Source: Hydrogenophaga pseudoflava (lineage in GTDB: Bacteria > Pseudomonadota > Gammaproteobacteria > Burkholderiales > Burkholderiaceae_C). From it: a DNA stretch of 64,000 nucleotides. A program made the position numbers and the translations under genes. The DNA lies in NCBI RefSeq assembly GCF_031020795.1, contig NZ_JAVHJP010000007.1, forward strand, positions 124,001-188,000. The letters are read 5' to 3'. The notes under the pieces were generated by a model that saw only the letters and a list, made by a program, of their open reading frames with translations, was not told the DNA's origin and did no database searches. Below are positions 1-64,000 of the stretch, in pieces (position 1 is the first letter of the stretch; the number at the start of each line of letters is the position of its first letter).

Positions 1-84
1 GCGGACATTCGGGCGACAAGGGGGAGCGCGCATTGTGCCTGCGGCGCTCCGGCCGGCCGCCATTCCCCGCCCCAGAAAACGGGA

Positions 85-948
85 TCAAGCGTGAATAAAC
101 AACGCCGGATCGACCGCGGTCCGGTTGAGCAGCACGCTCCAGTGAAGGTGCGGGCCGGTGACGCGGCCGGTGGCGCCCACCGCGCCCAGGACCTGGCCGG
201 CCGCCAGCACATCGCCCACCCGCACCTCGATGCGGCTGAGGTGGCACAGCATGGACAGCAGCCCACCGCCGTGGTCCAGCCAGACCGTCTGGCCGTTGAA
301 GAAGTAGTCGCCCGTGTCGACCACCCGGGCTGCGAGCGGGGCCCGCACCGGCGTGCCAGTCGCCGCCGCGATGTCCATGCCGCTGTGAGGCTGGCGCGCC
401 TGCCCGTTGAACACACGCCGCAGTCCGAACGAGCTGGAGCGGCGCCCGTCCACCGGCGCCAGCATGCGCAGCCCGTCCGGCAGCGGTTCGCTGAACCGGG
501 CCATGACCGCCTGCTGGTGGCTGCGCTCGCGCTCGTGCCGGGCCAGGTCCTCGGGCGAGAGTTCGACCGTGCGCGGGGCGACTTTCAGTCGCTGCTCGGC
601 GTAGGCCTTGGGCCCGATGCGGTAGGGCAGGGCGCGCCGGGTTCCGCCGTCGGTCTCGACCTCGATCTGTGCGTCCCCGGGCACGGCCGACAGCGGAATG
701 CCGACCAGCGCGGTCCAGCCGGCTGGGGCACCCAGCACCAGCAGGGGCACCCCTTCTGACCAGGCCCGGGGCCGGTCCGTGGCGGTTTCCAGCGCCAGCC
801 GGGCGACACCGCCGGGCACGGCCGATGCCAGTGGCCAGTCGGTGGGTTGCAGGTCTGCGGCCTCGGCCCGGTCCGCGCTGAGCGCACCCAGACCCATGGC
901 GGCCAGGGCGCCGAGCACCTGGCGGCGGGAGCGCGTGGGCAGCGTCAT
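85..948 (-). CDS. M23 family metallopeptidase, Tat-exported
   Basis: Predicted cell-wall endopeptidase (LytM/M23 fold) acting in the periplasm. Of 287 aa, the N-terminus has a twin-arginine signal (SRRQVL, Arg8-Arg9, then a hydrophobic run and AEA at about 28-30), so export in folded form is inferred. The C-terminal M23 domain shows the zinc ligands: HSGMD (His188, Asp192) and GPHLHW (His267, His269). The ATG at 948 was chosen because it begins the signal peptide and overlaps the upstream stop by four bases (ATGA); a longer in-frame extension would run deep into that gene. It is the last gene of a three-gene set with the Gfo/Idh/MocA oxidoreductase and the DUF4399 lipoprotein. The domain is certain; the exact bond cleaved cannot be read from sequence. 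Confidence 0.88.
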   Translation of the reverse strand: MTLPTRSRRQVLGALAAMGLGALSADRAEAADLQPTDWPLASAVPGGVARLALETATDRPRAWSEGVPLLVLGAPAGWTALVGIPLSAVPGDAQIEVETDGGTRRALPYRIGPKAYAEQRLKVAPRTVELSPEDLARHERERSHQQAVMARFSEPLPDGLRMLAPVDGRRSSSFGLRRVFNGQARQPHSGMDIAAATGTPVRAPLAARVVDTGDYFFNGQTVWLDHGGGLLSMLCHLSRIEVRVGDVLAAGQVLGAVGATGRVTGPHLHWSVLLNRTAVDPALFIHA

Positions 949-2108
949 GCCGCGGTCCAGGCGCCGCCGGCCTGTGCCGAGCGGATCACCGCGTCGACAA
1001 AGCGCATGCCCATCCAGCCGTCGTGCGCGTTGGGGAAGTGCAGGGCCAGCGGGTCGGGGCTCTGGCCGGCGCGCCGCGCCGCGATGGCCTCGGCCGCGTC
1101 CGAATAGAGGTTGGCGAAGGCCTCGGGAAAGCCCTCCGGATGGCCGGCGGCCACGCGGGTGCTGCGCAACGCCAGCGGCAGGGCGCCCGGGCCGCGTGGG
1201 GTCAGGCGCTGGGCGGGCGCGTCCAGCGGCTTGAAGTCCAGCACCTGCGGATGCTCCTGCTGCCACTCGACCGTGCCGAGTGAGCCGCTGACGCGAATGC
1301 GCAGTCCGTTCTCGACCCCTGCCGCGGCCTGTGTCACCCAGAAGCTGCCGCGCGCACCACCGGGCATGCGCAGCAGCACACCGGCAAAGTCGTGCGCTTC
1401 GCGTTCGGGCACCACGCAGCCCAGCTCGGCCGCCAGTTCCGCCACCTCCAGCCCGCTGATGAAGCGCAGCAGCTGGTGGGCGTGGGTGCCGATGTCGCCC
1501 ATGACCAGCGAAGGCCCGCCGCGCGCCGGATCGGCCTTCCAGGCGACGCGGCCCGGGCCGGGCTTGGCTCGCCCGCCCTGCACGTACTCCACCTGCACCA
1601 GACGGATGTCGCCGAGCTGGCCCTCGGCCACCATGGCGCGCGCCTGCCGCACCATGGGGTAGCCGCTGTAGTTGTGGGTCAGGCAGAACACCCGGCCGCT
1701 GGCCTGGACCTTCTCGTGCAGCGTCTGCGCCTCGGCCAGGGTGTTGGTCATCGGCTTGTCGCAGATCACGTCGAAGCCGTGGTCCAGCGCCGCCATCGCA
1801 GCGGGGAAGTGGCCGTCGTTGGGCGTCATGACCGCCACCGCGTCGATGCCGTCGGGGCGCTGCGATTCGGTGGCCAGCAGGGTGGCCAGGTCGGGGTGAC
1901 AGCGTTCCGGCGCCAGACCCAGAGCCAGGCCGGCCGCCACCGAGCGCTGCGGGTCGGACGAAAGCACGCCGGCCACGATCTGATAGCGGTCGTCCAGCCG
2001 GGCCGCCATGCGGTGGATCGGCCCGATGAAGGAGCCCGGGCCACCGCCGATCACGGCGAGGCGGAGGCGGCGCCCGAGCAGGGCGATGACGGGGTTGAGC
2101 GCGTTCAT
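945..2108 (-). CDS. Gfo/Idh/MocA family oxidoreductase
   Basis: Predicted NAD(P)-dependent sugar or inositol-type dehydrogenase, 387 aa. The N-terminal Rossmann fold starts at RLAVIGGGPGS (about residues 16-26) and the family's Lys-Pro motif appears as CDKPM (Lys118). The C-terminal half is the usual alpha/beta oxidoreductase domain with GDIGTHAHQL. The start at 2108 overlaps the stop of the upstream DUF4399 gene by four bases (ATGA); a further in-frame start lies 60 codons upstream but would overlap that gene deeply. The substrate cannot be told; members act on inositols, glucosides or sugar phosphates. Cytoplasmic, since no signal peptide is visible. Confidence 0.88.
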   Translation of the reverse strand: MNALNPVIALLGRRLRLAVIGGGPGSFIGPIHRMAARLDDRYQIVAGVLSSDPQRSVAAGLALGLAPERCHPDLATLLATESQRPDGIDAVAVMTPNDGHFPAAMAALDHGFDVICDKPMTNTLAEAQTLHEKVQASGRVFCLTHNYSGYPMVRQARAMVAEGQLGDIRLVQVEYVQGGRAKPGPGRVAWKADPARGGPSLVMGDIGTHAHQLLRFISGLEVAELAAELGCVVPEREAHDFAGVLLRMPGGARGSFWVTQAAAGVENGLRIRVSGSLGTVEWQQEHPQVLDFKPLDAPAQRLTPRGPGALPLALRSTRVAAGHPEGFPEAFANLYSDAAEAIAARRAGQSPDPLALHFPNAHDGWMGMRFVDAVIRSAQAGGAWTAA

Positions 2109-2641
2109 CGGACGGTGATGGTGATGCGGTCGCTCATCACGACCGGGTGGTGGGGAATGTGGTTCTGGTCGCCCAGCACCAGCTGCAGCGTGTGCTGGCC
2201 CGGCTTGAGGTCCAGCGACACCTCGGTCTGGCCGGCGCCGAAGTGGCGGAAGTTGTCGTTGGCGGGCAGTGGCGCATTGGCGTCCCATTCGTTCACGTTC
2301 ACCAGCAGGTGGTGGTGGCCGGTGCCGGCCTTCTCGACGCCGGCCGGTGCCACGCCCATGCCGCTGAGGCCGAACACGACCTTGACCGGGCTGCCCACCG
2401 TCGCACCGTCGGACAGGTTGACGAAGTACAGCCGGGCGCCCGCCGGCGCCTCGGCCTTCTTGTAGCCTCCTGCCAGCACGGGAGTGCTGGCCGTGACTTT
2501 GGGCGCTGTGGTGGCGCCCGCCGGGGAATGCACGGCGCTGTGCATGCCGCCGTGGTGGGCACGCATGGAGGCGCTGCAGGCGGACAGTGCAAGGACCGCG
2601 GCGGCGGCGCCTGCGAGGGCGAGGCGGGAAGTCAGGGACAT
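2105..2641 (-). CDS. DUF4399 domain lipoprotein
   Basis: A 178-aa protein of unknown function with a lipoprotein signal peptide (hydrophobic run ending in the lipobox LSAC at about residues 16-19), so membrane-anchored. The mature part has the DUF4399 pattern: NLSDGATVGSPVKVVFGLSG followed by a His-rich GTGHHHLLVNV segment and a late LQLVLGDQNHIPH. The His clusters suggest metal binding, which is an inference. The start at 2641 is preceded by GAGGAGAG. It is the first gene of the three-gene set and lies divergent from the secreted hydrolase at 2859, with about 217 bases between them for promoters. Confidence 0.85.
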   Translation of the reverse strand: MSLTSRLALAGAAAAVLALSACSASMRAHHGGMHSAVHSPAGATTAPKVTASTPVLAGGYKKAEAPAGARLYFVNLSDGATVGSPVKVVFGLSGMGVAPAGVEKAGTGHHHLLVNVNEWDANAPLPANDNFRHFGAGQTEVSLDLKPGQHTLQLVLGDQNHIPHHPVVMSDRITITVR

Positions 2642-2858
2642 GGGTCTCTCCTCGTGGTTGGGAGGCCAGAGCATACGCAGTTGACCACCGGGCCCGCAGG
2701 CGTTACCTGCGGATACAGGCGGCGCAGGGTTCCCGCACGGGACTCAGGGAAAACGCCCGGAACGCTGGCGCCCGGCCCTGCAGCGGCGTACAAGGGTGTG
2801 CGGTCCATCACAAACAAGGCCTCCCGGCGCCCTGGGTGGTCGCCATCAGGAGACACCC

Positions 2859-4979
2859 ATGACGCCTTTTCATGCCCGCCCGGTCGCGGTCGTCCTGTCG
2901 CTCGCGCTGATCGCTGTTGCCGCCGGGGCGCAGACCGTGTCGGTGCGCGACGACGACACGGCCAGCCCGTTCCCGAGCAACCGCCACACGGTGCTCGACT
3001 TCGGCAACGCGACCTTCCGCCGCGTCCACCTGCCCAGGCCCGACTGTGCGGTGCGGGTGAGCGACTGCCAGGACATCGACGTCATCAACACGCTCGACGG
3101 CTTCTCGACCCAGCCGCGCATCACGGTGCCGTTCACCGGCGACATCGATGTGAACTCGGTCAGCAGCGAGACAGTGTTCCTGTTCAACCTGGGCGACACG
3201 CAGAGCCTGCGCGGCTTCGGCCAGAAGGTGGGCATCAACCAGGTGCTGTGGGACCCGGCCACGCGCACGCTGGTGTTCGAGCCCGACGAGCTGCTGACCG
3301 AGCGTTCGCGCTATGTGCTGGTGGTGACCAACGGCGTGCGCGACGCCCGGGGCCGGCGCATCGTGCCCGGCGCCGCGCAGGGTGGTGGGCGCGACGGCGC
3401 GGAGCACCACCGCGAGATGCGCGAGGGCGCGTCGGCGGCGCGGGTGGGGCGCGGGCTGGCCGTGGCGGCCGCCTCGGTGTTCACCACGCAGAGCGCCACC
3501 GGGGACCTGGTGAAGGTGATGCGCCGCATCAAGTCGACGACCCCTGCGCCGGTGGATTTCATGATCGGAAGCGCCAGTGGGGCGCCGGTGCGCGCGGTGT
3601 TTCCGCTGGCCGGCATCGCGGCGGTCGACCTGCAGCGCCAGGTCGGGGCCGCCCCGGGAGCCCTGGTGCCCCAGGCCGTGCCGCTGGCGGCGCTGTTCGC
3701 GGCGGGGAACACCGTCGGCCAGCTGGCCTACGGCCGCTTCCAGTCGCCCAACTACCTGGCCGCCGGCCAGTACATCCCGCCGACGCCGACGCTGCTGGGC
3801 CGGCCCCAGCCGCAGGGGACGAACGAGCTGGTGTTCCAGCTCTTCCTGCCGGCCGGTGCGAAACCCGCGGCGGGCTGGCCGGTGGCGATCTTCGGCCACG
3901 GCTTCACCGACAGCATGTTCGGCGCACCGTGGACCGTGGCCTCGGTGCTGGCCTCGCGCGGCATCGCGACGCTGTCGATCAACGTGGTGGGCCACGGGGG
4001 CGGTGCGGCCGGCGTGCTGAACCTGAGCACCGCGGGCGGTGTGGTGTCGGTGCCGGCGGGCGGCCGGGGCTTCGACCAGGACGGCAACGGCGCCATCGAC
4101 AGCACCGAGGGGTCCAGCGCCGCACCGCCGCGCTCCGCCATCTCCAGCCGCGACGGCCTGCGCCAGACCGCCATCGACCTGATGCAGCTGGTGCGCCAGA
4201 TCGAAACGGGTGTGGACGTGGACGGGGACGGCAGCGCCGACCTCGACGCCCAGCGCATCTATTACGCCGGCCAGTCCTTCGGCGGCATCTACGGCACCCT
4301 TCTGCTGGGCGTGGAGCCGTCCATCCAGGCGGGTGTGCCCAATGTGCCGGGCGGCTCCATCGCCGAGGTCGCACGGCTGGGCGCGTTCCGCGGCCTGACC
4401 GGCTTCGCGCTGGCCACCCGGGTGCCGCAGCTGCTGAACCTGCCGCCGTCGACCAGTCTGCCGGTGCCCTTCAACTTCTTCGAAAACATGCCGCTGCGCG
4501 ACCAGCCACCGGGGGTGAACAACGTGCCGGGAGCGATGGAGATCGCACAGGTGATCGACCGCTGGGAATGGGTGCAGCAGGCGGGCAACCCGGTGTCCTA
4601 CGCCCACCTGATCCGCCAGCAGCCGCTGCCCGGCAGTGCGGCCAAGCCGGTGATCCTGCAGATGGCCAAGGGCGACCAGACGGTGCCCAACCCGACCTCC
4701 ACCGCTATCGTGCGCGCCGGTGGCCTGCAGGCCCAGACCACCTATTTCCGCAACGACCTGGCGGTCGCCGCGAACCCGGCGGTGCCGAAGAACCCGCACA
4801 CCTTCCTGACCGGGCTGGCGAGCCCGGCGGGACCGACGATCGCGGTGCTGGCGCAGGTGCAGATTGCGGAGTTCTTCCGCAGCGGGGGCAGCCTGGTGAT
4901 CGACCCCGACGGGCCCGGCCCGCTGTTCGAGGTGCCGCTGGTGCCGCCGCTGCCCGAGGGCCTGAACTTCCTGCCCTGA
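2859..4979 (+). CDS. secreted alpha/beta hydrolase (extracellular lipase-like)
   Basis: A 706-aa protein with a Sec signal peptide (hydrophobic stretch, likely cleavage after AAGA near residue 26). The central and C-terminal regions form an alpha/beta hydrolase: oxyanion-type GHGF at 346-349, nucleophile elbow GQSFGG with Ser473, and candidate acid and base Asp606 (KGDQTVPN) and His647 (NPHTF). Two Asp-rich loops, DQDGNGAID and VDVDGDGSADLD, look like calcium-binding EF-hand-type loops between lid and core. The layout resembles the Pla-1/cef and VolA type of bacterial lipases, but the substrate is inferred. The start is preceded by AGGAGA. Monocistronic, convergent with the PPOX gene 18 bases downstream. 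Confidence 0.82.
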   Translation: MTPFHARPVAVVLSLALIAVAAGAQTVSVRDDDTASPFPSNRHTVLDFGNATFRRVHLPRPDCAVRVSDCQDIDVINTLDGFSTQPRITVPFTGDIDVNSVSSETVFLFNLGDTQSLRGFGQKVGINQVLWDPATRTLVFEPDELLTERSRYVLVVTNGVRDARGRRIVPGAAQGGGRDGAEHHREMREGASAARVGRGLAVAAASVFTTQSATGDLVKVMRRIKSTTPAPVDFMIGSASGAPVRAVFPLAGIAAVDLQRQVGAAPGALVPQAVPLAALFAAGNTVGQLAYGRFQSPNYLAAGQYIPPTPTLLGRPQPQGTNELVFQLFLPAGAKPAAGWPVAIFGHGFTDSMFGAPWTVASVLASRGIATLSINVVGHGGGAAGVLNLSTAGGVVSVPAGGRGFDQDGNGAIDSTEGSSAAPPRSAISSRDGLRQTAIDLMQLVRQIETGVDVDGDGSADLDAQRIYYAGQSFGGIYGTLLLGVEPSIQAGVPNVPGGSIAEVARLGAFRGLTGFALATRVPQLLNLPPSTSLPVPFNFFENMPLRDQPPGVNNVPGAMEIAQVIDRWEWVQQAGNPVSYAHLIRQQPLPGSAAKPVILQMAKGDQTVPNPTSTAIVRAGGLQAQTTYFRNDLAVAANPAVPKNPHTFLTGLASPAGPTIAVLAQVQIAEFFRSGGSLVIDPDGPGPLFEVPLVPPLPEGLNFLP

Positions 4980-4997
4980 GGTGCGGCGGGAACGCCG

Positions 4998-5630
4998 TCA
5001 GAGCGTCTGGCGGTAGCGCTCGAGCATCTGCTCCTGCGTTTCCGCGGCGACCTCCTCGCCGCGGAATTCGCGGATCTGGTCACGCATCATCTCGGCCATG
5101 CTGGGCAGTGCGGACCGGTCGACCTGGTGGCCCGCGTCCCACAGGTGCGAGCGCATCAGCGCCTTGGCGCAGTGCAGGTAGCAGGCCTGCACTGTCACCC
5201 GGATCGCCAGCTTGGGGCTGCGTCCGGGCTCGGCGCAGCGCTGCAGTTCACCCGGATCGACGCTGAGCACGGCGCGGCCGTTCACGCGCAGGGTTTCGTC
5301 CACGCCGGGGATCAGGAACAGCAGCCCGACCGGCGCGCCCGCCTCGCCGCCGCGCACGATGTTCTCCAGCGTGTCCAGCCGGTTGTTGCCCGGTGCGTCG
5401 GGGATGAGCAGGGTGTGGGCGTCCGGCGCATGCACGAAGCCCGGTGCACCGCCGCGTGGCGAGGTGTCCAGACCGTGCGGGTCATCGCCGCTGCCGATCA
5501 CCACGAAGGGCGAGAGGCCGATGAAGCGGCGCGCGTGCGCGTCGAGTTGCGGCATCTCTTTCTTGGACGAGCGCTCGCGCACCGGGTCGTAGAGCGCGCG
5601 CAGGGTGTCGATGGCGGTCAGGATGTGCAT
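4998..5630 (-). CDS. PPOX-class FMN flavoprotein (MSMEG_1061-like pyridoxamine 5'-phosphate oxidase family)
   Basis: About 210 aa with a split-barrel flavin-binding fold. Telling segments are PFVVIGSGDDPHGLDTSPRG, ANNRLDTLENI-type GNNRLDTLENIV, VGLLFLIPGVDETLRVNG and the late CYLHCAKALMRSHLW, which match the pyridoxamine-phosphate-oxidase-related group with an FMN site and a Cys-containing C-terminal motif. The function is probably reduction of a small molecule by an F420- or FMN-dependent route; the substrate is unknown. The ATG at 5630 is chosen; an in-frame ATG at 5642 is an equal alternative because neither has a clear ribosome-binding site. Divergent from the DTW gene, with start codons about 23 bases apart. 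Confidence 0.8.
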   Translation of the reverse strand: MHILTAIDTLRALYDPVRERSSKKEMPQLDAHARRFIGLSPFVVIGSGDDPHGLDTSPRGGAPGFVHAPDAHTLLIPDAPGNNRLDTLENIVRGGEAGAPVGLLFLIPGVDETLRVNGRAVLSVDPGELQRCAEPGRSPKLAIRVTVQACYLHCAKALMRSHLWDAGHQVDRSALPSMAEMMRDQIREFRGEEVAAETQEQMLERYRQTL

Positions 5631-5653
5631 CGCAGGAAGCATACATTTGACGG

Positions 5654-6445
5654 ATGTCCCCTGCCACCCCGGAACCCTTCGCCCTCTCCACACCCCACGC
5701 GGTCGCGCGCCAGCGCGCCCTGCGCCTGGCGGCCGCCAGCAAACCCTATGTCGCCCGCGGTGCCGGCCTGGTGCGCTGCAGCGGCTGCCGCCTGCCCGAG
5801 ACCCACTGCATCTGCGCCCTGCGGCCGGTGGTGCCGTCGAACGCGGGCTTCTGCCTGCTGCTGGGCGACATCGAGGCGCTCAAGCCCACCAACACCGGCT
5901 GGCTGATCGCCGACGTGGTGCCCGACACCTGGGCCTTCGGCTGGTCGCGCACCGAGGTCGACCCGGCGCTGCTGGCCTTGCTGGCCAACCCGCAGTGGCG
6001 GCCACACGTGGTGTTCCCGACCGAGTACGCCGCGCCCTCGCGCGCGGTGACGGCGCCGGTGACGGACGACGGGCGCCGGCCGCTGTTCGTGCTGCTGGAC
6101 GGCACCTGGTCCGAGGCGCGCAAGATGTTCCGCAAGAGCCCGTGGCTGGACAGTTCGCCCGTGCTGGGGCTGCAGCCGGCGCACGCCTCGCGCTACCGGC
6201 TGCGGCGCTCGGCGCAGGACCACCACTTCTGCACCGCCGAGGTTGCGGCGATGTGCCTGGACCTGGCCGGTGATGCCGCCGCCGCCGAGGCGCTGGACGC
6301 CTGGTTCGGCCTGTTCAGCGAACGCTACCTGAGCGCAAGGGGCCACCAGCCGCTGTCGGCGGGCAGCGAGGCGGAGCAGCGTGTGCGTGCGCTGACCTCA
6401 GCGTGGGGGCCTGTTCAACCCGGGATGTCGGGTTCGACCAGCTGA
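5654..6445 (+). CDS. DTW domain protein, probable tRNA-uridine aminocarboxypropyltransferase
   Basis: A 263-aa member of the TDD/DTW family (E. coli TapT, formerly YfiP), which transfers the aminocarboxypropyl group of S-adenosylmethionine to a uridine in tRNA. Seen: an N-terminal Cys cluster CSGCRLPETHCIC (zinc-site-like), a central FPTEYAAPSR segment, and the family signature LLDGTWSEARKM containing the D-x-T-W motif, followed by RYRLRRSAQDHHFCTAE. No signal peptide, so cytoplasmic. The last 31 bases overlap the convergent SRPBCC gene. Family assignment is firm; the particular tRNA position modified is inferred from characterised relatives. Confidence 0.88.
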   Translation: MSPATPEPFALSTPHAVARQRALRLAAASKPYVARGAGLVRCSGCRLPETHCICALRPVVPSNAGFCLLLGDIEALKPTNTGWLIADVVPDTWAFGWSRTEVDPALLALLANPQWRPHVVFPTEYAAPSRAVTAPVTDDGRRPLFVLLDGTWSEARKMFRKSPWLDSSPVLGLQPAHASRYRLRRSAQDHHFCTAEVAAMCLDLAGDAAAAEALDAWFGLFSERYLSARGHQPLSAGSEAEQRVRALTSAWGPVQPGMSGSTS

Positions 6446-6861
6446 GCCAGCAGCGCCAGCGTCTCCTGCCAGCCGAGGTAACACATCTCCACCGGGATGG
6501 CCGCGGGAATGCCTTCCTGCACCGCGGTCAGCTCGGTGCCGCAGGAGACGGCCTTGAGGCCGATGGTGGTGATCATCTGGCCGGGCAGGTTGGGGTCGTC
6601 GAAGATGTCGGTGTTGACGATCTTCTCGTTCGGAACCAGTTCCAGGTACTTACCGCCGAAGGCGTGCGTCTGGCCGTTGCTGAAGTTGGTGAACTGCATG
6701 CGGTAGACGCCGCCGACGCGCGCGTCCATCTCCAGCACGCGGCCGGTGAAGCCGTGCGGCGGCAGGAATTTGGCCATCGCATCGGGGTCGAGGAAGGCGC
6801 GGTAGACGCGCTCGGGCGGTGCCTTGAGGACACGGTGGAAGCGGACGGTGCCGGTGCTCAT
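6415..6861 (-). CDS. SRPBCC family protein (AHSA1-like)
   Basis: A 148-aa START-like protein. The N-terminal signature FHRVLKAPPERVYRAFLDPD, then KFLPPHGFTGRVLEMDARVGG and the C-terminal GWQETLALLAQLVEP match the AHSA1/polyketide-cyclase-like SRPBCC group, which forms a deep hydrophobic ligand pocket. The ligand is unknown. The start at 6861 is supported by an AAGGAG about eight bases upstream. It lies downstream of selO on the same strand with a 101-base gap, and its 3' end overlaps the convergent DTW gene by 31 bases. Confidence 0.87.
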   Translation of the reverse strand: MSTGTVRFHRVLKAPPERVYRAFLDPDAMAKFLPPHGFTGRVLEMDARVGGVYRMQFTNFSNGQTHAFGGKYLELVPNEKIVNTDIFDDPNLPGQMITTIGLKAVSCGTELTAVQEGIPAAIPVEMCYLGWQETLALLAQLVEPDIPG

Positions 6862-6962
6862 GGGAGGTCTCCTTTCAGGATCGGACAGTGTGGTCGAAGT
6901 CGGGACCGCCGGGGTCCTGACAGCACGACGAAGCAGGACCGGCGTTTTCGACAACCGCCGCG

Positions 6963-8480
6963 TCAGGTGCCGCAGAAAGTGCGGTAGCCCTGGGTCTGTT
7001 CGGGAGTGCCGGGCAGGGCGGCCGGAGCGTCGTCGCTGCGTTCGGTGTACGGGTCGGTCACGATGGTCAGCAGGCGTTCGAAGGCCCGCAGGTCGCCTGA
7101 TTCGGTGGCGGCCTCCAGCGCATTCTCGACCAGGTGGTTGCGCGGGATGAACAGCGGGTTGGTGGCGTCCATGCGCGCGGCCACGTCGTGCGCCGGCTCG
7201 CCCTGGGCGTCCACACGCTGTTGCCAGCGCGCCAGCCAGTCGCCCGTCGCTGCGTGCTGATCGCCCCAGAGCGCGAGCCAGTCCTGCAATGCGCCGCGCA
7301 GCACCGACGACAGGCGGCGGAAGCCGAGCGTGAAGTCGGCGCGGTGCCCGTGCATGAGTTGCAGCAGACTGTTGACCAGGGCGCGGTCGGCCTCGTCGTC
7401 GGCCGCATCGCCGCGCAGCCCCAGCTTGAGGCGGTGCAGGTTCAGCCAGTGCCGGTCGAAATGTCCAGCGAAGCCCTCGAGCGCTCGGGTGGCGGCGGCC
7501 AGCGCCTGTTCTTCGTCGGCGTGGAACAGCGGCAGCAGGGTTTCGGCCAGCCGCGCGAGGTTCCACTGCGCGATGCCCGGCTGGTTGCCGAAGGCGTAGC
7601 GGCCGTGGGTGTCGATGGAGCTGAAGACGGTCTGCGGGTCGTAGGGCTCCAGGAAGGCACAGGGACCGTAGTCGATGGTCTCGCCCGAGACGGTCATGTT
7701 GTCGGTGTTCATCACGCCGTGAATGAAGCCGACCGACATCCACTGCGCGACCAGCCGGGCCTGGCGCTGCACCACGGCCTCGTAGAAGGCGAGGAAACGG
7801 TCTTCACGGCCGACCAGCGCCGGGTCGTGGCGGCCGATGGCGTGGTCCGCCAGCAGGCGCACCCGTTCGGTGTCGCTGCGCGCCGCGAAGAACTGGAAGG
7901 TTCCGACACGGATGTGGCTGGCCGCGACGCGTGTGAGGACCGCACCGGGCAGCGGACGTTCGCGGCGGATGGTTTCGCCGGTCGCCACCGCCGCCAGCGC
8001 ACGCGTGGTCGGGATGCCCAGCGCGTGCATGGCCTCGCTGATCAGCACCTCGCGCAGCACCGGCCCCACGGCCGCCTTGCCGTCGCCGCCGCGCGAGAAC
8101 GGCGTGCGGCCCGAACCCTTGAACGCGATGTCGCGGCGCCGGCCCTGGCGGTCGATGACTTCGCCCAGCAGCAGGGCGCGGCCGTCGCCGAGCTGCGGCG
8201 AAAAGCCGCCGAACTGGTGGCCCGCGTAGGCCTGCGCCACGGGCTGGGCGCCTTCGGGCACACGGTTGCCCGCGAACACCGCCAGACCGTCGTCCGACGC
8301 CAGGGCCTCGGCATCGAGCCCGAGTTCATCGGCCAGGCCACGGTTGAGGTGCAGCCAGCGCGGCGCCGGCACCGCCGCCGGCTGCCAGGGCACGGACAGG
8401 CCGTCCAGCCGCGCGTAGGCGTTGTCGAAGGGGAAGAGGGGAGAGGACACGGAGAGGGTCTGGAGCGAGGAAGCGCCCAT
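6963..8480 (-). CDS. selO: protein adenylyltransferase SelO (YdiU/UPF0061)
   Basis: A 505-aa pseudokinase-fold enzyme that transfers AMP to Ser, Thr or Tyr of target proteins in the redox stress response (known for the E. coli and human proteins). Seen: QLGDGRALLLGEV, FKGSGRTPFSRGGDGKAA (nucleotide-binding region), HGVMNTDNMTVSGETIDYGP (catalytic and metal region), the NPLFIPRNHLVENAL block and a C-terminal FCGT carrying the conserved late Cys. Length is normal for the family (about 480-500 aa). The start at 8480 gives the usual N-terminus ending in FDNAYARL; a further 17-codon extension lacks support. Upstream lies the first composite repeat, which separates it from leuB. Confidence 0.93.
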   Translation of the reverse strand: MGASSLQTLSVSSPLFPFDNAYARLDGLSVPWQPAAVPAPRWLHLNRGLADELGLDAEALASDDGLAVFAGNRVPEGAQPVAQAYAGHQFGGFSPQLGDGRALLLGEVIDRQGRRRDIAFKGSGRTPFSRGGDGKAAVGPVLREVLISEAMHALGIPTTRALAAVATGETIRRERPLPGAVLTRVAASHIRVGTFQFFAARSDTERVRLLADHAIGRHDPALVGREDRFLAFYEAVVQRQARLVAQWMSVGFIHGVMNTDNMTVSGETIDYGPCAFLEPYDPQTVFSSIDTHGRYAFGNQPGIAQWNLARLAETLLPLFHADEEQALAAATRALEGFAGHFDRHWLNLHRLKLGLRGDAADDEADRALVNSLLQLMHGHRADFTLGFRRLSSVLRGALQDWLALWGDQHAATGDWLARWQQRVDAQGEPAHDVAARMDATNPLFIPRNHLVENALEAATESGDLRAFERLLTIVTDPYTERSDDAPAALPGTPEQTQGYRTFCGT

Positions 8481-8530
8481 TGTGGGCGTGCACCAAAGAC
8501 CTTGAGGAACGCGTGTCTCCGGCCGGAGCA

Positions 8531-8630
8531 CCCGTGGAACCGGCTCCGCCGGGCCACAGGGTGCGTCCCCCCTCCCAGCGCCGCAGGCGCGCCAGAGAGG
8601 GGGGAAGCCGCGCAGCGGCGCAGGGGGGAG
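8531..8630. repeat. composite hairpin repeat, copy 1 (adjoins leuB stop)
   Basis: About 100 bases made of successive palindromes: a CCGGCTCCGCCGG hairpin within a GTGGAACCGGC...GGGCCAC context, then a CCCCCCTC...GAGAGGGGGG arm pair, then GCCGCGCAGCGGC. The same order of hairpins is seen at 9736-9808. The element ends exactly against the leuB stop codon (position 8631). It resembles dispersed repeats common between genes in Comamonadaceae; it may act as a transcript end or stabilise mRNA, which is an inference. Confidence 0.65.
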
Positions 8631-9707
<1,077 letters not shown>

Positions 9708-9735
9708 TCAGTGTGGGTTGGTTTGTTCGAGGTTG

Positions 9736-9808
9736 CCGTGGAACCGGCTTTGCCGGGCCACTGGCAACGCCCCCTTGAGGGGGTGACGCCGCAGGCGGCG
9801 CGGGGGTG
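9736..9808. repeat. composite hairpin repeat, copy 2 (between leuD and leuB)
   Basis: About 73 bases: GTGGAACCGGCTTTGCCGGG hairpin, then CCCCCTTGAGGGGG, then CGCCGCAGGCGGCG, in the same order as copy 1. It abuts the leuD stop codon at 9809 on one side, leaving 37 bases to the leuB start. Being inside the leu transcript, it could reduce leuB expression relative to leuD or form an mRNA end; this is inference. Confidence 0.68.
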
Positions 9809-10456
9809 TTACATCGTTTTTGCCAGCCAGGGCTTGGTCGCCAGACGCTCTTTCTCGAACGCCTCGATCTTGTCCTTGTGGCGCAGGGTCAGGCCGATGT
9901 CGTCCAGGCCGTTGATCAGGCAGTACTTGCGGAAGGCGTTGACCTCGAAGGGGATCTCCTCGCCCTGCGGCTTGACGATCACCTGGCGCTCCAGGTCGAT
10001 GGTCAGTTGGTAGCCGGGGAACGCGAACACTTCGTTGAACAGCTGGTCTACCTGCGCCTCGCTCAGCACGATGGGCAGCAAGCCGTTCTTGAAGCAGTTG
10101 TTGAAGAAGATGTCGGCATAACTGGGCGCGATGATGGCGCGGAAGCCGTACTGGTCGATGGCCCAGGGCGCGTGCTCGCGGCTGGAGCCGCAGCCGAAGT
10201 TGCGGCGCGTGAGCAGCACCGAGGCACCCTTGTACCGCGGCTGGTTCAGCACGAAGTCGGGGTTGGGCTTGCGCTGGCTCTCGGGCACGCCGGGTTCGCC
10301 CGGCTGGTCCAGATAGCGCCACTCGTCGAACAGGTTGGGGCCGAAGCCGGTCTTGCGGATGGACTTGAGAAACTGCTTGGGGATGATGGCGTCGGTGTCG
10401 ACGTTCTCACGGTCCATGGGGGCCACGAGGCCCTGGTGAATGGTGAATGTCTGCAT
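9809..10456 (-). CDS. leuD: 3-isopropylmalate dehydratase small subunit
   Basis: A 215-aa swivel-domain subunit that pairs with LeuC to isomerise 2-isopropylmalate to 3-isopropylmalate. Seen: [22 protein letters not shown] near the N-terminus (split: [17 protein letters not shown]), the conserved [15 protein letters not shown] at the active site, and [13 protein letters not shown]. Length is normal. The start lies 11 bases after the stop of the small lipoprotein gene, so these are probably co-transcribed with leuC. Confidence 0.97.
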
Positions 10457-10467
10457 GGTGTGGGTGT

Positions 10468-10722
10468 TCAGTTGGTCGCGCCCTTGACGGCTTCGCCGGC
10501 TTTCTCCAGCCCGGAGCCGACCGCCTGGCCGGCGGACTTGCCGCCTTCGACGGCTTTGTCCTTGATCTCGATGGCCTTGTCGACCACCACGTCCTTGACC
10601 TCGATGGCTTTGTCCTTGACGACGTGGGCGTCCTGCTTGACGCCTTGCACGGTGTTGGAGCTGCAGGCGGCCAGGGACATCAGGGCGATGGTGACGAGCA
10701 GGGTCTTGAACGAAGAAGACAT
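10468..10722 (-). CDS. small lipoprotein inside the leu operon
   Basis: An 84-aa predicted lipoprotein: hydrophobic signal and lipobox LAAC at about residues 17-20, then a hydrophilic region with repeated Lys-Asp-rich heptad-like units ([19 protein letters not shown]) and a C-terminal [18 protein letters not shown]. It looks like an entericidin-like or LEA-like helical protein; no enzymatic motif. Positioned 37 bases after leuC and 11 bases before leuD on the same strand. A start with an adjacent GGAG about nine bases upstream (reading GGAGCCCGCC) supports the call. Function unknown, and there is no obvious link to leucine synthesis. Confidence 0.82.
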
Positions 10723-10759
10723 GGCGGGCTCCTTGGGAAAGTGCACGGAAAACAGACCT

Positions 10760-12181
10760 TCAGGCAATGGTGCGGATGTCGATGAAATGGCCGTGGATCG
10801 CGGCGGCGGCGGCCATCGCGGGCGAGACCAGGTGGGTGCGGCCACCGGCGCCCTGGCGGCCCTCGAAATTGCGGTTGCTGGTGCTGGCGCAGCGCTCGCC
10901 CGGCTCCAGCCGGTCGGCGTTCATGGCCAGGCACATGGAGCAGCCGGGCTCGCGCCATTCGAAGCCGGCGGCCTTGAAGATCTCGTGCAGGCCTTCGCGC
11001 TCGGCCTGTTCCTTCACCAGGCCCGAACCCGGCACGACCATGGCCAGCTTGATGTTTTTTGCCACCTTCTGGCCCAGCTTCTTCACGACCGCAGCGGCCT
11101 CGCGCATGTCCTCGATGCGGCTGTTGGTGCAGGAACCGATGAAGACCTTGTCGACGAAGATGTCGGCCAGCGGCTTGCCGGGTTCGAGCGCCATGTAAGT
11201 CAGCGCGCGTTCCATCGCACCGCGCTTGCTGGCGTCCTTTTCCTTCTCGGGATCGGGGACGCGTGCGTCCACGCCCAGCACCATCTCGGGCGAGGTGCCC
11301 CAGGTGACCTGCGGCAGGATCTGCGTGGCGTCGAGCTCGACCACGGCGTCGAAGTGCGCGCCGTCGTCGGAGTGCAGCGTCTTCCAGTAGGCGACGGCCT
11401 GGTCCCACTCCACGCCGGTGGGCGCCAGCGGACGGCCTTTGACGTACTCGATGGTCTTCTCGTCCACGGCCACCAGACCGGCGCGCGCGCCGCCTTCGAT
11501 GGCCATGTTGCAGACCGTCATGCGGCCTTCCATGGACAGCGAACGGATGGCGCTGCCGGCGAACTCGATGGTGTAGCCGGTGCCGCCGGCGGTGCCGATC
11601 TTGCCGATGATGGCCAGCACGATGTCCTTGGCGGTCACGCCCTTGGCCAGCTGGCCCTCGACCTTGACCAGCATGTTCTTCGCCTTCTTGGCCAGCAGAG
11701 TCTGCGTGGCCATCACGTGCTCGACCTCGGAGGTGCCGATGCCGTGCGCCAGTGCGCCGAAGGCGCCGTGGGTGGACGTGTGCGAATCGCCGCAGACCAC
11801 GGTCATGCCGGGCAGGGTGGCACCGTTCTCGGGGCCGATCACGTGCACGATGCCCTGGCGCCTGGACATGAAGGGAAAGAAGGCCGCAGCGCCGAACTCC
11901 TTGATGTTGCTGTCCAGCGTGGTGATCTGTTCCTTGCTGATCGGGTCGGTGATGCCGTCGTAGCCCAGTTCCCAGCCGGTGGTGGGGGTGTTGTGGTCGG
12001 CGGTGGCGACCACCGAACTCACTCGCCAGACCTTGCGGCCGGCCTGGCGCAGGCCTTCGAAGGCCTGCGGGCTGGTGACTTCGTGCACCAGGTGGCGGTC
12101 GATGTAGAGCACGGACGTGCCATCTTCTTCGGTGTGGACGACGTGTTCGTCCCAGATCTTGTCGTAGAGCGTGCGGGCCAT
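10760..12181 (-). CDS. leuC: 3-isopropylmalate dehydratase large subunit
   Basis: A 473-aa aconitase-family subunit carrying the [4Fe-4S] cluster. Seen: [15 protein letters not shown] start, the [20 protein letters not shown] block, and the cluster Cys residues in [11 protein letters not shown] and [10 protein letters not shown]. Full length. The start at 12181 is the family start (longer in-frame options lack conservation) and has a GGAG upstream. It heads the leuC / lipoprotein / leuD / leuB run. The LysR regulator gene ends 31 bases upstream of its start on the same strand. Confidence 0.97.
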
Positions 12182-12212
12182 GGGGTGGGGTTCTCCTGTG
12201 GGGCTTGAAATT

Positions 12213-13151
12213 CTAGGTCGGGGTGGCGGACATGGCGGCCTGTGTGGACAGGTGGTCCACCAGCAGCCGGGCACTGACGGGGAGGCTGGAAAAGTCGCGT
12301 GCGACGAGGTCGATGTGGCGCGTGGCCCATTCGTCGGTGAGTTCGACCGCCTGCAGGTCGCCGACCCCCTGCATCAGTTCGAAGGCGCGGCGCGGCATCA
12401 GCCCGACGCCCAGGCCGTTGTGGATCATGCGGCACATGGCGTCCAGGCCCGAGACGCGGATGCGCAGGCGGATGTTGCGGCCCGTGGCGGTGGCGGCCGC
12501 GTGCATGGCGCGGTAAATGGAGCTGTTGGCGTGCAGGCCGACATGGTCCCAGTCGAGGCTGTCGGCGAAGGCCATGGCGGCGTGGCCGCTCAGCGGGTGC
12601 CGGCCGGGCACGATCAGCACCAGCCGGTCCTGGCGGTAGGGCTGGGTCTGCAGACCCAGGGCCTGTTCGTCACCGACATGGCAGATGCCCAGGTCGGCCG
12701 CGCCTTCCTGCACCGCCCGCAGCACCTCGGTCGAGAGGTGTTCTTCCAGGTCGATCTTGATGGCGTCGTGCGCGCGGATGAAACCGCCCAGGTCTTCGGG
12801 CAGGAACTGGACCGTGGCCGAGATGTTGGCGTGCACCCGAACATGGCCACGCACGCCGTCGGCGTACTCCGAGAGTTCGCCCTGCATCTTGTCGAGGCTG
12901 AACAGCACCGAGCGGGCGTGGTGCAGCAGGCTCTGGCCAGCCGGGGTGGGCGTGACGCCGCGCGCGTGGCGCATCAACAGGGGCGTGCCGACGGTGGATT
13001 CCAGGTCGGAGAGCCGTTTGCTGACCGCGGATGGCGCCATGAACTCGGTCTCGGCCGCTTTGCCGATGCTGCCGCGCTCGCACACCGCCACGAACAGCTG
13101 CAGCGTGGTGAGGTCGAGTCGGCGGGTGAAGGCGCGGTCGGGGGTGTTCAT
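12213..13151 (-). CDS. LysR family transcriptional regulator
   Basis: A 312-aa regulator with an N-terminal winged helix ([20 protein letters not shown] and [16 protein letters not shown], residues about 15-55) and a LysR substrate-binding C-terminal domain. It sits between gltA and leuC on the same strand, a position suggesting control of leucine or TCA genes, but the target is inferred. The ATG at 13151 is chosen; a TTG seven codons upstream is possible. No Shine-Dalgarno is visible at either, and a perfect seven-base inverted repeat lies immediately upstream, so expression may be set at that hairpin or operator. Confidence 0.88.
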
Positions 13152-13156
13152 GGAAA

Positions 13157-13179
13157 AGTCATCGCATATCAAGATGACT
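13157..13179. promoter_or_regulatory. inverted repeat at LysR gene start
   Basis: AGTCATC (13157-13163), nine-base spacer, GATGACT (13173-13179): perfect seven-base arms ending five bases before the LysR start codon. The size and spacing fit a LysR-type operator (autoregulation), or a hairpin in the message that covers the translation start. Which of the two applies cannot be decided from sequence. Confidence 0.5.
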
Positions 13180-13240
13180 CTTCGTATTTTCCCTTGTTTG
13201 AGTGGGGTACGGCATCGTGGTTGGCGATGTCAGGCCCCGC

Positions 13241-13272
13241 AAAAAACAAAACCCGCCAGAGGCGGGTTTTGT
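13241..13272 (-). terminator. rho-independent terminator of gltA
   Basis: Perfect ten-base stem AAAACCCGCC / GGCGGGTTTT (13248-13257 and 13261-13270) with a three-base loop, starting about 16 bases past the gltA stop codon. On the minus strand it is followed by a T-rich run (TTTTGTTTTTTG). It would separate gltA transcription from the LysR gene. Confidence 0.85.
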
Positions 13273-13286
13273 GGAACAAGGCTGGA

Positions 13287-14597
13287 TCAGCGCTTGAAGG
13301 TTGCTGGCACGTCGCGACGGGCCGAGCCGGTGAACAGCTGGCGCGGACGGCCGATCTTGTACTCGGGGTCGGCCAGCATTTCGTTGAGCTGGGCGATCCA
13401 GCCCACGGTGCGGGCCAGCGCGAAGATACCGGTGAACAGGCTGACCGGGATGCCGATGGCGCGCTGCACGATGCCGGAGTAGAAGTCGACGTTCGGGTAG
13501 AGCTTGCGCTGCACGAAGTAGTCGTCTTCCAGGGCGATCTTTTCCAGTTCCTTGGCCAGCTTGAACAGCGGGTCGTTTTCCAGGCCCAGCTCGGCCAGCA
13601 CCTCGTTGCAGGTTTCCTGCATCAGCTTGGCGCGCGGGTCGTAGTTCTTGTACACGCGGTGACCGAAGCCCATCAGCTTGACGCCGCTGTTCTTGTCCTT
13701 GACCTTCTCCATGAACTCGCCGACCTTGGCCACGCCACCCTGGCGCTGAATGTCTTCCAGCATGTTCAGGCAGGCCTCGTTGGCGCCGCCGTGGGCGGGG
13801 CCCCACAGACAGGCCACACCGGCGGCAATGGCGGCGAAGGGGTTGGTGCCCGACGAGCCGCACAGGCGGACGGTGGAGGTGGAGGCGTTCTGCTCGTGGT
13901 CGGCGTGCAGGATGAAGATGCGGTCCAGCGCCTTCTCCAGCACCGGGTTGACCTTGTAGTCCTCACAAGGCGTGCCGAACATCATGCGCAGGAAGTTGCC
14001 CGAGTAGCTCAGCTCGTTGCGCGGGTACATGTAGGGCTGGCCCACACCGTACTTGTAGGACATGGCCACCAGCGTGGGCATCTTGGCGATCAGGCGGATC
14101 GCGGCGATGCGGCGGTGCTCGGGATTGTTGATGTCGGTGCTGTCGTGATAGAAGGCCGACAGGGCGCCGATCAGGCCGGTGAGCACGGCCATGGGGTGGG
14201 CGTCGCGGCGGAAGCCGCGCAGGAAGAACTGCATCTGCTCGTTGACCATGGTGTGGTTGGTCACGAGCTTGTGGAAATCGCCGCGCTCCTTCTCATTGGG
14301 CAGTTCGCCGTTGAGCAGCAGGAAGCAGGTGTCGAGGTAGTCGGCCTGGGTGGCCAGCTGCTCGATCGGGTAGCCGCGGTACAGCAGCTCGCCCTTGTCG
14401 CCGTCGATGTAGGTGATGGCGGACTGGCAGGAGGCTGTGGACAGGAAGCCGGGGTCGTAGGTGAACATCCCGGTCTGTGCGTACAGCTTGCGGATGTCGA
14501 TCACATCCGGACCGATGCTGCCGCCGTACACCGGCATCTCGACGCTGGGGCTGCCGTTGGAGAACGACAGGGTGGCTTTGTTGTCTACGAGTTTCAT
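13287..14597 (-). CDS. gltA: citrate synthase (type II)
   Basis: A 436-aa enzyme that condenses oxaloacetate and acetyl-CoA to citrate. Length and the N-terminal beta region ([20 protein letters not shown]) indicate the hexameric Gram-negative type. Catalytic segments seen: [45 protein letters not shown] and [15 protein letters not shown] (active-site His and Arg). Last gene of the sdhCDAB-sdhE-gltA run, 18 bases after sdhE, with a strong terminator beyond its stop codon. Confidence 0.97.
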
Positions 14598-14615
14598 GCG
14601 GTTTCCTGGTAGAGG

Positions 14616-14912
14616 TTAATCGGGTCGTCGGGCCGCGCGCAGCATGCCCAGCACCTGAGTGACTTCGTCACGGGCCTGTTCGCCCTCGGGGTTCTTTCGG
14701 CCTAGCAACAGATCGAGCAGATCGTTGTCGGACAGGTCCATTAGAACCCCCAGAGCTTCGGCTTGCCTGACAGTCAAGCCAGACTCATGCCTGGCAAAGA
14801 ACTGCTCGATGAACAGGTCGTTCTCGAGCAGTCCACGGCGGCAGCGCCAGCGCAGCTTGCTCAATGCCGGGGCATCGAGCACGGCGTCACAGGGGCTGGC
14901 ATTCATGGTCAT
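14616..14912 (-). CDS. sdhE: FAD assembly factor SdhE
   Basis: A 98-aa protein that promotes covalent flavin attachment to SdhA. Seen: the family motif RRGLLENDLFIEQFF (equivalent of RGxxE) near residue 25 and an acidic helix LMDLSDNDLLDLLLGR. It lies between sdhB and gltA, 11 bases after the sdhB stop codon. Start is either 14912 or the ATG two codons further in at 14906; no good ribosome-binding site is visible, so translation is probably coupled to sdhB. Confidence 0.92.
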   Translation of the reverse strand: MTMNASPCDAVLDAPALSKLRWRCRRGLLENDLFIEQFFARHESGLTVRQAEALGVLMDLSDNDLLDLLLGRKNPEGEQARDEVTQVLGMLRAARRPD

Positions 14913-14923
14913 AAATGGCGGGG

Positions 14924-15628
14924 TCAGACGGCGCGGCGCACCATCAGTTCCTTGATCTTGCCAATGGCCTTCGTCGGGTTCAGGCTCTTGGGGCAGACGT
15001 CCACACAGTTCATGATGGTGTGGCAGCGGAACAGCCGGTACGGGTCTTCCAGGTTGTCCAGACGTTCGCTGGTGGCCTGGTCGCGGCTGTCGGCGATGAA
15101 GCGGTAGGCCTGCAGCAGGCCGGCGGGACCAACGAACTTGTCTGGGTTCCACCAGAAGCTGGGGCAGCTGGTCGAGCAGCTGGCGCACAGGATGCACTCG
15201 TACAGCCCGTTGAGCTCTTCGCGTTCTTCGGGGCTCTGCAGGCGCTCGCGCTCGGGCGCCGGCGTCTCGTTGATCAGGTAGGGCTTGATCGAGTGGTACT
15301 GCTTGAAGAACAGCGTCATGTCCACGATCAGGTCGCGCACCACCGGCAGGCCGGGAAGCGGCTTGAGCACGATGTCGCCCTTGAGCGTGTTCAGGTTGGT
15401 CAGGCAGGCCAGGCCGTTCTTGCCGTTGATGTTCATCGCATCCGAGCCGCACACGCCTTCGCGGCAGGAGCGGCGGAACGACAGGGTGGGGTCGACGGCC
15501 TTGAGCTTGACCAAGGCGTCGAGCAGCATGCGCTCGGTGCCATCCAGTTCGACCTGGATGGTCTGCATGTTCGGCTTGGCGTCCTTGTCCGGGTCGTAGC
15601 GGTAGATCTTGAAAGTGCGTTGTGCCAT
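14924..15628 (-). CDS. sdhB: succinate dehydrogenase iron-sulfur subunit
   Basis: A 234-aa subunit of complex II at the inner face of the cytoplasmic membrane, passing electrons from SdhA flavin to quinone. All three cluster motifs are present: [21 protein letters not shown] [2Fe-2S] (cited in two parts: [12 protein letters not shown] and GKNGLAC), [12 protein letters not shown] [4Fe-4S] and [13 protein letters not shown] [3Fe-4S]. Full length; located 31 bases after sdhA on the same strand. Confidence 0.97.
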
Positions 15629-15659
15629 TTTTCAGTGTCCTTGTGTTCGCTGATTCCGG

Positions 15660-17471
15660 TCAGAAGGTGCGGGGCTTGGGCGGCACCGTCTCGGCCGTGA
15701 GCGGCTTCATGCGCACCGGCTTGTAGTCCAGCTTGTTGCCGTCCTGGTACCAGAGGGTGTGCTTCATCCACTCGGCGTCGTTGCGGCCCAGCGGGCAGGT
15801 CGGGTGGTTGACGTCGTGTTCGTAGTCGCGCACCAGGTGGGCGCCACGGCACTCCTTGCGCGCGGCGGCGCTGGTCATGGTGGCCTGGGCGGCTTCCATC
15901 AGGTTCTCGACTTCCAGCGCCTCGATGCGCGCGGTGTTGAACACCTTGGAGTTGTCCTTCAGGCCGATGGCCCCGACGCGCTCGCGCAGGGCATTGATCT
16001 TCTGGACACCGGCGTCCATCGATTCCTGGCTCCGGAACACGCCGGCATGCGTCTGCATGATGGCGCGCATGTCGTTGGCAACGTCCTGGGCGTACTCGCC
16101 GTTCTTGGCGCTGTCCAGGCGGGCCAGGCGGGCCAGGCGGGCCAGGGTCTTGTCGGCCGCGTCCTTGGGCAGGTCCTTGTGTTCCTGTTTGGGATTGACG
16201 TTGGCGATGATGTGGTTGCCGGCGGCCTTGCCGAACACCAGCAGGTCCAACAGCGAGTTGGTGCCCAGGCGGTTGGCGCCGTGCACCGACACGCAGGAAC
16301 ATTCGCCCACCGCGTACAGGCCGTTGACCGGGCGGTCTTCACCGCCCACGCGCTCCACCACCTGACCATGGATGTTGGTCGGGATGCCGCCCATCTGGTA
16401 GTGGATGGTGGGCACGACCGGGATGGGCTCGCGCGTCACATCGACGTTGGCGAAGTTCACGCCGATCTCGTACACGGAAGGCAGGCGCTTGTGGATGGTG
16501 TCGGCACCCAGGTGGTCCAGCTTCATGTGGATGTAGTCCTTGTTGGGACCACAGCCACGGCCTTCCAGGATTTCCTGGCCCATGCAGCGGGACACGAAGT
16601 CGCGCGGCGCCAGATCCTTCAGCGTGGGCGCATAGCGCTCCATGAAGCGCTCGCCGTTGCTGTTGAGCAGGATGGCGCCTTCACCGCGGCAGCCTTCGGT
16701 CAGCAGCACGCCTGCACCGGCCACGCCGGTGGGGTGGAACTGCCAGAACTCCATGTCCTGCAGCGCGATGCCGGCGCGGGCGGCCATGCCCAGGCCGTCG
16801 CCGGTGTTGATGAAGGCGTTGGTCGACGACTGGAAGATGCGGCCGGCGCCACCGGTGGCCAGCAGCACGGTCTTGGCTTCGAGCACGTAGGTGTCGCCGG
16901 TTTCCATCTCCAGCGCGGTCACGCCCACCACGTCGCCGCTGGCGTCGCGGATCAGGTCCAGCGCCATCCACTCCACGAAGAAGGTGGTGCGGGCCGACAC
17001 ATTGGCCTGGTACAGCGTGTGCAGCATGGCGTGGCCGGTGCGGTCGGCCGCAGCGCAGGCGCGCTGCACCGGCTTCTCGCCGTAGTTGGCGGTGTGGCCA
17101 CCGAACGGGCGCTGGTAGATCGTGCCGTCGGGGTTGCGGTCGAACGGCATGCCGAAGTGTTCGAGCTCGTACACGACCTTCGGCGCTTCGCGGCACATGA
17201 ACTCGATGGCGTCCTGGTCACCGAGCCAGTCGGAGCCCTTGACGGTGTCGTAGAAGTGGTATTCCCAGCTGTCTTCGCTCATGTTGCCCAGCGAGGCGGA
17301 CACGCCGCCCTGAGCCGCCACGGTGTGCGAGCGGGTGGGAAAGACCTTGGAGAGCACGGCCACCTTGAGGCCGGCGCGGGCCAGCTGCAGCGAGGCACGC
17401 ATGCCGGAGCCGCCGGCTCCGACGATGACCACGTCGAACTTGCGCTTGGAAAGGGATGCGGTGGTGGTCAT
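15660..17471 (-). CDS. sdhA: succinate dehydrogenase flavoprotein subunit
   Basis: A 603-aa subunit that oxidises succinate to fumarate. Seen: FAD-binding VIVGAGGSGMRASLQLA, the covalent-FAD His in RSHTVAAQGG, the active-site HGANRLGTNSLLDLLVFG, and MGGIPTN. Full length. An unusual feature is a short tandem repeat near 16115-16146 in which a nine-base unit (GGGCCAGGC) is repeated at least three times, encoding Leu-Ala-Arg three times in a helical region (LARLARLARLD). Three bases separate it from sdhD. Confidence 0.97.
   Translation of the reverse strand: MTTTASLSKRKFDVVIVGAGGSGMRASLQLARAGLKVAVLSKVFPTRSHTVAAQGGVSASLGNMSEDSWEYHFYDTVKGSDWLGDQDAIEFMCREAPKVVYELEHFGMPFDRNPDGTIYQRPFGGHTANYGEKPVQRACAAADRTGHAMLHTLYQANVSARTTFFVEWMALDLIRDASGDVVGVTALEMETGDTYVLEAKTVLLATGGAGRIFQSSTNAFINTGDGLGMAARAGIALQDMEFWQFHPTGVAGAGVLLTEGCRGEGAILLNSNGERFMERYAPTLKDLAPRDFVSRCMGQEILEGRGCGPNKDYIHMKLDHLGADTIHKRLPSVYEIGVNFANVDVTREPIPVVPTIHYQMGGIPTNIHGQVVERVGGEDRPVNGLYAVGECSCVSVHGANRLGTNSLLDLLVFGKAAGNHIIANVNPKQEHKDLPKDAADKTLARLARLARLDSAKNGEYAQDVANDMRAIMQTHAGVFRSQESMDAGVQKINALRERVGAIGLKDNSKVFNTARIEALEVENLMEAAQATMTSAAARKECRGAHLVRDYEHDVNHPTCPLGRNDAEWMKHTLWYQDGNKLDYKPVRMKPLTAETVPPKPRTF
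16115..16146. repeat. nine-base tandem repeat within sdhA
   Basis: The unit GGGCCAGGC occurs in three consecutive copies with partial flanking units. It keeps the reading frame and encodes repeated Leu-Ala-Arg in the SdhA helical domain. Gain or loss of one unit by slippage would add or remove three residues without a frameshift. Confidence 0.7.
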
Positions 17472-17474
17472 GGA

Positions 17475-17840
17475 TCAGAGTCTCCAGAGAACTTGAACAG
17501 CCCAGCCCAGGCAGGCGACGAGCCAGACGATGGTGAACACATGCAGGACGAGACGGATGCCCGCGGGCTTGATGTAGTCCATCCAGATATCGCGCATGCC
17601 GATCCAGATGTGATAGGCGATGGCGATGAAGACGGCGAAGGTCAGTGCCTTCATCCACTGCGGGGTGAAGATGCCGGCCCAGCCCTCGTAGCCCAGGGGG
17701 CCGCTGGTGAACAGCACCTTGGCCAGGACGATGAGGGTCAGCAGGGCGAAGAGAGCGCCGGTGATGCGCTGGGCGAGCCAGTCGCGCAGGCCATAGCGGG
17801 CGCCGGTGACGACGCGTTTGGAACCGTAATTGACGGACAT
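17475..17840 (-). CDS. sdhD: succinate dehydrogenase membrane anchor subunit
   Basis: A 121-aa integral membrane protein with three predicted transmembrane helices that anchors complex II and helps bind haem b and quinone. Seen: VVTGARYGLRDWLAQRITGA near the start, then the haem-ligand region FIAIAYHIWIGMRDIWMDYI and a last helix near the C-terminus. Length is typical. It lies between sdhC and sdhA with gaps of 24 and 3 bases. Confidence 0.95.
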   Translation of the reverse strand: MSVNYGSKRVVTGARYGLRDWLAQRITGALFALLTLIVLAKVLFTSGPLGYEGWAGIFTPQWMKALTFAVFIAIAYHIWIGMRDIWMDYIKPAGIRLVLHVFTIVWLVACLGWAVQVLWRL

Positions 17841-17864
17841 GTTGTTTTCCTTCTTTCGCGCAGA

Positions 17865-18296
17865 TCAGTACAGGCCGAACAGCTTGGCGCCGAGGATCAG
17901 CGTCAGTCCGATCGACAGCACCAGTGTCACGATGGCGGAGGACTTGCCGAACTCCTTGCTCACGGCGTGGTTGACGTCCATGTAGAGATGGCGCAGGCCG
18001 GCGATCAGGTGATGCAGGTAGGCCCAGATGAGGGCCAGCACCACCAGCTTGAACAGCCAGCCGGGAACAAAGCCGAGGCCGCCCGAGAAGGCTGCGCTGA
18101 AGCGTTCGTAGGAAATTTCGGACGACACCGAGGTGTCGAACAGCCAGACGATCAGGGGCAGCAGGATGAACATCAGGCCGCCGCTGGCGCGGTGCAGGAT
18201 CGACACCCAGCCGGCCAGGGGGAGGCGGTAGGTGGTCAGGTCCTTGAAGGCGTTGATGTTGCGGAACTCGGGCCGCTTCTTGGTCAACTCGGTCAT
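17865..18296 (-). CDS. sdhC: succinate dehydrogenase cytochrome b556 subunit
   Basis: A 143-aa membrane subunit with three predicted helices. The SdhC signature is clear: RPEFRNINAF, then GWVSILHRASGGLMFI (quinone site Ser and Arg) and the haem-binding AYLHHLIAGLRHLYMD. First gene of the sdhCDAB-sdhE-gltA run. The 151-base gap behind the GntR gene must carry its promoter; TTGCAA-N17-TAATCC on the minus strand is one weak candidate. Confidence 0.95.
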   Translation of the reverse strand: MTELTKKRPEFRNINAFKDLTTYRLPLAGWVSILHRASGGLMFILLPLIVWLFDTSVSSEISYERFSAAFSGGLGFVPGWLFKLVVLALIWAYLHHLIAGLRHLYMDVNHAVSKEFGKSSAIVTLVLSIGLTLILGAKLFGLY

Positions 18297-18336
18297 GGTG
18301 GGGACTTTCTTCCGTGGGGTTCGGGGTTGGAAGGGG

Positions 18337-18367
18337 GCTTGTAACTCGGTGGTAACCCGGATTACAA
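18337..18367. promoter_or_regulatory. GGTAAC-type motif and inverted repeat upstream of sdhC
   Basis: GCTTGTAACTCGGTGGTAACC (18337-18357, cited as GCTTGTAACTC then GGTGGTAACC) lies in the sdhC leader, inside a TTGTAA / TTACAA inverted repeat spanning 18339-18367. A similar string, GCTTGGTAACTCTGTG, lies before the citrate-lyase-like gene at 20461. A shared regulator site is possible but unproven. Confidence 0.3.
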
Positions 18368-18447
18368 ACCTTCAAATTCTATTGCAACGCAGCATACCCA
18401 AGCCTGACATTCGGCCATCCGGTGTCGGGCTCCGGCGCGTTGGCGAC

Positions 18448-19275
18448 TCAGTTCAGTTCGTTGTGGTAATGCCGGGTTTCGGTGCGGTAGAGGCCGCGTC
18501 GCAGTTCCATGGGAACGTCGTTGTAGGTGTACGCCAGCCGCTCCACGCTCAGCAGCGGGTGCCCCACTTCGACGCCCAGCAACACCGCTGCATCGGCATC
18601 GGCGGCCACGGCCTTGAGCTTCTCCGTCGCGCGCACCATGCGCACGCCGAACTGCGCTTCGAACAGTGCGTACATCGGGCCCTTGTCGCTGGAAAGGGTT
18701 TCCAGGCTCAGGCCCTTGAACGGTGCGCCGGGCAGCCAGATGTCTTCGAGGATCGCGGGTGTACCCGAGAACGAAAGCACGCGCCGCACCTGCACCAGCG
18801 AGTCGCCGCCCTTGAGGTCGAGCTGCCGCGCCACTTCGGCGGGGCCTCGCAGGCGGCGGCATTCGATGATGCGGCGCTCGGCCGGACCCTGTGCCTCGGG
18901 GGCGCTCGCATCGGGGAGCACGCGCAGGAAGCGGTACTGGATGTGCTGTTCGGCGTGGGTGGCCACGAAGGTGCCCTTGCCCTGGCGGCGCACCAGCAGG
19001 TTGTCGGTGGCGAGCTCGTCGATGGCCTTGCGCACCGTGCCCTGGCTGACGCGGAAACGGGCGGCCAAGTCGAACTCGCTGGGGATCATGTCGCCCGGCT
19101 TCCACTCGCCCGCCTGCAGGCTGCGCAGGATCAGCGACTTGATCTGCTGGTACAGGGGGCTGAAGGCGGGGGTGGGAGCCAGCAGTGGCGCAGCCGGGTC
19201 GGCGCCCGCCATGTCGGCGGGCGCGCGCGAGTCCTCCGGGGACAAGTCGGGCTGCGAAGGGTGAGCGGAGGCCAT
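18448..19275 (-). CDS. GntR family regulator (HutC/UTRA type), TCA-linked
   Basis: A 275-aa regulator: winged helix at about residues 40-105 (SPLYQQIKSLILRSLQ, RFRVSQGTVRKAIDELA, VRRQGKGTFV) and a C-terminal UTRA ligand-binding domain. The N-terminal 35 residues are a Pro/Ala-rich extension. The ATG at 19275 is preferred because a good -10 (TATGAT at 19339-19334) lies over the alternative ATG at 19338. Divergent from mdh and upstream of sdhC, with a perfect palindrome in its own promoter, so autorepression and control of mdh are inferred. The effector is unknown; a TCA intermediate is a reasonable guess. Confidence 0.88.
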   Translation of the reverse strand: MASAHPSQPDLSPEDSRAPADMAGADPAAPLLAPTPAFSPLYQQIKSLILRSLQAGEWKPGDMIPSEFDLAARFRVSQGTVRKAIDELATDNLLVRRQGKGTFVATHAEQHIQYRFLRVLPDASAPEAQGPAERRIIECRRLRGPAEVARQLDLKGGDSLVQVRRVLSFSGTPAILEDIWLPGAPFKGLSLETLSSDKGPMYALFEAQFGVRMVRATEKLKAVAADADAAVLLGVEVGHPLLSVERLAYTYNDVPMELRRGLYRTETRHYHNELN

Positions 19276-19333
19276 GGTGTCGATGGATGAGCGGGCGAGT
19301 GACCCAGCGCCGTGGCCCGCTGTTGGATGCGCA

Positions 19334-19361
19334 ATCATATCTTATATAAGACATAAGACAA
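19334..19361 (-). promoter_or_regulatory. gntR promoter
   Basis: TTGTCT (19361-19356), 16-base spacer, TATGAT (19339-19334) on the minus strand. The 12-base palindrome of the putative GntR operator fills the spacer, the classic place for an autorepressor. The inferred transcript start near 19327 supports translation from 19275. Confidence 0.6.
19340..19359. promoter_or_regulatory. putative GntR operator between gntR and mdh
   Basis: TCTTATATAAGA (19340-19351) is a perfect palindrome, and its right half continues as two tandem copies of ATAAGAC (19346-19359). It overlaps the gntR promoter and lies just upstream of the mdh -35. The same palindrome recurs at 54208-54219. An AT-only core is conspicuous in this GC-rich sequence. 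Confidence 0.7.
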
Positions 19362-19362
19362 A

Positions 19363-19392
19363 TTGACGCATACGGGTTTACGCGGGTACACT
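19363..19392 (+). promoter_or_regulatory. candidate mdh promoter
   Basis: TTGACG (19363-19368), 18-base spacer, TACACT (19387-19392). The putative GntR operator ends four bases upstream of the -35. A transcript starting near 19399 would have a leader of about 65 bases before mdh. Confidence 0.5.
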
Positions 19393-19463
19393 CGCGGGCT
19401 GTCCAAGGGGTCACGCCCCGCCGATTTTTTCAACTTCCCAACGTCCCTTCTGGAGTTTTCACC

Positions 19464-20450
19464 ATGAGCAAGAAGCCCGTCCGTGTTGCCGTCACCGGCG
19501 CCGCAGGTCAGATCGGTTACGCCCTGCTGTTCCGCATCGCCTCCGGCGAAATGCTGGGCAAGGACCAGCCCGTGATCCTGCAGCTGCTGGAAATTCCGGA
19601 CGAAAAGGCCCAGAACGCTCTGAAGGGCGTGATCATGGAACTCGAAGACTGTGCCTTCCCGCTGCTGGCAGGAATCGAAGCCCACAGCGACCCGATGACC
19701 GCCTTCAAGGACACCGACTACGCCCTGCTGGTCGGCGCCCGTCCCCGTGGCCCCGGCATGGAGCGCGCCGACCTGCTGGCCGCCAACGCCCAGATCTTCA
19801 CGGCCCAGGGCAAGGCCCTGAACGCGGTGGCCTCGCGCAACGTGAAGGTGCTGGTGGTCGGCAACCCCGCCAACACCAACGCCTACATCGCCATGAAGTC
19901 GGCCCCGGATCTGCCGGCCAAGAACTTCACCGCCATGCTGCGCCTGGACCACAACCGCGCCGCTTCCCAGATCGCCGCCAAGATCGGCTGCGCCGTGGGC
20001 GACATCGAGAAGCTGGCCGTGTGGGGCAACCACTCGCCCACCATGTACGCCGACTACCGTTTTGCCACCGTGAACGGCAAGTCGGTCAAGGACACCATCA
20101 ACGACCACGACTGGAACGCCAACACCTTCCTGCCCACCGTGGGCAAGCGCGGCGCCGCCATCATCGCCGCCCGAGGCCTGTCGTCGGCCGCGTCGGCCGC
20201 CAATGCTGCCATCGACCACATGCGCGACTGGGCCCTGGGCACCAACGGCAAGTGGGTCACCATGGGCATCCCGTCCAAGGGCGAGTACGGCATTCCTGCT
20301 GAAGTCATGTTCGGCTACCCGGTCACCTGCGAAGGCGGCGAGTACAAGATCGTCGAAGGCCTGCCCATCGACGCCTTCTCGCAGGAGTGCATCAACAAGA
20401 CCCTGGCCGAGCTCGAAGGCGAGAAGGACGGCGTCAAGCACCTGCTGTGA
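19464..20450 (+). CDS. mdh: malate dehydrogenase
   Basis: A 328-aa NAD-dependent enzyme (LDH-like MDH group) interconverting malate and oxaloacetate. Seen: Rossmann [12 protein letters not shown] at about 10-21, VGNPANTNA, the substrate and catalytic Arg/Asp loop [12 protein letters not shown], and the catalytic His in [17 protein letters not shown] precedes the start. Full length. Codon use is strongly C-ending, consistent with high expression. First gene of an mdh / citrate-lyase-like / acnB run. Confidence 0.97.
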
Positions 20451-20460
20451 GTTGGTAACC

Positions 20461-20481
20461 GCTTGGTAACTCTGTGAAACC
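20461..20481. promoter_or_regulatory. TTGGTAAC direct repeats before the citrate-lyase-like gene
   Basis: Immediately after mdh the sequence has two copies of TTGGTAAC (20453-20460 as GTTGGTAACC, and 20463-20470 within GCTTGGTAACTC), placed just before the GTG start at 20474. The second copy resembles the string in the sdhC leader (18337-18357). It could be an operator or a translational control site; the evidence is only sequence similarity. Confidence 0.3.
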
Positions 20482-21457
20482 TCACCCGCGCGAGATCCTT
20501 GCTGGGGCCCAGGCCGGTGCATTTGCGCTGCCGGTCTGTGACCACTACAGCGGTGTCGAGGCGCGGATGAAAAAAAGCCTGCAGCTGCAGGCCGAACTGA
20601 GTGCCGAGTTCGGCGCCTGTGTCTTCGACGTCACGCTGGACTGCGAAGACGGTGCGCCCGTCGGTGGCGAGGCCGAACACGCGGCCCTGGTCACCGAACT
20701 GGTGTTGGGCGCGCCCGCAGGCGCCCGTGTTGCCGCCCGGGTCCACCCGGTCGACCACGCCCAGTTCGATGCCGATGTGGCCACCATCGCGGGCCGTGCC
20801 GGTGCGCGCCTGTGCCACCTCATGGTGCCCAAGGTCGAGTCGGTCGCCGATGTGGAGCGCGCCGTGGCCGCGATGAACGCTGCCGGCGCCACCGCGCTGC
20901 CGCTGCATGTGCTGATCGAGTCGCCCGCGGCGGTGCACCGGGCTTTCGACATCGCGGCACACCCGCGTGTGGCCTCGCTGAGCTTCGGCCTGATGGATTT
21001 TGTCTCGGCCCATGGGGGCGCGATTCCGGCGTCGGCCATGACGCTGGCGGGCCAGTTCAGCCACCCGCACGTGCTGCGGGCCAAGGTTGAGATGGCAGCG
21101 GCCTGCCACGCGCATGGCAAGGTGCCTTCGCACAACGTGGTGACCGAGTTCAGGGACCTGGCCGCGCTGCAGAACGCCGCGCGGCAGGCCGCGACCGAGC
21201 TGGGCTACACCCGCATGTGGAGCATCCATCCGGACCAGATCCGGACCATCGTCACGGCCTTTTCACCGACCGAGGCGGAAATCGAGACCGCGCTGGCCAT
21301 CGTCGAGCGTGCCGCGGCCGCCGACTGGGCGCCGGTGCAGCACGAAGGGCGGCTGCATGACCGCGCCAGCTACCGCTATTACTGGCAAGTGATCGAACGC
21401 GCGCACCAGACCGGGCATGCCCTGCCCGAGACCGTGCGTGGCTGGTTTCTTGCATGA
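20474..21457 (+). CDS. HpcH/HpaI aldolase / citrate lyase beta-like (CoA ester lyase)
   Basis: A 327-aa TIM-barrel enzyme of the CitE-like group. Seen: [20 protein letters not shown] (metal-binding Glu/Asp region), [39 protein letters not shown] and [13 protein letters not shown]. The start is GTG at 20474, 23 bases past mdh, with no strong Shine-Dalgarno, suggesting coupling. The likely reaction is cleavage or hydrolysis of a malyl- or citramalyl-type CoA ester; placement between mdh and acnB is common in Comamonadaceae TCA clusters. The actual substrate cannot be read from sequence. Confidence 0.87.
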
Positions 21458-21500
21458 TTTTTTCGAACACCAACCATCACCCACCCCACCGGAGAACGCC

Positions 21501-24098
21501 ATGTCGACCTTCCTGACCGACTACCGCGCCCACGTCGCTGAACGCGCCGCCCTGGGCATTCCCCCGCTGCCGCTCGATGCCAAGCAGGTCGCCGCCCTGA
21601 TCGAACTGATCAAGAACCCGCCCGCCGGTGAAGACGCCTTCCTGCTGGACCTGCTGACGCACCGCGTGCCGCCGGGCGTGGACGATGCGGCCAAGGTGAA
21701 AGCCTCTTTCCTGGCCGCCGTCGCCCACGGTGACGAGAAGGTGGCGCTGATCTCCAAGGCCAAGGCCACGGAGCTGCTGGGCACCATGGTGGGCGGCTAC
21801 AACGTGCATCCGCTGATCGAGCTGCTGGACGACGCCGAAGTCGCGGGCGTCGCCGCCGACGGCCTGAAGAAGACCCTGCTGATGTTCGACTTCTTCAACG
21901 ACGTCGCCGATAAGGCCAAGGCCGGCAACACCAAGGCCAAGGAAGTCATGCAGTCCTGGGCCGACGCCGAGTGGTTCACCACCCGCCCCGAAGTGCCCAA
22001 GAGCATCACCGTCACCGTCTTCAAGGTGCCCGGCGAGACCAACACCGACGACCTGTCGCCCGCACCCGATGCCTGGAGCCGTCCGGACATCCCGATGCAC
22101 TACCTGGCGATGCTCAAGAACACCCGCCCCGACGCGGCCTTCAAGCCCGAGGAAGACGGCAAGCGTGGTCCGATGCAGTTCATCGAGGACCTGAAGAAGA
22201 AGGGCCATCTCGTGGCCTACGTGGGCGACGTGGTGGGCACCGGCTCCAGCCGCAAGTCGGCCACCAACTCGGTGATCTGGGCCACGGGCCAGGACATTCC
22301 CTTCGTGCCGAACAAGCGCTTCGGCGGCGTCACGCTGGGCGGCAAGATCGCCCCGATCTTCTTCAACACGCAGGAAGACTCCGGCGCGCTGCCGATCGAA
22401 GTGGACGTGTCCAAGCTGGAAATGGGCGATGTCATCGAGGTCATGCCCTACGACGGAAAGATCGTCAAGAACGGCGAGACCGTCACCGAGTTCAAGCTGC
22501 GCAGCGATGTGCTGTTCGACGAAGTGCGCGCCGGCGGCCGCATCAACCTGATCATCGGCCGCTCGCTGACCGCCAAGGCCCGCGAGTTCCTGGGCCTGCC
22601 CGCCTCGACCCTGTTCCGCCTGCCCACTGCACCGGTGGCCACCAAGGCCGGCTTCACGCTGGCACAGAAGATGGTCGGCCGTGCCGTCGGCCTGCCGGAA
22701 GGCCAGGGCGTGCGCCCGGGCACCTACTGCGAGCCGAAGATGACGACCGTGGGTTCGCAGGACACCACCGGCCCGATGACCCGCGACGAGCTGAAGGACC
22801 TGGCCTGCCTGGGCTTCTCGGCCGATCTGGTGATGCAGTCCTTCTGCCACACCGCGGCGTACCCGAAGCCGGTCGACGTCAAGACCCACCGCGAACTGCC
22901 CGCCTTCATCAGCAGCCGCGGCGGCGTGTCCCTGCGCCCGGGCGACGGCGTGATCCACAGCTGGCTCAACCGCCTGCTGCTGCCCGACACCGTGGGCACC
23001 GGCGGTGACTCGCACACCCGCTTCCCGATCGGCATTTCCTTCCCGGCCGGCTCCGGCCTGGTGGCCTTCGGTGCCGCCACCGGCGTGATGCCGCTGGACA
23101 TGCCCGAGTCGGTGCTGGTGCGCTTCAAGGGCCAGATGCAGCCCGGCGTCACCCTGCGTGACCTGGTGCATGCCATCCCCCTGTACGCGATCAAGGCTGG
23201 CCTGTTGACGGTCGCCAAGGCCGGCAAGAAGAACATCTTCTCGGGCCGCATCCTGGAAATCGAAGGTCTGCCCGACCTGAAGGTGGAACAGGCCTTCGAG
23301 TTGTCCGACGCTTCCGCCGAGCGCTCGGCCGCCGGCTGCACGATCAAGCTCAACAAGGAGCCGGTGGCCGAGTACCTGAAGTCGAACGTGGTTCTGATGA
23401 AGAACATGATCGCCGACGGTTACGCCGACGCCAAGACCCTGGCCCGCCGCATTGAGAAGGTCGAGGCCTGGCTGGCCAAGCCCGAGCTGCTCGAAGCCGA
23501 CAAGGACGCCGAATACGCCGCCGTGATCGAGATCGACCTGGCCGAGATCACCGAGCCCATCGTCTGCTGCCCGAACGACCCGGACGACGCCAAGTTCCTG
23601 TCCGAAGTTGCCGGCACCAAGATCGATGAGGCCTTCATCGGCTCGTGCATGACCAACATCGGCCACTTCCGTGCGGCAGCCACCGTGCTGGGCGGCGCGC
23701 GCGACATCCCGGTCAAGCTGTGGGTCGCCCCGCCGACCAAGATGGACGCAGCCGAGCTGACCAAGGAAGGCCACTACGCCAACTTCGGCGCCGCCGGTGC
23801 CCGCACCGAAATGCCCGGCTGCTCGCTGTGCATGGGCAACCAGGCGCAGGTGCGCGAAGGCGCGACGGTGATCTCCACCTCGACTCGCAACTTCCCGAAC
23901 CGTCTGGGCAAGAACACCAACGTGTTCCTGGGCTCGGCCGAGCTGGCCGCCGTGGCGTCCAAGCTGGGCAAGCTGCCGACCAAGGAGGAGTACCTGGCCG
24001 CCACCGGCGTGGTCACCGCCAAGGCCGACCAGATCTACAAGTACATGAACTTCGACCAGATCGAAGAGTACGTGGAGACCGCGAAGACGGTGGCCTGA
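21501..24098 (+). CDS. acnB: aconitate hydratase B (bifunctional 2-methylisocitrate dehydratase)
   Basis: An 865-aa enzyme, exactly the length of the E. coli protein. Domain order is that of AcnB: an N-terminal HEAT-like domain (about 1-160), the swivel domain (about 165-390, with [17 protein letters not shown]), then the cluster-bearing domains. Cluster Cys residues are in [12 protein letters not shown] and [13 protein letters not shown]. The N-terminal HEAT-like region also binds mRNA in E. coli; whether it does so here is unknown. A GGAG lies ten bases before the ATG. Its last 14 bases and terminator are repeated 3,028 bases downstream. Confidence 0.97.
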
Positions 24099-24146
24099 GC
24101 GTCATCTCTTCGATGAATGAAAGACGGCCCTTCGGGGCCGTTTTTT
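24085..24146. repeat. direct repeat, left copy (acnB 3' end plus terminator)
   Basis: 62 bases covering the last 14 bases of acnB, its stop codon and terminator. The right copy is at 27113-27174 with six mismatches, all in the first 25 bases; the last 37 bases are identical. The two copies bracket the exported TPR gene exactly. Confidence 0.85.
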
Positions 24147-24148
24147 TT
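24124..24148 (+). terminator. acnB terminator
   Basis: Stem ACGGCCC / GGGCCGT with a TTCG tetraloop, followed by eight T residues. It lies 25 bases past the acnB stop codon. A second identical hairpin ends the next gene at 27152. Confidence 0.92.
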
Positions 24149-24156
24149 GGGGCTTC

Positions 24157-24162
24157 TATGAT
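24157..24162 (+). promoter_or_regulatory. candidate -10 box for the TPR gene
   Basis: TATGAT lies nine bases beyond the acnB terminator T-run and 34 bases before the TPR gene start. No convincing -35 is found at the normal distance (that position falls in the terminator stem), so this is tentative. Confidence 0.3.
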
Positions 24163-24195
24163 CGGGCGGAGCCGGTGAACAGGGGATGCGCAGTG

Positions 24196-27093
24196 ATGCG
24201 GAACAGATTCATGAGGGTGGTTGTTGTTTGGGTGGTTGTGTTACCCCTGTTGTGGGCTGCGAGCACCGGAGTGGCCTTGGCCAAGGCGGTCATTCCGGGC
24301 GGTGTTGGCCACTCTTTGGCACTGGAGGGAGCGGGAGCTGCGCGATCGGGTGTGACCGAACACCAGATTCGCCAACTGCTCGCGGCGTCGCCCGACGCGC
24401 AGGAAGTGCTGTTGGCGGCGATGGCACGCCAGATCCACACCAACCTGGGTCGTCTGAAACCGTCAAGATGGGCGGTTCCTGAATCGCTGCTCGTCGGGTG
24501 GCTGAACTCCTTGCTCAAGAACAGGGTGGCTCCGGGATACTGGGCGCAGCATCTGGAAGAACGCGTTCTGTTGCATGCGGAACTTCGGCAGCGGATGGCC
24601 TCGATCGTGTCGCGTCGCGTGGGTGTCGATGACCCGCTGATTCGCGCCAATGAGGCGATCACATCGGGTGAACTCGGACGCGCCTCGGCGCTGCTGGATG
24701 GATCCGCACTGGTGGCGGTGGATCCAAACAGGCCCAGGGCCGCAAACCTGAATCTGGACAGGGCGTCACTGCTGGCTGCACGGGGGCTTGTCTTGGCGTT
24801 GCAGGAAGAGGTCGAAGGAGCCAAACGCCTGCTGCTCGAGGCGGCGGACTTGCTGGCCGTGGACGATCGGGAGAAGCCTCGCCTCTTGTTGCTGGCCGGT
24901 TCGGTGGTGGCGATCAGCCCGGCCAAACATGATCTGGCGGCGGTGTCCCGTTTGATTCAAACGCAGGCAGAGGCCGCGTTGCAGCGTCGCCCAATGGATT
25001 CGTCGTGGCGTCGGGCGCTCTGGATCGCTCACCTGTGGACAGGGATGGAAGCGGCGAGCCGCGAAGACTGGCTGGGCGCTCGACGTGCGTTTTTCGATGC
25101 GGTCCGCATTGTGCCGACCGATGACGACCGCCTGCCGGGGGATTGGGGTGGCATCTGGGTGAGCCGCTATGTGCTGGCCGTCGTGCCCGAAAGCGCAGCC
25201 TCTGCGGAACACCACACGGATGTCGCCGAGGCGCTGCGTGTGAGCCGACGCATGACCGATCTCCGGCCCGACTGGGTCGTCGGCTGGCGCTGTCGCGCGT
25301 TGTCGGACGTTGCCGCTGCCATAAGTGCCATGAACCGGGGGGAGCTTGCGTCCAGTGCGCCGTTCCTGCTGGATGCCATGCAGTCGCTTGACCGGCTCAA
25401 GACCATGGGTGACGACAGCACGGTGGCGCAGGAAACGCGACTTCAGGCGCTGATGCTCATGCAGATGGAGCAACTCGAGCGAGATGATGAAGTCCAGTAC
25501 AGGCAGTTGTCTGCGGCCATTGCCGAGCTTGTGTCCGAGTTGCAGGGGCGAGGGCTCAGTGTTGCCGATGCCTCCTATGCCGGCCTGGCCTTCGCGTTGA
25601 AGCTTCAGGAGTCGGAGTACTTTCGCAAGAGGGAACAATGGGATCGTGTCGTGAAGGTTCTGTCCGAAGCGCTGCCTCTGGTGGAGCGCAATGTGGGCAA
25701 GGACCATGAGCAGCGCGAATTCTGGGAGGTGGAGGGCTGGCACATTCACGTCTTGCTGGCGGACGCAACGGAGAACGCCGGGTCGGCACGGACGGCCTTG
25801 CTGCACCGCCGCAAGGCACTGGAGAAAGCCGATCAGGCGCTTGCCCGAGAGCCCGGAGCAGAGTGGCAGGTCAGGCAGTGGGAGAGCCTTGAGGCGCTGG
25901 CCCACACTCTGAGCGCCATGGGGCTCCTGGACGAAGCCTCGCGCCTGAACGAGCAGGTACTGCCACTTGCACGGCGTCAGGTGGCCGTGGAAGGGCCAGG
26001 GTCTGATTGGGCTCGTCGGCTGCTGCGTGCCCTGATGACTTCAGCGGAGACGCTGCACGAGCGCGGTGATGGGTTGTCGGCCCGGGCCAGGCTCGAAGAT
26101 GCCGAGAAGGTGGCTTGGGAGCGGTATCGCGCGAGCCCAAAGGCGAGCCAGGCGGCACAGGATCTGTGGCTGGTCAAGAACGCCATCGGCGAAGAAGAAC
26201 TCAAGCTTGGAAGGCACGAGCTTTCCGCAGAGGCTCACCGCGAGGCCTTGAAGTTGGCGGATGCCCGTTTGCGGGAGGAGGTTGCCTCGGACGATTGGCT
26301 GGACCGGGCGGCTACGAGTCACACCGGTTTGGCAGAGGTCGCTGAATCCAGACAGGACCGGCCACTTGAAGCGATGCACCGGCGCGCGTCCGTGGAGCTG
26401 TCCTCCAAGCGCAGCATCGCGAACCGGAGCTCTTCCTACGATCAAAGCGTCCACTGGCTGCGCTTGTATCACCACGGGCTGAGCCTCAGGGCGACTAAGC
26501 GCCTGGACCTGGCCGAGAAAGCGCTGACCGAAGCCAGGGACTTGGCCAGACGCTTCGCGTCCCAGCTCCCGGGCGACCGGGATTGGCAGGAATATCTGTG
26601 GTATTCGGAGAATACCGTCGGGACCTTGATGGCCGAACGGGGTGAGCTTGCATCCGCGGAAGCGGCGTTGCTGGCGGCAACCGCGGTCGCCGAATCCATG
26701 GTGGCAAACGGCGGTGACCAAAGACTCTGGTGGGACCATGCGGCCGACAGTCTGGAGGCTCTGGCTCAGGTGCGTGCTCAAGGGGGGCAGGAAGTTGAAG
26801 GACGACGAGCGACGCAGCGCGCAAGCGACTTCCGCTCCAGGCTTTACGCCCTGGAAAGGGAGGAGCGGGTCAGGGCTGATGTGAAGGGACAACTCGCCGG
26901 TCTCGTCAACGTGCTCGGGTTGTCGGAGGCAGACATGGAGAGGCTGTCCAAGAAGGATCTCTTGACTCGGTTGGAAACCGCCATAGACCGGACCACGGGC
27001 TGGGTTCAAGCGAATGGAATGAGCAGCGACTCCGCCGAACGCTTGCGCCTCCTGAGAAACACCTTGTTTGCGGTGAGGCAGTTGCCGGACTGA
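24196..27093 (+). CDS. large exported TPR-repeat protein, unknown function
   Basis: I do not recognise a named family. The 965-aa product begins with a Sec signal (MRNRFMR then a long hydrophobic stretch ending in GVALA, about residue 28), so it is probably periplasmic or surface-associated. The rest is almost wholly helical. Many units show the TPR pattern of Trp/Leu, small Gly/Ala and Ala-Leu-Tyr-type spacing, most clearly in the last 450 residues (for example LAHTLSAMGLLDEASRLNEQ, LSLRATKRLDLAEKALTEA and LMAERGELASAEAALLAAT). No enzyme, STAND or caspase motif is seen. The ATG at 24196 is preferred (AGGGG about ten bases upstream); GTG codons at 24175 and 24193 are alternatives. The gene is bracketed by direct repeats of the acnB end, as if inserted or captured. 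Confidence 0.78.
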   Translation: MRNRFMRVVVVWVVVLPLLWAASTGVALAKAVIPGGVGHSLALEGAGAARSGVTEHQIRQLLAASPDAQEVLLAAMARQIHTNLGRLKPSRWAVPESLLVGWLNSLLKNRVAPGYWAQHLEERVLLHAELRQRMASIVSRRVGVDDPLIRANEAITSGELGRASALLDGSALVAVDPNRPRAANLNLDRASLLAARGLVLALQEEVEGAKRLLLEAADLLAVDDREKPRLLLLAGSVVAISPAKHDLAAVSRLIQTQAEAALQRRPMDSSWRRALWIAHLWTGMEAASREDWLGARRAFFDAVRIVPTDDDRLPGDWGGIWVSRYVLAVVPESAASAEHHTDVAEALRVSRRMTDLRPDWVVGWRCRALSDVAAAISAMNRGELASSAPFLLDAMQSLDRLKTMGDDSTVAQETRLQALMLMQMEQLERDDEVQYRQLSAAIAELVSELQGRGLSVADASYAGLAFALKLQESEYFRKREQWDRVVKVLSEALPLVERNVGKDHEQREFWEVEGWHIHVLLADATENAGSARTALLHRRKALEKADQALAREPGAEWQVRQWESLEALAHTLSAMGLLDEASRLNEQVLPLARRQVAVEGPGSDWARRLLRALMTSAETLHERGDGLSARARLEDAEKVAWERYRASPKASQAAQDLWLVKNAIGEEELKLGRHELSAEAHREALKLADARLREEVASDDWLDRAATSHTGLAEVAESRQDRPLEAMHRRASVELSSKRSIANRSSSYDQSVHWLRLYHHGLSLRATKRLDLAEKALTEARDLARRFASQLPGDRDWQEYLWYSENTVGTLMAERGELASAEAALLAATAVAESMVANGGDQRLWWDHAADSLEALAQVRAQGGQEVEGRRATQRASDFRSRLYALEREERVRADVKGQLAGLVNVLGLSEADMERLSKKDLLTRLETAIDRTTGWVQANGMSSDSAERLRLLRNTLFAVRQLPD

Positions 27094-27112
27094 CGGCCCG
27101 ATGCTGCGGCAG

Positions 27113-27174
27113 AGACGGTGCCTTGAGTGCCATCCCCTCGATGAATGAAAGACGGCCCTTCGGGGCCGTTTTTT
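27113..27174. repeat. direct repeat, right copy (acnB 3'-end-like plus terminator)
   Basis: Matches 24085-24146 at an offset of 3,028 bases. The copy even retains the acnB-like stop context (AGACGGTG...TTGAGTG against AGACGGTG...CTGAGCG), although it starts 20 bases after the TPR gene stop and is not coding. This non-coding remnant of the acnB end is what suggests duplication rather than two independent terminators. Confidence 0.82.
27152..27174 (+). terminator. terminator of the TPR gene
   Basis: ACGGCCC, TTCG loop, GGGCCGT, then six T residues: the same hairpin as behind acnB. It begins 59 bases after the TPR gene stop codon. Confidence 0.9.
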
Positions 27175-27276
27175 GTTGCAGGCGCGGAATGGCTTCCCGG
27201 CGACCGCCGCTAACATCCGGCCCGGACGTGGCGGAGCGTTTGGCCACGCCTTTCAATACATCAGGAGGAACATTCA

Positions 27277-27873
27277 ATGAACAAGCAAATTCTCAGCTCC
27301 GCGCTGACCCGTCGCCAGCTGGGCCTGGGTCTTTTGTCTGGCATCGGGCTGGTGCTCGCCGGTTGTGGCGGTGGTGACGATGGGGATGACCAGCCACTCT
27401 ATGCCGCCTTCAACGACCTGCGCGCCGGCATGACCCGGGAAGACGTGCAGCGCCTGGTCAACCGGCCGCCGTTGTCGGGTACCTCGGCTTCGGTGCTGCG
27501 CTGGGAGACGGACACCGAAATCCTGGAAGTGACGTTCTCCGGCGACCGGATCGCCGCGGCCCGCTGGACCGACCGCAGCACCGGGCGCTCCTACCTGCGC
27601 ACCTTCCGCTTCGCGGGCAATGGCGGCGGTGGCACGGGCACGCTCTACCAGGCCTTCCTGGCCCTGCGCCCCGGCATGACGCGGTCGGAGGTGATCCAGC
27701 GCGTGCCCGTGGCCGTCTCGCAGGGCGCCACCACCAGCCAGGTGCTGTGGATCGACGGCGAGGAGGCGCTGGGCGTGCGCTTCAATGGCTCCTCCGACGG
27801 TTCCACCATCACCTTTGCGCAGTGGGGTCTGTCCATCGCTGCGGGCAGCCGCAACGAAACGCGCACCTTCTGA
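27277..27873 (+). CDS. lipoprotein with two BamE-like repeats
   Basis: A 198-aa predicted lipoprotein: TRRQLGLGLLSGIGLVLAGC gives a twin-Arg-containing signal with lipobox LAGC at about residues 27-30, followed by a Gly/Asp linker. Two similar domains follow: LYAAFNDLRAGMTREDVQRL and LYQAFLALRPGMTRSEVIQR, each followed by a Trp-ending beta segment (IAAARW and TFAQW). The L-x-x-G-M-T-xx-x-V pattern is that of SmpA/BamE-like small lipoproteins. An AGGAGGA precedes the start. Function unknown; the internal duplication is clear. Convergent with the DUF364 gene 13 bases downstream. Confidence 0.83.
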   Translation: MNKQILSSALTRRQLGLGLLSGIGLVLAGCGGGDDGDDQPLYAAFNDLRAGMTREDVQRLVNRPPLSGTSASVLRWETDTEILEVTFSGDRIAAARWTDRSTGRSYLRTFRFAGNGGGGTGTLYQAFLALRPGMTRSEVIQRVPVAVSQGATTSQVLWIDGEEALGVRFNGSSDGSTITFAQWGLSIAAGSRNETRTF

Positions 27874-27886
27874 CCGGGCGCCGGAT

Positions 27887-28768
27887 TCAGGCCGGGCCGC
27901 CCGCGAGGGCCGTCCACCCGGGCCAGCCGCCGCGCGCAATCGCGAACTTGCGGCTGGCCGCGCTCCACGAGGCGCCGGTCGCCATGGCCTGGGCAAAGGC
28001 CTTGCCGTCGACGACCTGCGTGCCTCCCAGCAGCGTGACGCCTCGCTCGAACAGCGCGTCGGGCCAGAGGCCGGCCGAGGGGCCGATGACGGCGAAGCGC
28101 GAAGCGTTCGGCGCCGCCACCAGCATCGCGTCGAGCGAATCGTTGAGCAGCATGGTGGAGGTGCCGACCACGGTGTTGCAGTGCGCGAGCGCTGCGCGGT
28201 CGAGCGTGATGTGCACTCTTGGGAAGCGCTCTCGTTGCCGCGCCACCATTTCTGCGTTCATCTCCACCACGGTCAGGCGCCCGCCGGCTTCGTCGACTCG
28301 CCGCACCAGCGGCGGGAAGAAGCCGATCATGCCCAGGTGGTCCTCCGAACCGAGCACCACATCGCCCAGCGAATTGCCCGCGGGCGGCGGCGTGTAGCCG
28401 ACGCGGCGCCAGACCGAGTCCGTCAGGGCGTTGACCGCGGCCAGCGCGACCGCGCGTTCCACCTCGTCACCCCCCGCCAGGCGCTGCGCCAGTGCCATCG
28501 GGTCGGCGCCGGCCAGCGCGTCGTGGCGGTCGCTGCCGTGCCGGGCGAGCAGGCGGTCGAGCGTGCCGCCCAGCAGGATGTAGGACAGGCCGAAGGTGCC
28601 GTCCTCCAGCTCGATGGCGCAGAACTCGGCATCGTGTTCGCCCGCGTCGCCGGGGCGCTGCGGGATGTGCAGTCGCCGGACCCCGGGGCTCGGCCACCGG
28701 GTGGCGATGGCGGCGAGCTGTTGCAGCAGGGCGGTGGCGATCGGTGGTGGCGTGCGGGTCGGGCTCAT
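27887..28768 (-). CDS. DUF364 (Rossmann-like, putative metal-chelation) protein
   Basis: A 293-aa protein with an N-terminal DUF4213-like region and a C-terminal DUF364 domain: NSLGDVVLGSEDHLGMIGFF, VVEMNAEMVARQRERFP, VGTSTMLLNDSLDAML and the late VIGPSAGLWPDALFERGVT. The family has been proposed to bind heavy metals or radical intermediates; no biochemical role is established for this branch. It overlaps the upstream XRE regulator gene by four bases (ATGA), so the two are co-translated. Confidence 0.8.
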   Translation of the reverse strand: MSPTRTPPPIATALLQQLAAIATRWPSPGVRRLHIPQRPGDAGEHDAEFCAIELEDGTFGLSYILLGGTLDRLLARHGSDRHDALAGADPMALAQRLAGGDEVERAVALAAVNALTDSVWRRVGYTPPPAGNSLGDVVLGSEDHLGMIGFFPPLVRRVDEAGGRLTVVEMNAEMVARQRERFPRVHITLDRAALAHCNTVVGTSTMLLNDSLDAMLVAAPNASRFAVIGPSAGLWPDALFERGVTLLGGTQVVDGKAFAQAMATGASWSAASRKFAIARGGWPGWTALAGGPA

Positions 28769-29592
28769 GCGGGCATGGTAGCCGCGAGCGCCTGCAGGGC
28801 CTGCGCCGTGGCCTCGTCACCAGGGAAGAAGGTTTCCAGCGCCAGCTCCTGCAGGGTGATGTCGGCGGGGGAGCCGAACACGGTGGTGGTGCTGATCAGG
28901 TGCAGCACGCCGGCCGGCGTGTGCACCAGGAACGGCATCAGCACGCCCGGGTGTTCGCCGTCCAGACGCGCCGCCGATCCCGGCGCCTGGCCGGGGTAGC
29001 TGCGCAGTTCGGCCAGCAGGTCGGCCAGTCCCTCGTCGCCGGTGGCGCGCATCTGCTGCTGCAGCCGCGCGAACAGGTGCTCGCGCCACTGGTCGAGGTT
29101 GGCGATGCGCGGCGCCAAGCCGCCCGGGTGCAGGCTCACCCGCAGCAGGTTGACCGGCGGCTGCAGCAGCGCCGGGTCGATGTCGGTCAGCAGCGGCGCG
29201 ACCATGCGGTTGGACAGCACCATGTGCCAGTGGCGGTCGAAGGCCACGGCGGGCCAGGGCTCGTGGCGGTCGAGGATGTGCTGCACCGCGCGCCGCGCAG
29301 CGTCCATCGCCGGATCGTCCAGCCGCTGTTCGCGGTACATGGGGGCGTAGCCGGCCGCGACCAGCCAGGCGTTGCGCTCGCGCAGCGGCACCGCCAGCCG
29401 TTCGCACAGGCGCAGCACCAGCTCGCGGCTGGGGCTGGCCTTGCCGGTTTCCACGCAGCTCAGGTGCCGGGTCGATAGCTCGGCGTCGAGGGCGAGGTCC
29501 TGCTGGCTGAGGTGGCGCAGCTGGCGCCAGTGGCGCAGGTGGTCGCCGACCGACAGGCGGCGGCTGGCGTGGGGAAGGGCGGCGTTCGGCAT
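28765..29592 (-). CDS. XRE family regulator with MmyB-like ligand domain
   Basis: A 275-aa regulator: helix-turn-helix at about residues 13-70 (GDHLRHWRQLRHLSQQDLAL, STRHLSCVETGKASPSRELV), followed by the MmyB-like domain with AVAFDRHWHMVLSNRMVAPL and RVSLHPGGLAPRIANLDQW. This domain binds small hydrophobic ligands in characterised relatives. The start at 29592 has no clear Shine-Dalgarno. It is divergent from a small membrane protein (112 bases apart), the usual arrangement for such regulators and their target. Confidence 0.88.
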   Translation of the reverse strand: MPNAALPHASRRLSVGDHLRHWRQLRHLSQQDLALDAELSTRHLSCVETGKASPSRELVLRLCERLAVPLRERNAWLVAAGYAPMYREQRLDDPAMDAARRAVQHILDRHEPWPAVAFDRHWHMVLSNRMVAPLLTDIDPALLQPPVNLLRVSLHPGGLAPRIANLDQWREHLFARLQQQMRATGDEGLADLLAELRSYPGQAPGSAARLDGEHPGVLMPFLVHTPAGVLHLISTTTVFGSPADITLQELALETFFPGDEATAQALQALAATMPA

Positions 29593-29704
29593 GGGCACAT
29601 GGTAGGCCCGCACGCCGTGCGAACCATGACCTGCGAGGTCATGGACGCCATGCCCTGCGGCGCCGAGCATCGGGCTCCCATCGTTCCAACTCAAGGAGTC
29701 CACC

Positions 29705-30106
29705 ATGTTCACCATCTCTGCTTCCACACTGCGCCGCGTGCTCTGGCTCGATGCCGCCAGCGGCTTCGGCATGGGCCTGTCCCACCTGGCGCTGGCCGGG
29801 CCGCTGTCCGGCTGGACCGGCATTCCCGCCGCCTGGCTGCAGGTGGCGGCGCTGGTCGTGTTCGGGGCCGCGTCGCTGGCCGCCTGGCTCGCCACCCGCG
29901 GCGACCTGCCGTCCGGCGGCGTCAGGCTGCTGGCGGCGGGCAACTTCGCCTGGGTCGCGGCCAGCCTATGGCTGGCCTTCGGTGCGGGCCTGTCGCTGAC
30001 CACGCTGGGCCTGGGCTGGGTGCTGGCGCAGGCGCTGGTGGTGCTGGTCATGGCCGAGCTGGAATGGGCCGGCGCGCGCCGGGCGCACCGCCTGGCGATG
30101 GCCTGA
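29705..30106 (+). CDS. small four-helix membrane protein
   Basis: A 133-aa integral membrane protein with four predicted transmembrane helices and short loops; no catalytic motif. Family not recognised with certainty. AAGGAG lies six bases before the ATG. Divergent from the XRE regulator gene and therefore a likely target of it (inference from position). Confidence 0.75.
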   Translation: MFTISASTLRRVLWLDAASGFGMGLSHLALAGPLSGWTGIPAAWLQVAALVVFGAASLAAWLATRGDLPSGGVRLLAAGNFAWVAASLWLAFGAGLSLTTLGLGWVLAQALVVLVMAELEWAGARRAHRLAMA

Positions 30107-30208
30107 GACCTCGGCCCGCCGGGCGGGTTGCGGGGGCCGACAGCCGCGGCGGGACGTGGGTGGCGGGCGGGCACAATGCCGCGTCTGTCACCACTGTTCC
30201 GCTCCTAC

Positions 30209-31372
30209 ATGTCCTTCAACGAACAACGCGCCGACGCTCCGGTCGAGGCCACCGTCCGCCGCCTGCACATCGAATTCACAGGCTCCGGCAGCGAATACTT
30301 CCGCATCTGGATCGTCAACGTGCTGCTGCTGATGGTCACGCTCGGCTTCTACTGGCCCTGGGCCAAGGTCCGGCGGCAGCGCTACTTCTGGGGCAACACC
30401 CTGGTCGATGGCGATCCACTGGGCTTCCATGGCGACCCGAAGCAGATGTTCAAGGGCTGGGCGCTGGTCGCGGTGTTGTTCGCCATGTACAACGTGGCCA
30501 GCAATGCGTCCGCTGTTGCAAGCCTGGTGGCTTTCATCGCCCTGGCCGCGCTGTGGCCCGCGCTGTGGCGTTCGTCGATTCGGTTCCGCATGGCCAACAC
30601 CAGCTGGCGCGGCCTGCGCTTCCGCTTTGTGGGCTCGCTGCGCGATGCGTATCTGGCGCACCTGCCGCCGTTTGTGGTGGCGCTGCCGATGGTGCTGTTG
30701 TCGATCGCGATTCCTGAGGATCCGGAGCAGGCCCCGCCCGAGTGGGTCATGGCGTCCTTCGGTGGGGCGTTTGTGCTGTTGCTGCTGACGCTGCCGTGGC
30801 TGTTGTGGCGCATGAAGGCCTACCAGCACCGGCATTACGCGCTGGGGCCGCTGCAGACCGATTTTCGCGCCAGCGTGCGCTCGTTCTACCTGCTCGCGAT
30901 CAAGCCGTTTCTGTTGTTTGCCGCCGTTTTCGCCATGGTCGTCTGGCTGGTCTGGAGCCTGGTGGGGGAGGGCGAGCCGCGGTCCGACATGGCGGTACTG
31001 TTGATAGGGGCGGCACCACTGGTCTTTCTTGCTTTTTGGGTGTTTCTGTTCCTTGGCATCGGCCCCTGGATCACCACGCGCCTGCAGAACCTGGTCTGGA
31101 CCAAGACCGGCAATGGGCAGATGCGCTTCATCAGCCAGCTGCGCTTTCGCGACATGTTCTGGCTCAGCCTCAAGAACGCGCTGCTGATCGGCATCACCCT
31201 GGGGCTGTACTGGCCGTTTGCCAAGGTCGCGATGGCGCGCCTGCGGCTGGAGGCGGTGCACGTGCGCACCATCACCGACATGCAGGCCCTGCTGGCGGCC
31301 GGGCAGGAGCGGCCCCAGGAGGCGGCGGGTGACGCGGCCGGCGACTTCTTCGGGCTGGACGTGGGCCTCTGA
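30209..31372 (+). CDS. DUF898 (YjgN-like) membrane protein
   Basis: A 387-aa multipass membrane protein. The family repeat is visible twice: RIWIVNVLLLMVTLGFYWPW followed by AKVRRQRYFWGNT near the N-terminus, and LKNALLIGITLGLYWPFAKV near the C-terminus. About seven hydrophobic helices are predicted. Function unknown. The ATG at 30209 has no clear ribosome-binding site. It is followed after 12 bases by an M48 peptidase gene, a pairing seen in other proteobacteria (prior knowledge), so the two may act together. Confidence 0.87.
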   Translation: MSFNEQRADAPVEATVRRLHIEFTGSGSEYFRIWIVNVLLLMVTLGFYWPWAKVRRQRYFWGNTLVDGDPLGFHGDPKQMFKGWALVAVLFAMYNVASNASAVASLVAFIALAALWPALWRSSIRFRMANTSWRGLRFRFVGSLRDAYLAHLPPFVVALPMVLLSIAIPEDPEQAPPEWVMASFGGAFVLLLLTLPWLLWRMKAYQHRHYALGPLQTDFRASVRSFYLLAIKPFLLFAAVFAMVVWLVWSLVGEGEPRSDMAVLLIGAAPLVFLAFWVFLFLGIGPWITTRLQNLVWTKTGNGQMRFISQLRFRDMFWLSLKNALLIGITLGLYWPFAKVAMARLRLEAVHVRTITDMQALLAAGQERPQEAAGDAAGDFFGLDVGL

Positions 31373-31384
31373 GGTTCTGTACCC

Positions 31385-32530
31385 ATGGACACCGCCCCGC
31401 CGCCGGTTCACCCGGGTCTTCCGGTCCGCTACTTCGATGGCCGCAGCAGCCGCCCGCGCGAGGTGCAGGCTGCACTCGCTGATGGACAGCTGCATCTGAC
31501 GGGCCCGGATGTGGACCGGGTGGTCGAGGCGCGGCGGGTGCAGTGGCCCGAGCGCACCCGGCGCGGGCCGCGCATCGCCCAGCTGCCCGGTGGCGGCAGC
31601 ATCCAGACCGACGACGCGGCGGCCTGGGATGCCTGGGTCCGTGGCGCGGGCCACGGCGAGTCGGTGGTGGTGCGGCTGCAGCAAAGCTGGCGCGGCGTGC
31701 TGGTCAGCCTGTTCCTGCTGGTGGCGGTGACCGCGGCGGGCTACGTGTGGGGCCTGCCCTGGGCGGCACGGGCGGTGGCCGATCGCTTCCCGGACGGTGT
31801 CGAGCAGCAGATCGGCGACACCGTGCTGGACCAGGTCGACGATTTTGTGAAACCCAGCCAGTTGAGCGCCCAGGAACAGCAGGCCATCGAGCAGGCCTGG
31901 CAACAGGCGCTGCGCGCGCACACGGCGGCCCAGGCGGCGCGCGGCGTGGTGGTGCGACCCTCGCGGCTGCTGATCCGTCACAGCGAAGACATCGGCCCCA
32001 ACGCGCTGGCGCTGCCGGGTGGCACCATGCTGCTGACCGACGACATGGCGCGGCTGCTGCAGCACGACACCGACGTGATCGCGGGTGTGCTGGCACACGA
32101 ACTGGGCCACGTGCAGCACCGGCACGGTGTGCGCATGCTGGTGCAGGTCGGCGTGCTGGGCTTTGTCACCTCCACGCTCTGGGGCGACTACAGCGGCGTG
32201 CTGGCCACGGTGCCGCTCTGGCTGGGTCAGGCCCACTACTCGCGCGAGGCCGAGCGCGAGGCCGACGCCTACAGCGTGACGGTGCTGCGCGACGCGGGCC
32301 TGTCGCCGGCGGTGATGACCCGGCTGTTCGAGCGTTTCGCGCTGTTCAAACGCTGCGGCGACGAGGTGCTCAAGCCTGCGCCGGCCGGCAGTGCGTCAGC
32401 GTGCAAGACAGAACCAGGCACTGGTGCCGACGACGACGATGAGGAGAAGCACGGCTTCTGGGGCCTGGGCTTTGCCTCGCACCCGGCCGACGAGGACCGC
32501 ATCGCCTTCTTCCGCGACGCGGCGCGCTGA
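31385..32530 (+). CDS. M48 family metallopeptidase, membrane-anchored
   Basis: A 381-aa protease. A short N-terminal cytoplasmic domain is followed by one transmembrane helix at about residues 102-122 ([20 protein letters not shown]) and a zinc-peptidase domain with [15 protein letters not shown] (HExxH) and the downstream Glu in [10 protein letters not shown]. Near the C-terminus an acidic run (GADDDDEEK) precedes a conserved [11 protein letters not shown], typical of M48 (HtpX/Oma1-type) peptidases. Co-directional with the DUF898 gene. Predicted role in membrane protein quality control; the substrate is unknown. Confidence 0.9.
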
Positions 32531-32537
32531 AAGCCGT

Positions 32538-33917
32538 TCAGGCGATCAGTCTGGCGATCAGCGCGCCTTCGCTGGGCGCCGCCAGCGGCACCCAGACCTT
32601 GACCGGGCTGCCCTGGGCGACGGCGATGGCTTCGCCGTCCTGGTTCTGCATGGCGTCCAGCTGCACGATGCGGTTGCCGCTGGGGTGTATGACCTCCAGC
32701 CGGTCGCCCACTGCGAACCGGTTTTTGGTTTCCACCTCGGCCCAGCCGTCTTCGCGCACCTGCAGCACCTCGCCCACGAACTGGCTGCGGTGGCTTTCGC
32801 TGTGGCCGGTGATGTAGTTCTGGTAGTCCTGCGCCGGGCGGCGCTCCATCAGGCCGCCGGTGTAGCCGCGGTTGGACAGGCCTTCGAGTTCGAGCAGCAG
32901 TTCGGGGTTGAAGGGCTTGCCGGCGACCGCGTCGTCGATGGCGCGGCGGTAGACCTGGGCGGTGCGCGCCACGTAGTAGTGGCTCTTGGTGCGGCCCTCG
33001 ATCTTCAGCGAGTCGACGCCCATGGCGGCGAGCTTGCCCACGTGCTCGACGGCGCGCAGGTCCTTGCTGTTCATGATGTAGGTGCCGTGCTCGTCTTCCA
33101 TGATGGGCATCAGCTCGCCGGGTCGGCCGGCTTCTTCGATCAGCCAGACCTTGTTGGCCTCGGGGTGGCGCTGGCCGCTGCCGGTGGTCGAGAAGGCGCT
33201 GGCCGCTTCTTCGTCTTCCTGCGCGAAGTTGAAGCCGTCGAGCTTGGCGAGCGGGGCGGCGTCGCCGGTGTCGGTGTCGGTGGTGGCGGCCTGGGTCTTG
33301 TACTCCCAGCGGCAGGCGTTGGTGCAGGTGCCCTGGTTGGGGTCGCGGCGGTTGAAATAGCCGCTGAGCAGGCAGCGGCCCGAATAGGCGATGCACAGCG
33401 CACCGTGCACGAAGACCTCCAGTTCGATGTCCGGGCAGTCGTTGCGGATCGCCGCCACCTCGTCCAGGCTCAGCTCGCGGCTGAGGATGATGCGGCTGAC
33501 GCCCTGTTTCTGCCAGAACTTCACCGCCGCACTGTTGGTGGTGTTGGCCTGCACCGAGAGGTGGATCGGCACCTCGGGCCAGAGGCCTTTGTCCATCTGC
33601 TCGCGCACCAGCATGATCAGGCCGGCGTCGGCCATGATGAGCGCGTCGGGCCGCAGTTCCACCACCGGCTGCAGGTCGCGCAGGTAGGTGCGCAGCTTGT
33701 CGTTGTGGGCGATGAGGTTGCTGGTGACGAAGAACTTCTTGCCGCGCTGGTGGGCCTCGCCAATGCCTTCGGCGATCTGTTCAAGGCGGAATTCGTTGTT
33801 GCGTGCGCGCAGGGAATAGCGCGGCTGGCCGGCGTAGACGGCGTCGGCGCCGAAGTTGTAGGCGGCGCGCATGCGGTGCAGCGAGCCGGCGGGCAGGAGC
33901 AGTTCGGGGGCTTTCAT
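32538..33917 (-). CDS. trhP: U32 family peptidase-like tRNA hydroxylation protein TrhP (YegQ)
   Basis: A 459-aa protein close in length to E. coli YegQ/TrhP, which takes part in prephenate-dependent hydroxylation of wobble uridine 34 in tRNA. Seen: [20 protein letters not shown] start, the U32 signature [20 protein letters not shown], and further Cys in [12 protein letters not shown]. The name peptidase is historical. Convergent to the M48 gene (7 bases) and divergent from acnA. The start at 33917 is the family start; a much longer frame in the same direction is antisense to acnA and is not coding. Confidence 0.9.
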
Positions 33918-34031
33918 CAGGGGCTGGATTGTCCCGCATCGCCCGGTTTCGCGCTCGCCGGGATAACCGCGCGCCGCGCACAGGCATTCACCCTGAACAC
34001 AATGGGTCGGGTGTCTCAAGGAGAAGCCCCT

Positions 34032-36932
<2,901 letters not shown>

Positions 36933-36997
36933 GCCCGGCGCCGCAAACCGGCATCATCTGTTCACCGTGCCCGCCCCGGGCGCCCGAGGAGTCCGCC

Positions 36998-37939
36998 ATG
37001 CGCCAGACCCCGCTCTACAGCCGATCGGCCCGCCACGGCCCAGCGCCGGAGGCGGCGCGGGTGGCAGGCGAGACGACCCCGGACCTGGCCCCTGCGGCCG
37101 CCCCGACATCACCCCCCGCGGCCACCCGGCCGCGCTGGCGCCAGCGGCTGGGCAGCGCCGTGCGGGACCACCGCCTGATCTGGAGCGCCTGGCTGCTGGT
37201 GCTGGCCCTGCTGGGGGGTGTCTGGTGGCAGCAGTCGGCGCTCGCACCCAGGGCCCTGACGCAGAAGGACATCGACGCCGCGGTGCTGCGCACCCTCAGC
37301 ACCCAGAACCTGCCCTCGCGCGCGGCACGTGCGGCCGAGAAGATCCGCCCCGCCGTGGTGCGCGTCGTGGCCTACGACAAGGACAAGAAGGGTGAGGAGG
37401 TGGAGCAGGGCGTGGGCACCGGTGTGGTGATCCAGGACAAGGGCATCATCCTGACCAACCTGCACGTGGTGCAGTCCGCCCAGGCAATCAAGCTGACCTT
37501 CGCCGACGGCAGCGAGTCCCGGGCCAGCGTGGCGGGCGTGCAGGCCCAGCACGACCTGGCGGTGCTGCAGGCCCACACCATTCCCGACGACCTGCACGCC
37601 GCCACGCTGCGCAGCACGGCCGACCTCGCACCCGGCGACGAGGTGGTGGCGGTCGGCTTTCCCTTCGGCATCGGTCCGTCCACCTCGGCCGGCGTGGTTT
37701 CCGGTCTGGGCCGCTCGTTCAAGTCGCCCGAGGGCACGCAGGAGATCGGCAACCTGATCCAGTTCGACGCCGCGGCCAACCCCGGCAACTCCGGCGGCCC
37801 GCTGGTCACCATGGACGGCGAGGTGGTCGGTGTGGTCACCGGCATCCTCAATCCGACCCGCGCCCGGACCTTCCTGGGCATCGGTTTTGCCGTGCCCATC
37901 GAGAGCGCCGCATCGGCCGCCGGACTTCCCCCCTTCTGA
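36998..37939 (+). CDS. trypsin-like serine protease (S1C/HtrA-like, no PDZ)
   Basis: A 313-aa membrane-anchored protease: Pro/Ala-rich N-terminus, one transmembrane helix at about residues 60-80 (WLLVLALLGGVWWQQ), then a protease domain with the full triad: His in TNLHVVQSA, Asp in QHDLAVLQA and Ser in NPGNSGGPLV. It ends shortly after the protease domain, so it lacks the PDZ domains of DegP/DegQ. GAGGAG precedes the start. First gene of an operon with moxR, DUF58 and batA genes (16 bases to moxR). Confidence 0.9.
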   Translation: MRQTPLYSRSARHGPAPEAARVAGETTPDLAPAAAPTSPPAATRPRWRQRLGSAVRDHRLIWSAWLLVLALLGGVWWQQSALAPRALTQKDIDAAVLRTLSTQNLPSRAARAAEKIRPAVVRVVAYDKDKKGEEVEQGVGTGVVIQDKGIILTNLHVVQSAQAIKLTFADGSESRASVAGVQAQHDLAVLQAHTIPDDLHAATLRSTADLAPGDEVVAVGFPFGIGPSTSAGVVSGLGRSFKSPEGTQEIGNLIQFDAAANPGNSGGPLVTMDGEVVGVVTGILNPTRARTFLGIGFAVPIESAASAAGLPPF

Positions 37940-37955
37940 ACCCAAGGAGCCCTTC

Positions 37956-38957
<1,002 letters not shown>

Positions 38958-38970
38958 CCGGAGCCCCGCC

Positions 38971-40050
38971 ATGTTGCTGAGCCTGTTCAAGCGAACGCGT
39001 GAGGCCGGACCCGCCGCCGGGCCGCCCCAAGGCGGGGACAGCCCCCTTGGGGGGCAGCGACCCGCGCAGCGGCGGAGCGTGGGGGCGTCGGGCACAGAAG
39101 CGCTGTTGCGACGGCTCGAATGGACCGTGCTCAAGCGGCTCGACGGCCTGCTGCAGGGCGACCACCGCACGCTGATGCGCGGCACCGGCCTGGACCTGGC
39201 CGATCTGCGCGAATACCAGCACCACGACGACGTGCGCCACATCGACTGGAACGTCACCGCGCGCCTGCAGACGCCGCACGTGCGCGTGTTCACCGAAGAC
39301 CGCGAGATGGCGGCCTGGTTCCTGCTGGACCTCAGCCCCTCGGTCGATTTCGGTTCGGGCGAGCAGCGCAAGCGCGAGCTGCTGCAGGGCTTTGTGGGTG
39401 TGCTGGCCCGCCTGATCAGCCGCCACGGCAACCGCGTCGGCGCGATGCTCTATGGCGCGCGCGGCGGGGCGGCGGTCGACACCGTGCTGCCCGCCCGCGG
39501 CGGTCGCCTGCAGGTGCTGCGCCTGCTGCAGCTCATCGGCGCCGATGCCGCGGCGCCGCCGCCGCGCGGTGCAAAGGAGGCCGGTGCCACCCGCCTGGCC
39601 GACCTGCTGCACGCCGCCACGCTCAGCGTGCGGCAGCGCTCCACCGTGTTCGTGGTGTCCGACTTCATCAGCGAGCCCGGCTGGGAGAAACCGCTGGGCG
39701 AACTCGCGCGGCGCCACGACGTGGTGGCGGTGCGCCTGCTCGATCCGCTGGAGCTCGAACTGCCCGACCTGGGGCTGATCCCCATCCGAGACGCCGAAAC
39801 CGGCGAACAGCTGATGGTGGACACCGCCGACAAGGGCTTTCGCCAGCGCTTTGCCCGCATCGCCGCGCAGCGCGAGGCCGTGCTGTTCGAAAGCCTGGGC
39901 CGTGCCGGTGTGGACACACTGGAGCTGTCCACCGGCGACGACCTGGCCGACGCCATCCTGCGTTTCGTGGACCTGCGCAAGCGCCGCAGCAGTCTGCGGC
40001 AGGGCCGCCCCGCCCACCTTGCGCCCACGCCTTCCGGAGCCGCCGCATGA
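38971..40050 (+). CDS. DUF58 domain protein (MoxR-associated)
   Basis: A 359-aa protein with the DUF58 core (DLADLREYQHHDDVRHIDWN, RVFTEDREMAAWFLLDLSPS) and a VWA-like fold. A conspicuous oddity: codons 11-40, between the start and the conserved part, are encoded by a copy of the composite hairpin repeat seen at the leu genes, giving a Gly/Pro/Ser-rich segment (AGPAAGPPQGGDSPLGG). The following residues SGTEALLRRLEWTVLK resume the family sequence. It overlaps batA by four bases (ATGA). Confidence 0.9.
   Translation: MLLSLFKRTREAGPAAGPPQGGDSPLGGQRPAQRRSVGASGTEALLRRLEWTVLKRLDGLLQGDHRTLMRGTGLDLADLREYQHHDDVRHIDWNVTARLQTPHVRVFTEDREMAAWFLLDLSPSVDFGSGEQRKRELLQGFVGVLARLISRHGNRVGAMLYGARGGAAVDTVLPARGGRLQVLRLLQLIGADAAAPPPRGAKEAGATRLADLLHAATLSVRQRSTVFVVSDFISEPGWEKPLGELARRHDVVAVRLLDPLELELPDLGLIPIRDAETGEQLMVDTADKGFRQRFARIAAQREAVLFESLGRAGVDTLELSTGDDLADAILRFVDLRKRRSSLRQGRPAHLAPTPSGAAA
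39002..39087. repeat. composite hairpin repeat, copy 3 (inside DUF58 gene)
   Basis: CCGGACCCGCCGCCGGGC hairpin, CCCCCTTGGGGGG hairpin, CCGCGCAGCGGCGG hairpin and a trailing GTGGGGGCG, in the same order as copies at 8531-8630 and 9736-9808. It is fully in frame within the DUF58 coding sequence and encodes about 30 residues. Confidence 0.65.
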
Positions 40051-41114
40051 AGGACCTGCCCGTCAACTTCCTCTGGCCGCAGCTGCTCTGGCTGCTGGCC
40101 GTGCTGCCCCTGCTGGTGCTGCTGTACTGGTGGATCTTGCGCCGCCGCAGGAAGGTGGCGCTGCGCTACGCCAGCCTGTCCATCGTGCGCGAGGCCATGG
40201 GCCGCACGGCCGGCTGGCGGCGCCATGTGCCGCCCGTCCTGTTGCTGCTCGCGTTCACCGCCATGCTGCTGGCCGCGGCGCGTCCGGTGGCCACCATCAC
40301 GCTGCCATCGACCCAGCAGACCATCATCCTGGCCATGGACGTCTCCGGCAGCATGCGCGCCACCGACGTGCAGCCCAACCGCCTGGTGGCCTCGCAGAAC
40401 GCGGCCAAAGCCTTTCTCCAGGAGCTGCCGCGGCATGTGAAGGTGGGCATCGTGGCGTTCGCCGGTTCGGCCCAGGTGGTGCAGCCGGTCACGCTCAGCC
40501 GCGAGGACCTCAACGCCGCCATCGACAAGTTCCAGATGCAGCGCGCCACCGCCATCGGCAGCGCCATCGTGGTGGCGCTGTCCGAGCTGTTTCCCGGCGA
40601 GGTGGACCTGGCCAGCGTGACCTACGGCCGCGCCAGCAACGACCCGTTTGCGCCGCAGGGCCGGGCGATCGACCAGCCGCAGACCGAGAAAAAGCCCTTC
40701 GAGCCGGTGCCACCCGGTTCCTACGGCTCGGCCGCGATCATCCTGCTCACCGACGGCCAGCGCACCACCGGGGTCGACACCGCCGAGGCGGCCAAGATGG
40801 CGGCCGACCGGGGCGTGCGGGTCTACACCGTGGGCGTGGGCACGGTGGACGGTGAGGTGATCGGTTTCGAGGGCTGGTCGATGCGGGTGCGGCTGGACGA
40901 GGACACGCTCAAGGCCGTGGCGCGCGACACCAAGGGCGAGTACTTCTACGCCGGCACCGCCGAGAACCTCAAGCAGGTGTACGAGTCGCTGAGCACTCGG
41001 CTGACGGTGGAAAAGAAGGAGACGGAGGTGTCGGGTCTGCTGGCGCTGGCGGCGGCTGTCCTCGTCCTGATGTCGGCGGGTCTCTCCCTGCTCTGGTTCA
41101 ACAGAGTCCTGTAG
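40047..41114 (+). CDS. BatA-like VWA domain membrane protein
   Basis: A 355-aa aerotolerance-operon protein: two N-terminal transmembrane helices (about residues 8-35 and 63-85), a periplasmic or cytosolic VWA domain with a complete metal-binding site (DVSGSMRATD, later TDGQRTTG), and a C-terminal helix (LLALAAAVLVLMSAGLSLLW). Part of the protease / moxR / DUF58 / batA operon. The role in other bacteria is cell-envelope stress or protein assembly; no BatB partner follows here. Confidence 0.9.
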   Translation: MKDLPVNFLWPQLLWLLAVLPLLVLLYWWILRRRRKVALRYASLSIVREAMGRTAGWRRHVPPVLLLLAFTAMLLAAARPVATITLPSTQQTIILAMDVSGSMRATDVQPNRLVASQNAAKAFLQELPRHVKVGIVAFAGSAQVVQPVTLSREDLNAAIDKFQMQRATAIGSAIVVALSELFPGEVDLASVTYGRASNDPFAPQGRAIDQPQTEKKPFEPVPPGSYGSAAIILLTDGQRTTGVDTAEAAKMAADRGVRVYTVGVGTVDGEVIGFEGWSMRVRLDEDTLKAVARDTKGEYFYAGTAENLKQVYESLSTRLTVEKKETEVSGLLALAAAVLVLMSAGLSLLWFNRVL

Positions 41115-41168
41115 ATAACCCTGACCTTCGTCAACGTCGGCGGGTGGCGGGCCGGCACAATCGCCGCC

Positions 41169-42389
41169 ATGAATCAAAAGGTCGTCGTCGCCGGTGGCGG
41201 CATTGGTGGGCTGGCGTGCGCGCTGGCCCTGTCGCGCGCGGGCGTGGAGGTGGACCTGCTGGAGCAGGCCAGCGCGTTCGGGGAGGTGGGGGCGGGCCTG
41301 CAGCTCGGCCCCAACGCCGTGCGGGTGCTCGATGCCTGGGGCCTGTCCCGCGCGCTGCACGCCTGCGCGGCGTTTCCCGAGTCGCTGCAGGTGCGCGATG
41401 CGCACAACGCGGTCCCGCTGGGCAAGCTGCGCCTGGGCGCCTTCAGCCGGGCCCACTACGGCGCGCCCTACGCCACCATCCACCGCGCCGACCTGCACGG
41501 TCTGCTGCTGGAAGCGGTGCAGCGCGAGCCCCGCGTGCGCCTGCACCTGGACACCCGGCTGGCCCGCTACGAGGAAACGACCTCGGGCCTGCGCGTGACA
41601 TGCGAGAACGACGCCGGCTACGAGGCCGATGCCCTGGTCGGTGCCGACGGGCTCTGGAGCCGGGTGCGCATCGGACTGCTGGGCAACCGGCCGGCCCGGG
41701 TGAGCGGTCACCTGGCCTACCGGGGCATGGTGGCGGCCGAAGACCTGCCGGGCGTGATGCGCGAGCCGGTGGTCACTGCCTGGCTCGGGCCGCGCCTGCA
41801 CGTGGTGCATTACCCCGTGCGGCGCGGCGAGTGGTTCAACGTGGTCGCGGTGGTCGAGGGCCTGCTCGGCCGCGGCCACGGCGGGCCACCGGGCAGCGAC
41901 CCGCAAAGCTGGAGCCACGAGGCGCGGCAGGCCGACCTGCTGCGCGCGCTCGGTCCTGTCTGCCCGGACCTCAAGGCCATGCTCGACCGGGTGGGCGAAT
42001 GGAAGCTCTGGGCGCTCAACGACCGCTCGCCGGTGGCCAGCCCGGAGGAACATGCCCGAGGGCGCGTGGCGCTGCTGGGTGATGCGGCGCACCCGCTGCG
42101 GCCCTACCTGGCCCAGGGCGCGGCCATGGCGATCGAGGACGCCTGGACACTGGGCCGGCTGGCAGAAGCGGCCCAGGGTGCCATCGACTGGACCGCGCTG
42201 TTCGCGCGCTACGCCCAGACCCGCTGGCAGCGCAACGCGCGCGTGCAGACCCGTTCCCAGCGCAACGGCACCATCTTCCACGCCAGCGGCGCGCTGCGCC
42301 TGGCACGCAACGCGGCCATGGCGGTGCTGGGTGAATCGCTGATGGACAATCCCTGGCTCTACAGCGGTCCACCCGACCCGCTGGCGTGA
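41169..42389 (+). CDS. FAD-dependent monooxygenase (aromatic hydroxylase type)
   Basis: A 406-aa class A flavoprotein hydroxylase. Seen: VVVAGGGIGGLACALALSRA (FAD ADP-binding), the DG motif in VGADGLWSRVRIG, and the GD motif in RVALLGDAAHPLRPYLAQGA. It resembles salicylate or 3-hydroxybenzoate hydroxylases and likely uses NAD(P)H and oxygen; the aromatic substrate is not determinable. It lies just before a Bug-type solute-binding protein on the same strand (16 bases), hinting that the bound solute is the substrate or related to it. Confidence 0.88.
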   Translation: MNQKVVVAGGGIGGLACALALSRAGVEVDLLEQASAFGEVGAGLQLGPNAVRVLDAWGLSRALHACAAFPESLQVRDAHNAVPLGKLRLGAFSRAHYGAPYATIHRADLHGLLLEAVQREPRVRLHLDTRLARYEETTSGLRVTCENDAGYEADALVGADGLWSRVRIGLLGNRPARVSGHLAYRGMVAAEDLPGVMREPVVTAWLGPRLHVVHYPVRRGEWFNVVAVVEGLLGRGHGGPPGSDPQSWSHEARQADLLRALGPVCPDLKAMLDRVGEWKLWALNDRSPVASPEEHARGRVALLGDAAHPLRPYLAQGAAMAIEDAWTLGRLAEAAQGAIDWTALFARYAQTRWQRNARVQTRSQRNGTIFHASGALRLARNAAMAVLGESLMDNPWLYSGPPDPLA

Positions 42390-42405
42390 CGTTCCAGGAG
42401 ACACC

Positions 42406-43383
42406 ATGTTCAAGCCTTTCCGCCGCCTCACCCTCGCCGCTGCCGCCGTGGCACTTGCCTGCGGTGTCTCGACCTCCCTGGCCCAGACAGGCAGCTGGCC
42501 CAGCCGGCCGCTGAAGATGGTGGTGGGTTTTCCGGCCGGGTCCTCGCCCGACCTGACCGCGCGACTGCTGGCCGAGCCGCTGTCGCAGGCGCTGGGCCAG
42601 CCGGTGATTGTCGAGAACAAGACCGGTGCTGGCGGCAACATCGGCGCCGACGCGGTGGCCCGCGCCACCGACGACCACACCATCGGCCTGATGATCAACG
42701 GCAACCTGACCATCGCCAAGATCCTCAACCCCGCCACCACCTACGACCCGCTCAAGGACCTGCAGCCGGTCTCGCTGATCGCCGTGTCGCCGCTGGTGCT
42801 GGCTGCGCCCGCGGGTGCTCCCGTCGGCAAGGCCTTTTTCGACCAGGCCAAGGCCCAGGGCGGCCAGCTCAACTACGGCACCCCCGGTGTGGGCACCGTG
42901 GCCCACCTGGGCATGGAACTGCTCAAGGCCAAGGCCGGCATCGCGCCGGTGCACGTGCCCTACCCGGGCAACCCGCAGGTGATCACGGCGCTGATCGGCG
43001 GCCAGATCCAGATGGCGCTGCTGCCGCCCGGGCTGGCCATGCCCCAGGTCCAGGGCGGCAAGCTCCGGGCCATTGGCGTCACGTCCACCGGCCGCAGCCC
43101 GGTGGTGCCCGAGGTGGCGAGCCTGGCCGACGCGGGTGTGCAGGGCCTGCAGCTGGAGATCTGGAACGCGGTGGCCGCGCCGGTGGGCATGCCCAAGGCC
43201 CATGTGCTGAAGCTGGCCGCGCTGCTGGCCGAGATCGTGCGACGCCCAGAGATCCGCCAGAAGATTCTCCAGCAGGGCTGGCAGGTGGCGGGCACCTCGC
43301 CGGAAGGTCTGGCCCGTCGCATCGCGCTGGATACAGCGGCGATGTCTGAAGTGATTCAGAAGAACAGCATCAAACCCAACTGA
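42406..43383 (+). CDS. Bug family solute-binding protein (tripartite tricarboxylate transporter)
   Basis: A 325-aa periplasmic binding protein with a Sec signal (LTLAAAAVALACGVSTSLA, cleavage near residue 26). Seen: the typical WPSRPLKMVVGFPAGSSPDL start, NKTGAGGNIGADAVA, GTPGVGTVAHLGMEL and PGNPQVITALIGGQIQ. Such proteins bind carboxylates and are highly multiplied in Burkholderiales, usually without a linked transporter, as here. AGGAG precedes the start. The last 14 bases overlap the convergent YcaQ-like gene. Confidence 0.9.
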   Translation: MFKPFRRLTLAAAAVALACGVSTSLAQTGSWPSRPLKMVVGFPAGSSPDLTARLLAEPLSQALGQPVIVENKTGAGGNIGADAVARATDDHTIGLMINGNLTIAKILNPATTYDPLKDLQPVSLIAVSPLVLAAPAGAPVGKAFFDQAKAQGGQLNYGTPGVGTVAHLGMELLKAKAGIAPVHVPYPGNPQVITALIGGQIQMALLPPGLAMPQVQGGKLRAIGVTSTGRSPVVPEVASLADAGVQGLQLEIWNAVAAPVGMPKAHVLKLAALLAEIVRRPEIRQKILQQGWQVAGTSPEGLARRIALDTAAMSEVIQKNSIKPN

Positions 43384-44461
43384 CACCGAGACAGGCGGCC
43401 ATGTCCGCCAGTTCGGCGTCCAGCGCCCGCCGGAAATCCCGGTCTTTCGGTGGTGTTCCGTTGACGTAGCCCAGGTCGGCGCGCAGCCGTCCGCCCGCCA
43501 CCGACAGGTTGCCCCAGCCGATCACTTCGTCGCGCCAGAGCAGGGGCAGGGCGTAGTAGCCGCGCACCCGTTTGGCCGGTGGCGTGTAGGCCTCGAAGCG
43601 GTACGCCCAGCCCCAGAGGCGTTCGAAGCGGTCGCGGTCCCAGACCACGGGGTCGAAGGGGGCGAGCAGGCGCACCCGTTCATCGGTTTTCCAGCGGCGT
43701 GAGGCCGGGTCTTCGCCTTCCGGCCAGAACCAGCGCACACCGTCCAGCTCGGTATTCGGCAGGCGCTGTGTGGCGCGTTGCAGCGCGGCGCGCAGCTGGC
43801 CCTTCCACTGCGGCACCGCGTGCTGGAGCATGGCCACCAGCTGGCGCAGCCCGGGCTGGGGCAGCGGGGCGTATTTGTTGACCAATACGTCCACCAGGCG
43901 GTCCAGGGTCGCCGCCACGTCCTCGGGTGGGGTGTGCGGCTGGCGCGCGGCGTAGAGGCGGATGCCGTTGTCGCGCCGGGCCACGCGCAGCAGACCGCGG
44001 TAGTGCATGGCATCCAGCAACTCGGTGCTGGCCTTGGACCGGCCACCGAAGCCGTTGATGGTGTGGCCGTGGGCGAACTGGGCGTCGACCTCGCGCGGGT
44101 GGGCCGCGCCGCGCGCCTGCACGAAGTGCCAGACCGCCTCGGCCTGCGCCCAGCGGTCGGCCGGCCATTCGCGCAGCGCGCTGCGTGGGTGCATCAGCGC
44201 GTGCAGCTCGGGCGTGACGAAGCCGTAGTTGACGAAGAAGTCCTCTTCGACCGCGAGCCGGGTGTAACGCCGCTCCAGCTCGCCCACGCGGTAGTCCCGC
44301 ACACGGTGGCGCAGCGTCAGGTCCTGCGCCCGCGCGGGCGCGCGGATCGGATCGGCCTGCACGAAGCCGAGCCGCGCAAGGGCCCGGGGCAGGGTGGTGG
44401 GTGTGAAGAGGCTGCGCGCCACGGCGTGGCGGCGCAGGTGGTCAAGGGTGATGGCGGCCAT
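43370..44461 (-). CDS. winged-helix DNA glycosylase, YcaQ/AlkX-like
   Basis: A 363-aa HTH_42 superfamily protein. Members unhook interstrand crosslinks or remove alkylated bases. Seen: the N-terminal winged-helix and the segment LGFVQADPIRAPARAQDLTL with a Gln-Ala-Asp catalytic-type motif (the QxD form of the YcaQ-like branch, from prior knowledge), ERRYTRLAVEEDFFVNYGFV, and a C-terminal LLAPFDPVVWDRDRFERLW followed by RVRGYYALPLLWRDEVIGW. Somewhat shorter than E. coli YcaQ (about 410 aa). Upstream neighbour is the Cys-rich copper protein, 43 bases away on the same strand. Confidence 0.87.
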   Translation of the reverse strand: MAAITLDHLRRHAVARSLFTPTTLPRALARLGFVQADPIRAPARAQDLTLRHRVRDYRVGELERRYTRLAVEEDFFVNYGFVTPELHALMHPRSALREWPADRWAQAEAVWHFVQARGAAHPREVDAQFAHGHTINGFGGRSKASTELLDAMHYRGLLRVARRDNGIRLYAARQPHTPPEDVAATLDRLVDVLVNKYAPLPQPGLRQLVAMLQHAVPQWKGQLRAALQRATQRLPNTELDGVRWFWPEGEDPASRRWKTDERVRLLAPFDPVVWDRDRFERLWGWAYRFEAYTPPAKRVRGYYALPLLWRDEVIGWGNLSVAGGRLRADLGYVNGTPPKDRDFRRALDAELADMAACLGVSWV

Positions 44462-44504
44462 GCGCCATGATGCCGCAGCCCGTCGCAGGGCGCCGCCACC
44501 GCCC

Positions 44505-44840
44505 TCAGGCGGCCGTCGCCATCTCCCGGCAGGCACTGGCGCACGCGCGGCAGGCCTCGGCGCAGGCCTGGCAGTGGTCCATCTCGTGCCGCGCGCATTC
44601 GGCACCACAGGCGTCGCAGAGGTCGGCACACAGTGCGCAGAACGCTTGCGCGTGCTCACTGTCGCGGGCCATGGCGGCCGCGGCGAGTTCGCAGATCGCA
44701 GCGCAGTCCATGTCCAGCGCGATGCACCGTGCCATGTGCTTCACATCGTCCTCCTTCAGGCAGGCGGCCGAGCAGTGGTGGCAGGCCAGGGCGCACTTCA
44801 CACAGGCGTCGATGCAGCTGGCGTAACGTTGGGGTGTCAT
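44505..44840 (-). CDS. four-helix-bundle copper-binding protein (Csp-type)
   Basis: A 111-aa Cys-rich protein with 19 Cys residues, most in CxxxC or CxxC spacing (CIDACVKCALACHHCSAAC, CALCADLCDACGAEC, CQACAEACRACASAC). This is the copper storage protein pattern: four helices lined with Cys thiolates that bind many Cu(I) ions. No signal peptide is visible, so a cytosolic (Csp3-like) form is likely. It lies between kynA and the YcaQ-like gene on the same strand; the linkage to kynurenine genes is probably incidental. Confidence 0.92.
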   Translation of the reverse strand: MTPQRYASCIDACVKCALACHHCSAACLKEDDVKHMARCIALDMDCAAICELAAAAMARDSEHAQAFCALCADLCDACGAECARHEMDHCQACAEACRACASACREMATAA

Positions 44841-44909
44841 GGGTCGTCCTTTCGGGGTTGTCGGGGGCAGGGAGTGCCCCGAGGCAATCCGGACGCCTGA
44901 CCCGGAAAT

Positions 44910-45788
44910 TCAGAGGTCTGTGCGAAGCTTCCAGATCTCCGGGAACAAAACCACGTCCAGCATTTTTCGCAGGTAGCTCACGCCGCCGGTGCCGCCGGTG
45001 CCGCGCTTGAAACCGATCACGCGTTCCACCGTGGTCACGTGGCGGAAGCGCCAGAGGCGGAAGGCGTCTTCCAGGTCGGTCAGTTCCTCGCCCAGCTGGT
45101 AGAGGTCCCAGTGCCGCTTCGGGTCGCGGTAGACCTGGAGCCAGGCCTGTTCGACCGCGTCGCTGGGCTCGTAGGGTTTCGTCCAGTCGCGCGCGGTGTG
45201 CGAGGCCGGCACGGCGATGCCGCGGCGCGCCAGCAGGCGCAGGGACTCGTCGTACAGGGAGGGCGCCTCGTAGGCCGCCTGCACCATGGCCGCGCGCTCC
45301 GGGTGGTGTGCGTGCGGCTGAAGCATGGCGGCGTTCTTGTTGCCCATCGAGAACTCGATGCAGCGGTACTGGAAGCTCTGGAAGCCGCTGGAGTGGCCCA
45401 GGTAGGGGCGGATGGCGCTGTACTCCGGCGGCGTCATGGTGGCCAGTACATCCCAGGCGTGCACCAGCTGTTCCATGATCTTGGACACGCGCGCCATCTG
45501 CTTGAAGGCCGGGTTGAGCTGGTCGTCCGCGATGTTGCGGATGGCCGCGGTCAGCTCGTGCAGCATCAGCTTCATCCAGAGTTCGCTGGTCTGGTGCTGC
45601 ACGATGAACAGCAGTTCGTCGTGCGCGGGCGACAGCGGTTTCTGGGCGTTCAGGATGGCGTCGAGCTGCAGGTAGTCGCCGTAGCTCATGTCGCGGCTGA
45701 AATCCAGGCGCGCCTTCTCGTCGCGAACGATGGCTTCGGTGGCCGAGGTGGCGGGCTGGTCGTGGGGGGTGTGATGGGGGCAGGCCAT
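44910..45788 (-). CDS. kynA: tryptophan 2,3-dioxygenase
   Basis: A 292-aa haem enzyme that opens the indole ring of tryptophan to N-formylkynurenine. Seen: [20 protein letters not shown] (substrate site), [14 protein letters not shown], and the haem-ligand region [20 protein letters not shown]. Length is normal. The start at 45788 has GGAG seven bases upstream; a longer frame upstream has no support. Third gene of kynB-kynU-kynA (gaps 17 and 11 bases). Confidence 0.96.
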
Positions 45789-45799
45789 GGCGTCTCCTC

Positions 45800-47074
45800 T
45801 CAGGTCACCGCGTGCTTCTGGTGGAACTCGGGGCGTTTCCACTCGCCCGATTCGAGCACCTGCTTCAGGTGTTCGACCGCGTTCCAGACGTCGACGAAAC
45901 CGATGTAGAGCGGCGTGAAGCCGAAACGCAGGATGTCCTGGTGGCGCCCACCGTCTCCGGCGCGGAAGTCGCCGATCACGCCGCGCGCGATCAGGGCCTG
46001 CACGATGGCGTAGGCGCCTTCGTCGCGCGTGAGGCAGATCTGCGAGCCGCGCAGCGCATGCTCACGCGGCGTCGCCAGGCCCAGACCATGGCCGGCGCAG
46101 CGCTCTTCCACGAGCTGGATGAACAGGTCGGTCAGCGCCAGCGACTTGGTGCGCAGCGCGGCCATGCCGCCGAAGGGCTCGGCGCCCAGCACGGTGTCCA
46201 CGCCGCATTCGAGCGCGGCCAGGCTGATCATGGGTTGCGTGCCGCACTGGTAGCGCGTGATGCCTGGGGCGGGCTGGTAGTCGGGCGTGAAGGCGAACGG
46301 CGCCGCGTGGCCCCACCAGCCGGCCAGCGGCTGCCAGAAGCGGTCGGCGTGCAGCGGGTTCACCCACACGAAGGCCGGTGCACCGGGGCCGCCGTTGAGG
46401 TATTTGTAGCCGCAGCCGACGGCAAAGTCGGCCTTGGCCATTTTCAGTTCCACCGGCACCGCGCCCGCGCTGTGCGCCAGGTCCCACACGGTCAGGATGC
46501 CCTCGGCGTGCGCAGCGGCCGTCACGGCCGCCATGTCGTGCATGGCGCCGGTGCGGTAGTTGACGTGCGTGAGCATCAGGATGGCGACCTCGGCGGTGAG
46601 CGCGTCGTCGATCTCTTCGGGCTCGACCAGCACCAGTTCCATGCCGTGCTGTTTGCACAGGGCCTCGGCGATGTAGAGGTCGGTCGGGAAGTTGCTGCGC
46701 TCGCTCACGATGCGTTTGCGCTGCGGCGCATCGGCGGCGGCGACGTTCATGGCCGCGCTCAGCACCTTGAACAGGTTGACCGAGGTGCTGTCGGTGGCCA
46801 CCACCTCGCCGGGGCCGGCGCCGATCAGGCGCGCGATCTTGTCGCCCACCTTGCCCGGCATCTGGAACCAGCCGTGCTTGTTCCAGCTCTGGATCAGGTC
46901 GGTGCCCCACTCCTGCGTCACCACCTGGGCCACACGGCCGGGCGCGGCGCGCGGCATCACGCCCAGCGAGTTGCCGTCGAGGTAGATGGTGTCGACCGGC
47001 AGGTTGAACTCGTCGCGCAGGTCGCGCAGCGGGTCCTGGGTGTCCATCTGCAGGCAGTCTTCTTTTGTGGTCAT
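45800..47074 (-). CDS. kynU: kynureninase
   Basis: A 424-aa PLP enzyme that cleaves kynurenine to anthranilate and alanine. Seen: [17 protein letters not shown] near the N-terminus, [29 protein letters not shown] (PLP Asp), and the PLP Lys in [17 protein letters not shown]. Length is normal. AAGGAG precedes the start. Middle gene of the kynBUA operon; anthranilate would be the product of the whole set. Confidence 0.96.
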
Positions 47075-47091
47075 CGGTGTCTCCTTGGGGT

Positions 47092-47739
47092 TCACACTTC
47101 ACGCAGCACCGCGCGCACCGGGCTGGCGTCGGCGGTGGTCAGTTTCAGGGGCAGGGCGATCAACTCGTAGTCGCCCTCGGGCACGTCGTCCAGCAGCAGG
47201 TTCTCCAGCACGCGCAGGCCGCGGCGCCGGATGGTCTGGTGGCTGTCCAGGATCTTGCTGTCGGCCGGGTCGATGCTGGCGCTGTCGATGCCGATCAGCA
47301 CCACGCCACGGTCGGCCAGCAGGGTCACGGTCTCGGGCGCGAAAGCGGGCAGGGCGTTGTCGAACGCGGCCTGCGGCATGTGTTCGTACACCCGCACCAG
47401 AACCCTGGGCGGGAGGTCGTTCATGGCGTGCGCCAGATGCTCAGGCTGCACGAGCGGCCCGCAGCCGATGGCGTGGATCACCCGGCACGGGCCGATGAAG
47501 GCCTGCAGGTCTACGGCGCCGATGGCCGCGCCGTCGGGGTCGTAGTGCAGCGGCGCGTCGGCGTGGGCGCCCACGTGAGGGCTCAGTGTGATGGCGCTGA
47601 CATTGACCGGGCAGCCGGGCGAGATGTTCGCCACCCACTGCTGCTGGTAGGCCGTGTCGCCCGGAAACACGGGCGAGCCGGCGTGCACAGGAGGGGAAAT
47701 GTCCCAGAGCTTTTTGGGGCGTGGGGGATTGCTTTTCAT
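47092..47739 (-). CDS. kynB: arylformamidase (kynurenine formamidase)
   Basis: A 215-aa member of the cyclase family that hydrolyses N-formylkynurenine to kynurenine. Zinc-binding motif SPHVGAHADAPLHY is clear, plus VLIGIDSASIDPADSK and an ending LIALPLKL. First gene of the kynBUA operon and divergent from feoA; the 191-base gap must hold both promoters. Confidence 0.95.
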   Translation of the reverse strand: MKSNPPRPKKLWDISPPVHAGSPVFPGDTAYQQQWVANISPGCPVNVSAITLSPHVGAHADAPLHYDPDGAAIGAVDLQAFIGPCRVIHAIGCGPLVQPEHLAHAMNDLPPRVLVRVYEHMPQAAFDNALPAFAPETVTLLADRGVVLIGIDSASIDPADSKILDSHQTIRRRGLRVLENLLLDDVPEGDYELIALPLKLTTADASPVRAVLREV

Positions 47740-47866
47740 CGTCCGGGGAAGGTAGCACCCGCGAAAAAACCGTGGTGTCGGTTATTCCCAACGATCGGAA
47801 AATAATTCAGGCCTAAAGCAAATGGGTGCGATTGACGAAGAAATCGGTCGGACCTTGATCAAAAGC

Positions 47867-47887
47867 AAATGAGAAACACTCTCGTTT
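47867..47887. promoter_or_regulatory. putative Fur box upstream of feoA
   Basis: AAATGAGA, five-base spacer AACAC, TCTCGTTT: arms match at 7 of 8 positions as an inverted repeat. It resembles the Fur consensus in AT content and GAGA/TCTC core. It ends 44 bases before the feoA start and could overlap its promoter (a TACATT -10 is at 47891-47896). Fits iron-repressed ferrous iron uptake. Confidence 0.55.
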
Positions 47888-47930
47888 AGCTACATTGAAA
47901 CCTTCCTTGTTTCAGGAGTCGGGTTTCACC

Positions 47931-48239
47931 ATGTCCACCGCATCGTCCCCCACCTGTGCCGGCGCCTGTCCGGACGCCCGCGACACCACGCCCCGCACGC
48001 TCGATGCCTGGCCCCTGCGCACATCTGCGGTGTTGCAGGGCTTCGCGCCGGTGCACGACTCCGAAATCCGTCGTACCCTGCACCGCCTGGCGGAACTGGG
48101 TTTCCTGCCCGGCGAGGCGGTGGAGATCGTGGCGCGTGCCGGTGGCCGGGGCGGGCCCATCGCCGTGCGCGTGGGCGGCGCCACCTTTGCGCTGCGCGCC
48201 CACGAGGCGGCCCTGCTGCGCGTGCGGGAGCTCGCATGA
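47931..48239 (+). CDS. feoA: ferrous iron transport protein A
   Basis: A 102-aa FeoA with an N-terminal extension of about 25 residues before the SH3-like core (LHRLAELGFLPGEAVEIVAR, GGPIAVRVGGATFALRAHEA). FeoA regulates or supports FeoB. The ATG at 47931 has AGGAG upstream; a TTG 12 codons earlier is less likely. It overlaps feoB by four bases (ATGA). Confidence 0.92.
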   Translation: MSTASSPTCAGACPDARDTTPRTLDAWPLRTSAVLQGFAPVHDSEIRRTLHRLAELGFLPGEAVEIVARAGGRGGPIAVRVGGATFALRAHEAALLRVRELA

Positions 48240-50110
48240 ACGACGCCGTGGCACTGCCCCGCCTGGCGTTGCTGGGCAACCCGAACTGCGGCAAGACCGC
48301 ACTGTTCAACCTGCTCACCGGCGCTCGCCAGAAGGTCGCCAACTACGCGGGCGTGACGGTCGAGCGCAAGCAGGGCTGGCTGGAAACGCCGCAGGGCCGG
48401 CGCGCCCAGGTGCTGGACCTGCCGGGCACTTACAGCCTCGAACCGCTGAGCCAGGACGAGTCGGTCACGCGCGACGTGGTCACCGGCCGGCTGCCCGGCC
48501 AGGCGCGGCCCGACCTGCTGGTCTGCGTGGTCGACGCCACCCACCTGCGGCTGAACCTGCGCCTGGTGCTCGAAGCCCAGGCCCTGGGCCTGCCCATGGT
48601 GCTGGTGCTGAACATGGCCGATGTGGCGCAGGCGCGGGGCGTGCGCATCGACACCGGCCGGCTGGCCGAGGAGCTGGGCATGTCGGTGGTCCCGGCCGTG
48701 GGCGTGCAGCGCGACGGCGCGCAGGCCCTGTTGCGCCAGCTCGACGAACTGATGGCGGCCGGCCTGCCGCCACCCCGGCCGCCCGGCAACCTGGACGACG
48801 CCACCGATCCCGGGCAGCTGAACCTGCGGGTGCGCACGCTGCTGGCCGCGGTGCTGGACGAGCCGCAGCGCCGATGGACCGCCGACGACCGCATCGACCG
48901 CTGGGCGCTGCACCCGGTCTGGGGCTATGCGCTGCTCGCGGGGCTGTTGCTGCTGATGTTCCAGGCCGTATTCGCCTGGGCGGCCTGGCCCATGGACCTG
49001 ATCGAGGCCGGCATGGGCTGGCTGGGCGAACAGGTGGCCGCGCACATGGCCGAGGGGCCGTTGCGCAGCCTGCTGGTGGACGGTGTGATTGCGGGCGTGG
49101 GCGGGGTGCTGGTGTTCCTGCCGCAGATCCTGGTGCTGTTCCTGTTCATCTTCCTGCTCGAAGACTCGGGCTACCTGCCGCGCGCGGCCTTCCTGATGGA
49201 CCGGCTGATGGGCAGCGTGGGGCTCTCGGGCCGCTCGTTCATCCCGCTGCTGTCCAGCTTCGCCTGTGCGGTGCCCGGCATCATGGCCACGCGCACCATC
49301 AGCCACTGGCGCGACCGCTGGCTGACCATCCTGGTGGCGCCGCTGATGACCTGCTCGGCGCGGCTGCCGGTGTATGCGCTGCTGATCGGCGCCTTCGTGC
49401 CGCAGCGCACGGTGGCGGGCCTGTTCAACCTGCAGGGTCTGGTGCTGTTCGGCCTGTATGCGATGGGCATCGCCAGCGCGATGGCGGTGGCCTTCATCGT
49501 GTCCCGCCGCGGCGCCGGCCGCCGTTCGACGCCGCTGCTGATGGAGTTGCCGGCCTACCGCTGGCCCAGCGCGCGCAGCGTCGCTCGCGGGCTCTGGGAA
49601 CGCACTCTGATCTTCGTGAAGCGTGTGGGCGGGATCATCCTGGCGCTGATGGTGCTGTTGTGGTTCCTGTCCAGCTACCCGGCGCCGCCCGAGGGCTTCA
49701 CCGGTGCACCGGTCGAGGCCAGCTTCGCCGGCCGCCTGGGCCTGTTCCTGGCGCCGCTGTTTGCTCCCCTGGGCTTCGACTGGCGCATCGTCGTGGCGTT
49801 GATCCCGGCCATGGCGGCGCGCGAGGTCGTGGTTGCTGCGCTGGGCACGGTCTACGCGCTGAGCGCCACCGGGGATCAGGTGGCCGAGGCGCTGGGCGGC
49901 CTGATCGGCAGTCAGTGGTCCCTGGCCACGGCGTTGTCGCTGCTGGTCTGGTTCGTCTACGCGCCGCAATGCGTGGCCACGCTGGCCGCCATCCGCCGCG
50001 AGGCGGGCAGTTGGCGCCACGCCGGCATCGTCACAGTCTACCTGTTCGTCCTGGCCTGGGTGGCCTCGTGGCTCACCTACCGGCTGGTGCTGGCCTGGAG
50101 CGGTGCATGA
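48236..50110 (+). CDS. feoB: ferrous iron transporter B
   Basis: A 624-aa inner-membrane Fe(II) permease with an N-terminal G domain: GNPNCGKTALFN (G1), NYAGVTVE (G2), DLPGTYSLEPLS (G3) and NMAD (G4). Many transmembrane helices follow, including the gate-like FACAVPGIMATRTISHWRDR and MAAREVVVAAL. Slightly shorter than E. coli FeoB (773 aa), a length common in betaproteobacteria. Overlaps feoA upstream and the small Cys-rich gene downstream by four bases each. Confidence 0.96.
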   Translation: MNDAVALPRLALLGNPNCGKTALFNLLTGARQKVANYAGVTVERKQGWLETPQGRRAQVLDLPGTYSLEPLSQDESVTRDVVTGRLPGQARPDLLVCVVDATHLRLNLRLVLEAQALGLPMVLVLNMADVAQARGVRIDTGRLAEELGMSVVPAVGVQRDGAQALLRQLDELMAAGLPPPRPPGNLDDATDPGQLNLRVRTLLAAVLDEPQRRWTADDRIDRWALHPVWGYALLAGLLLLMFQAVFAWAAWPMDLIEAGMGWLGEQVAAHMAEGPLRSLLVDGVIAGVGGVLVFLPQILVLFLFIFLLEDSGYLPRAAFLMDRLMGSVGLSGRSFIPLLSSFACAVPGIMATRTISHWRDRWLTILVAPLMTCSARLPVYALLIGAFVPQRTVAGLFNLQGLVLFGLYAMGIASAMAVAFIVSRRGAGRRSTPLLMELPAYRWPSARSVARGLWERTLIFVKRVGGIILALMVLLWFLSSYPAPPEGFTGAPVEASFAGRLGLFLAPLFAPLGFDWRIVVALIPAMAAREVVVAALGTVYALSATGDQVAEALGGLIGSQWSLATALSLLVWFVYAPQCVATLAAIRREAGSWRHAGIVTVYLFVLAWVASWLTYRLVLAWSGA

Positions 50111-50292
50111 ACCTCCAGCTTGTGATCGTGTTGCTGTGCGTGGGGGCTGCGCTGATGTACCTGCTGCGGCCGTGGTGGGGACGGGTGCGCGCAAGGGCTG
50201 CGGTCGCCCGCACGGCAGGCGGCGAGACCTCGCAGCCCTCTGCCTGCGGCGCCTGCAGGGGCTGCAGTGGCCGCAGCAGCGGCTGCCACTGA
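50107..50292 (+). CDS. FeoB-associated small Cys-rich membrane protein
   Basis: A 61-aa protein with one N-terminal transmembrane helix (LVIVLLCVGAALMYLL) and a C-terminal Cys-rich tail (SACGACRGCSGRSSGC; the last residues are His after Cys). It overlaps the feoB stop codon by four bases (ATGA). It matches the general layout of FeoB-associated Cys-rich proteins and takes the place of FeoC; a role in iron or redox sensing is inferred. Convergent with the methyltransferase, 6 bases apart. Confidence 0.82.
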   Translation: MNLQLVIVLLCVGAALMYLLRPWWGRVRARAAVARTAGGETSQPSACGACRGCSGRSSGCH

Positions 50293-50298
50293 CGGACG

Positions 50299-51216
50299 TC
50301 AGGCCAGCGTCGGCAGCCGCGCCACCAGCACCTTGAGCGCGCGGTCGGAGGACAAGTCGGCGAAAGCGGCGGGGTTGGGCAGGCGCTGCTCCACCACCAG
50401 TTCGGGCGCTTCGGCGGCCAGCTGCTCGCGCAGGTACTGCTCGGGAATCTCGGGCGCGTTCAGGCAGAGCAGGGCGCGGCCACCGGGCTTGAGCAGGTCG
50501 GGCAGGCGGCGCAGCAGGCGCGGCCAGTCCTTGGTCGCGACGAAGCTGCCCTTCTGGTAGCTCGGCGGATCGGCGATCACCAGGTCGTAGGGCCCCATGC
50601 GCGTCACCTTGCCCCAGGAGCTGAACAGGTCGTGCGCGAGGAACCTGGCGCCGCCCGACAGTCCGTTGAGCTGGTGGTTCTGCTGGCCGGTGGTGAGTGC
50701 GCCCTGCGCCATGTCGAGGTTGACCACCTCTTTCGCGCCGCCCTGCAGCGCGGCCACCGAAAACGCGCAGGTGTAGGCGAAGAGGTTGAGCACCTTGGCG
50801 CCGTTCGCGTGCGCGCGCACCCAGCGCCGGCCTTCGGCCATGTCGAGGAACAGGCCGTGGTTCTGGCCGCGCAGCAGGTGGACGCGGTACTGCGCGCCGT
50901 CTTCACGCACCACGTGCGGCTCGGGCACGCTTCCGGCCAGCACGGTGGTTTCGCTGCGGCCCTCATGCCGCGTCTGCAACACGGCGTTCAGCGGCTGGTC
51001 GGGCGCGAGCTGTGCCTGCCGCACCCGCAGGGCCTCCGTCAGCTGCGCCCGTTCCTCTGGCGAGGCCAGACCGAACTTGGTGACCAGCCAGACTGGCGGG
51101 TAAGCGTCCAGCGCCCAGGCTTCGTGGCCCGGGAACAGGCCGCCGCGGCCGTGGAACAGGCGCTGTGCGTCGCTGGGCATGACGGCGGTGGCGAGGGTGT
51201 CGAGCAGGGCGTGCAT
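50299..51216 (-). CDS. class I SAM-dependent methyltransferase (RlmI-like)
   Basis: A 305-aa methyltransferase of the 23S rRNA m5C (RlmI/COG1092) type: motif I region VLNLFAYTCAFSVAALQGGA, the Asp acceptor VNLDMAQGAL, and the catalytic VIADPPSYQKGSF. It lacks an obvious N-terminal PUA domain of the full RlmI length, so the exact target is uncertain. The ATG at 51216 is chosen over a TTG five codons upstream. It follows the tandem YkgJ genes by 11 bases. Confidence 0.85.
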   Translation of the reverse strand: MHALLDTLATAVMPSDAQRLFHGRGGLFPGHEAWALDAYPPVWLVTKFGLASPEERAQLTEALRVRQAQLAPDQPLNAVLQTRHEGRSETTVLAGSVPEPHVVREDGAQYRVHLLRGQNHGLFLDMAEGRRWVRAHANGAKVLNLFAYTCAFSVAALQGGAKEVVNLDMAQGALTTGQQNHQLNGLSGGARFLAHDLFSSWGKVTRMGPYDLVIADPPSYQKGSFVATKDWPRLLRRLPDLLKPGGRALLCLNAPEIPEQYLREQLAAEAPELVVEQRLPNPAAFADLSSDRALKVLVARLPTLA

Positions 51217-51227
51217 GAAGTGACGTT

Positions 51228-51548
51228 TCAAAGGGGCAGGTCGTCGCCCAGGGCGGCCAGGCCGTGGCGGGCGCGGGCCTTGTCGCAGGCGTAGCTGCCT
51301 TCGGTCAGCTCGCGGCAGGGCGCGGGGCGCTGGCTGTACACGGTGCAGCCCACCGACACGCCGACCATGCCGGTGAGCGCCACGCAGCGGATTGGCACCT
51401 CGCCCGTGCCCCGCATGCGGCAGGTGGCGCCGTTGACCGGTTCGGTCATCGATGCCGGAACGGTGCCGCCGGCGTCGTCGAGCTCGTAGACGGAAAACTG
51501 CACGCGGTAGGCGGCGCAGCAGGCGCCGCAGGTCTGGCAGGCCGACAT
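51228..51548 (-). CDS. YkgJ family Cys-cluster protein (first paralogue)
   Basis: A 106-aa protein with the N-terminal CQTCGACCAAYRVQFSVYEL signature and later Cys in ATCRMRGTGEVPIRCVAL and VGCTVYSQRPAPCREL. The Cys pattern suggests an iron-sulfur or zinc site (DUF/YkgJ family, UPF0153). Its neighbour at 51554-51856 is a clear paralogue. Located 5 bases after the paralogue and 11 bases before the methyltransferase, so these are in the argD-argF operon. Confidence 0.87.
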   Translation of the reverse strand: MSACQTCGACCAAYRVQFSVYELDDAGGTVPASMTEPVNGATCRMRGTGEVPIRCVALTGMVGVSVGCTVYSQRPAPCRELTEGSYACDKARARHGLAALGDDLPL

Positions 51549-51553
51549 GGCGC

Positions 51554-51856
51554 TCAGAGCGCGGCCAGCCCGTGGCGGCGGCGGGCCTGCGCGCAGGCGT
51601 CGCTGCCTTCCTCGAACTCGCGGCAGGGGCTGGGACGCCACTCGTAGATGCCGCAGCTGGCCTTTTCGCCGACCGGGCCGTAGAGCGCGGCGCAGCGCGG
51701 GCGGCCGTGGTCGGTGCCGCGCATGCGGGCGGTGTGGTCGGTCACCGGCACCCACAGCCCGTCGGGCACGCTGCCGCCTTCGGACTGGGTCTCGAACACC
51801 GAGAAGTCCACACGGAAACTGGCGCAGCAGGCGCCGCAGGTCGTGCAGGCGCTCAC
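51554..51856 (-). CDS. YkgJ family Cys-cluster protein (second paralogue)
   Basis: A 100-aa protein starting with GTG at 51856, eight bases after the argF stop codon. Seen: SACTTCGACCASFRVDFSVF, TARMRGTDHGRPRCAALYGP and SCGIYEWRPSPCREFEEGS, residue for residue alike to the downstream paralogue (SACQTCGACCAAYRVQFSVY). Tandem duplication is evident. Function unknown; Cys pattern implies metal binding. Confidence 0.83.
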   Translation of the reverse strand: MSACTTCGACCASFRVDFSVFETQSEGGSVPDGLWVPVTDHTARMRGTDHGRPRCAALYGPVGEKASCGIYEWRPSPCREFEEGSDACAQARRRHGLAAL

Positions 51857-51864
51857 GGCTTCGC

Positions 51865-52812
51865 TCAGGCCAGGTGGCCCAGCAGCAGGTACTCCATCAG
51901 CGCCTTCTGTACGTGCATGCGGTTCTCGGCCTCGTCCCAGACCACGCTCTGCGGGCCGTCGATGACCTCGGCGGTCACTTCCTCGCCTCGGTGGGCGGGC
52001 AGGCAGTGCATGAACAGCGCATCGGGCTGGGCCACAGCCATCATGGCCTCGTCCACGCACCACTGCTTGAAGGCCGCACGGCGGACTTCGTTCTCGGCCT
52101 CGTAGCCCATGCTGGTCCACACGTCGGTGGTCACCAGGTCCGCGCCCTTGCAGGCTTCCTTCGGGTCGCTGAACACCTTGTAGCAGGCCGGGTTGCCGAT
52201 GCCGGCCAGCTGGGCGTCCACCTCGTAGCCGCTGGGCGTGCTCACGTGCACGGTGAAGCCCAGCAGTTCGGCGGCCTGCAGCCAGGTGTTGGCCATGTTG
52301 TTGCCGTCGCCCACCCAGGCCACCACCTTGCCACGGAGGGCGTCCAGCGGGTCGCCGCTGGCGGCCGGGCGGTACTCGGTCAGCGTGAACAGATCGGCCA
52401 GGATCTGGCAGGGGTGGAACTCGTTGGTCAGGCCGTTGATGACCGGCACCCGCGAGTACCTGGCGAACGTCTCCAGCTTGTCCTGGCCGAAGGTGCGGAT
52501 CATCACGATGTCGACCATGCGGCTGATCACGCGCGCGCTGTCTTCGATGGGTTCTGCCCGCCCAAGCTGGCTGTCGCCGGTGGTCAGGTGCACCACCGAG
52601 CCGCCCATCTGGTACATGCCGGCCTCGAAGCTCACACGGGTGCGCGTGCTGGCCTTCTCGAAGATCATGGCCAGGGTGCGGTCCGGGTCGGCGAAGGGCT
52701 GGTACTTCTCGACCGCCTTGAACCTGGCCTTGATGAAGGCCGCGCGGCGCAGCAGGTAGCCGTATTCGGCGGCCGAGAAGTCCTTGAACTGCAGGTAGTG
52801 GCGGATGCTCAT
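51865..52812 (-). CDS. argF: ornithine carbamoyltransferase
   Basis: A 315-aa enzyme forming citrulline from ornithine and carbamoyl phosphate. Seen: carbamoyl-phosphate site FEKASTRTRVSFEAGMYQMG, FHPCQILADLFTLTEY, and the C-terminal MHCLPAHRGEEV. Length is normal. 18 bases after argD on the same strand, so argD-argF is an operon. Confidence 0.97.
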   Translation of the reverse strand: MSIRHYLQFKDFSAAEYGYLLRRAAFIKARFKAVEKYQPFADPDRTLAMIFEKASTRTRVSFEAGMYQMGGSVVHLTTGDSQLGRAEPIEDSARVISRMVDIVMIRTFGQDKLETFARYSRVPVINGLTNEFHPCQILADLFTLTEYRPAASGDPLDALRGKVVAWVGDGNNMANTWLQAAELLGFTVHVSTPSGYEVDAQLAGIGNPACYKVFSDPKEACKGADLVTTDVWTSMGYEAENEVRRAAFKQWCVDEAMMAVAQPDALFMHCLPAHRGEEVTAEVIDGPQSVVWDEAENRMHVQKALMEYLLLGHLA

Positions 52813-52830
52813 GCGGTGCGCTCCGGGCGG

Positions 52831-54036
52831 TCAGCCCTGTTCCTTGAGGAAGGTCTCGATGATCGGCAGCAGGCGGGCGACGATCTCGTCGGCCTCGGCG
52901 CCGCTGATGATCAGCGGCGGCACCAGTCGGATCACGTTGTCGGCCGTCACCGACAGCAGCAGGCCGGCGTCGGCCGCGCGCTGGGTGATCACGCCGCAGG
53001 GCTTCTCCAGCTCGACGCCGATCATCAGGCCCTGGCCGCGCACTTCCTTCACGCCCTTCTTGCCCATCAGCGCGGTGACCAGCCGGGTCTGGATCAGGGT
53101 GCCCATCTTGGCGGCGTTCTGCAGCAGGCCGTCCTCTTCCATGATGCGGATGGTCTCGATGCCCGCGCGCATGGACAGCGGGTTGCCGCCGAAGGTGGTG
53201 CCGTGGTTGCCCGGGCCAAAGATGGCGGCGGCCTTGGGGCCGGCGACGACGGCGCCGATCGGCACGCCCGAGCCGAGGCCCTTGGCCAGCGGCATGACGT
53301 CCGGCTGGATGCCGGCCCACTGGTGGGCGAACCACTTGCCGGTGCGGCCCATGCCGCACTGCACCTCGTCGATCATCATCAGCCAGTCGTTGGCGTCGCA
53401 CAGCGCACGCACGCCCTGCAGATACTCGGCGCGCATGGGGTTGATGCCGCCCTCGCCCTGGATGGTCTCGAAGAACACGGCCACCACGTTCGGATTGCCC
53501 TCGGTGGCCTTTTTCAGGGCCTCCAGATCGTTGGCCGGCACACGGATGAAGCCTTCGACCAGCGGGCCGAAGCCGGCCTGCACCTTGGGGTTGCCGGTGG
53601 CCGACAGGGTGGCGATGGAGCGGCCGTGGAAGGCCTTCTCGTACACCACGATCTGCGGCTTCTCGATGCCCTTGTCGTGACCATACTTGCGCGCCAGCTT
53701 GAGCGCGGCCTCGTTGGCCTCCAGGCCGGTGGAGCAGAAGAAGGCGTTGGTCAGACCGGAGCGTTCCACCAGCAGCTTGGCCAGTTCCTCCTGGCCAGGC
53801 ACGTGGTAGTAGTTGCAGCAGTGGATCATGTCCGCCACCTGCTGCTGCAGCGCCTTCACCAGCTTGGGGTGACCGTGTCCCAGGGTGTTCACGGCGATGC
53901 CGGCCAGCGCGTCCAGGTATTCCTTTCCGTTGACGTCCCAGACTCGGCAGCCCTTGCCGTGCGTCAGCGCGATCGGCAGGCGGCCGTAGGTGTTCATCAC
54001 ATGGGGCGAAGACGGGACGACGGGGGCGGCTTTCAT
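52831..54036 (-). CDS. argD: acetylornithine aminotransferase
   Basis: A 401-aa PLP aminotransferase (class III) in arginine synthesis. Seen: VKALQQQVADMIHCCNYYHV, FFCSTGLEANEAALKLAR, AFHGRSIATLSATG, the PLP Asp region MMIDEVQCGMGRTG, and Lys in MPLAKGLGSGVPIGA. The ATG at 54036 has GGAG upstream; a longer frame would pass through a hairpin in the leader. First gene of the argD-argF-ykgJ-ykgJ-methyltransferase run. Confidence 0.95.
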   Translation of the reverse strand: MKAAPVVPSSPHVMNTYGRLPIALTHGKGCRVWDVNGKEYLDALAGIAVNTLGHGHPKLVKALQQQVADMIHCCNYYHVPGQEELAKLLVERSGLTNAFFCSTGLEANEAALKLARKYGHDKGIEKPQIVVYEKAFHGRSIATLSATGNPKVQAGFGPLVEGFIRVPANDLEALKKATEGNPNVVAVFFETIQGEGGINPMRAEYLQGVRALCDANDWLMMIDEVQCGMGRTGKWFAHQWAGIQPDVMPLAKGLGSGVPIGAVVAGPKAAAIFGPGNHGTTFGGNPLSMRAGIETIRIMEEDGLLQNAAKMGTLIQTRLVTALMGKKGVKEVRGQGLMIGVELEKPCGVITQRAADAGLLLSVTADNVIRLVPPLIISGAEADEIVARLLPIIETFLKEQG

Positions 54037-54068
54037 GAGGCAACTCCAGAGGCCAGGGGCCGGAAAAA

Positions 54069-54095
54069 AGAAGCGGCTCAACGCAGGTTGAGCCG
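54069..54095 (-). terminator. hairpin and T-tract in the argD leader (possible attenuator)
   Basis: Perfect nine-base stem CGGCTCAAC / GTTGAGCCG (54074-54082 and 54087-54095, four-base loop). On the minus strand it is followed by CTTCTTTTTT. It lies 38 bases upstream of the argD start, inside the leader, so an early termination of argD mRNA is possible. No gene on this strand upstream would need a terminator here. Confidence 0.6.
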
Positions 54096-54207
54096 TTGAG
54101 CGGCGATTTTAGGGGCAGGCACCGGCATCTTCTTTGCTTGTTGTGCATCAGAGAGATGCGGCACAGTAGCGCTGCCGGCCCCCGGCCGGGTTAACCCTGA
54201 GCTCAAG

Positions 54208-54219
54208 TCTTATATAAGA
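54208..54219. promoter_or_regulatory. second TCTTATATAAGA palindrome (argD / DUF3579 intergenic)
   Basis: Identical 12-base palindrome to the putative GntR operator at 19340-19351, with one more matched base on each side in the common sense (GTCTTATATAAGAT). It lies 35 bases upstream of the DUF3579 start and 172 bases upstream of argD. Could bind the same GntR protein; see findings. Confidence 0.55.
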
Positions 54220-54253
54220 TAGAATACCGCCATCCGCAACGGCATTCCATTTC

Positions 54254-54583
54254 ATGGTCGACCGCCCCACCACCAAGCAAGTGTTCATCCAGGGAATCAC
54301 CCGGGGTGGGCGCACGTTCCGCCCCAGCGACTGGGCGGAGCGGCTGGCGGGCGTGATGAGCCAATTCGGCCCGGGCGGTGCATCCGGCCGCATCGGCAGC
54401 CACATTGCGTACTCGCCCTGGTGCGTGCCGACCGTGATGAACGGCACCAAGGTGGTGATCGTGCACACCGACCTGCGCGAGGCCGAACCCATGGCCTGGG
54501 ACTTCGTGATGAACTTCGCCAAGGACAACGACCTGCAGGTCGTCGAAGGCTGCCTTCTCCCCGAGCCGCCCACCAAGGGCTGA
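54254..54583 (+). CDS. DUF3579 domain protein
   Basis: A 109-aa protein of unknown function, found almost only in beta-proteobacteria next to argD (family and context known). Seen: [20 protein letters not shown], then [20 protein letters not shown] near the C-terminus. Divergent from argD, convergent promoter region carries the TCTTATATAAGA palindrome. No catalytic motif. Confidence 0.85.
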
Positions 54584-54651
54584 GCCCGCTGTTCTTCGCG
54601 GGTATGCTCCCGCTCCGGATTTCTTCCCAACCGAATCAGGAGCGTGTTCCC

Positions 54652-55482
54652 ATGGCAATGGACGTTGTTGACTACTACCTGCACGGCGACGACATGCAGT
54701 TCGTCGAAATCGAGCTGGACCCGGGTGAGGCCGCGATCGGCGAGGCCGGCAGCATGATGTACATGGAGGACGGCATCGCCATGACCACCGTCTTCGGCGA
54801 CGGCTCCGCCGGCTCGTCCGGCGGCGGCCTGTTCGGCAAGCTGCTGGGCGCCGGCAAGCGCCTGATCACCGGCGAGTCGCTGTTCACCACGGTCTACACC
54901 AACCAGGGCAGCGGCAAGCGCAAAGTCGGCTTCGCTGCGCCCTACACGGGCAAGATCATTCCCTTCGACCTGTCCCAGATCGGCGGCACCCTGATCTGTC
55001 AGCGCGACGCCTTCCTCTGCGCGGCCAAGGGGGTGTCGCTGGGCATTGCCTTCCAGCGCAAGCTGGGCACCGGCTTCTTCGGCGGCGAGGGCTTCATCAT
55101 GCAGAAGCTCGAAGGCGACGGGCTGGCCTTCGTGCACTCGGGCGGCACCGTGCTCAAGCGCGATCTGGCGCCGGGCGAGGTGCTGCGGGTCGACACCGGC
55201 TGCGTGGTGGCCTACACCACCGGCATCGACTTCGACATCCAGTTCGTGGGCGGTGTGAAAACCGCGCTGTTCGGCGGCGAGGGTCTGTTCTTCGCAACGC
55301 TGCGCGGCCCGGGCACGGTCTGGATCCAGTCGCTGCCGTTCGCCCGCCTGGCCTCGCGCATCTTCGCGGCGGCCCCGCGCACGCAGGGCGGCGGCGGCTC
55401 GGGTGGCGAGCAGGGCGGTCTGGCCGCGGGCATCCTGGGCGGCGGCCTGCTGGGCGGGCTCATCGGTGGGGACGACGACTGA
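54652..55482 (+). CDS. TIGR00266 / AIM24 family protein
   Basis: A 276-aa beta-sandwich protein of the AIM24 family: [51 protein letters not shown]-type [17 protein letters not shown], and a Gly-rich C-terminus ([18 protein letters not shown]) that may be a membrane-associated tail. Function unknown. AGGAG precedes the ATG at 54652. Co-directional with DUF3579, 68 bases downstream; a strong bidirectional terminator follows. Confidence 0.87.
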
Positions 55483-55503
55483 AGCGTCCTGAGCGCCCAA
55501 AGA

Positions 55504-55530
55504 AAAACCGCCCCGAAGGGCGGTTTTCTT
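55504..55530. terminator. bidirectional terminator between AIM24 and rpsT
   Basis: AAAACCGCCC (55504-55513), loop CGAA, GGGCGGTTTT (55518-55527), followed by CTTCTTT on the plus strand and by TTCT after the A-run on the minus strand. It can end both the AIM24-like transcript and rpsT, which converge. Confidence 0.85.
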
Positions 55531-55600
55531 CTTTGCTGGCAGCGCACCGTTTCAAACGGCGGACCGGGTAAACCGGTCCGGGCTGGTGTTCGTCGCCCGG

Positions 55601-55900
55601 TCAGGCGGCGGCGGTGGCCAGGGCCTTGACCTTGGCGGACAGGCGGCTCTTGTCGCGCGAAGCCTTGTTCTTGTGGAAGATGCCCTTGTCGGCGACGCTG
55701 TCGACCACGGCCTGCATCTTGCCGAACAGCTCGGCGGCCTTGGTCTTGTCGCCGGCCAGAACAGCCTTCTCGACGTTCTTGACGGCGGTGCGGTACTTGG
55801 AACGCAGCGAGGTGTTGGCGGCGTTCAGTTTGACGTCCTGGCGGGCGCGCTTGCGGCCAGACGCCAGACGGGGGTTCTTTTTCTTCGGCTTGGTTGCCAT
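55601..55900 (-). CDS. rpsT: 30S ribosomal protein S20
   Basis: A 99-aa basic helical protein that binds 16S rRNA. Seen: [20 protein letters not shown] start, [20 protein letters not shown] and [20 protein letters not shown]. Slightly longer than E. coli S20. AAAGGA precedes the start. Divergent from murJ; a good -10 (TAGAAT at 55953-55948) lies about 48 bases upstream. Confidence 0.96.
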
Positions 55901-56017
55901 GGGAATAATCCTTTACGTGTTTGGGGATGTTGCCAGCAAAGCTCGCGATTCTACCACGCACCCCAAGGCCAAGCCAGCCCGGGCCGCCGGGCGGTGGCCG
56001 GTGGTTACACTGCCGCG

Positions 56018-57583
56018 GTGTCGCTCTTCAAGTCCGCCTCCCTGGTTTCCCTGCTGACGCTCGCCTCGCGCATCACTGGTCTGGTGCGCGAGTTGCTGAT
56101 GGCGTCCACTTTCGGCGCCAGCGCCCTGACCGACGCCTTCAACGTCGCCTTCCGCATTCCGAATCTGCTGCGCCGGCTGTTCGCCGAGGGCGCGTTCAGC
56201 CAGGCCTTTGTGCCGGTTCTGGCCGGCGCGCGCGCCAAGGACGGCGACGACGCCACCCGCGAACTGGTGAACCAGATCGCCACAGTGCTGGTCTGGGCCC
56301 TGGTGGCGACCTGCATCGTGGGCGTGGCGATCTCGCCGGTGCTGGTCTGGGCCATGGCCAGCGGCCTCAAGCAAAGCCCCCATGGTTTCGAGTCCGCGGT
56401 GCTGATGACGCGCTGGATGTTCCCCTACATCGGCTTCATGTCGCTGGTGGCGCTGTCGGCCGGCGTGCTCAACACCTGGAAAAAGTTCGCCGTGCCGGCC
56501 GCGACCCCGGTGCTGCTGAACGTGGCGATGATCGGCGCGGCATGGTTCGGTGCGCCCTGGTTCCAGTCGGTGGGCATCGAGCCGATCTACGCGATGGCGG
56601 CCGGCGTGATGCTCGGCGGCGCCCTGCAGCTGGGGGTGCAGATCCCGGCGCTGCTGCGCATCGGCATGCTGCCGCGCGTGGGTCTGCACTGGTCATCGCT
56701 CAAGGCGGCCTGGGCGCACCCCGGCACGCGGCGCGTGACGACCCTCATGCTGCCGGCCCTGCTGGGTGTGAGCGTGGCGCAGATCTCGCTGCTGATCAAC
56801 ACGCAGATCGCGTCGCACCTGGCCACCGGCAGTGTGAGCTGGCTCAGCTACGCCGATCGGCTGATGGAATTCCCGACCGCCATGCTGGGCGTGGCGCTGG
56901 GCGTGGTGCTGCTGCCGCAGCTGGCGGCCGCCCGCGCCTCCGAGGACAGCGAGCGCTACAGCAACCTGCTGGACTGGGGGCTGAGGCTGGTGGTGCTGCT
57001 GGCGGTGCCCTGTGCGGTGGCCCTGCTGACCTTTGCCAAACCGCTGGTGGCGGTGCTCTACCACTACGGCGCATTTTCCGAACGGGACGTGGCCCAGACC
57101 ACGACCGCGCTCATGGGCTACGGCGCCGGCCTGCTGGGGCTGGTGGCGATCAAGGTGCTGGCGCCCGGCTTCTACGCCCGCCAGGACATCCGCACGCCGG
57201 TGAAGATCGCCATCGTCGTGCTGCTGCTGACCCAGGCCATGAACCTGCTGTTCGTGCCCTACCTGGCCCATGCCGGCCTGGCACTGGCCATTGGCCTCGG
57301 GGCGATGGTCAACGCGCTGTGGCTGCTGATCGGCCTGGTGCGGCGCGGCGCCTACCGGCCGGCCCCGGGCTGGGCCCGGTTCCTGATGCAGGTGCTGGCC
57401 GCCAGCGCGCTGCTGGCGGTGTTCCTGATGTGGAGCGCCGGGTCGGTGAACTGGGTGGCGTTCGAGGGTGGCGCGCTGCTGCGGGTCGGCCTGATGGCCG
57501 CGATCGTGGTGGGGGCGGCGCTGCTCTACTTTGTGGCCTTGATGCTATCGGGGTTAAAACTTCGGCAATTCGTCCGAAAATGA
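56018..57583 (+). CDS. murJ: lipid II flippase MurJ
   Basis: A 521-aa MVF/MATE-type integral membrane protein with about 14 transmembrane helices that flips lipid II across the inner membrane. Seen: ASRITGLVRELLMASTFGAS, TDAFNVAFRIPNLLRRLFAE and PVLAGARAKDGDDATRELVN near the start (the essential Arg residues of the central cavity). The start is GTG at 56018; no strong Shine-Dalgarno is visible. Followed after seven bases by the SirB1-like gene; divergent from rpsT. Confidence 0.94.
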   Translation: MSLFKSASLVSLLTLASRITGLVRELLMASTFGASALTDAFNVAFRIPNLLRRLFAEGAFSQAFVPVLAGARAKDGDDATRELVNQIATVLVWALVATCIVGVAISPVLVWAMASGLKQSPHGFESAVLMTRWMFPYIGFMSLVALSAGVLNTWKKFAVPAATPVLLNVAMIGAAWFGAPWFQSVGIEPIYAMAAGVMLGGALQLGVQIPALLRIGMLPRVGLHWSSLKAAWAHPGTRRVTTLMLPALLGVSVAQISLLINTQIASHLATGSVSWLSYADRLMEFPTAMLGVALGVVLLPQLAAARASEDSERYSNLLDWGLRLVVLLAVPCAVALLTFAKPLVAVLYHYGAFSERDVAQTTTALMGYGAGLLGLVAIKVLAPGFYARQDIRTPVKIAIVVLLLTQAMNLLFVPYLAHAGLALAIGLGAMVNALWLLIGLVRRGAYRPAPGWARFLMQVLAASALLAVFLMWSAGSVNWVAFEGGALLRVGLMAAIVVGAALLYFVALMLSGLKLRQFVRK

Positions 57584-57590
57584 ACCCATC

Positions 57591-58448
57591 ATGCCTTCCG
57601 CCTTCGAACTTCCCTCGTCGACACCGCTGGCGTATTTCGCCTCGCTGGTGAAGGACGACGACAGCCTGCCCCTGCTGGAGGCGGCGGCCTCCATTGCCCA
57701 GGACGAGTACCCGGACCTGGATGTGCAGGAGGTGCTGGGCGAGGTCGACGTGCTGCTCTCACGCCTGCGCCGGCGCAGCCCGTCGGACGCCGAGCCCCTG
57801 CAGCGCCTGCGGGCGCTCAACCAGTTCTTCTTCCGCGACCTCGGCTTCGGTGGCAACGTCAACGACTACCACGATCCCGACAACAGCCACCTCAACGTGC
57901 TGCTCAAGACGCGCCGCGGCATTCCGATCTCGCTGGCGGTGCTGTGGCTGGAGCTGGCGCAGGGGCTGGGCCTGAAGGCGCGCGGCATCAATTTTCCCGG
58001 CCACTTCCTGGTCAAGATCAACCTGCCGGAAGGGCAGGTGGTGATCGATCCGTTCACCGGCCAGTCGCTCAGCCGCGAGGAGCTGTCCGAGCGGCTGGAG
58101 CCCTACAAGCGGCGCAACGGCCTGGTCGACGACTTCGACGTGCCGGTGGGTTTGTATCTGCAGGCGGCGCCTTCGCGCGACATCATTGCCCGCATGCTGC
58201 GCAACCTCAAGGAAATCCACCGCACCCAGGAAGACTGGCTGCGCCTGATCGCGGTGCAGGACCGGCTGCTGATCCTGCTGCCCGACGCCTGGGTGGAGTA
58301 CCGCGACCGGGGCCTTGCCTGGGCCGAGATGGGCGACGCCGCCCTGGCCGCGCAGGACCTGGAGGTCTACATCGCCCACACCGACGACGCGCTGGACCGC
58401 GACGCCATCCAGTCGCGGCTGAACGAGCTGCGCCGCGCGCGGGGCTGA
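57591..58448 (+). CDS. SirB1 family transglutaminase-like protein
   Basis: A 285-aa protein: SirB1 domain with LNQFFFRDLGFGGNVNDYHD, TRRGIPISLAVLWLELAQG and INFPGHFLVKINLPEGQVVI, followed by a C-terminal TPR-like region (WLRLIAVQDRLLILLPDAWV). Members resemble transglutaminases with a partial catalytic set; function unknown in this position. Seven bases after murJ, so co-transcribed; convergent with the GlxA-like regulator. Confidence 0.87.
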   Translation: MPSAFELPSSTPLAYFASLVKDDDSLPLLEAAASIAQDEYPDLDVQEVLGEVDVLLSRLRRRSPSDAEPLQRLRALNQFFFRDLGFGGNVNDYHDPDNSHLNVLLKTRRGIPISLAVLWLELAQGLGLKARGINFPGHFLVKINLPEGQVVIDPFTGQSLSREELSERLEPYKRRNGLVDDFDVPVGLYLQAAPSRDIIARMLRNLKEIHRTQEDWLRLIAVQDRLLILLPDAWVEYRDRGLAWAEMGDAALAAQDLEVYIAHTDDALDRDAIQSRLNELRRARG

Positions 58449-58452
58449 TACC

Positions 58453-59469
58453 TCAGCGGGCGACCGCTCGCTGCGTTGTGCCCGGTGTGCCCGGCTGCCC
58501 ATGGCGGTGCCAGGCGCGCCGCAACTGGGTGTCCGACCCGAAGCCCGAGATCTGGGCCGCCTGCGTGACGTTGTGGCCGCTGTGCAGCGCCGCCTGGGCC
58601 ACCGCGAGCCGGATGCGCTGCAGGTAGTTCAGCGGCGACACCCCGGCGTGCTCTTCGAACAGGCGCGTGAGATGCCGCGCCGAGGTGTGGCCCCGGTCGG
58701 CCATGCGGGGCACGGTCCAGGCCTCCTGCGGTGCCTGGCTCACCGCGTCCTGCACCCGGTGCACGACAGGGTGCAGGTGGTCGCGGTGGTGCAGGAATGG
58801 CGACAGCTCCGGGTCCTGCGGGCCGCGGCGCAGCGCCACCACCATGGACTGCGCCACCTCGGCCGCCAGCGCCGGCCCCAGCAGGGCGGCGATGCGGTGC
58901 AGCGTGAGGTCGATGCCGGTGGTCACGCCCGCACTGCTGAACACAGGCGCGTCCAGCACGAACACCCGGTTGGCCAGCACCTCGCAGTCGGGCGCGGACT
59001 GGCGCAATTCGTCCAGGTGGTGGTGGTGCGTGGTGGCCTTGCGGCGAGCCAGCAGACCGGCGCGGGCGGCCACGACGGCGCCAGCACAGATGCACATCAG
59101 CTCCACCCGGCCTTCGGCCAGCCGCAGGCCACGCAGCCAGTGCAGCAGTTCGCGCGCGGCGGGGCTGTCCAGCTCGACCCGGTCCCCTGGCTGGCCCACC
59201 AGCACCACCCACTGCGGTCGCTGGGGTTGGGACAGGTCGGGCAGGGGAGCCAGCCGCGACACCCGGGCGCCCACCGAGCTGACCGTCTCGGCGCGCGGGC
59301 CGGTGAAGTGCAGTGCAAAGGCCGTGGGCCGGCCTCTGGCCAGCAGCGCCTGGTTGGCCATGCGCAGCGCCTCGGCCGGGCCCGCCCAGTCGAGGATCAG
59401 GCTGTCGTCCAGCAGCACGAAATGCACGTCCACCACGGAGGCGGGTGTCAGTCGGGCCGGCTCATCCAT
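58453..59469 (-). CDS. GlxA family AraC-type transcriptional regulator
   Basis: A 338-aa regulator with an N-terminal DJ-1/PfpI-like domain (VHFVLLDDSLILDWAGPAEA, CICAGAVVAARAGLLARRKA, VFSSAGVTTGIDLTLHRIAA) and a C-terminal AraC HTH pair (ARHLTRLFEEHAGVSPLNYL, VTQAAQISGFGSDTQLRRAW). Its N-terminal domain is related to the separate DJ-1 protein encoded just upstream (VFSSAGISAGIDLSLHLVAR). Overlaps that gene by 22 bases. Probably controls the cysteine hydrolase / DJ-1 pair; effector unknown. Confidence 0.9.
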   Translation of the reverse strand: MDEPARLTPASVVDVHFVLLDDSLILDWAGPAEALRMANQALLARGRPTAFALHFTGPRAETVSSVGARVSRLAPLPDLSQPQRPQWVVLVGQPGDRVELDSPAARELLHWLRGLRLAEGRVELMCICAGAVVAARAGLLARRKATTHHHHLDELRQSAPDCEVLANRVFVLDAPVFSSAGVTTGIDLTLHRIAALLGPALAAEVAQSMVVALRRGPQDPELSPFLHHRDHLHPVVHRVQDAVSQAPQEAWTVPRMADRGHTSARHLTRLFEEHAGVSPLNYLQRIRLAVAQAALHSGHNVTQAAQISGFGSDTQLRRAWHRHGQPGTPGTTQRAVAR

Positions 59470-60080
59470 CGGTAATCCATCTGTCGTGCGGTGCGTTCGG
59501 CCAATTCGGGGCAGGTCAGGCGGGCGACGAGGTGCAGCGACAGGTCGATGCCGGCGCTGATGCCCGCCGAACTGAACACGCGGCCGTCCTCGACCCAGCG
59601 CACGCCGTCGACCACCTCCAGCGACGGCCATTGCCGGCGCAGATCGTCCAGATCCTCCCAGTGCGTCGTCACGCGGTGGGCGTTCACCACCCCGGCCGCG
59701 GCGAGCACGAACGCGCCCGTGCAGACCGAGGCGGTGAGCGATGCCTGGGCGCTGGCGCGCCGCACCCAGTCCAACGTGTCCGGGCAGCGGGCGGCTGCGT
59801 CCACCACACCACCGGGCACGATCAGCAGGTCCACCGGGGTCGGGTCGTTGAAGTCCCGGGTGGGCACCACCTGCAACCCGGCCCGGGCACGCACCGGTGC
59901 CAGGGTGCGCGCCACGCAGGCCACTTGCCAGCCCGCAGCGGTCGAGGCCCCGGCCCAGCCCGCGGCTTCGGGACGGGCCGCCATGCGGGCGGCGGTGGTG
60001 AACACCTCGTAAGGGCCGGCCAGGTCCAGCGCCTCGACATCGTCGAAGGCCAGGATGGCGATGCCGAACGGGCGGGTCAC
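59448..60080 (-). CDS. DJ-1/PfpI family protein (stand-alone)
   Basis: A 210-aa single-domain protein: FGIAILAFDDVEALDLAGPY, the nucleophile Cys in ASVCTGAFVLAAAG, and DGRVFSSAGISAGIDLSLHL. This is the isonitrile-hydratase-like or regulator-like DJ-1 branch. The start is GTG at 60080, overlapping the upstream hydrolase stop codon by four bases (GTGA). It is closely related to the N-terminal domain of the GlxA-like regulator encoded next, so the pair looks like a duplicated DJ-1 domain, one copy fused to an AraC DNA-binding part. Confidence 0.88.
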   Translation of the reverse strand: MTRPFGIAILAFDDVEALDLAGPYEVFTTAARMAARPEAAGWAGASTAAGWQVACVARTLAPVRARAGLQVVPTRDFNDPTPVDLLIVPGGVVDAAARCPDTLDWVRRASAQASLTASVCTGAFVLAAAGVVNAHRVTTHWEDLDDLRRQWPSLEVVDGVRWVEDGRVFSSAGISAGIDLSLHLVARLTCPELAERTARQMDYRWMSRPD

Positions 60081-60643
60081 GCCGCTGCCCCGGCGCGCGC
60101 CAGTGCTTCGGCCACCGAGGTGAGGGTGCAGAAGCGACCCTGCAGCACGGTGGCGGTGCGGGCCTTGATTTCGGCCGCGGGCAACGGCGATCCGTCGGGT
60201 TGCGTCATGTCGAAGGTCAGCGTGGCGTCCGTCACGTAGTCCACTTCCCAGCCCAAATCGGAGGCGTGGCGCGTCGTGGTTTCACAGCACTGCTCGGTGC
60301 GGATGCCGCTGACGATCAGGCGGCGGATGCCGTGCTCCGTCAGCCAGACGTCCAGCCCGGTGCCGACCAGGGCGCTGTGCCGGCGCTTGACGAAGCTGGC
60401 GGAAGGATCAAAAACGGACAGTTCGGCCATCGGACGTACATGGCCGCTGGCGTGCGAAAACGGGTTGTCCGGTGTTTCCGGTCCGTCGCTGTGCAGGATG
60501 CGGACGACCGGGATGCCCTGCGCGAGGCAGCCATCGATCAGGGCGTTCTGGTCGGCCATGTAGGCGGGCAGCGCCGAGGCGTCGAAGTACGGGCGGTGGC
60601 GGAAGGATTCCTGGACGTCGATGACCAGCAGGGCGGTGTTCAT
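60077..60643 (-). CDS. isochorismatase-like cysteine hydrolase
   Basis: A 188-aa cysteine hydrolase. Catalytic triad residues are seen: Asp in LLVIDVQESFRH, Lys in FVKRRHSAL and Cys in RTEQCCETTTRHASDLG. Such enzymes hydrolyse amides or ureas (nicotinamidase, isochorismatase or biuret hydrolase types); the substrate is unknown here. The ATG at 60643 has CGGAG upstream. First gene of a three-gene run with the DJ-1 and GlxA-like genes. Confidence 0.9.
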   Translation of the reverse strand: MNTALLVIDVQESFRHRPYFDASALPAYMADQNALIDGCLAQGIPVVRILHSDGPETPDNPFSHASGHVRPMAELSVFDPSASFVKRRHSALVGTGLDVWLTEHGIRRLIVSGIRTEQCCETTTRHASDLGWEVDYVTDATLTFDMTQPDGSPLPAAEIKARTATVLQGRFCTLTSVAEALARAGAAA

Positions 60644-60692
60644 GGGGCAGCTCCGTTGAAAAGGTGACTGCATTGTTTCCGCCCTGGAACCG

Positions 60693-60717
60693 CCTGTCCG
60701 CCACCGCGGCGGACAGG
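60693..60717. terminator. hairpin after purM
   Basis: Perfect ten-base stem CCTGTCCGCC / GGCGGACAGG with loop ACCGC, lying 19 bases beyond the purM stop codon. A T-run is poor on the minus strand, so factor-independent termination is weaker than for the gltA or acnB hairpins; it could also be an mRNA-stability element. Confidence 0.45.
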
Positions 60718-60736
60718 TTTCGATCAGATCAGGACA

Positions 60737-61774
60737 TCAGGCCACGATCACCGACGCACCTTCGCCCTTGGCCGCGATGGCGCCGATCTCGTAGACCGTC
60801 TCGCCCAGTTCGCGCAGCGTGGCGGCGCAGGCGGCGGCTTCGGCGGCGTCGATCACCACCACCATGCCGATGCCGTTGTTGAAGGTGCGGTTCATCTCGA
60901 TGTCGTCGATGCCGGCGACCTTCTGCAGCCAGGCGAACAGCTCGGTCTGCGGCCAGCTGCCTTTCTTGAGGTGGGCGGCCGTGCCTTCGGGCAGCACGCG
61001 CGGAATGTTCTCCAGAAGGCCGCCGCCGGTGATGTGGGCCAGGGCCTTGACCGGGTGCTTGGCGAGCGTGGCCAGTACGTTCTTCACGTACAGGCGGGTT
61101 GGGGCCATGATGGCTTGCTTGAACGGCTGGCCGTCCAGGGTGGCGGGCAAATCGCTGCCCGCGCGCTCGATGCACTTGCGCACCAGCGAGAAGCCGTTCG
61201 AGTGCACGCCGTGCGAGGCCAGGCCCAGCACCACGTCGCCGGGCTTGACGTTCTGGCCGGTCAGGATCTTGCTCTTTTCGACCGCACCGACGCAGAAGCC
61301 CGCCAGGTCGTATTCGCCGGCCGGGTACATGCCGGGCATTTCGGCGGTTTCGCCGCCGATCAGGGCGCAACCGGACAGTTCACAACCCTTGGCGATGCCG
61401 CCGACCACGGCTGCCGCGGTGTCCACTTCCAGCTTGCCGCAGGCGAAGTAGTCCAGGAAGAACAGCGGCTCAGCGCCCTGCACCAGCACGTCGTTGACGC
61501 TCATGCCCACCAAGTCGATGCCCACGGTGTCGTGCATGTTCCATTCAAACGCCAGCTTGAGCTTGGTGCCCACGCCGTCGGTGCCGCTCACCAGCACCGG
61601 CTCCTGGTAGCGCTTCGGCACTTCAAACAGCGCGCCGAAGCCGCCGATGCCGGCCAGCACGCCTTCGCGCATGGTCTTCTTGGCCAGCGGCTTGATGCGC
61701 TCGACCAGCGCGTCGCCCGCGTCGATGTCGACGCCGGCGTCTTTGTAGGAAAGGGGGGTGGTGCTGGAGTTCAT
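60737..61774 (-). CDS. purM: phosphoribosylformylglycinamidine cyclo-ligase
   Basis: A 345-aa purine-synthesis enzyme (AIR synthetase) that closes the imidazole ring using ATP. Seen: [20 protein letters not shown] at the N-terminus, [36 protein letters not shown], and [20 protein letters not shown]. Length is normal. Divergent from the AI-2E transporter gene, about 100 bases apart; the next gene on the strand is the cysteine hydrolase. Confidence 0.97.
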
Positions 61775-61875
61775 AGGGGGAGGGCGGGGAGAGGGCCTGC
61801 ACGGGCCGGGGACTAGAATTTGCGGCTGATTTTAAGGGTTCGCCCTCCGGCCCACACCACCACACCTTCCGCCCC

Positions 61876-62988
61876 ATGACCCTTTCCCCCGCGCAGATCC
61901 GTTCCCTGACCTGGGCCGCCATCGCCGTGGCGATCTGGGCCCTGCTGACGGTGCTGGCGCCGGTGCTGATGCCCTTCGTGCTGGCCGGGGTGATGGCCTA
62001 TGCGCTGCATCCCCTGGTGGAAAAGCTCAACGACCGGCGGATTCCCCGCTGGCTGGGCGCGGGTGTGGCGATCGCCCTGCTCATGCTGGTGCTGCTGGCC
62101 GTGGTGCTGCTGATCGTGCCGGTGATCACCAAGCAGGTGCCTCTGCTCAAGGAACAGGTGCCGGCGCTGCTGGACCGGGTCAACGACAGCCTCGTGCCGC
62201 TGGCCGGGCGCTTCGGCATCGACCTGCAGATCGACGTGGCCCAGGTGCGCGAGTGGCTCAAGGACCTGGTCACCGGGCACGAGCAGGAACTGATCAACGG
62301 CCTGCTGTCCTCGCTGCGCATCGGCGGCAGCGCGCTGGCGGCGGTGTTCGGCAACCTGGTCCTCACGCCCATCGTGGCCTATTACCTGCTGCTGGACTGG
62401 GCCGGACTGGTCGAGCGCAGCAAGCGGCTGATTCCGCCGCGCTGGCTGCCCTCGGTGCAGAGCTTCCTGGACGAAACCGACGAGGTGCTGGGCCAGTACC
62501 TGCGCGGCCAGCTCCTGGTGATGGGCGTTCTGGCCGTGTTCTATACGGTGGCGCTGGCGCTGATGGGCCTCAAACTCGCACTGCCCATCGGTGTGTTCAC
62601 CGGTCTGGCGGTGTTCGTGCCCTACCTCGGGTTCGGGCTGGGGCTGGTGATGGGGCTGCTGGCCGCGGTGCTGCAATTCCAGAGCCTCACCGGCGTGGTG
62701 CTGGTCGGTGCGGTCTACACGGTGGGCCAGGTGGCCGAAAGCATGTATGTGACGCCGCGCCTGCTGGGCGAGCGCATCGGCCTACACCCCATCGCGGTCA
62801 TCTTCGCCCTGATGGCCTTCGGCCACCTGTTCGGCTTTGTCGGTGTGCTGATTGCGCTGCCGGCCAGCGCCGTGCTGCTGGTGGCGATCCGCCGAGCCAA
62901 GGCCGGTTACCTGGCCAGCGACCTGTACCTTCCCGTACCGACCGCTGCCCCGGCCGCTTCGGTCCCGCCACAGGACGGTGCCGAATGA
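61876..62988 (+). CDS. AI-2E family transporter
   Basis: A 370-aa integral membrane protein with about eight transmembrane helices: WAAIAVAIWALLTVLAPVLM, LVLTPIVAYYLLLDWAGLVE, LAVFVPYLGFGLGLVMGLLA and VLLVAIRRAKAGYLASDLYL. Family members export autoinducer-2 or act as ion antiporters; no particular substrate can be assigned. It overlaps hda by four bases (ATGA). Confidence 0.88.
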   Translation: MTLSPAQIRSLTWAAIAVAIWALLTVLAPVLMPFVLAGVMAYALHPLVEKLNDRRIPRWLGAGVAIALLMLVLLAVVLLIVPVITKQVPLLKEQVPALLDRVNDSLVPLAGRFGIDLQIDVAQVREWLKDLVTGHEQELINGLLSSLRIGGSALAAVFGNLVLTPIVAYYLLLDWAGLVERSKRLIPPRWLPSVQSFLDETDEVLGQYLRGQLLVMGVLAVFYTVALALMGLKLALPIGVFTGLAVFVPYLGFGLGLVMGLLAAVLQFQSLTGVVLVGAVYTVGQVAESMYVTPRLLGERIGLHPIAVIFALMAFGHLFGFVGVLIALPASAVLLVAIRRAKAGYLASDLYLPVPTAAPAASVPPQDGAE

Positions 62989-63692
62989 AACCGGTGCAGC
63001 CGCCCATGAAACAGATGGCGCTGGACATCGGGCTGGCGCCCGTGCCCACGCTGGACAACTTCGTGGCCGCGGGCAACGAGGCCGTGCTGGAGCACCTGCG
63101 GCTCTGGACCTACAACCCCCTGCGGTCGCCGGTGCCCACCTACCTCTGGGGCGAGCCCGGCAGCGGCAAGACGCACCTGCTGCGGGCGGTGCGCGAAACG
63201 TTGCGCGACTCGGGCGCCCGCACCGGCTGGATCGGCGCGGGCATCCTGCATCCGATCGAGTACGACGAGGGCTGGGACGCGGTGATCCTCGACGACTGCC
63301 ACCTCTACACCGCCGAACAGCAGGCCGCGGCCTTCAACTGGTTCGTCAACGCCCAGACCCCGGCCCACGGCCCGGCGCGCTGGGTGCTGGCCGCGGCCGA
63401 CCGGCCGCCGGCCGACCTGCGGCTGCGCGAAGACCTGCGCACCCGCCTGGGCTGGGGCCATGTGTTCCAGCTCAAGGCCCTGGGTGAAACCGAACGCCGC
63501 TCCGTGCTGCGGCGCGCCGCCGACGAGCGCGGCGTGTTCCTGGGCGACGAGGTCATGGACTTCATGCTCAACCGCTTCTCGCGCGACCTCTCCAGCCTGA
63601 TGATGCTGCTGGACCAGCTCGACGCGTATGCGCTGCGCACGCAGCGAGCCATCACGATCCCGCTGATCAAGTCCATGCTGGACAACGAATGA
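62985..63692 (+). CDS. hda: DnaA regulatory inactivator Hda
   Basis: A 235-aa AAA+ protein related to DnaA domain III that, with the beta clamp, stimulates hydrolysis of DnaA-bound ATP. Seen: clamp-binding type N-terminus (QMALDIGL), Walker A GEPGSGKTHLL, Walker B VILDDCH, and RLGWGHVFQLKALGETERRS. The start at 62985 overlaps the transporter stop codon (ATGA); internal ATGs at 63006 and 63015 are possible. A co-directional HAD gene follows. Confidence 0.93.
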   Translation: MKPVQPPMKQMALDIGLAPVPTLDNFVAAGNEAVLEHLRLWTYNPLRSPVPTYLWGEPGSGKTHLLRAVRETLRDSGARTGWIGAGILHPIEYDEGWDAVILDDCHLYTAEQQAAAFNWFVNAQTPAHGPARWVLAAADRPPADLRLREDLRTRLGWGHVFQLKALGETERRSVLRRAADERGVFLGDEVMDFMLNRFSRDLSSLMMLLDQLDAYALRTQRAITIPLIKSMLDNE

Positions 63693-63704
63693 AGAACTTT
63701 CCGA

Positions 63705-64000
63705 ATGAGACTTGCGCTGTTTGACCTGGACCACACCCTGCTGCCGCTGGATTCGGATTACGCCTGGGGCCAGTTCACCGTGGAGCTGGGCTGGCGGGAC
63801 GCCGAAACCCACACCCGCGCCAACGACGCCTTCTACGAGCAGTACAGGGCCGGTACGCTGGACATCCACGAGTACATCCGCTTCTCGGTCGCCCCGCTGG
63901 CCGAACACGGGGTGGACAAGTCGGACGCCGCGCATCGCCGCTTCATGGACCAGGTGATCCGTCCGGCCATCCGGCCGGTGGCGGTCGAGCTGGTGCGCCG
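63705..64000 (+). CDS. HAD family hydrolase, SerB-like (partial)
   Basis: The first 98 codons of a HAD-IB phosphatase, cut by the window end. The nucleophile motif ALFDLDHTLLPLDSDYAW (DxDxT) is at the N-terminus, followed by a helical cap region (FTVELGWRDAETHTRANDAF, EYIRFSVAPLAEHGV). Twelve bases after hda, so probably the same operon. Substrate unknown (phosphoserine and histidinol phosphate are known for relatives). Confidence 0.88.
   Translation, partial: MRLALFDLDHTLLPLDSDYAWGQFTVELGWRDAETHTRANDAFYEQYRAGTLDIHEYIRFSVAPLAEHGVDKSDAAHRRFMDQVIRPAIRPVAVELVR

Follow-up and report, generated by a model that had tools for sequence, protein, structure and literature searches.

A probable SdhR operator in the spacer of the gntR promoter

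In the window (the whole 64,000-nt stretch of Hydrogenophaga pseudoflava DNA analysed here), the genes for a GntR-type regulator and for malate dehydrogenase (mdh) are read in opposite directions from an intergenic region that holds a perfect palindrome, TCTTATATAAGA. Is this palindrome the operator of the adjacent regulator, and if so, which genes would it control? The evidence below makes it very probable that it is the operator of an SdhR orthologue, which would repress its own gene and, by read-through, sdhCDAB, and would control mdh, aceA and a gene of the DUF3579 family (Table 1).

Table 1. Sites and genes of the predicted SdhR regulon in the window (positions count from the first nucleotide of the window)
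Feature	Position	Strand	Basis or remark
Core operator palindrome TCTTATATAAGA, inner two half-sites	19340..19351		exact match; identical in 79/79 assessable named genomes
C + outer half-site ATAAGAC (19353-19359), mdh side, at a 7-nt step from the inner copy	19352..19359	+	overlaps gntR -35
Position of second outer box of the published 26-nt motif	19333..19339		occupied here by gntR -10; 3/7 motif positions kept
gntR promoter-like site TTGTCT-N16-TATGAT	19334..19361	-	promoter scan
mdh promoter-like site TTGACG-N18-TACACT	19363..19392	+	promoter scan
gntR (SdhR orthologue), GntR winged helix + UTRA	18448..19338	-	Pfam GntR 1e-19, UTRA 6.3e-29
mdh, malate dehydrogenase	19464..20450	+	NF003916 568.5 bits
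sdhC	17865..18296	-	Sdh_cyt 2e-23
sdhD	17475..17840	-	Sdh_cyt 4.1e-12
sdhA	15660..17471	-	ORF; named by sequence and neighbourhood; gene order same in relatives
sdhB	14924..15628	-	ORF; named by sequence and neighbourhood; gene order same in relatives
Second exact operator, adjoining TAGAAT (likely DUF3579 -10)	54208..54219		exact match
DUF3579 gene, candidate regulon member	54254..54583	+	PF12112 1.4e-37

The preliminary description of this DNA had placed the palindrome within the spacer of a minus-strand gntR promoter, and this is exactly where it lies. A promoter scan found the same two hexamers, TTGTCT at 19361-19356 and TATGAT at 19339-19334, separated by a 16-nt spacer (19355-19340) and agreeing with the consensus at 9 of 12 positions; TCTTATATAAGA takes up the 12 nt of that spacer on the -10 side. 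The half-sites of the operator read TCTTAT/ATAAGA: the inner pair face each other, and one outer copy follows 7 nt off on the mdh side. The resulting ATAAGAC tandem (19346-19352 and 19353-19359) had been said to run up to the mdh -35, which is right to within 3 nt, since AAA separates it from TTGACG (19363-19368), the -35 of a promoter with an 18-nt spacer and TACACT as its -10 (19387-19392). The scan of 19200-19480 returned these two sites, against 0.1 expected from shuffles. The first ATG of the longest gntR ORF (19338) falls within the -10 hexamer, so the true start is probably downstream; by our reading, the ATG at 19275 is a candidate.

Downstream of gntR, the 151-nt gap to sdhC holds no terminator-like or promoter-like site in the window, so that read-through is the simple reading and control of sdh from the gntR promoter is plausible. 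Across 99 loci this gap has a median length of 153 nt (range 12-1896). On the other side, a terminator-like hairpin in the mdh leader (19407-19419, with a T-run to about 19429) was discarded: by a simple rule it is kept in just 17 of 71 leaders.

The site matches the published SdhR motif

For a HutC-type GntR regulator named SdhR, Suvorova et al. 2015 (PMC4494728) print the motif TCTTATGTCTTATATAAGACATAAGA, and cite Suvorova et al. 2012 (J Bacteriol 194:3234) for the regulator. Our site agrees with this motif at 22 of 26 positions, comprising the core (12/12) and one of the two outer boxes. With SdhR of PMC4494728 the operator sequence and the subfamily are shared, and the name fits the neighbouring sdh operon; the difference is that the gntR-side outer box is replaced here by the -10 TATGAT. 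By Pfam, the regulator of the window has the GntR winged helix and the UTRA domain of the HutC subfamily, and its gene stands beside sdh and mdh, a mark of SdhR membership that we derived from the name. Its nearest named relatives, 94-95% identical to it, belong to Hydrogenophaga flava and H. pseudoflava.

The palindrome had been taken for one of the kind that GntR-family repressors bind near their own promoters. The part of this claim that stands is a probable operator at the regulator's own promoter; the usual HutC consensus, NGTMTAKACN (GT-N4-AC), is absent from 19340-19359, which carries the special SdhR motif instead. At aceA, a symmetric 14-mer holds GT-N10-AC.

Conservation across relatives

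Conservation in relatives had been set beforehand as a test that could refute the proposal, and the element passed it at three levels. In the own genus, the same core and outer box are found in 30/30 loci (own genome included; the best 30 of 54 genomes with a strong regulator match, among 60 genomes of the genus). In named genomes, a set that shares genomes with the previous one, the core is intact (12/12) in 79/79 assessable loci, these being the best 80 of 289 minus L119, whose sequence reaches just 50 nt ahead of the match and so lacks the upstream region. In other families of the order, 22 of 25 genomes keep 11 or 12 of the 12 positions at the regulator gene; 20 of the 25 have a strong regulator match, and five were chosen because the 12-mer adjoined the regulator. 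The best site score in these 25 is 12 in 18 genomes, 11 in four, 10 in two and 9 in one (counting just the 20 with a strong match, 13 score 12 and four score 11), and the gntR-side site is inexact (9-11 of 12) in seven. In the five genomes chosen for their site, the regulator is 35-42% identical and the operator lies beside gntR-mdh in 5/5.

Averaged by column across the 79 distinct sequences, conservation reaches 1.00 in the palindrome, 0.97 in the gntR -10 and 0.98 from the outer box to TTGAC, compared to 0.45 in the upstream flank and 0.55 in the mdh leader. The conservation of the operator is not fully separable from that of the promoter elements it overlaps. Operator, outer box and TTGA with a 3-nt gap recur in 30/30 own-genus and 78/80 named loci. 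TATGAT or TATCAT adjoins the operator in 30/30 loci of the own genus and, among the 78 named loci that fit the pattern (80 searched), in 77. Of the two outer boxes, the one facing mdh is the better conserved among order-level loci. Four-box sites also occur, matching the published motif at 26/26 positions in locus L051 and at 25/26 in L047. In 14 of 29 loci listed (L049, L053, L055, L059, L063 and L064 among them), the 48 nt that follow the operator contain a GGAC; it was considered as a leaderless start and dismissed, because frames and starts do not fit.

Further predicted operators before aceA and a DUF3579 gene

The exact 12-mer occurs three times in the 4,983,704 bases of the genome: at gntR/mdh, before aceA, and before the DUF3579 gene at 54254. 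A first-order model of the window predicts 0.0002 copies, a count that is too low for AT-rich intergenic DNA because the model is GC-rich. Shuffling the window gave 0 matches in 100 trials, and the reversed pattern gave 0 in the own genome and 5 vs 180 for the true pattern across 100 genomes. For the 14-nt form GTCTTATATAAGAC, the genome has one perfect site, three sites with 1 mismatch and eight with 3, but none with 2; its reversed control yielded 14 sites at up to 3 mismatches. The four sites at 0-1 mismatch lie at gntR/mdh, aceA (two) and DUF3579 and nowhere else, a distribution that sets four operators at three loci above the background. The exact 13-mer of tandem half-sites, ATAAGACATAAGA, is confined to gntR/mdh and aceA. 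Beyond the exact copies we claim no tandem half-sites: allowing up to 2 mismatches adds one site, which lies within that operator at aceA, against 4 for the reversed control. One of the eight sites with 3 mismatches to the SdhR operator, GTCCTCTATAGGAC (positions 1501-1514 of locus L009), stands 40 nt ahead of a match to a different GntR paralogue and may be that paralogue's own operator.

Beyond gntR/mdh, the predicted regulon thus extends to aceA and DUF3579; the second exact copy lies in the window itself and had escaped the preliminary description. In counts that, like those for aceA below, come from best-scoring loci and lean to close relatives, the DUF3579 operator is present in all 30 loci taken from the own genus (the 30 best of 77, the own genome among them), where the likely -10 follows at once, and in 24 of 29 further loci, 11 with the likely -10 adjoining and 12 with two bases between. 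Of these 29, one is of the own genus and 28 represent other genera of the family, chosen as the best among 141 genomes with a match. In other families, six loci from 26 with a match gave no site above 9/12. DUF3579 would accordingly be an SdhR target at the level of the family. The promoter scan found no promoter at DUF3579, and the hexamers there and at aceA were assigned by eye. A predicted model of the DUF3579 protein (mean pLDDT 84.1) has the family member 2l9d as its nearest solved fold, and beyond it just weak ferredoxin-like matches (E 0.05 and worse). The gene adjoins ORFs that by eye resemble argD and argF. The name DUF3579 was found in none of the open-access papers searched.

On another contig, aceA is preceded by two operators (L001, 1500-1550), each with 10-12 of 12 positions and exactly 30 nt apart in all 30 loci compared within the own genus (the 30 best among 85 genomes with a match, the own genome included). 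An outer half-site, reading CATAAGA or CACAAGA in the loci listed, follows the upstream one, and the second stands just before a likely -10 (by eye). The fixed 30-nt step suggests cooperative dimers. Exact 12-mers precede aceA in three other families as well (G066, G079 and G090).

Single order-level genomes point to further candidates. Thirteen order-level loci (L255-L267) carry sites that are not beside the regulator, and four of them have the 12-mer before icd (L255), prpE (L256), aceB with aceA (L260) and dctP (L262). These are possible targets in one genome each, of which some may be due to chance, though as genes of central carbon metabolism or transport the four form a coherent set. We regard the atp operon (L259) and birA (L257) as doubtful, and do not claim L258, L261 (ApbE-like), L263, L264, L265 (rsmD), L266 and L267 as targets.

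An invariant glutamine in the recognition helix

In Table 1 of PMC4494728, the specific Arg-G contacts of FadR are listed as Arg35 and Arg45 (HTH positions 28 and 38); AraR shares the arginine at position 38 (Arg63) alone and has Asn at 28. That paper has no such analysis of SdhR. The arginine of described GntR proteins at position 38 is not found in SdhR: four overlapping sets of loci, 135 in all, have Gln at position 38 (residue 99 of the longest ORF here) and Gly at position 39 in 135/135, and position 28 is never Arg in these loci. We infer that the altered recognition helix explains the altered operator. Among the 25 GntR-domain matches in the genome (22 above cut-off), the helix VSQGTVR belongs to the gntR beside mdh alone.

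Among solved structures, the HutC-type YvoA (2wv0) and DasR (4zs8) match over residues 58-61 to 288, through winged helix and effector domain, at 70-73 bits. The aligned helix reads PSERE...ISRMTVR in YvoA and PSEFD...VSQGTVR in the SdhR orthologue, and the operator here differs from that expected of such HutC-type repressors in not being GT-N4-AC. The nearest solved chain is 3cnv ('Putative GntR-family transcriptional regulator'; E 5.6e-58, residues 133-296), which has no HTH, unlike the SdhR orthologue, and is probably an SdhR effector domain. We take the source organism of 3cnv to be Bordetella.

Co-occurrence of regulator and operator

Across 40 order-level genomes, the exact 12-mer is present in 20 of the 25 that have SdhR (defined by an sdhC neighbour plus the helix) and in 2 of the 15 that do not (Fisher p = 5.5e-5, uncorrected for relatedness and base composition). 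Grouping by E-value alone gives 20/27 vs 2/13 (p = 0.0007). The two groupings differ in genomes G064 and G071, which we moved to the group without SdhR because of their other helix (SVGTVR/SIGTVR), the lack of mdh/sdh neighbours and the lack of an operator in the stretch examined. Three further genomes in that group of 15 carry weak GntR matches (G070, G078 and G084).

Exceptions go both ways. Five of the 25 SdhR genomes hold no exact 12-mer anywhere. In G093, which has the 12-mer without SdhR, the site falls within overlapping ORFs; in G099, a genome of 27-29% GC where SdhR was not found, there are three exact 12-mers preceded by a common 30 nt. In the own genus, the four of 60 genomes without the 12-mer (G008, G036, G042 and G056) are all 55-82% complete and have no strong regulator match.

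Proposed mechanism and its alternatives

In the mechanism that we favour, SdhR bound at the palindrome would cover the space between the -35 and the -10 of its own promoter. An operator in the promoter spacer speaks for repression at gntR, which would carry over to sdhCDAB by read-through. With its edge 3 nt short of the mdh -35, bound SdhR should control mdh as well, and most likely repress it. At DUF3579, where the operator adjoins the likely -10 as it does at gntR, it would control the DUF3579 gene, and the two operators 30 nt apart would control aceA. SdhR would presumably be released when its UTRA domain binds a small molecule. The autoregulation and joint control of mdh put forward in the preliminary description are therefore in line with both the anatomy of the site and its conservation, as predictions from sequence.

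The direction of control at mdh is where this mechanism meets its most serious competitor, namely that bound SdhR represses its own gene yet acts as an activator of mdh, and perhaps of aceA, which we think unlikely. By arithmetic, some 53 nt separate the centre of the site from the likely mdh start downstream, a position also used by activators. The 3-nt gap between the outer half-site and the mdh -35, constant in 30/30 own-genus and 78/80 named loci, would suit contact with the polymerase, and the mdh -10, TACACT, deviates from consensus. The gap is not constant in other families, however, where it measures 1, 4 and 5 nt in the 3 matching of 20 loci. The operator also lies between -35 and -10 at gntR, adjoins the likely -10 at DUF3579 and precedes the likely -10 at aceA; operators that cover or adjoin promoter elements in this way speak for repression at these three genes.

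Binding by the adjacent regulator is itself a prediction, as adjacency is no proof of binding and the 25 GntR-domain matches of the genome offer other candidates. That another of them, or some other regulator, binds the palindrome is nevertheless very improbable: the 12-mer goes with SdhR across genomes (20/25 vs 2/15), the operator stays with the SdhR gene across families, VSQGTVR is found in one of the 25 matches, and the motif is assigned to SdhR in PMC4494728. We give hardly any credence to an AT-rich promoter or UP-like feature kept merely because two promoters overlap. The element does overlap the gntR promoter-like site and adjoins the mdh -35, but the palindrome is kept exactly, C and G included, and elsewhere in the genome the same 12-mer is found before aceA and DUF3579 alone; promoters need no palindrome. 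Repression by SdhR at gntR, with control of mdh, remains the reading that we carry forward.

A possible role of SdhR at the isocitrate branch point

The SdhR motif and its regulator were already published (PMC4494728); what we add is the invariant Gln in place of Arg, DUF3579 as a predicted family-level target, and the operator pairs at aceA. As far as the literature matches listed show, SdhR has so far been a computational prediction alone: no measured SdhR binding or regulation was found among them (subscription papers and RegPrecise were outside the search). For Hydrogenophaga and relatives, the predictions now offer a small and clean set of target sites in the TCA and glyoxylate pathways, and give DUF3579 a first functional context. 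The invariant Gln at the place of a DNA-contacting Arg, together with an operator without GT-N4-AC, makes a testable case of change in the GntR DNA code.

A broader picture, which we offer tentatively and hold to be possible rather than probable, is that SdhR switches flux at the isocitrate branch point throughout the order. Its small regulon would comprise mdh, sdh and aceA (with icd, aceB, prpE and dctP in single relatives) and the ferredoxin-like DUF3579, read through a four-box operator by an invariant Ser-Gln-Gly helix without the Arg-G contact, with dimers binding next to one another (7-nt boxes, 30-nt pairs at aceA). The PdhR and PsrA regulons described for Shewanellaceae (PMC5343134) likewise place sdh, gltA and aceA/aceB under one regulator; there, PdhR is a GntR protein listed apart from HutC and PsrA belongs to TetR, so that both groups differ from SdhR. 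Beside mdh in the window, and in many relatives, we also noted an HpcH/HpaI gene (citrate-lyase beta-like; 20474-21457), which lies between mdh and acnB.
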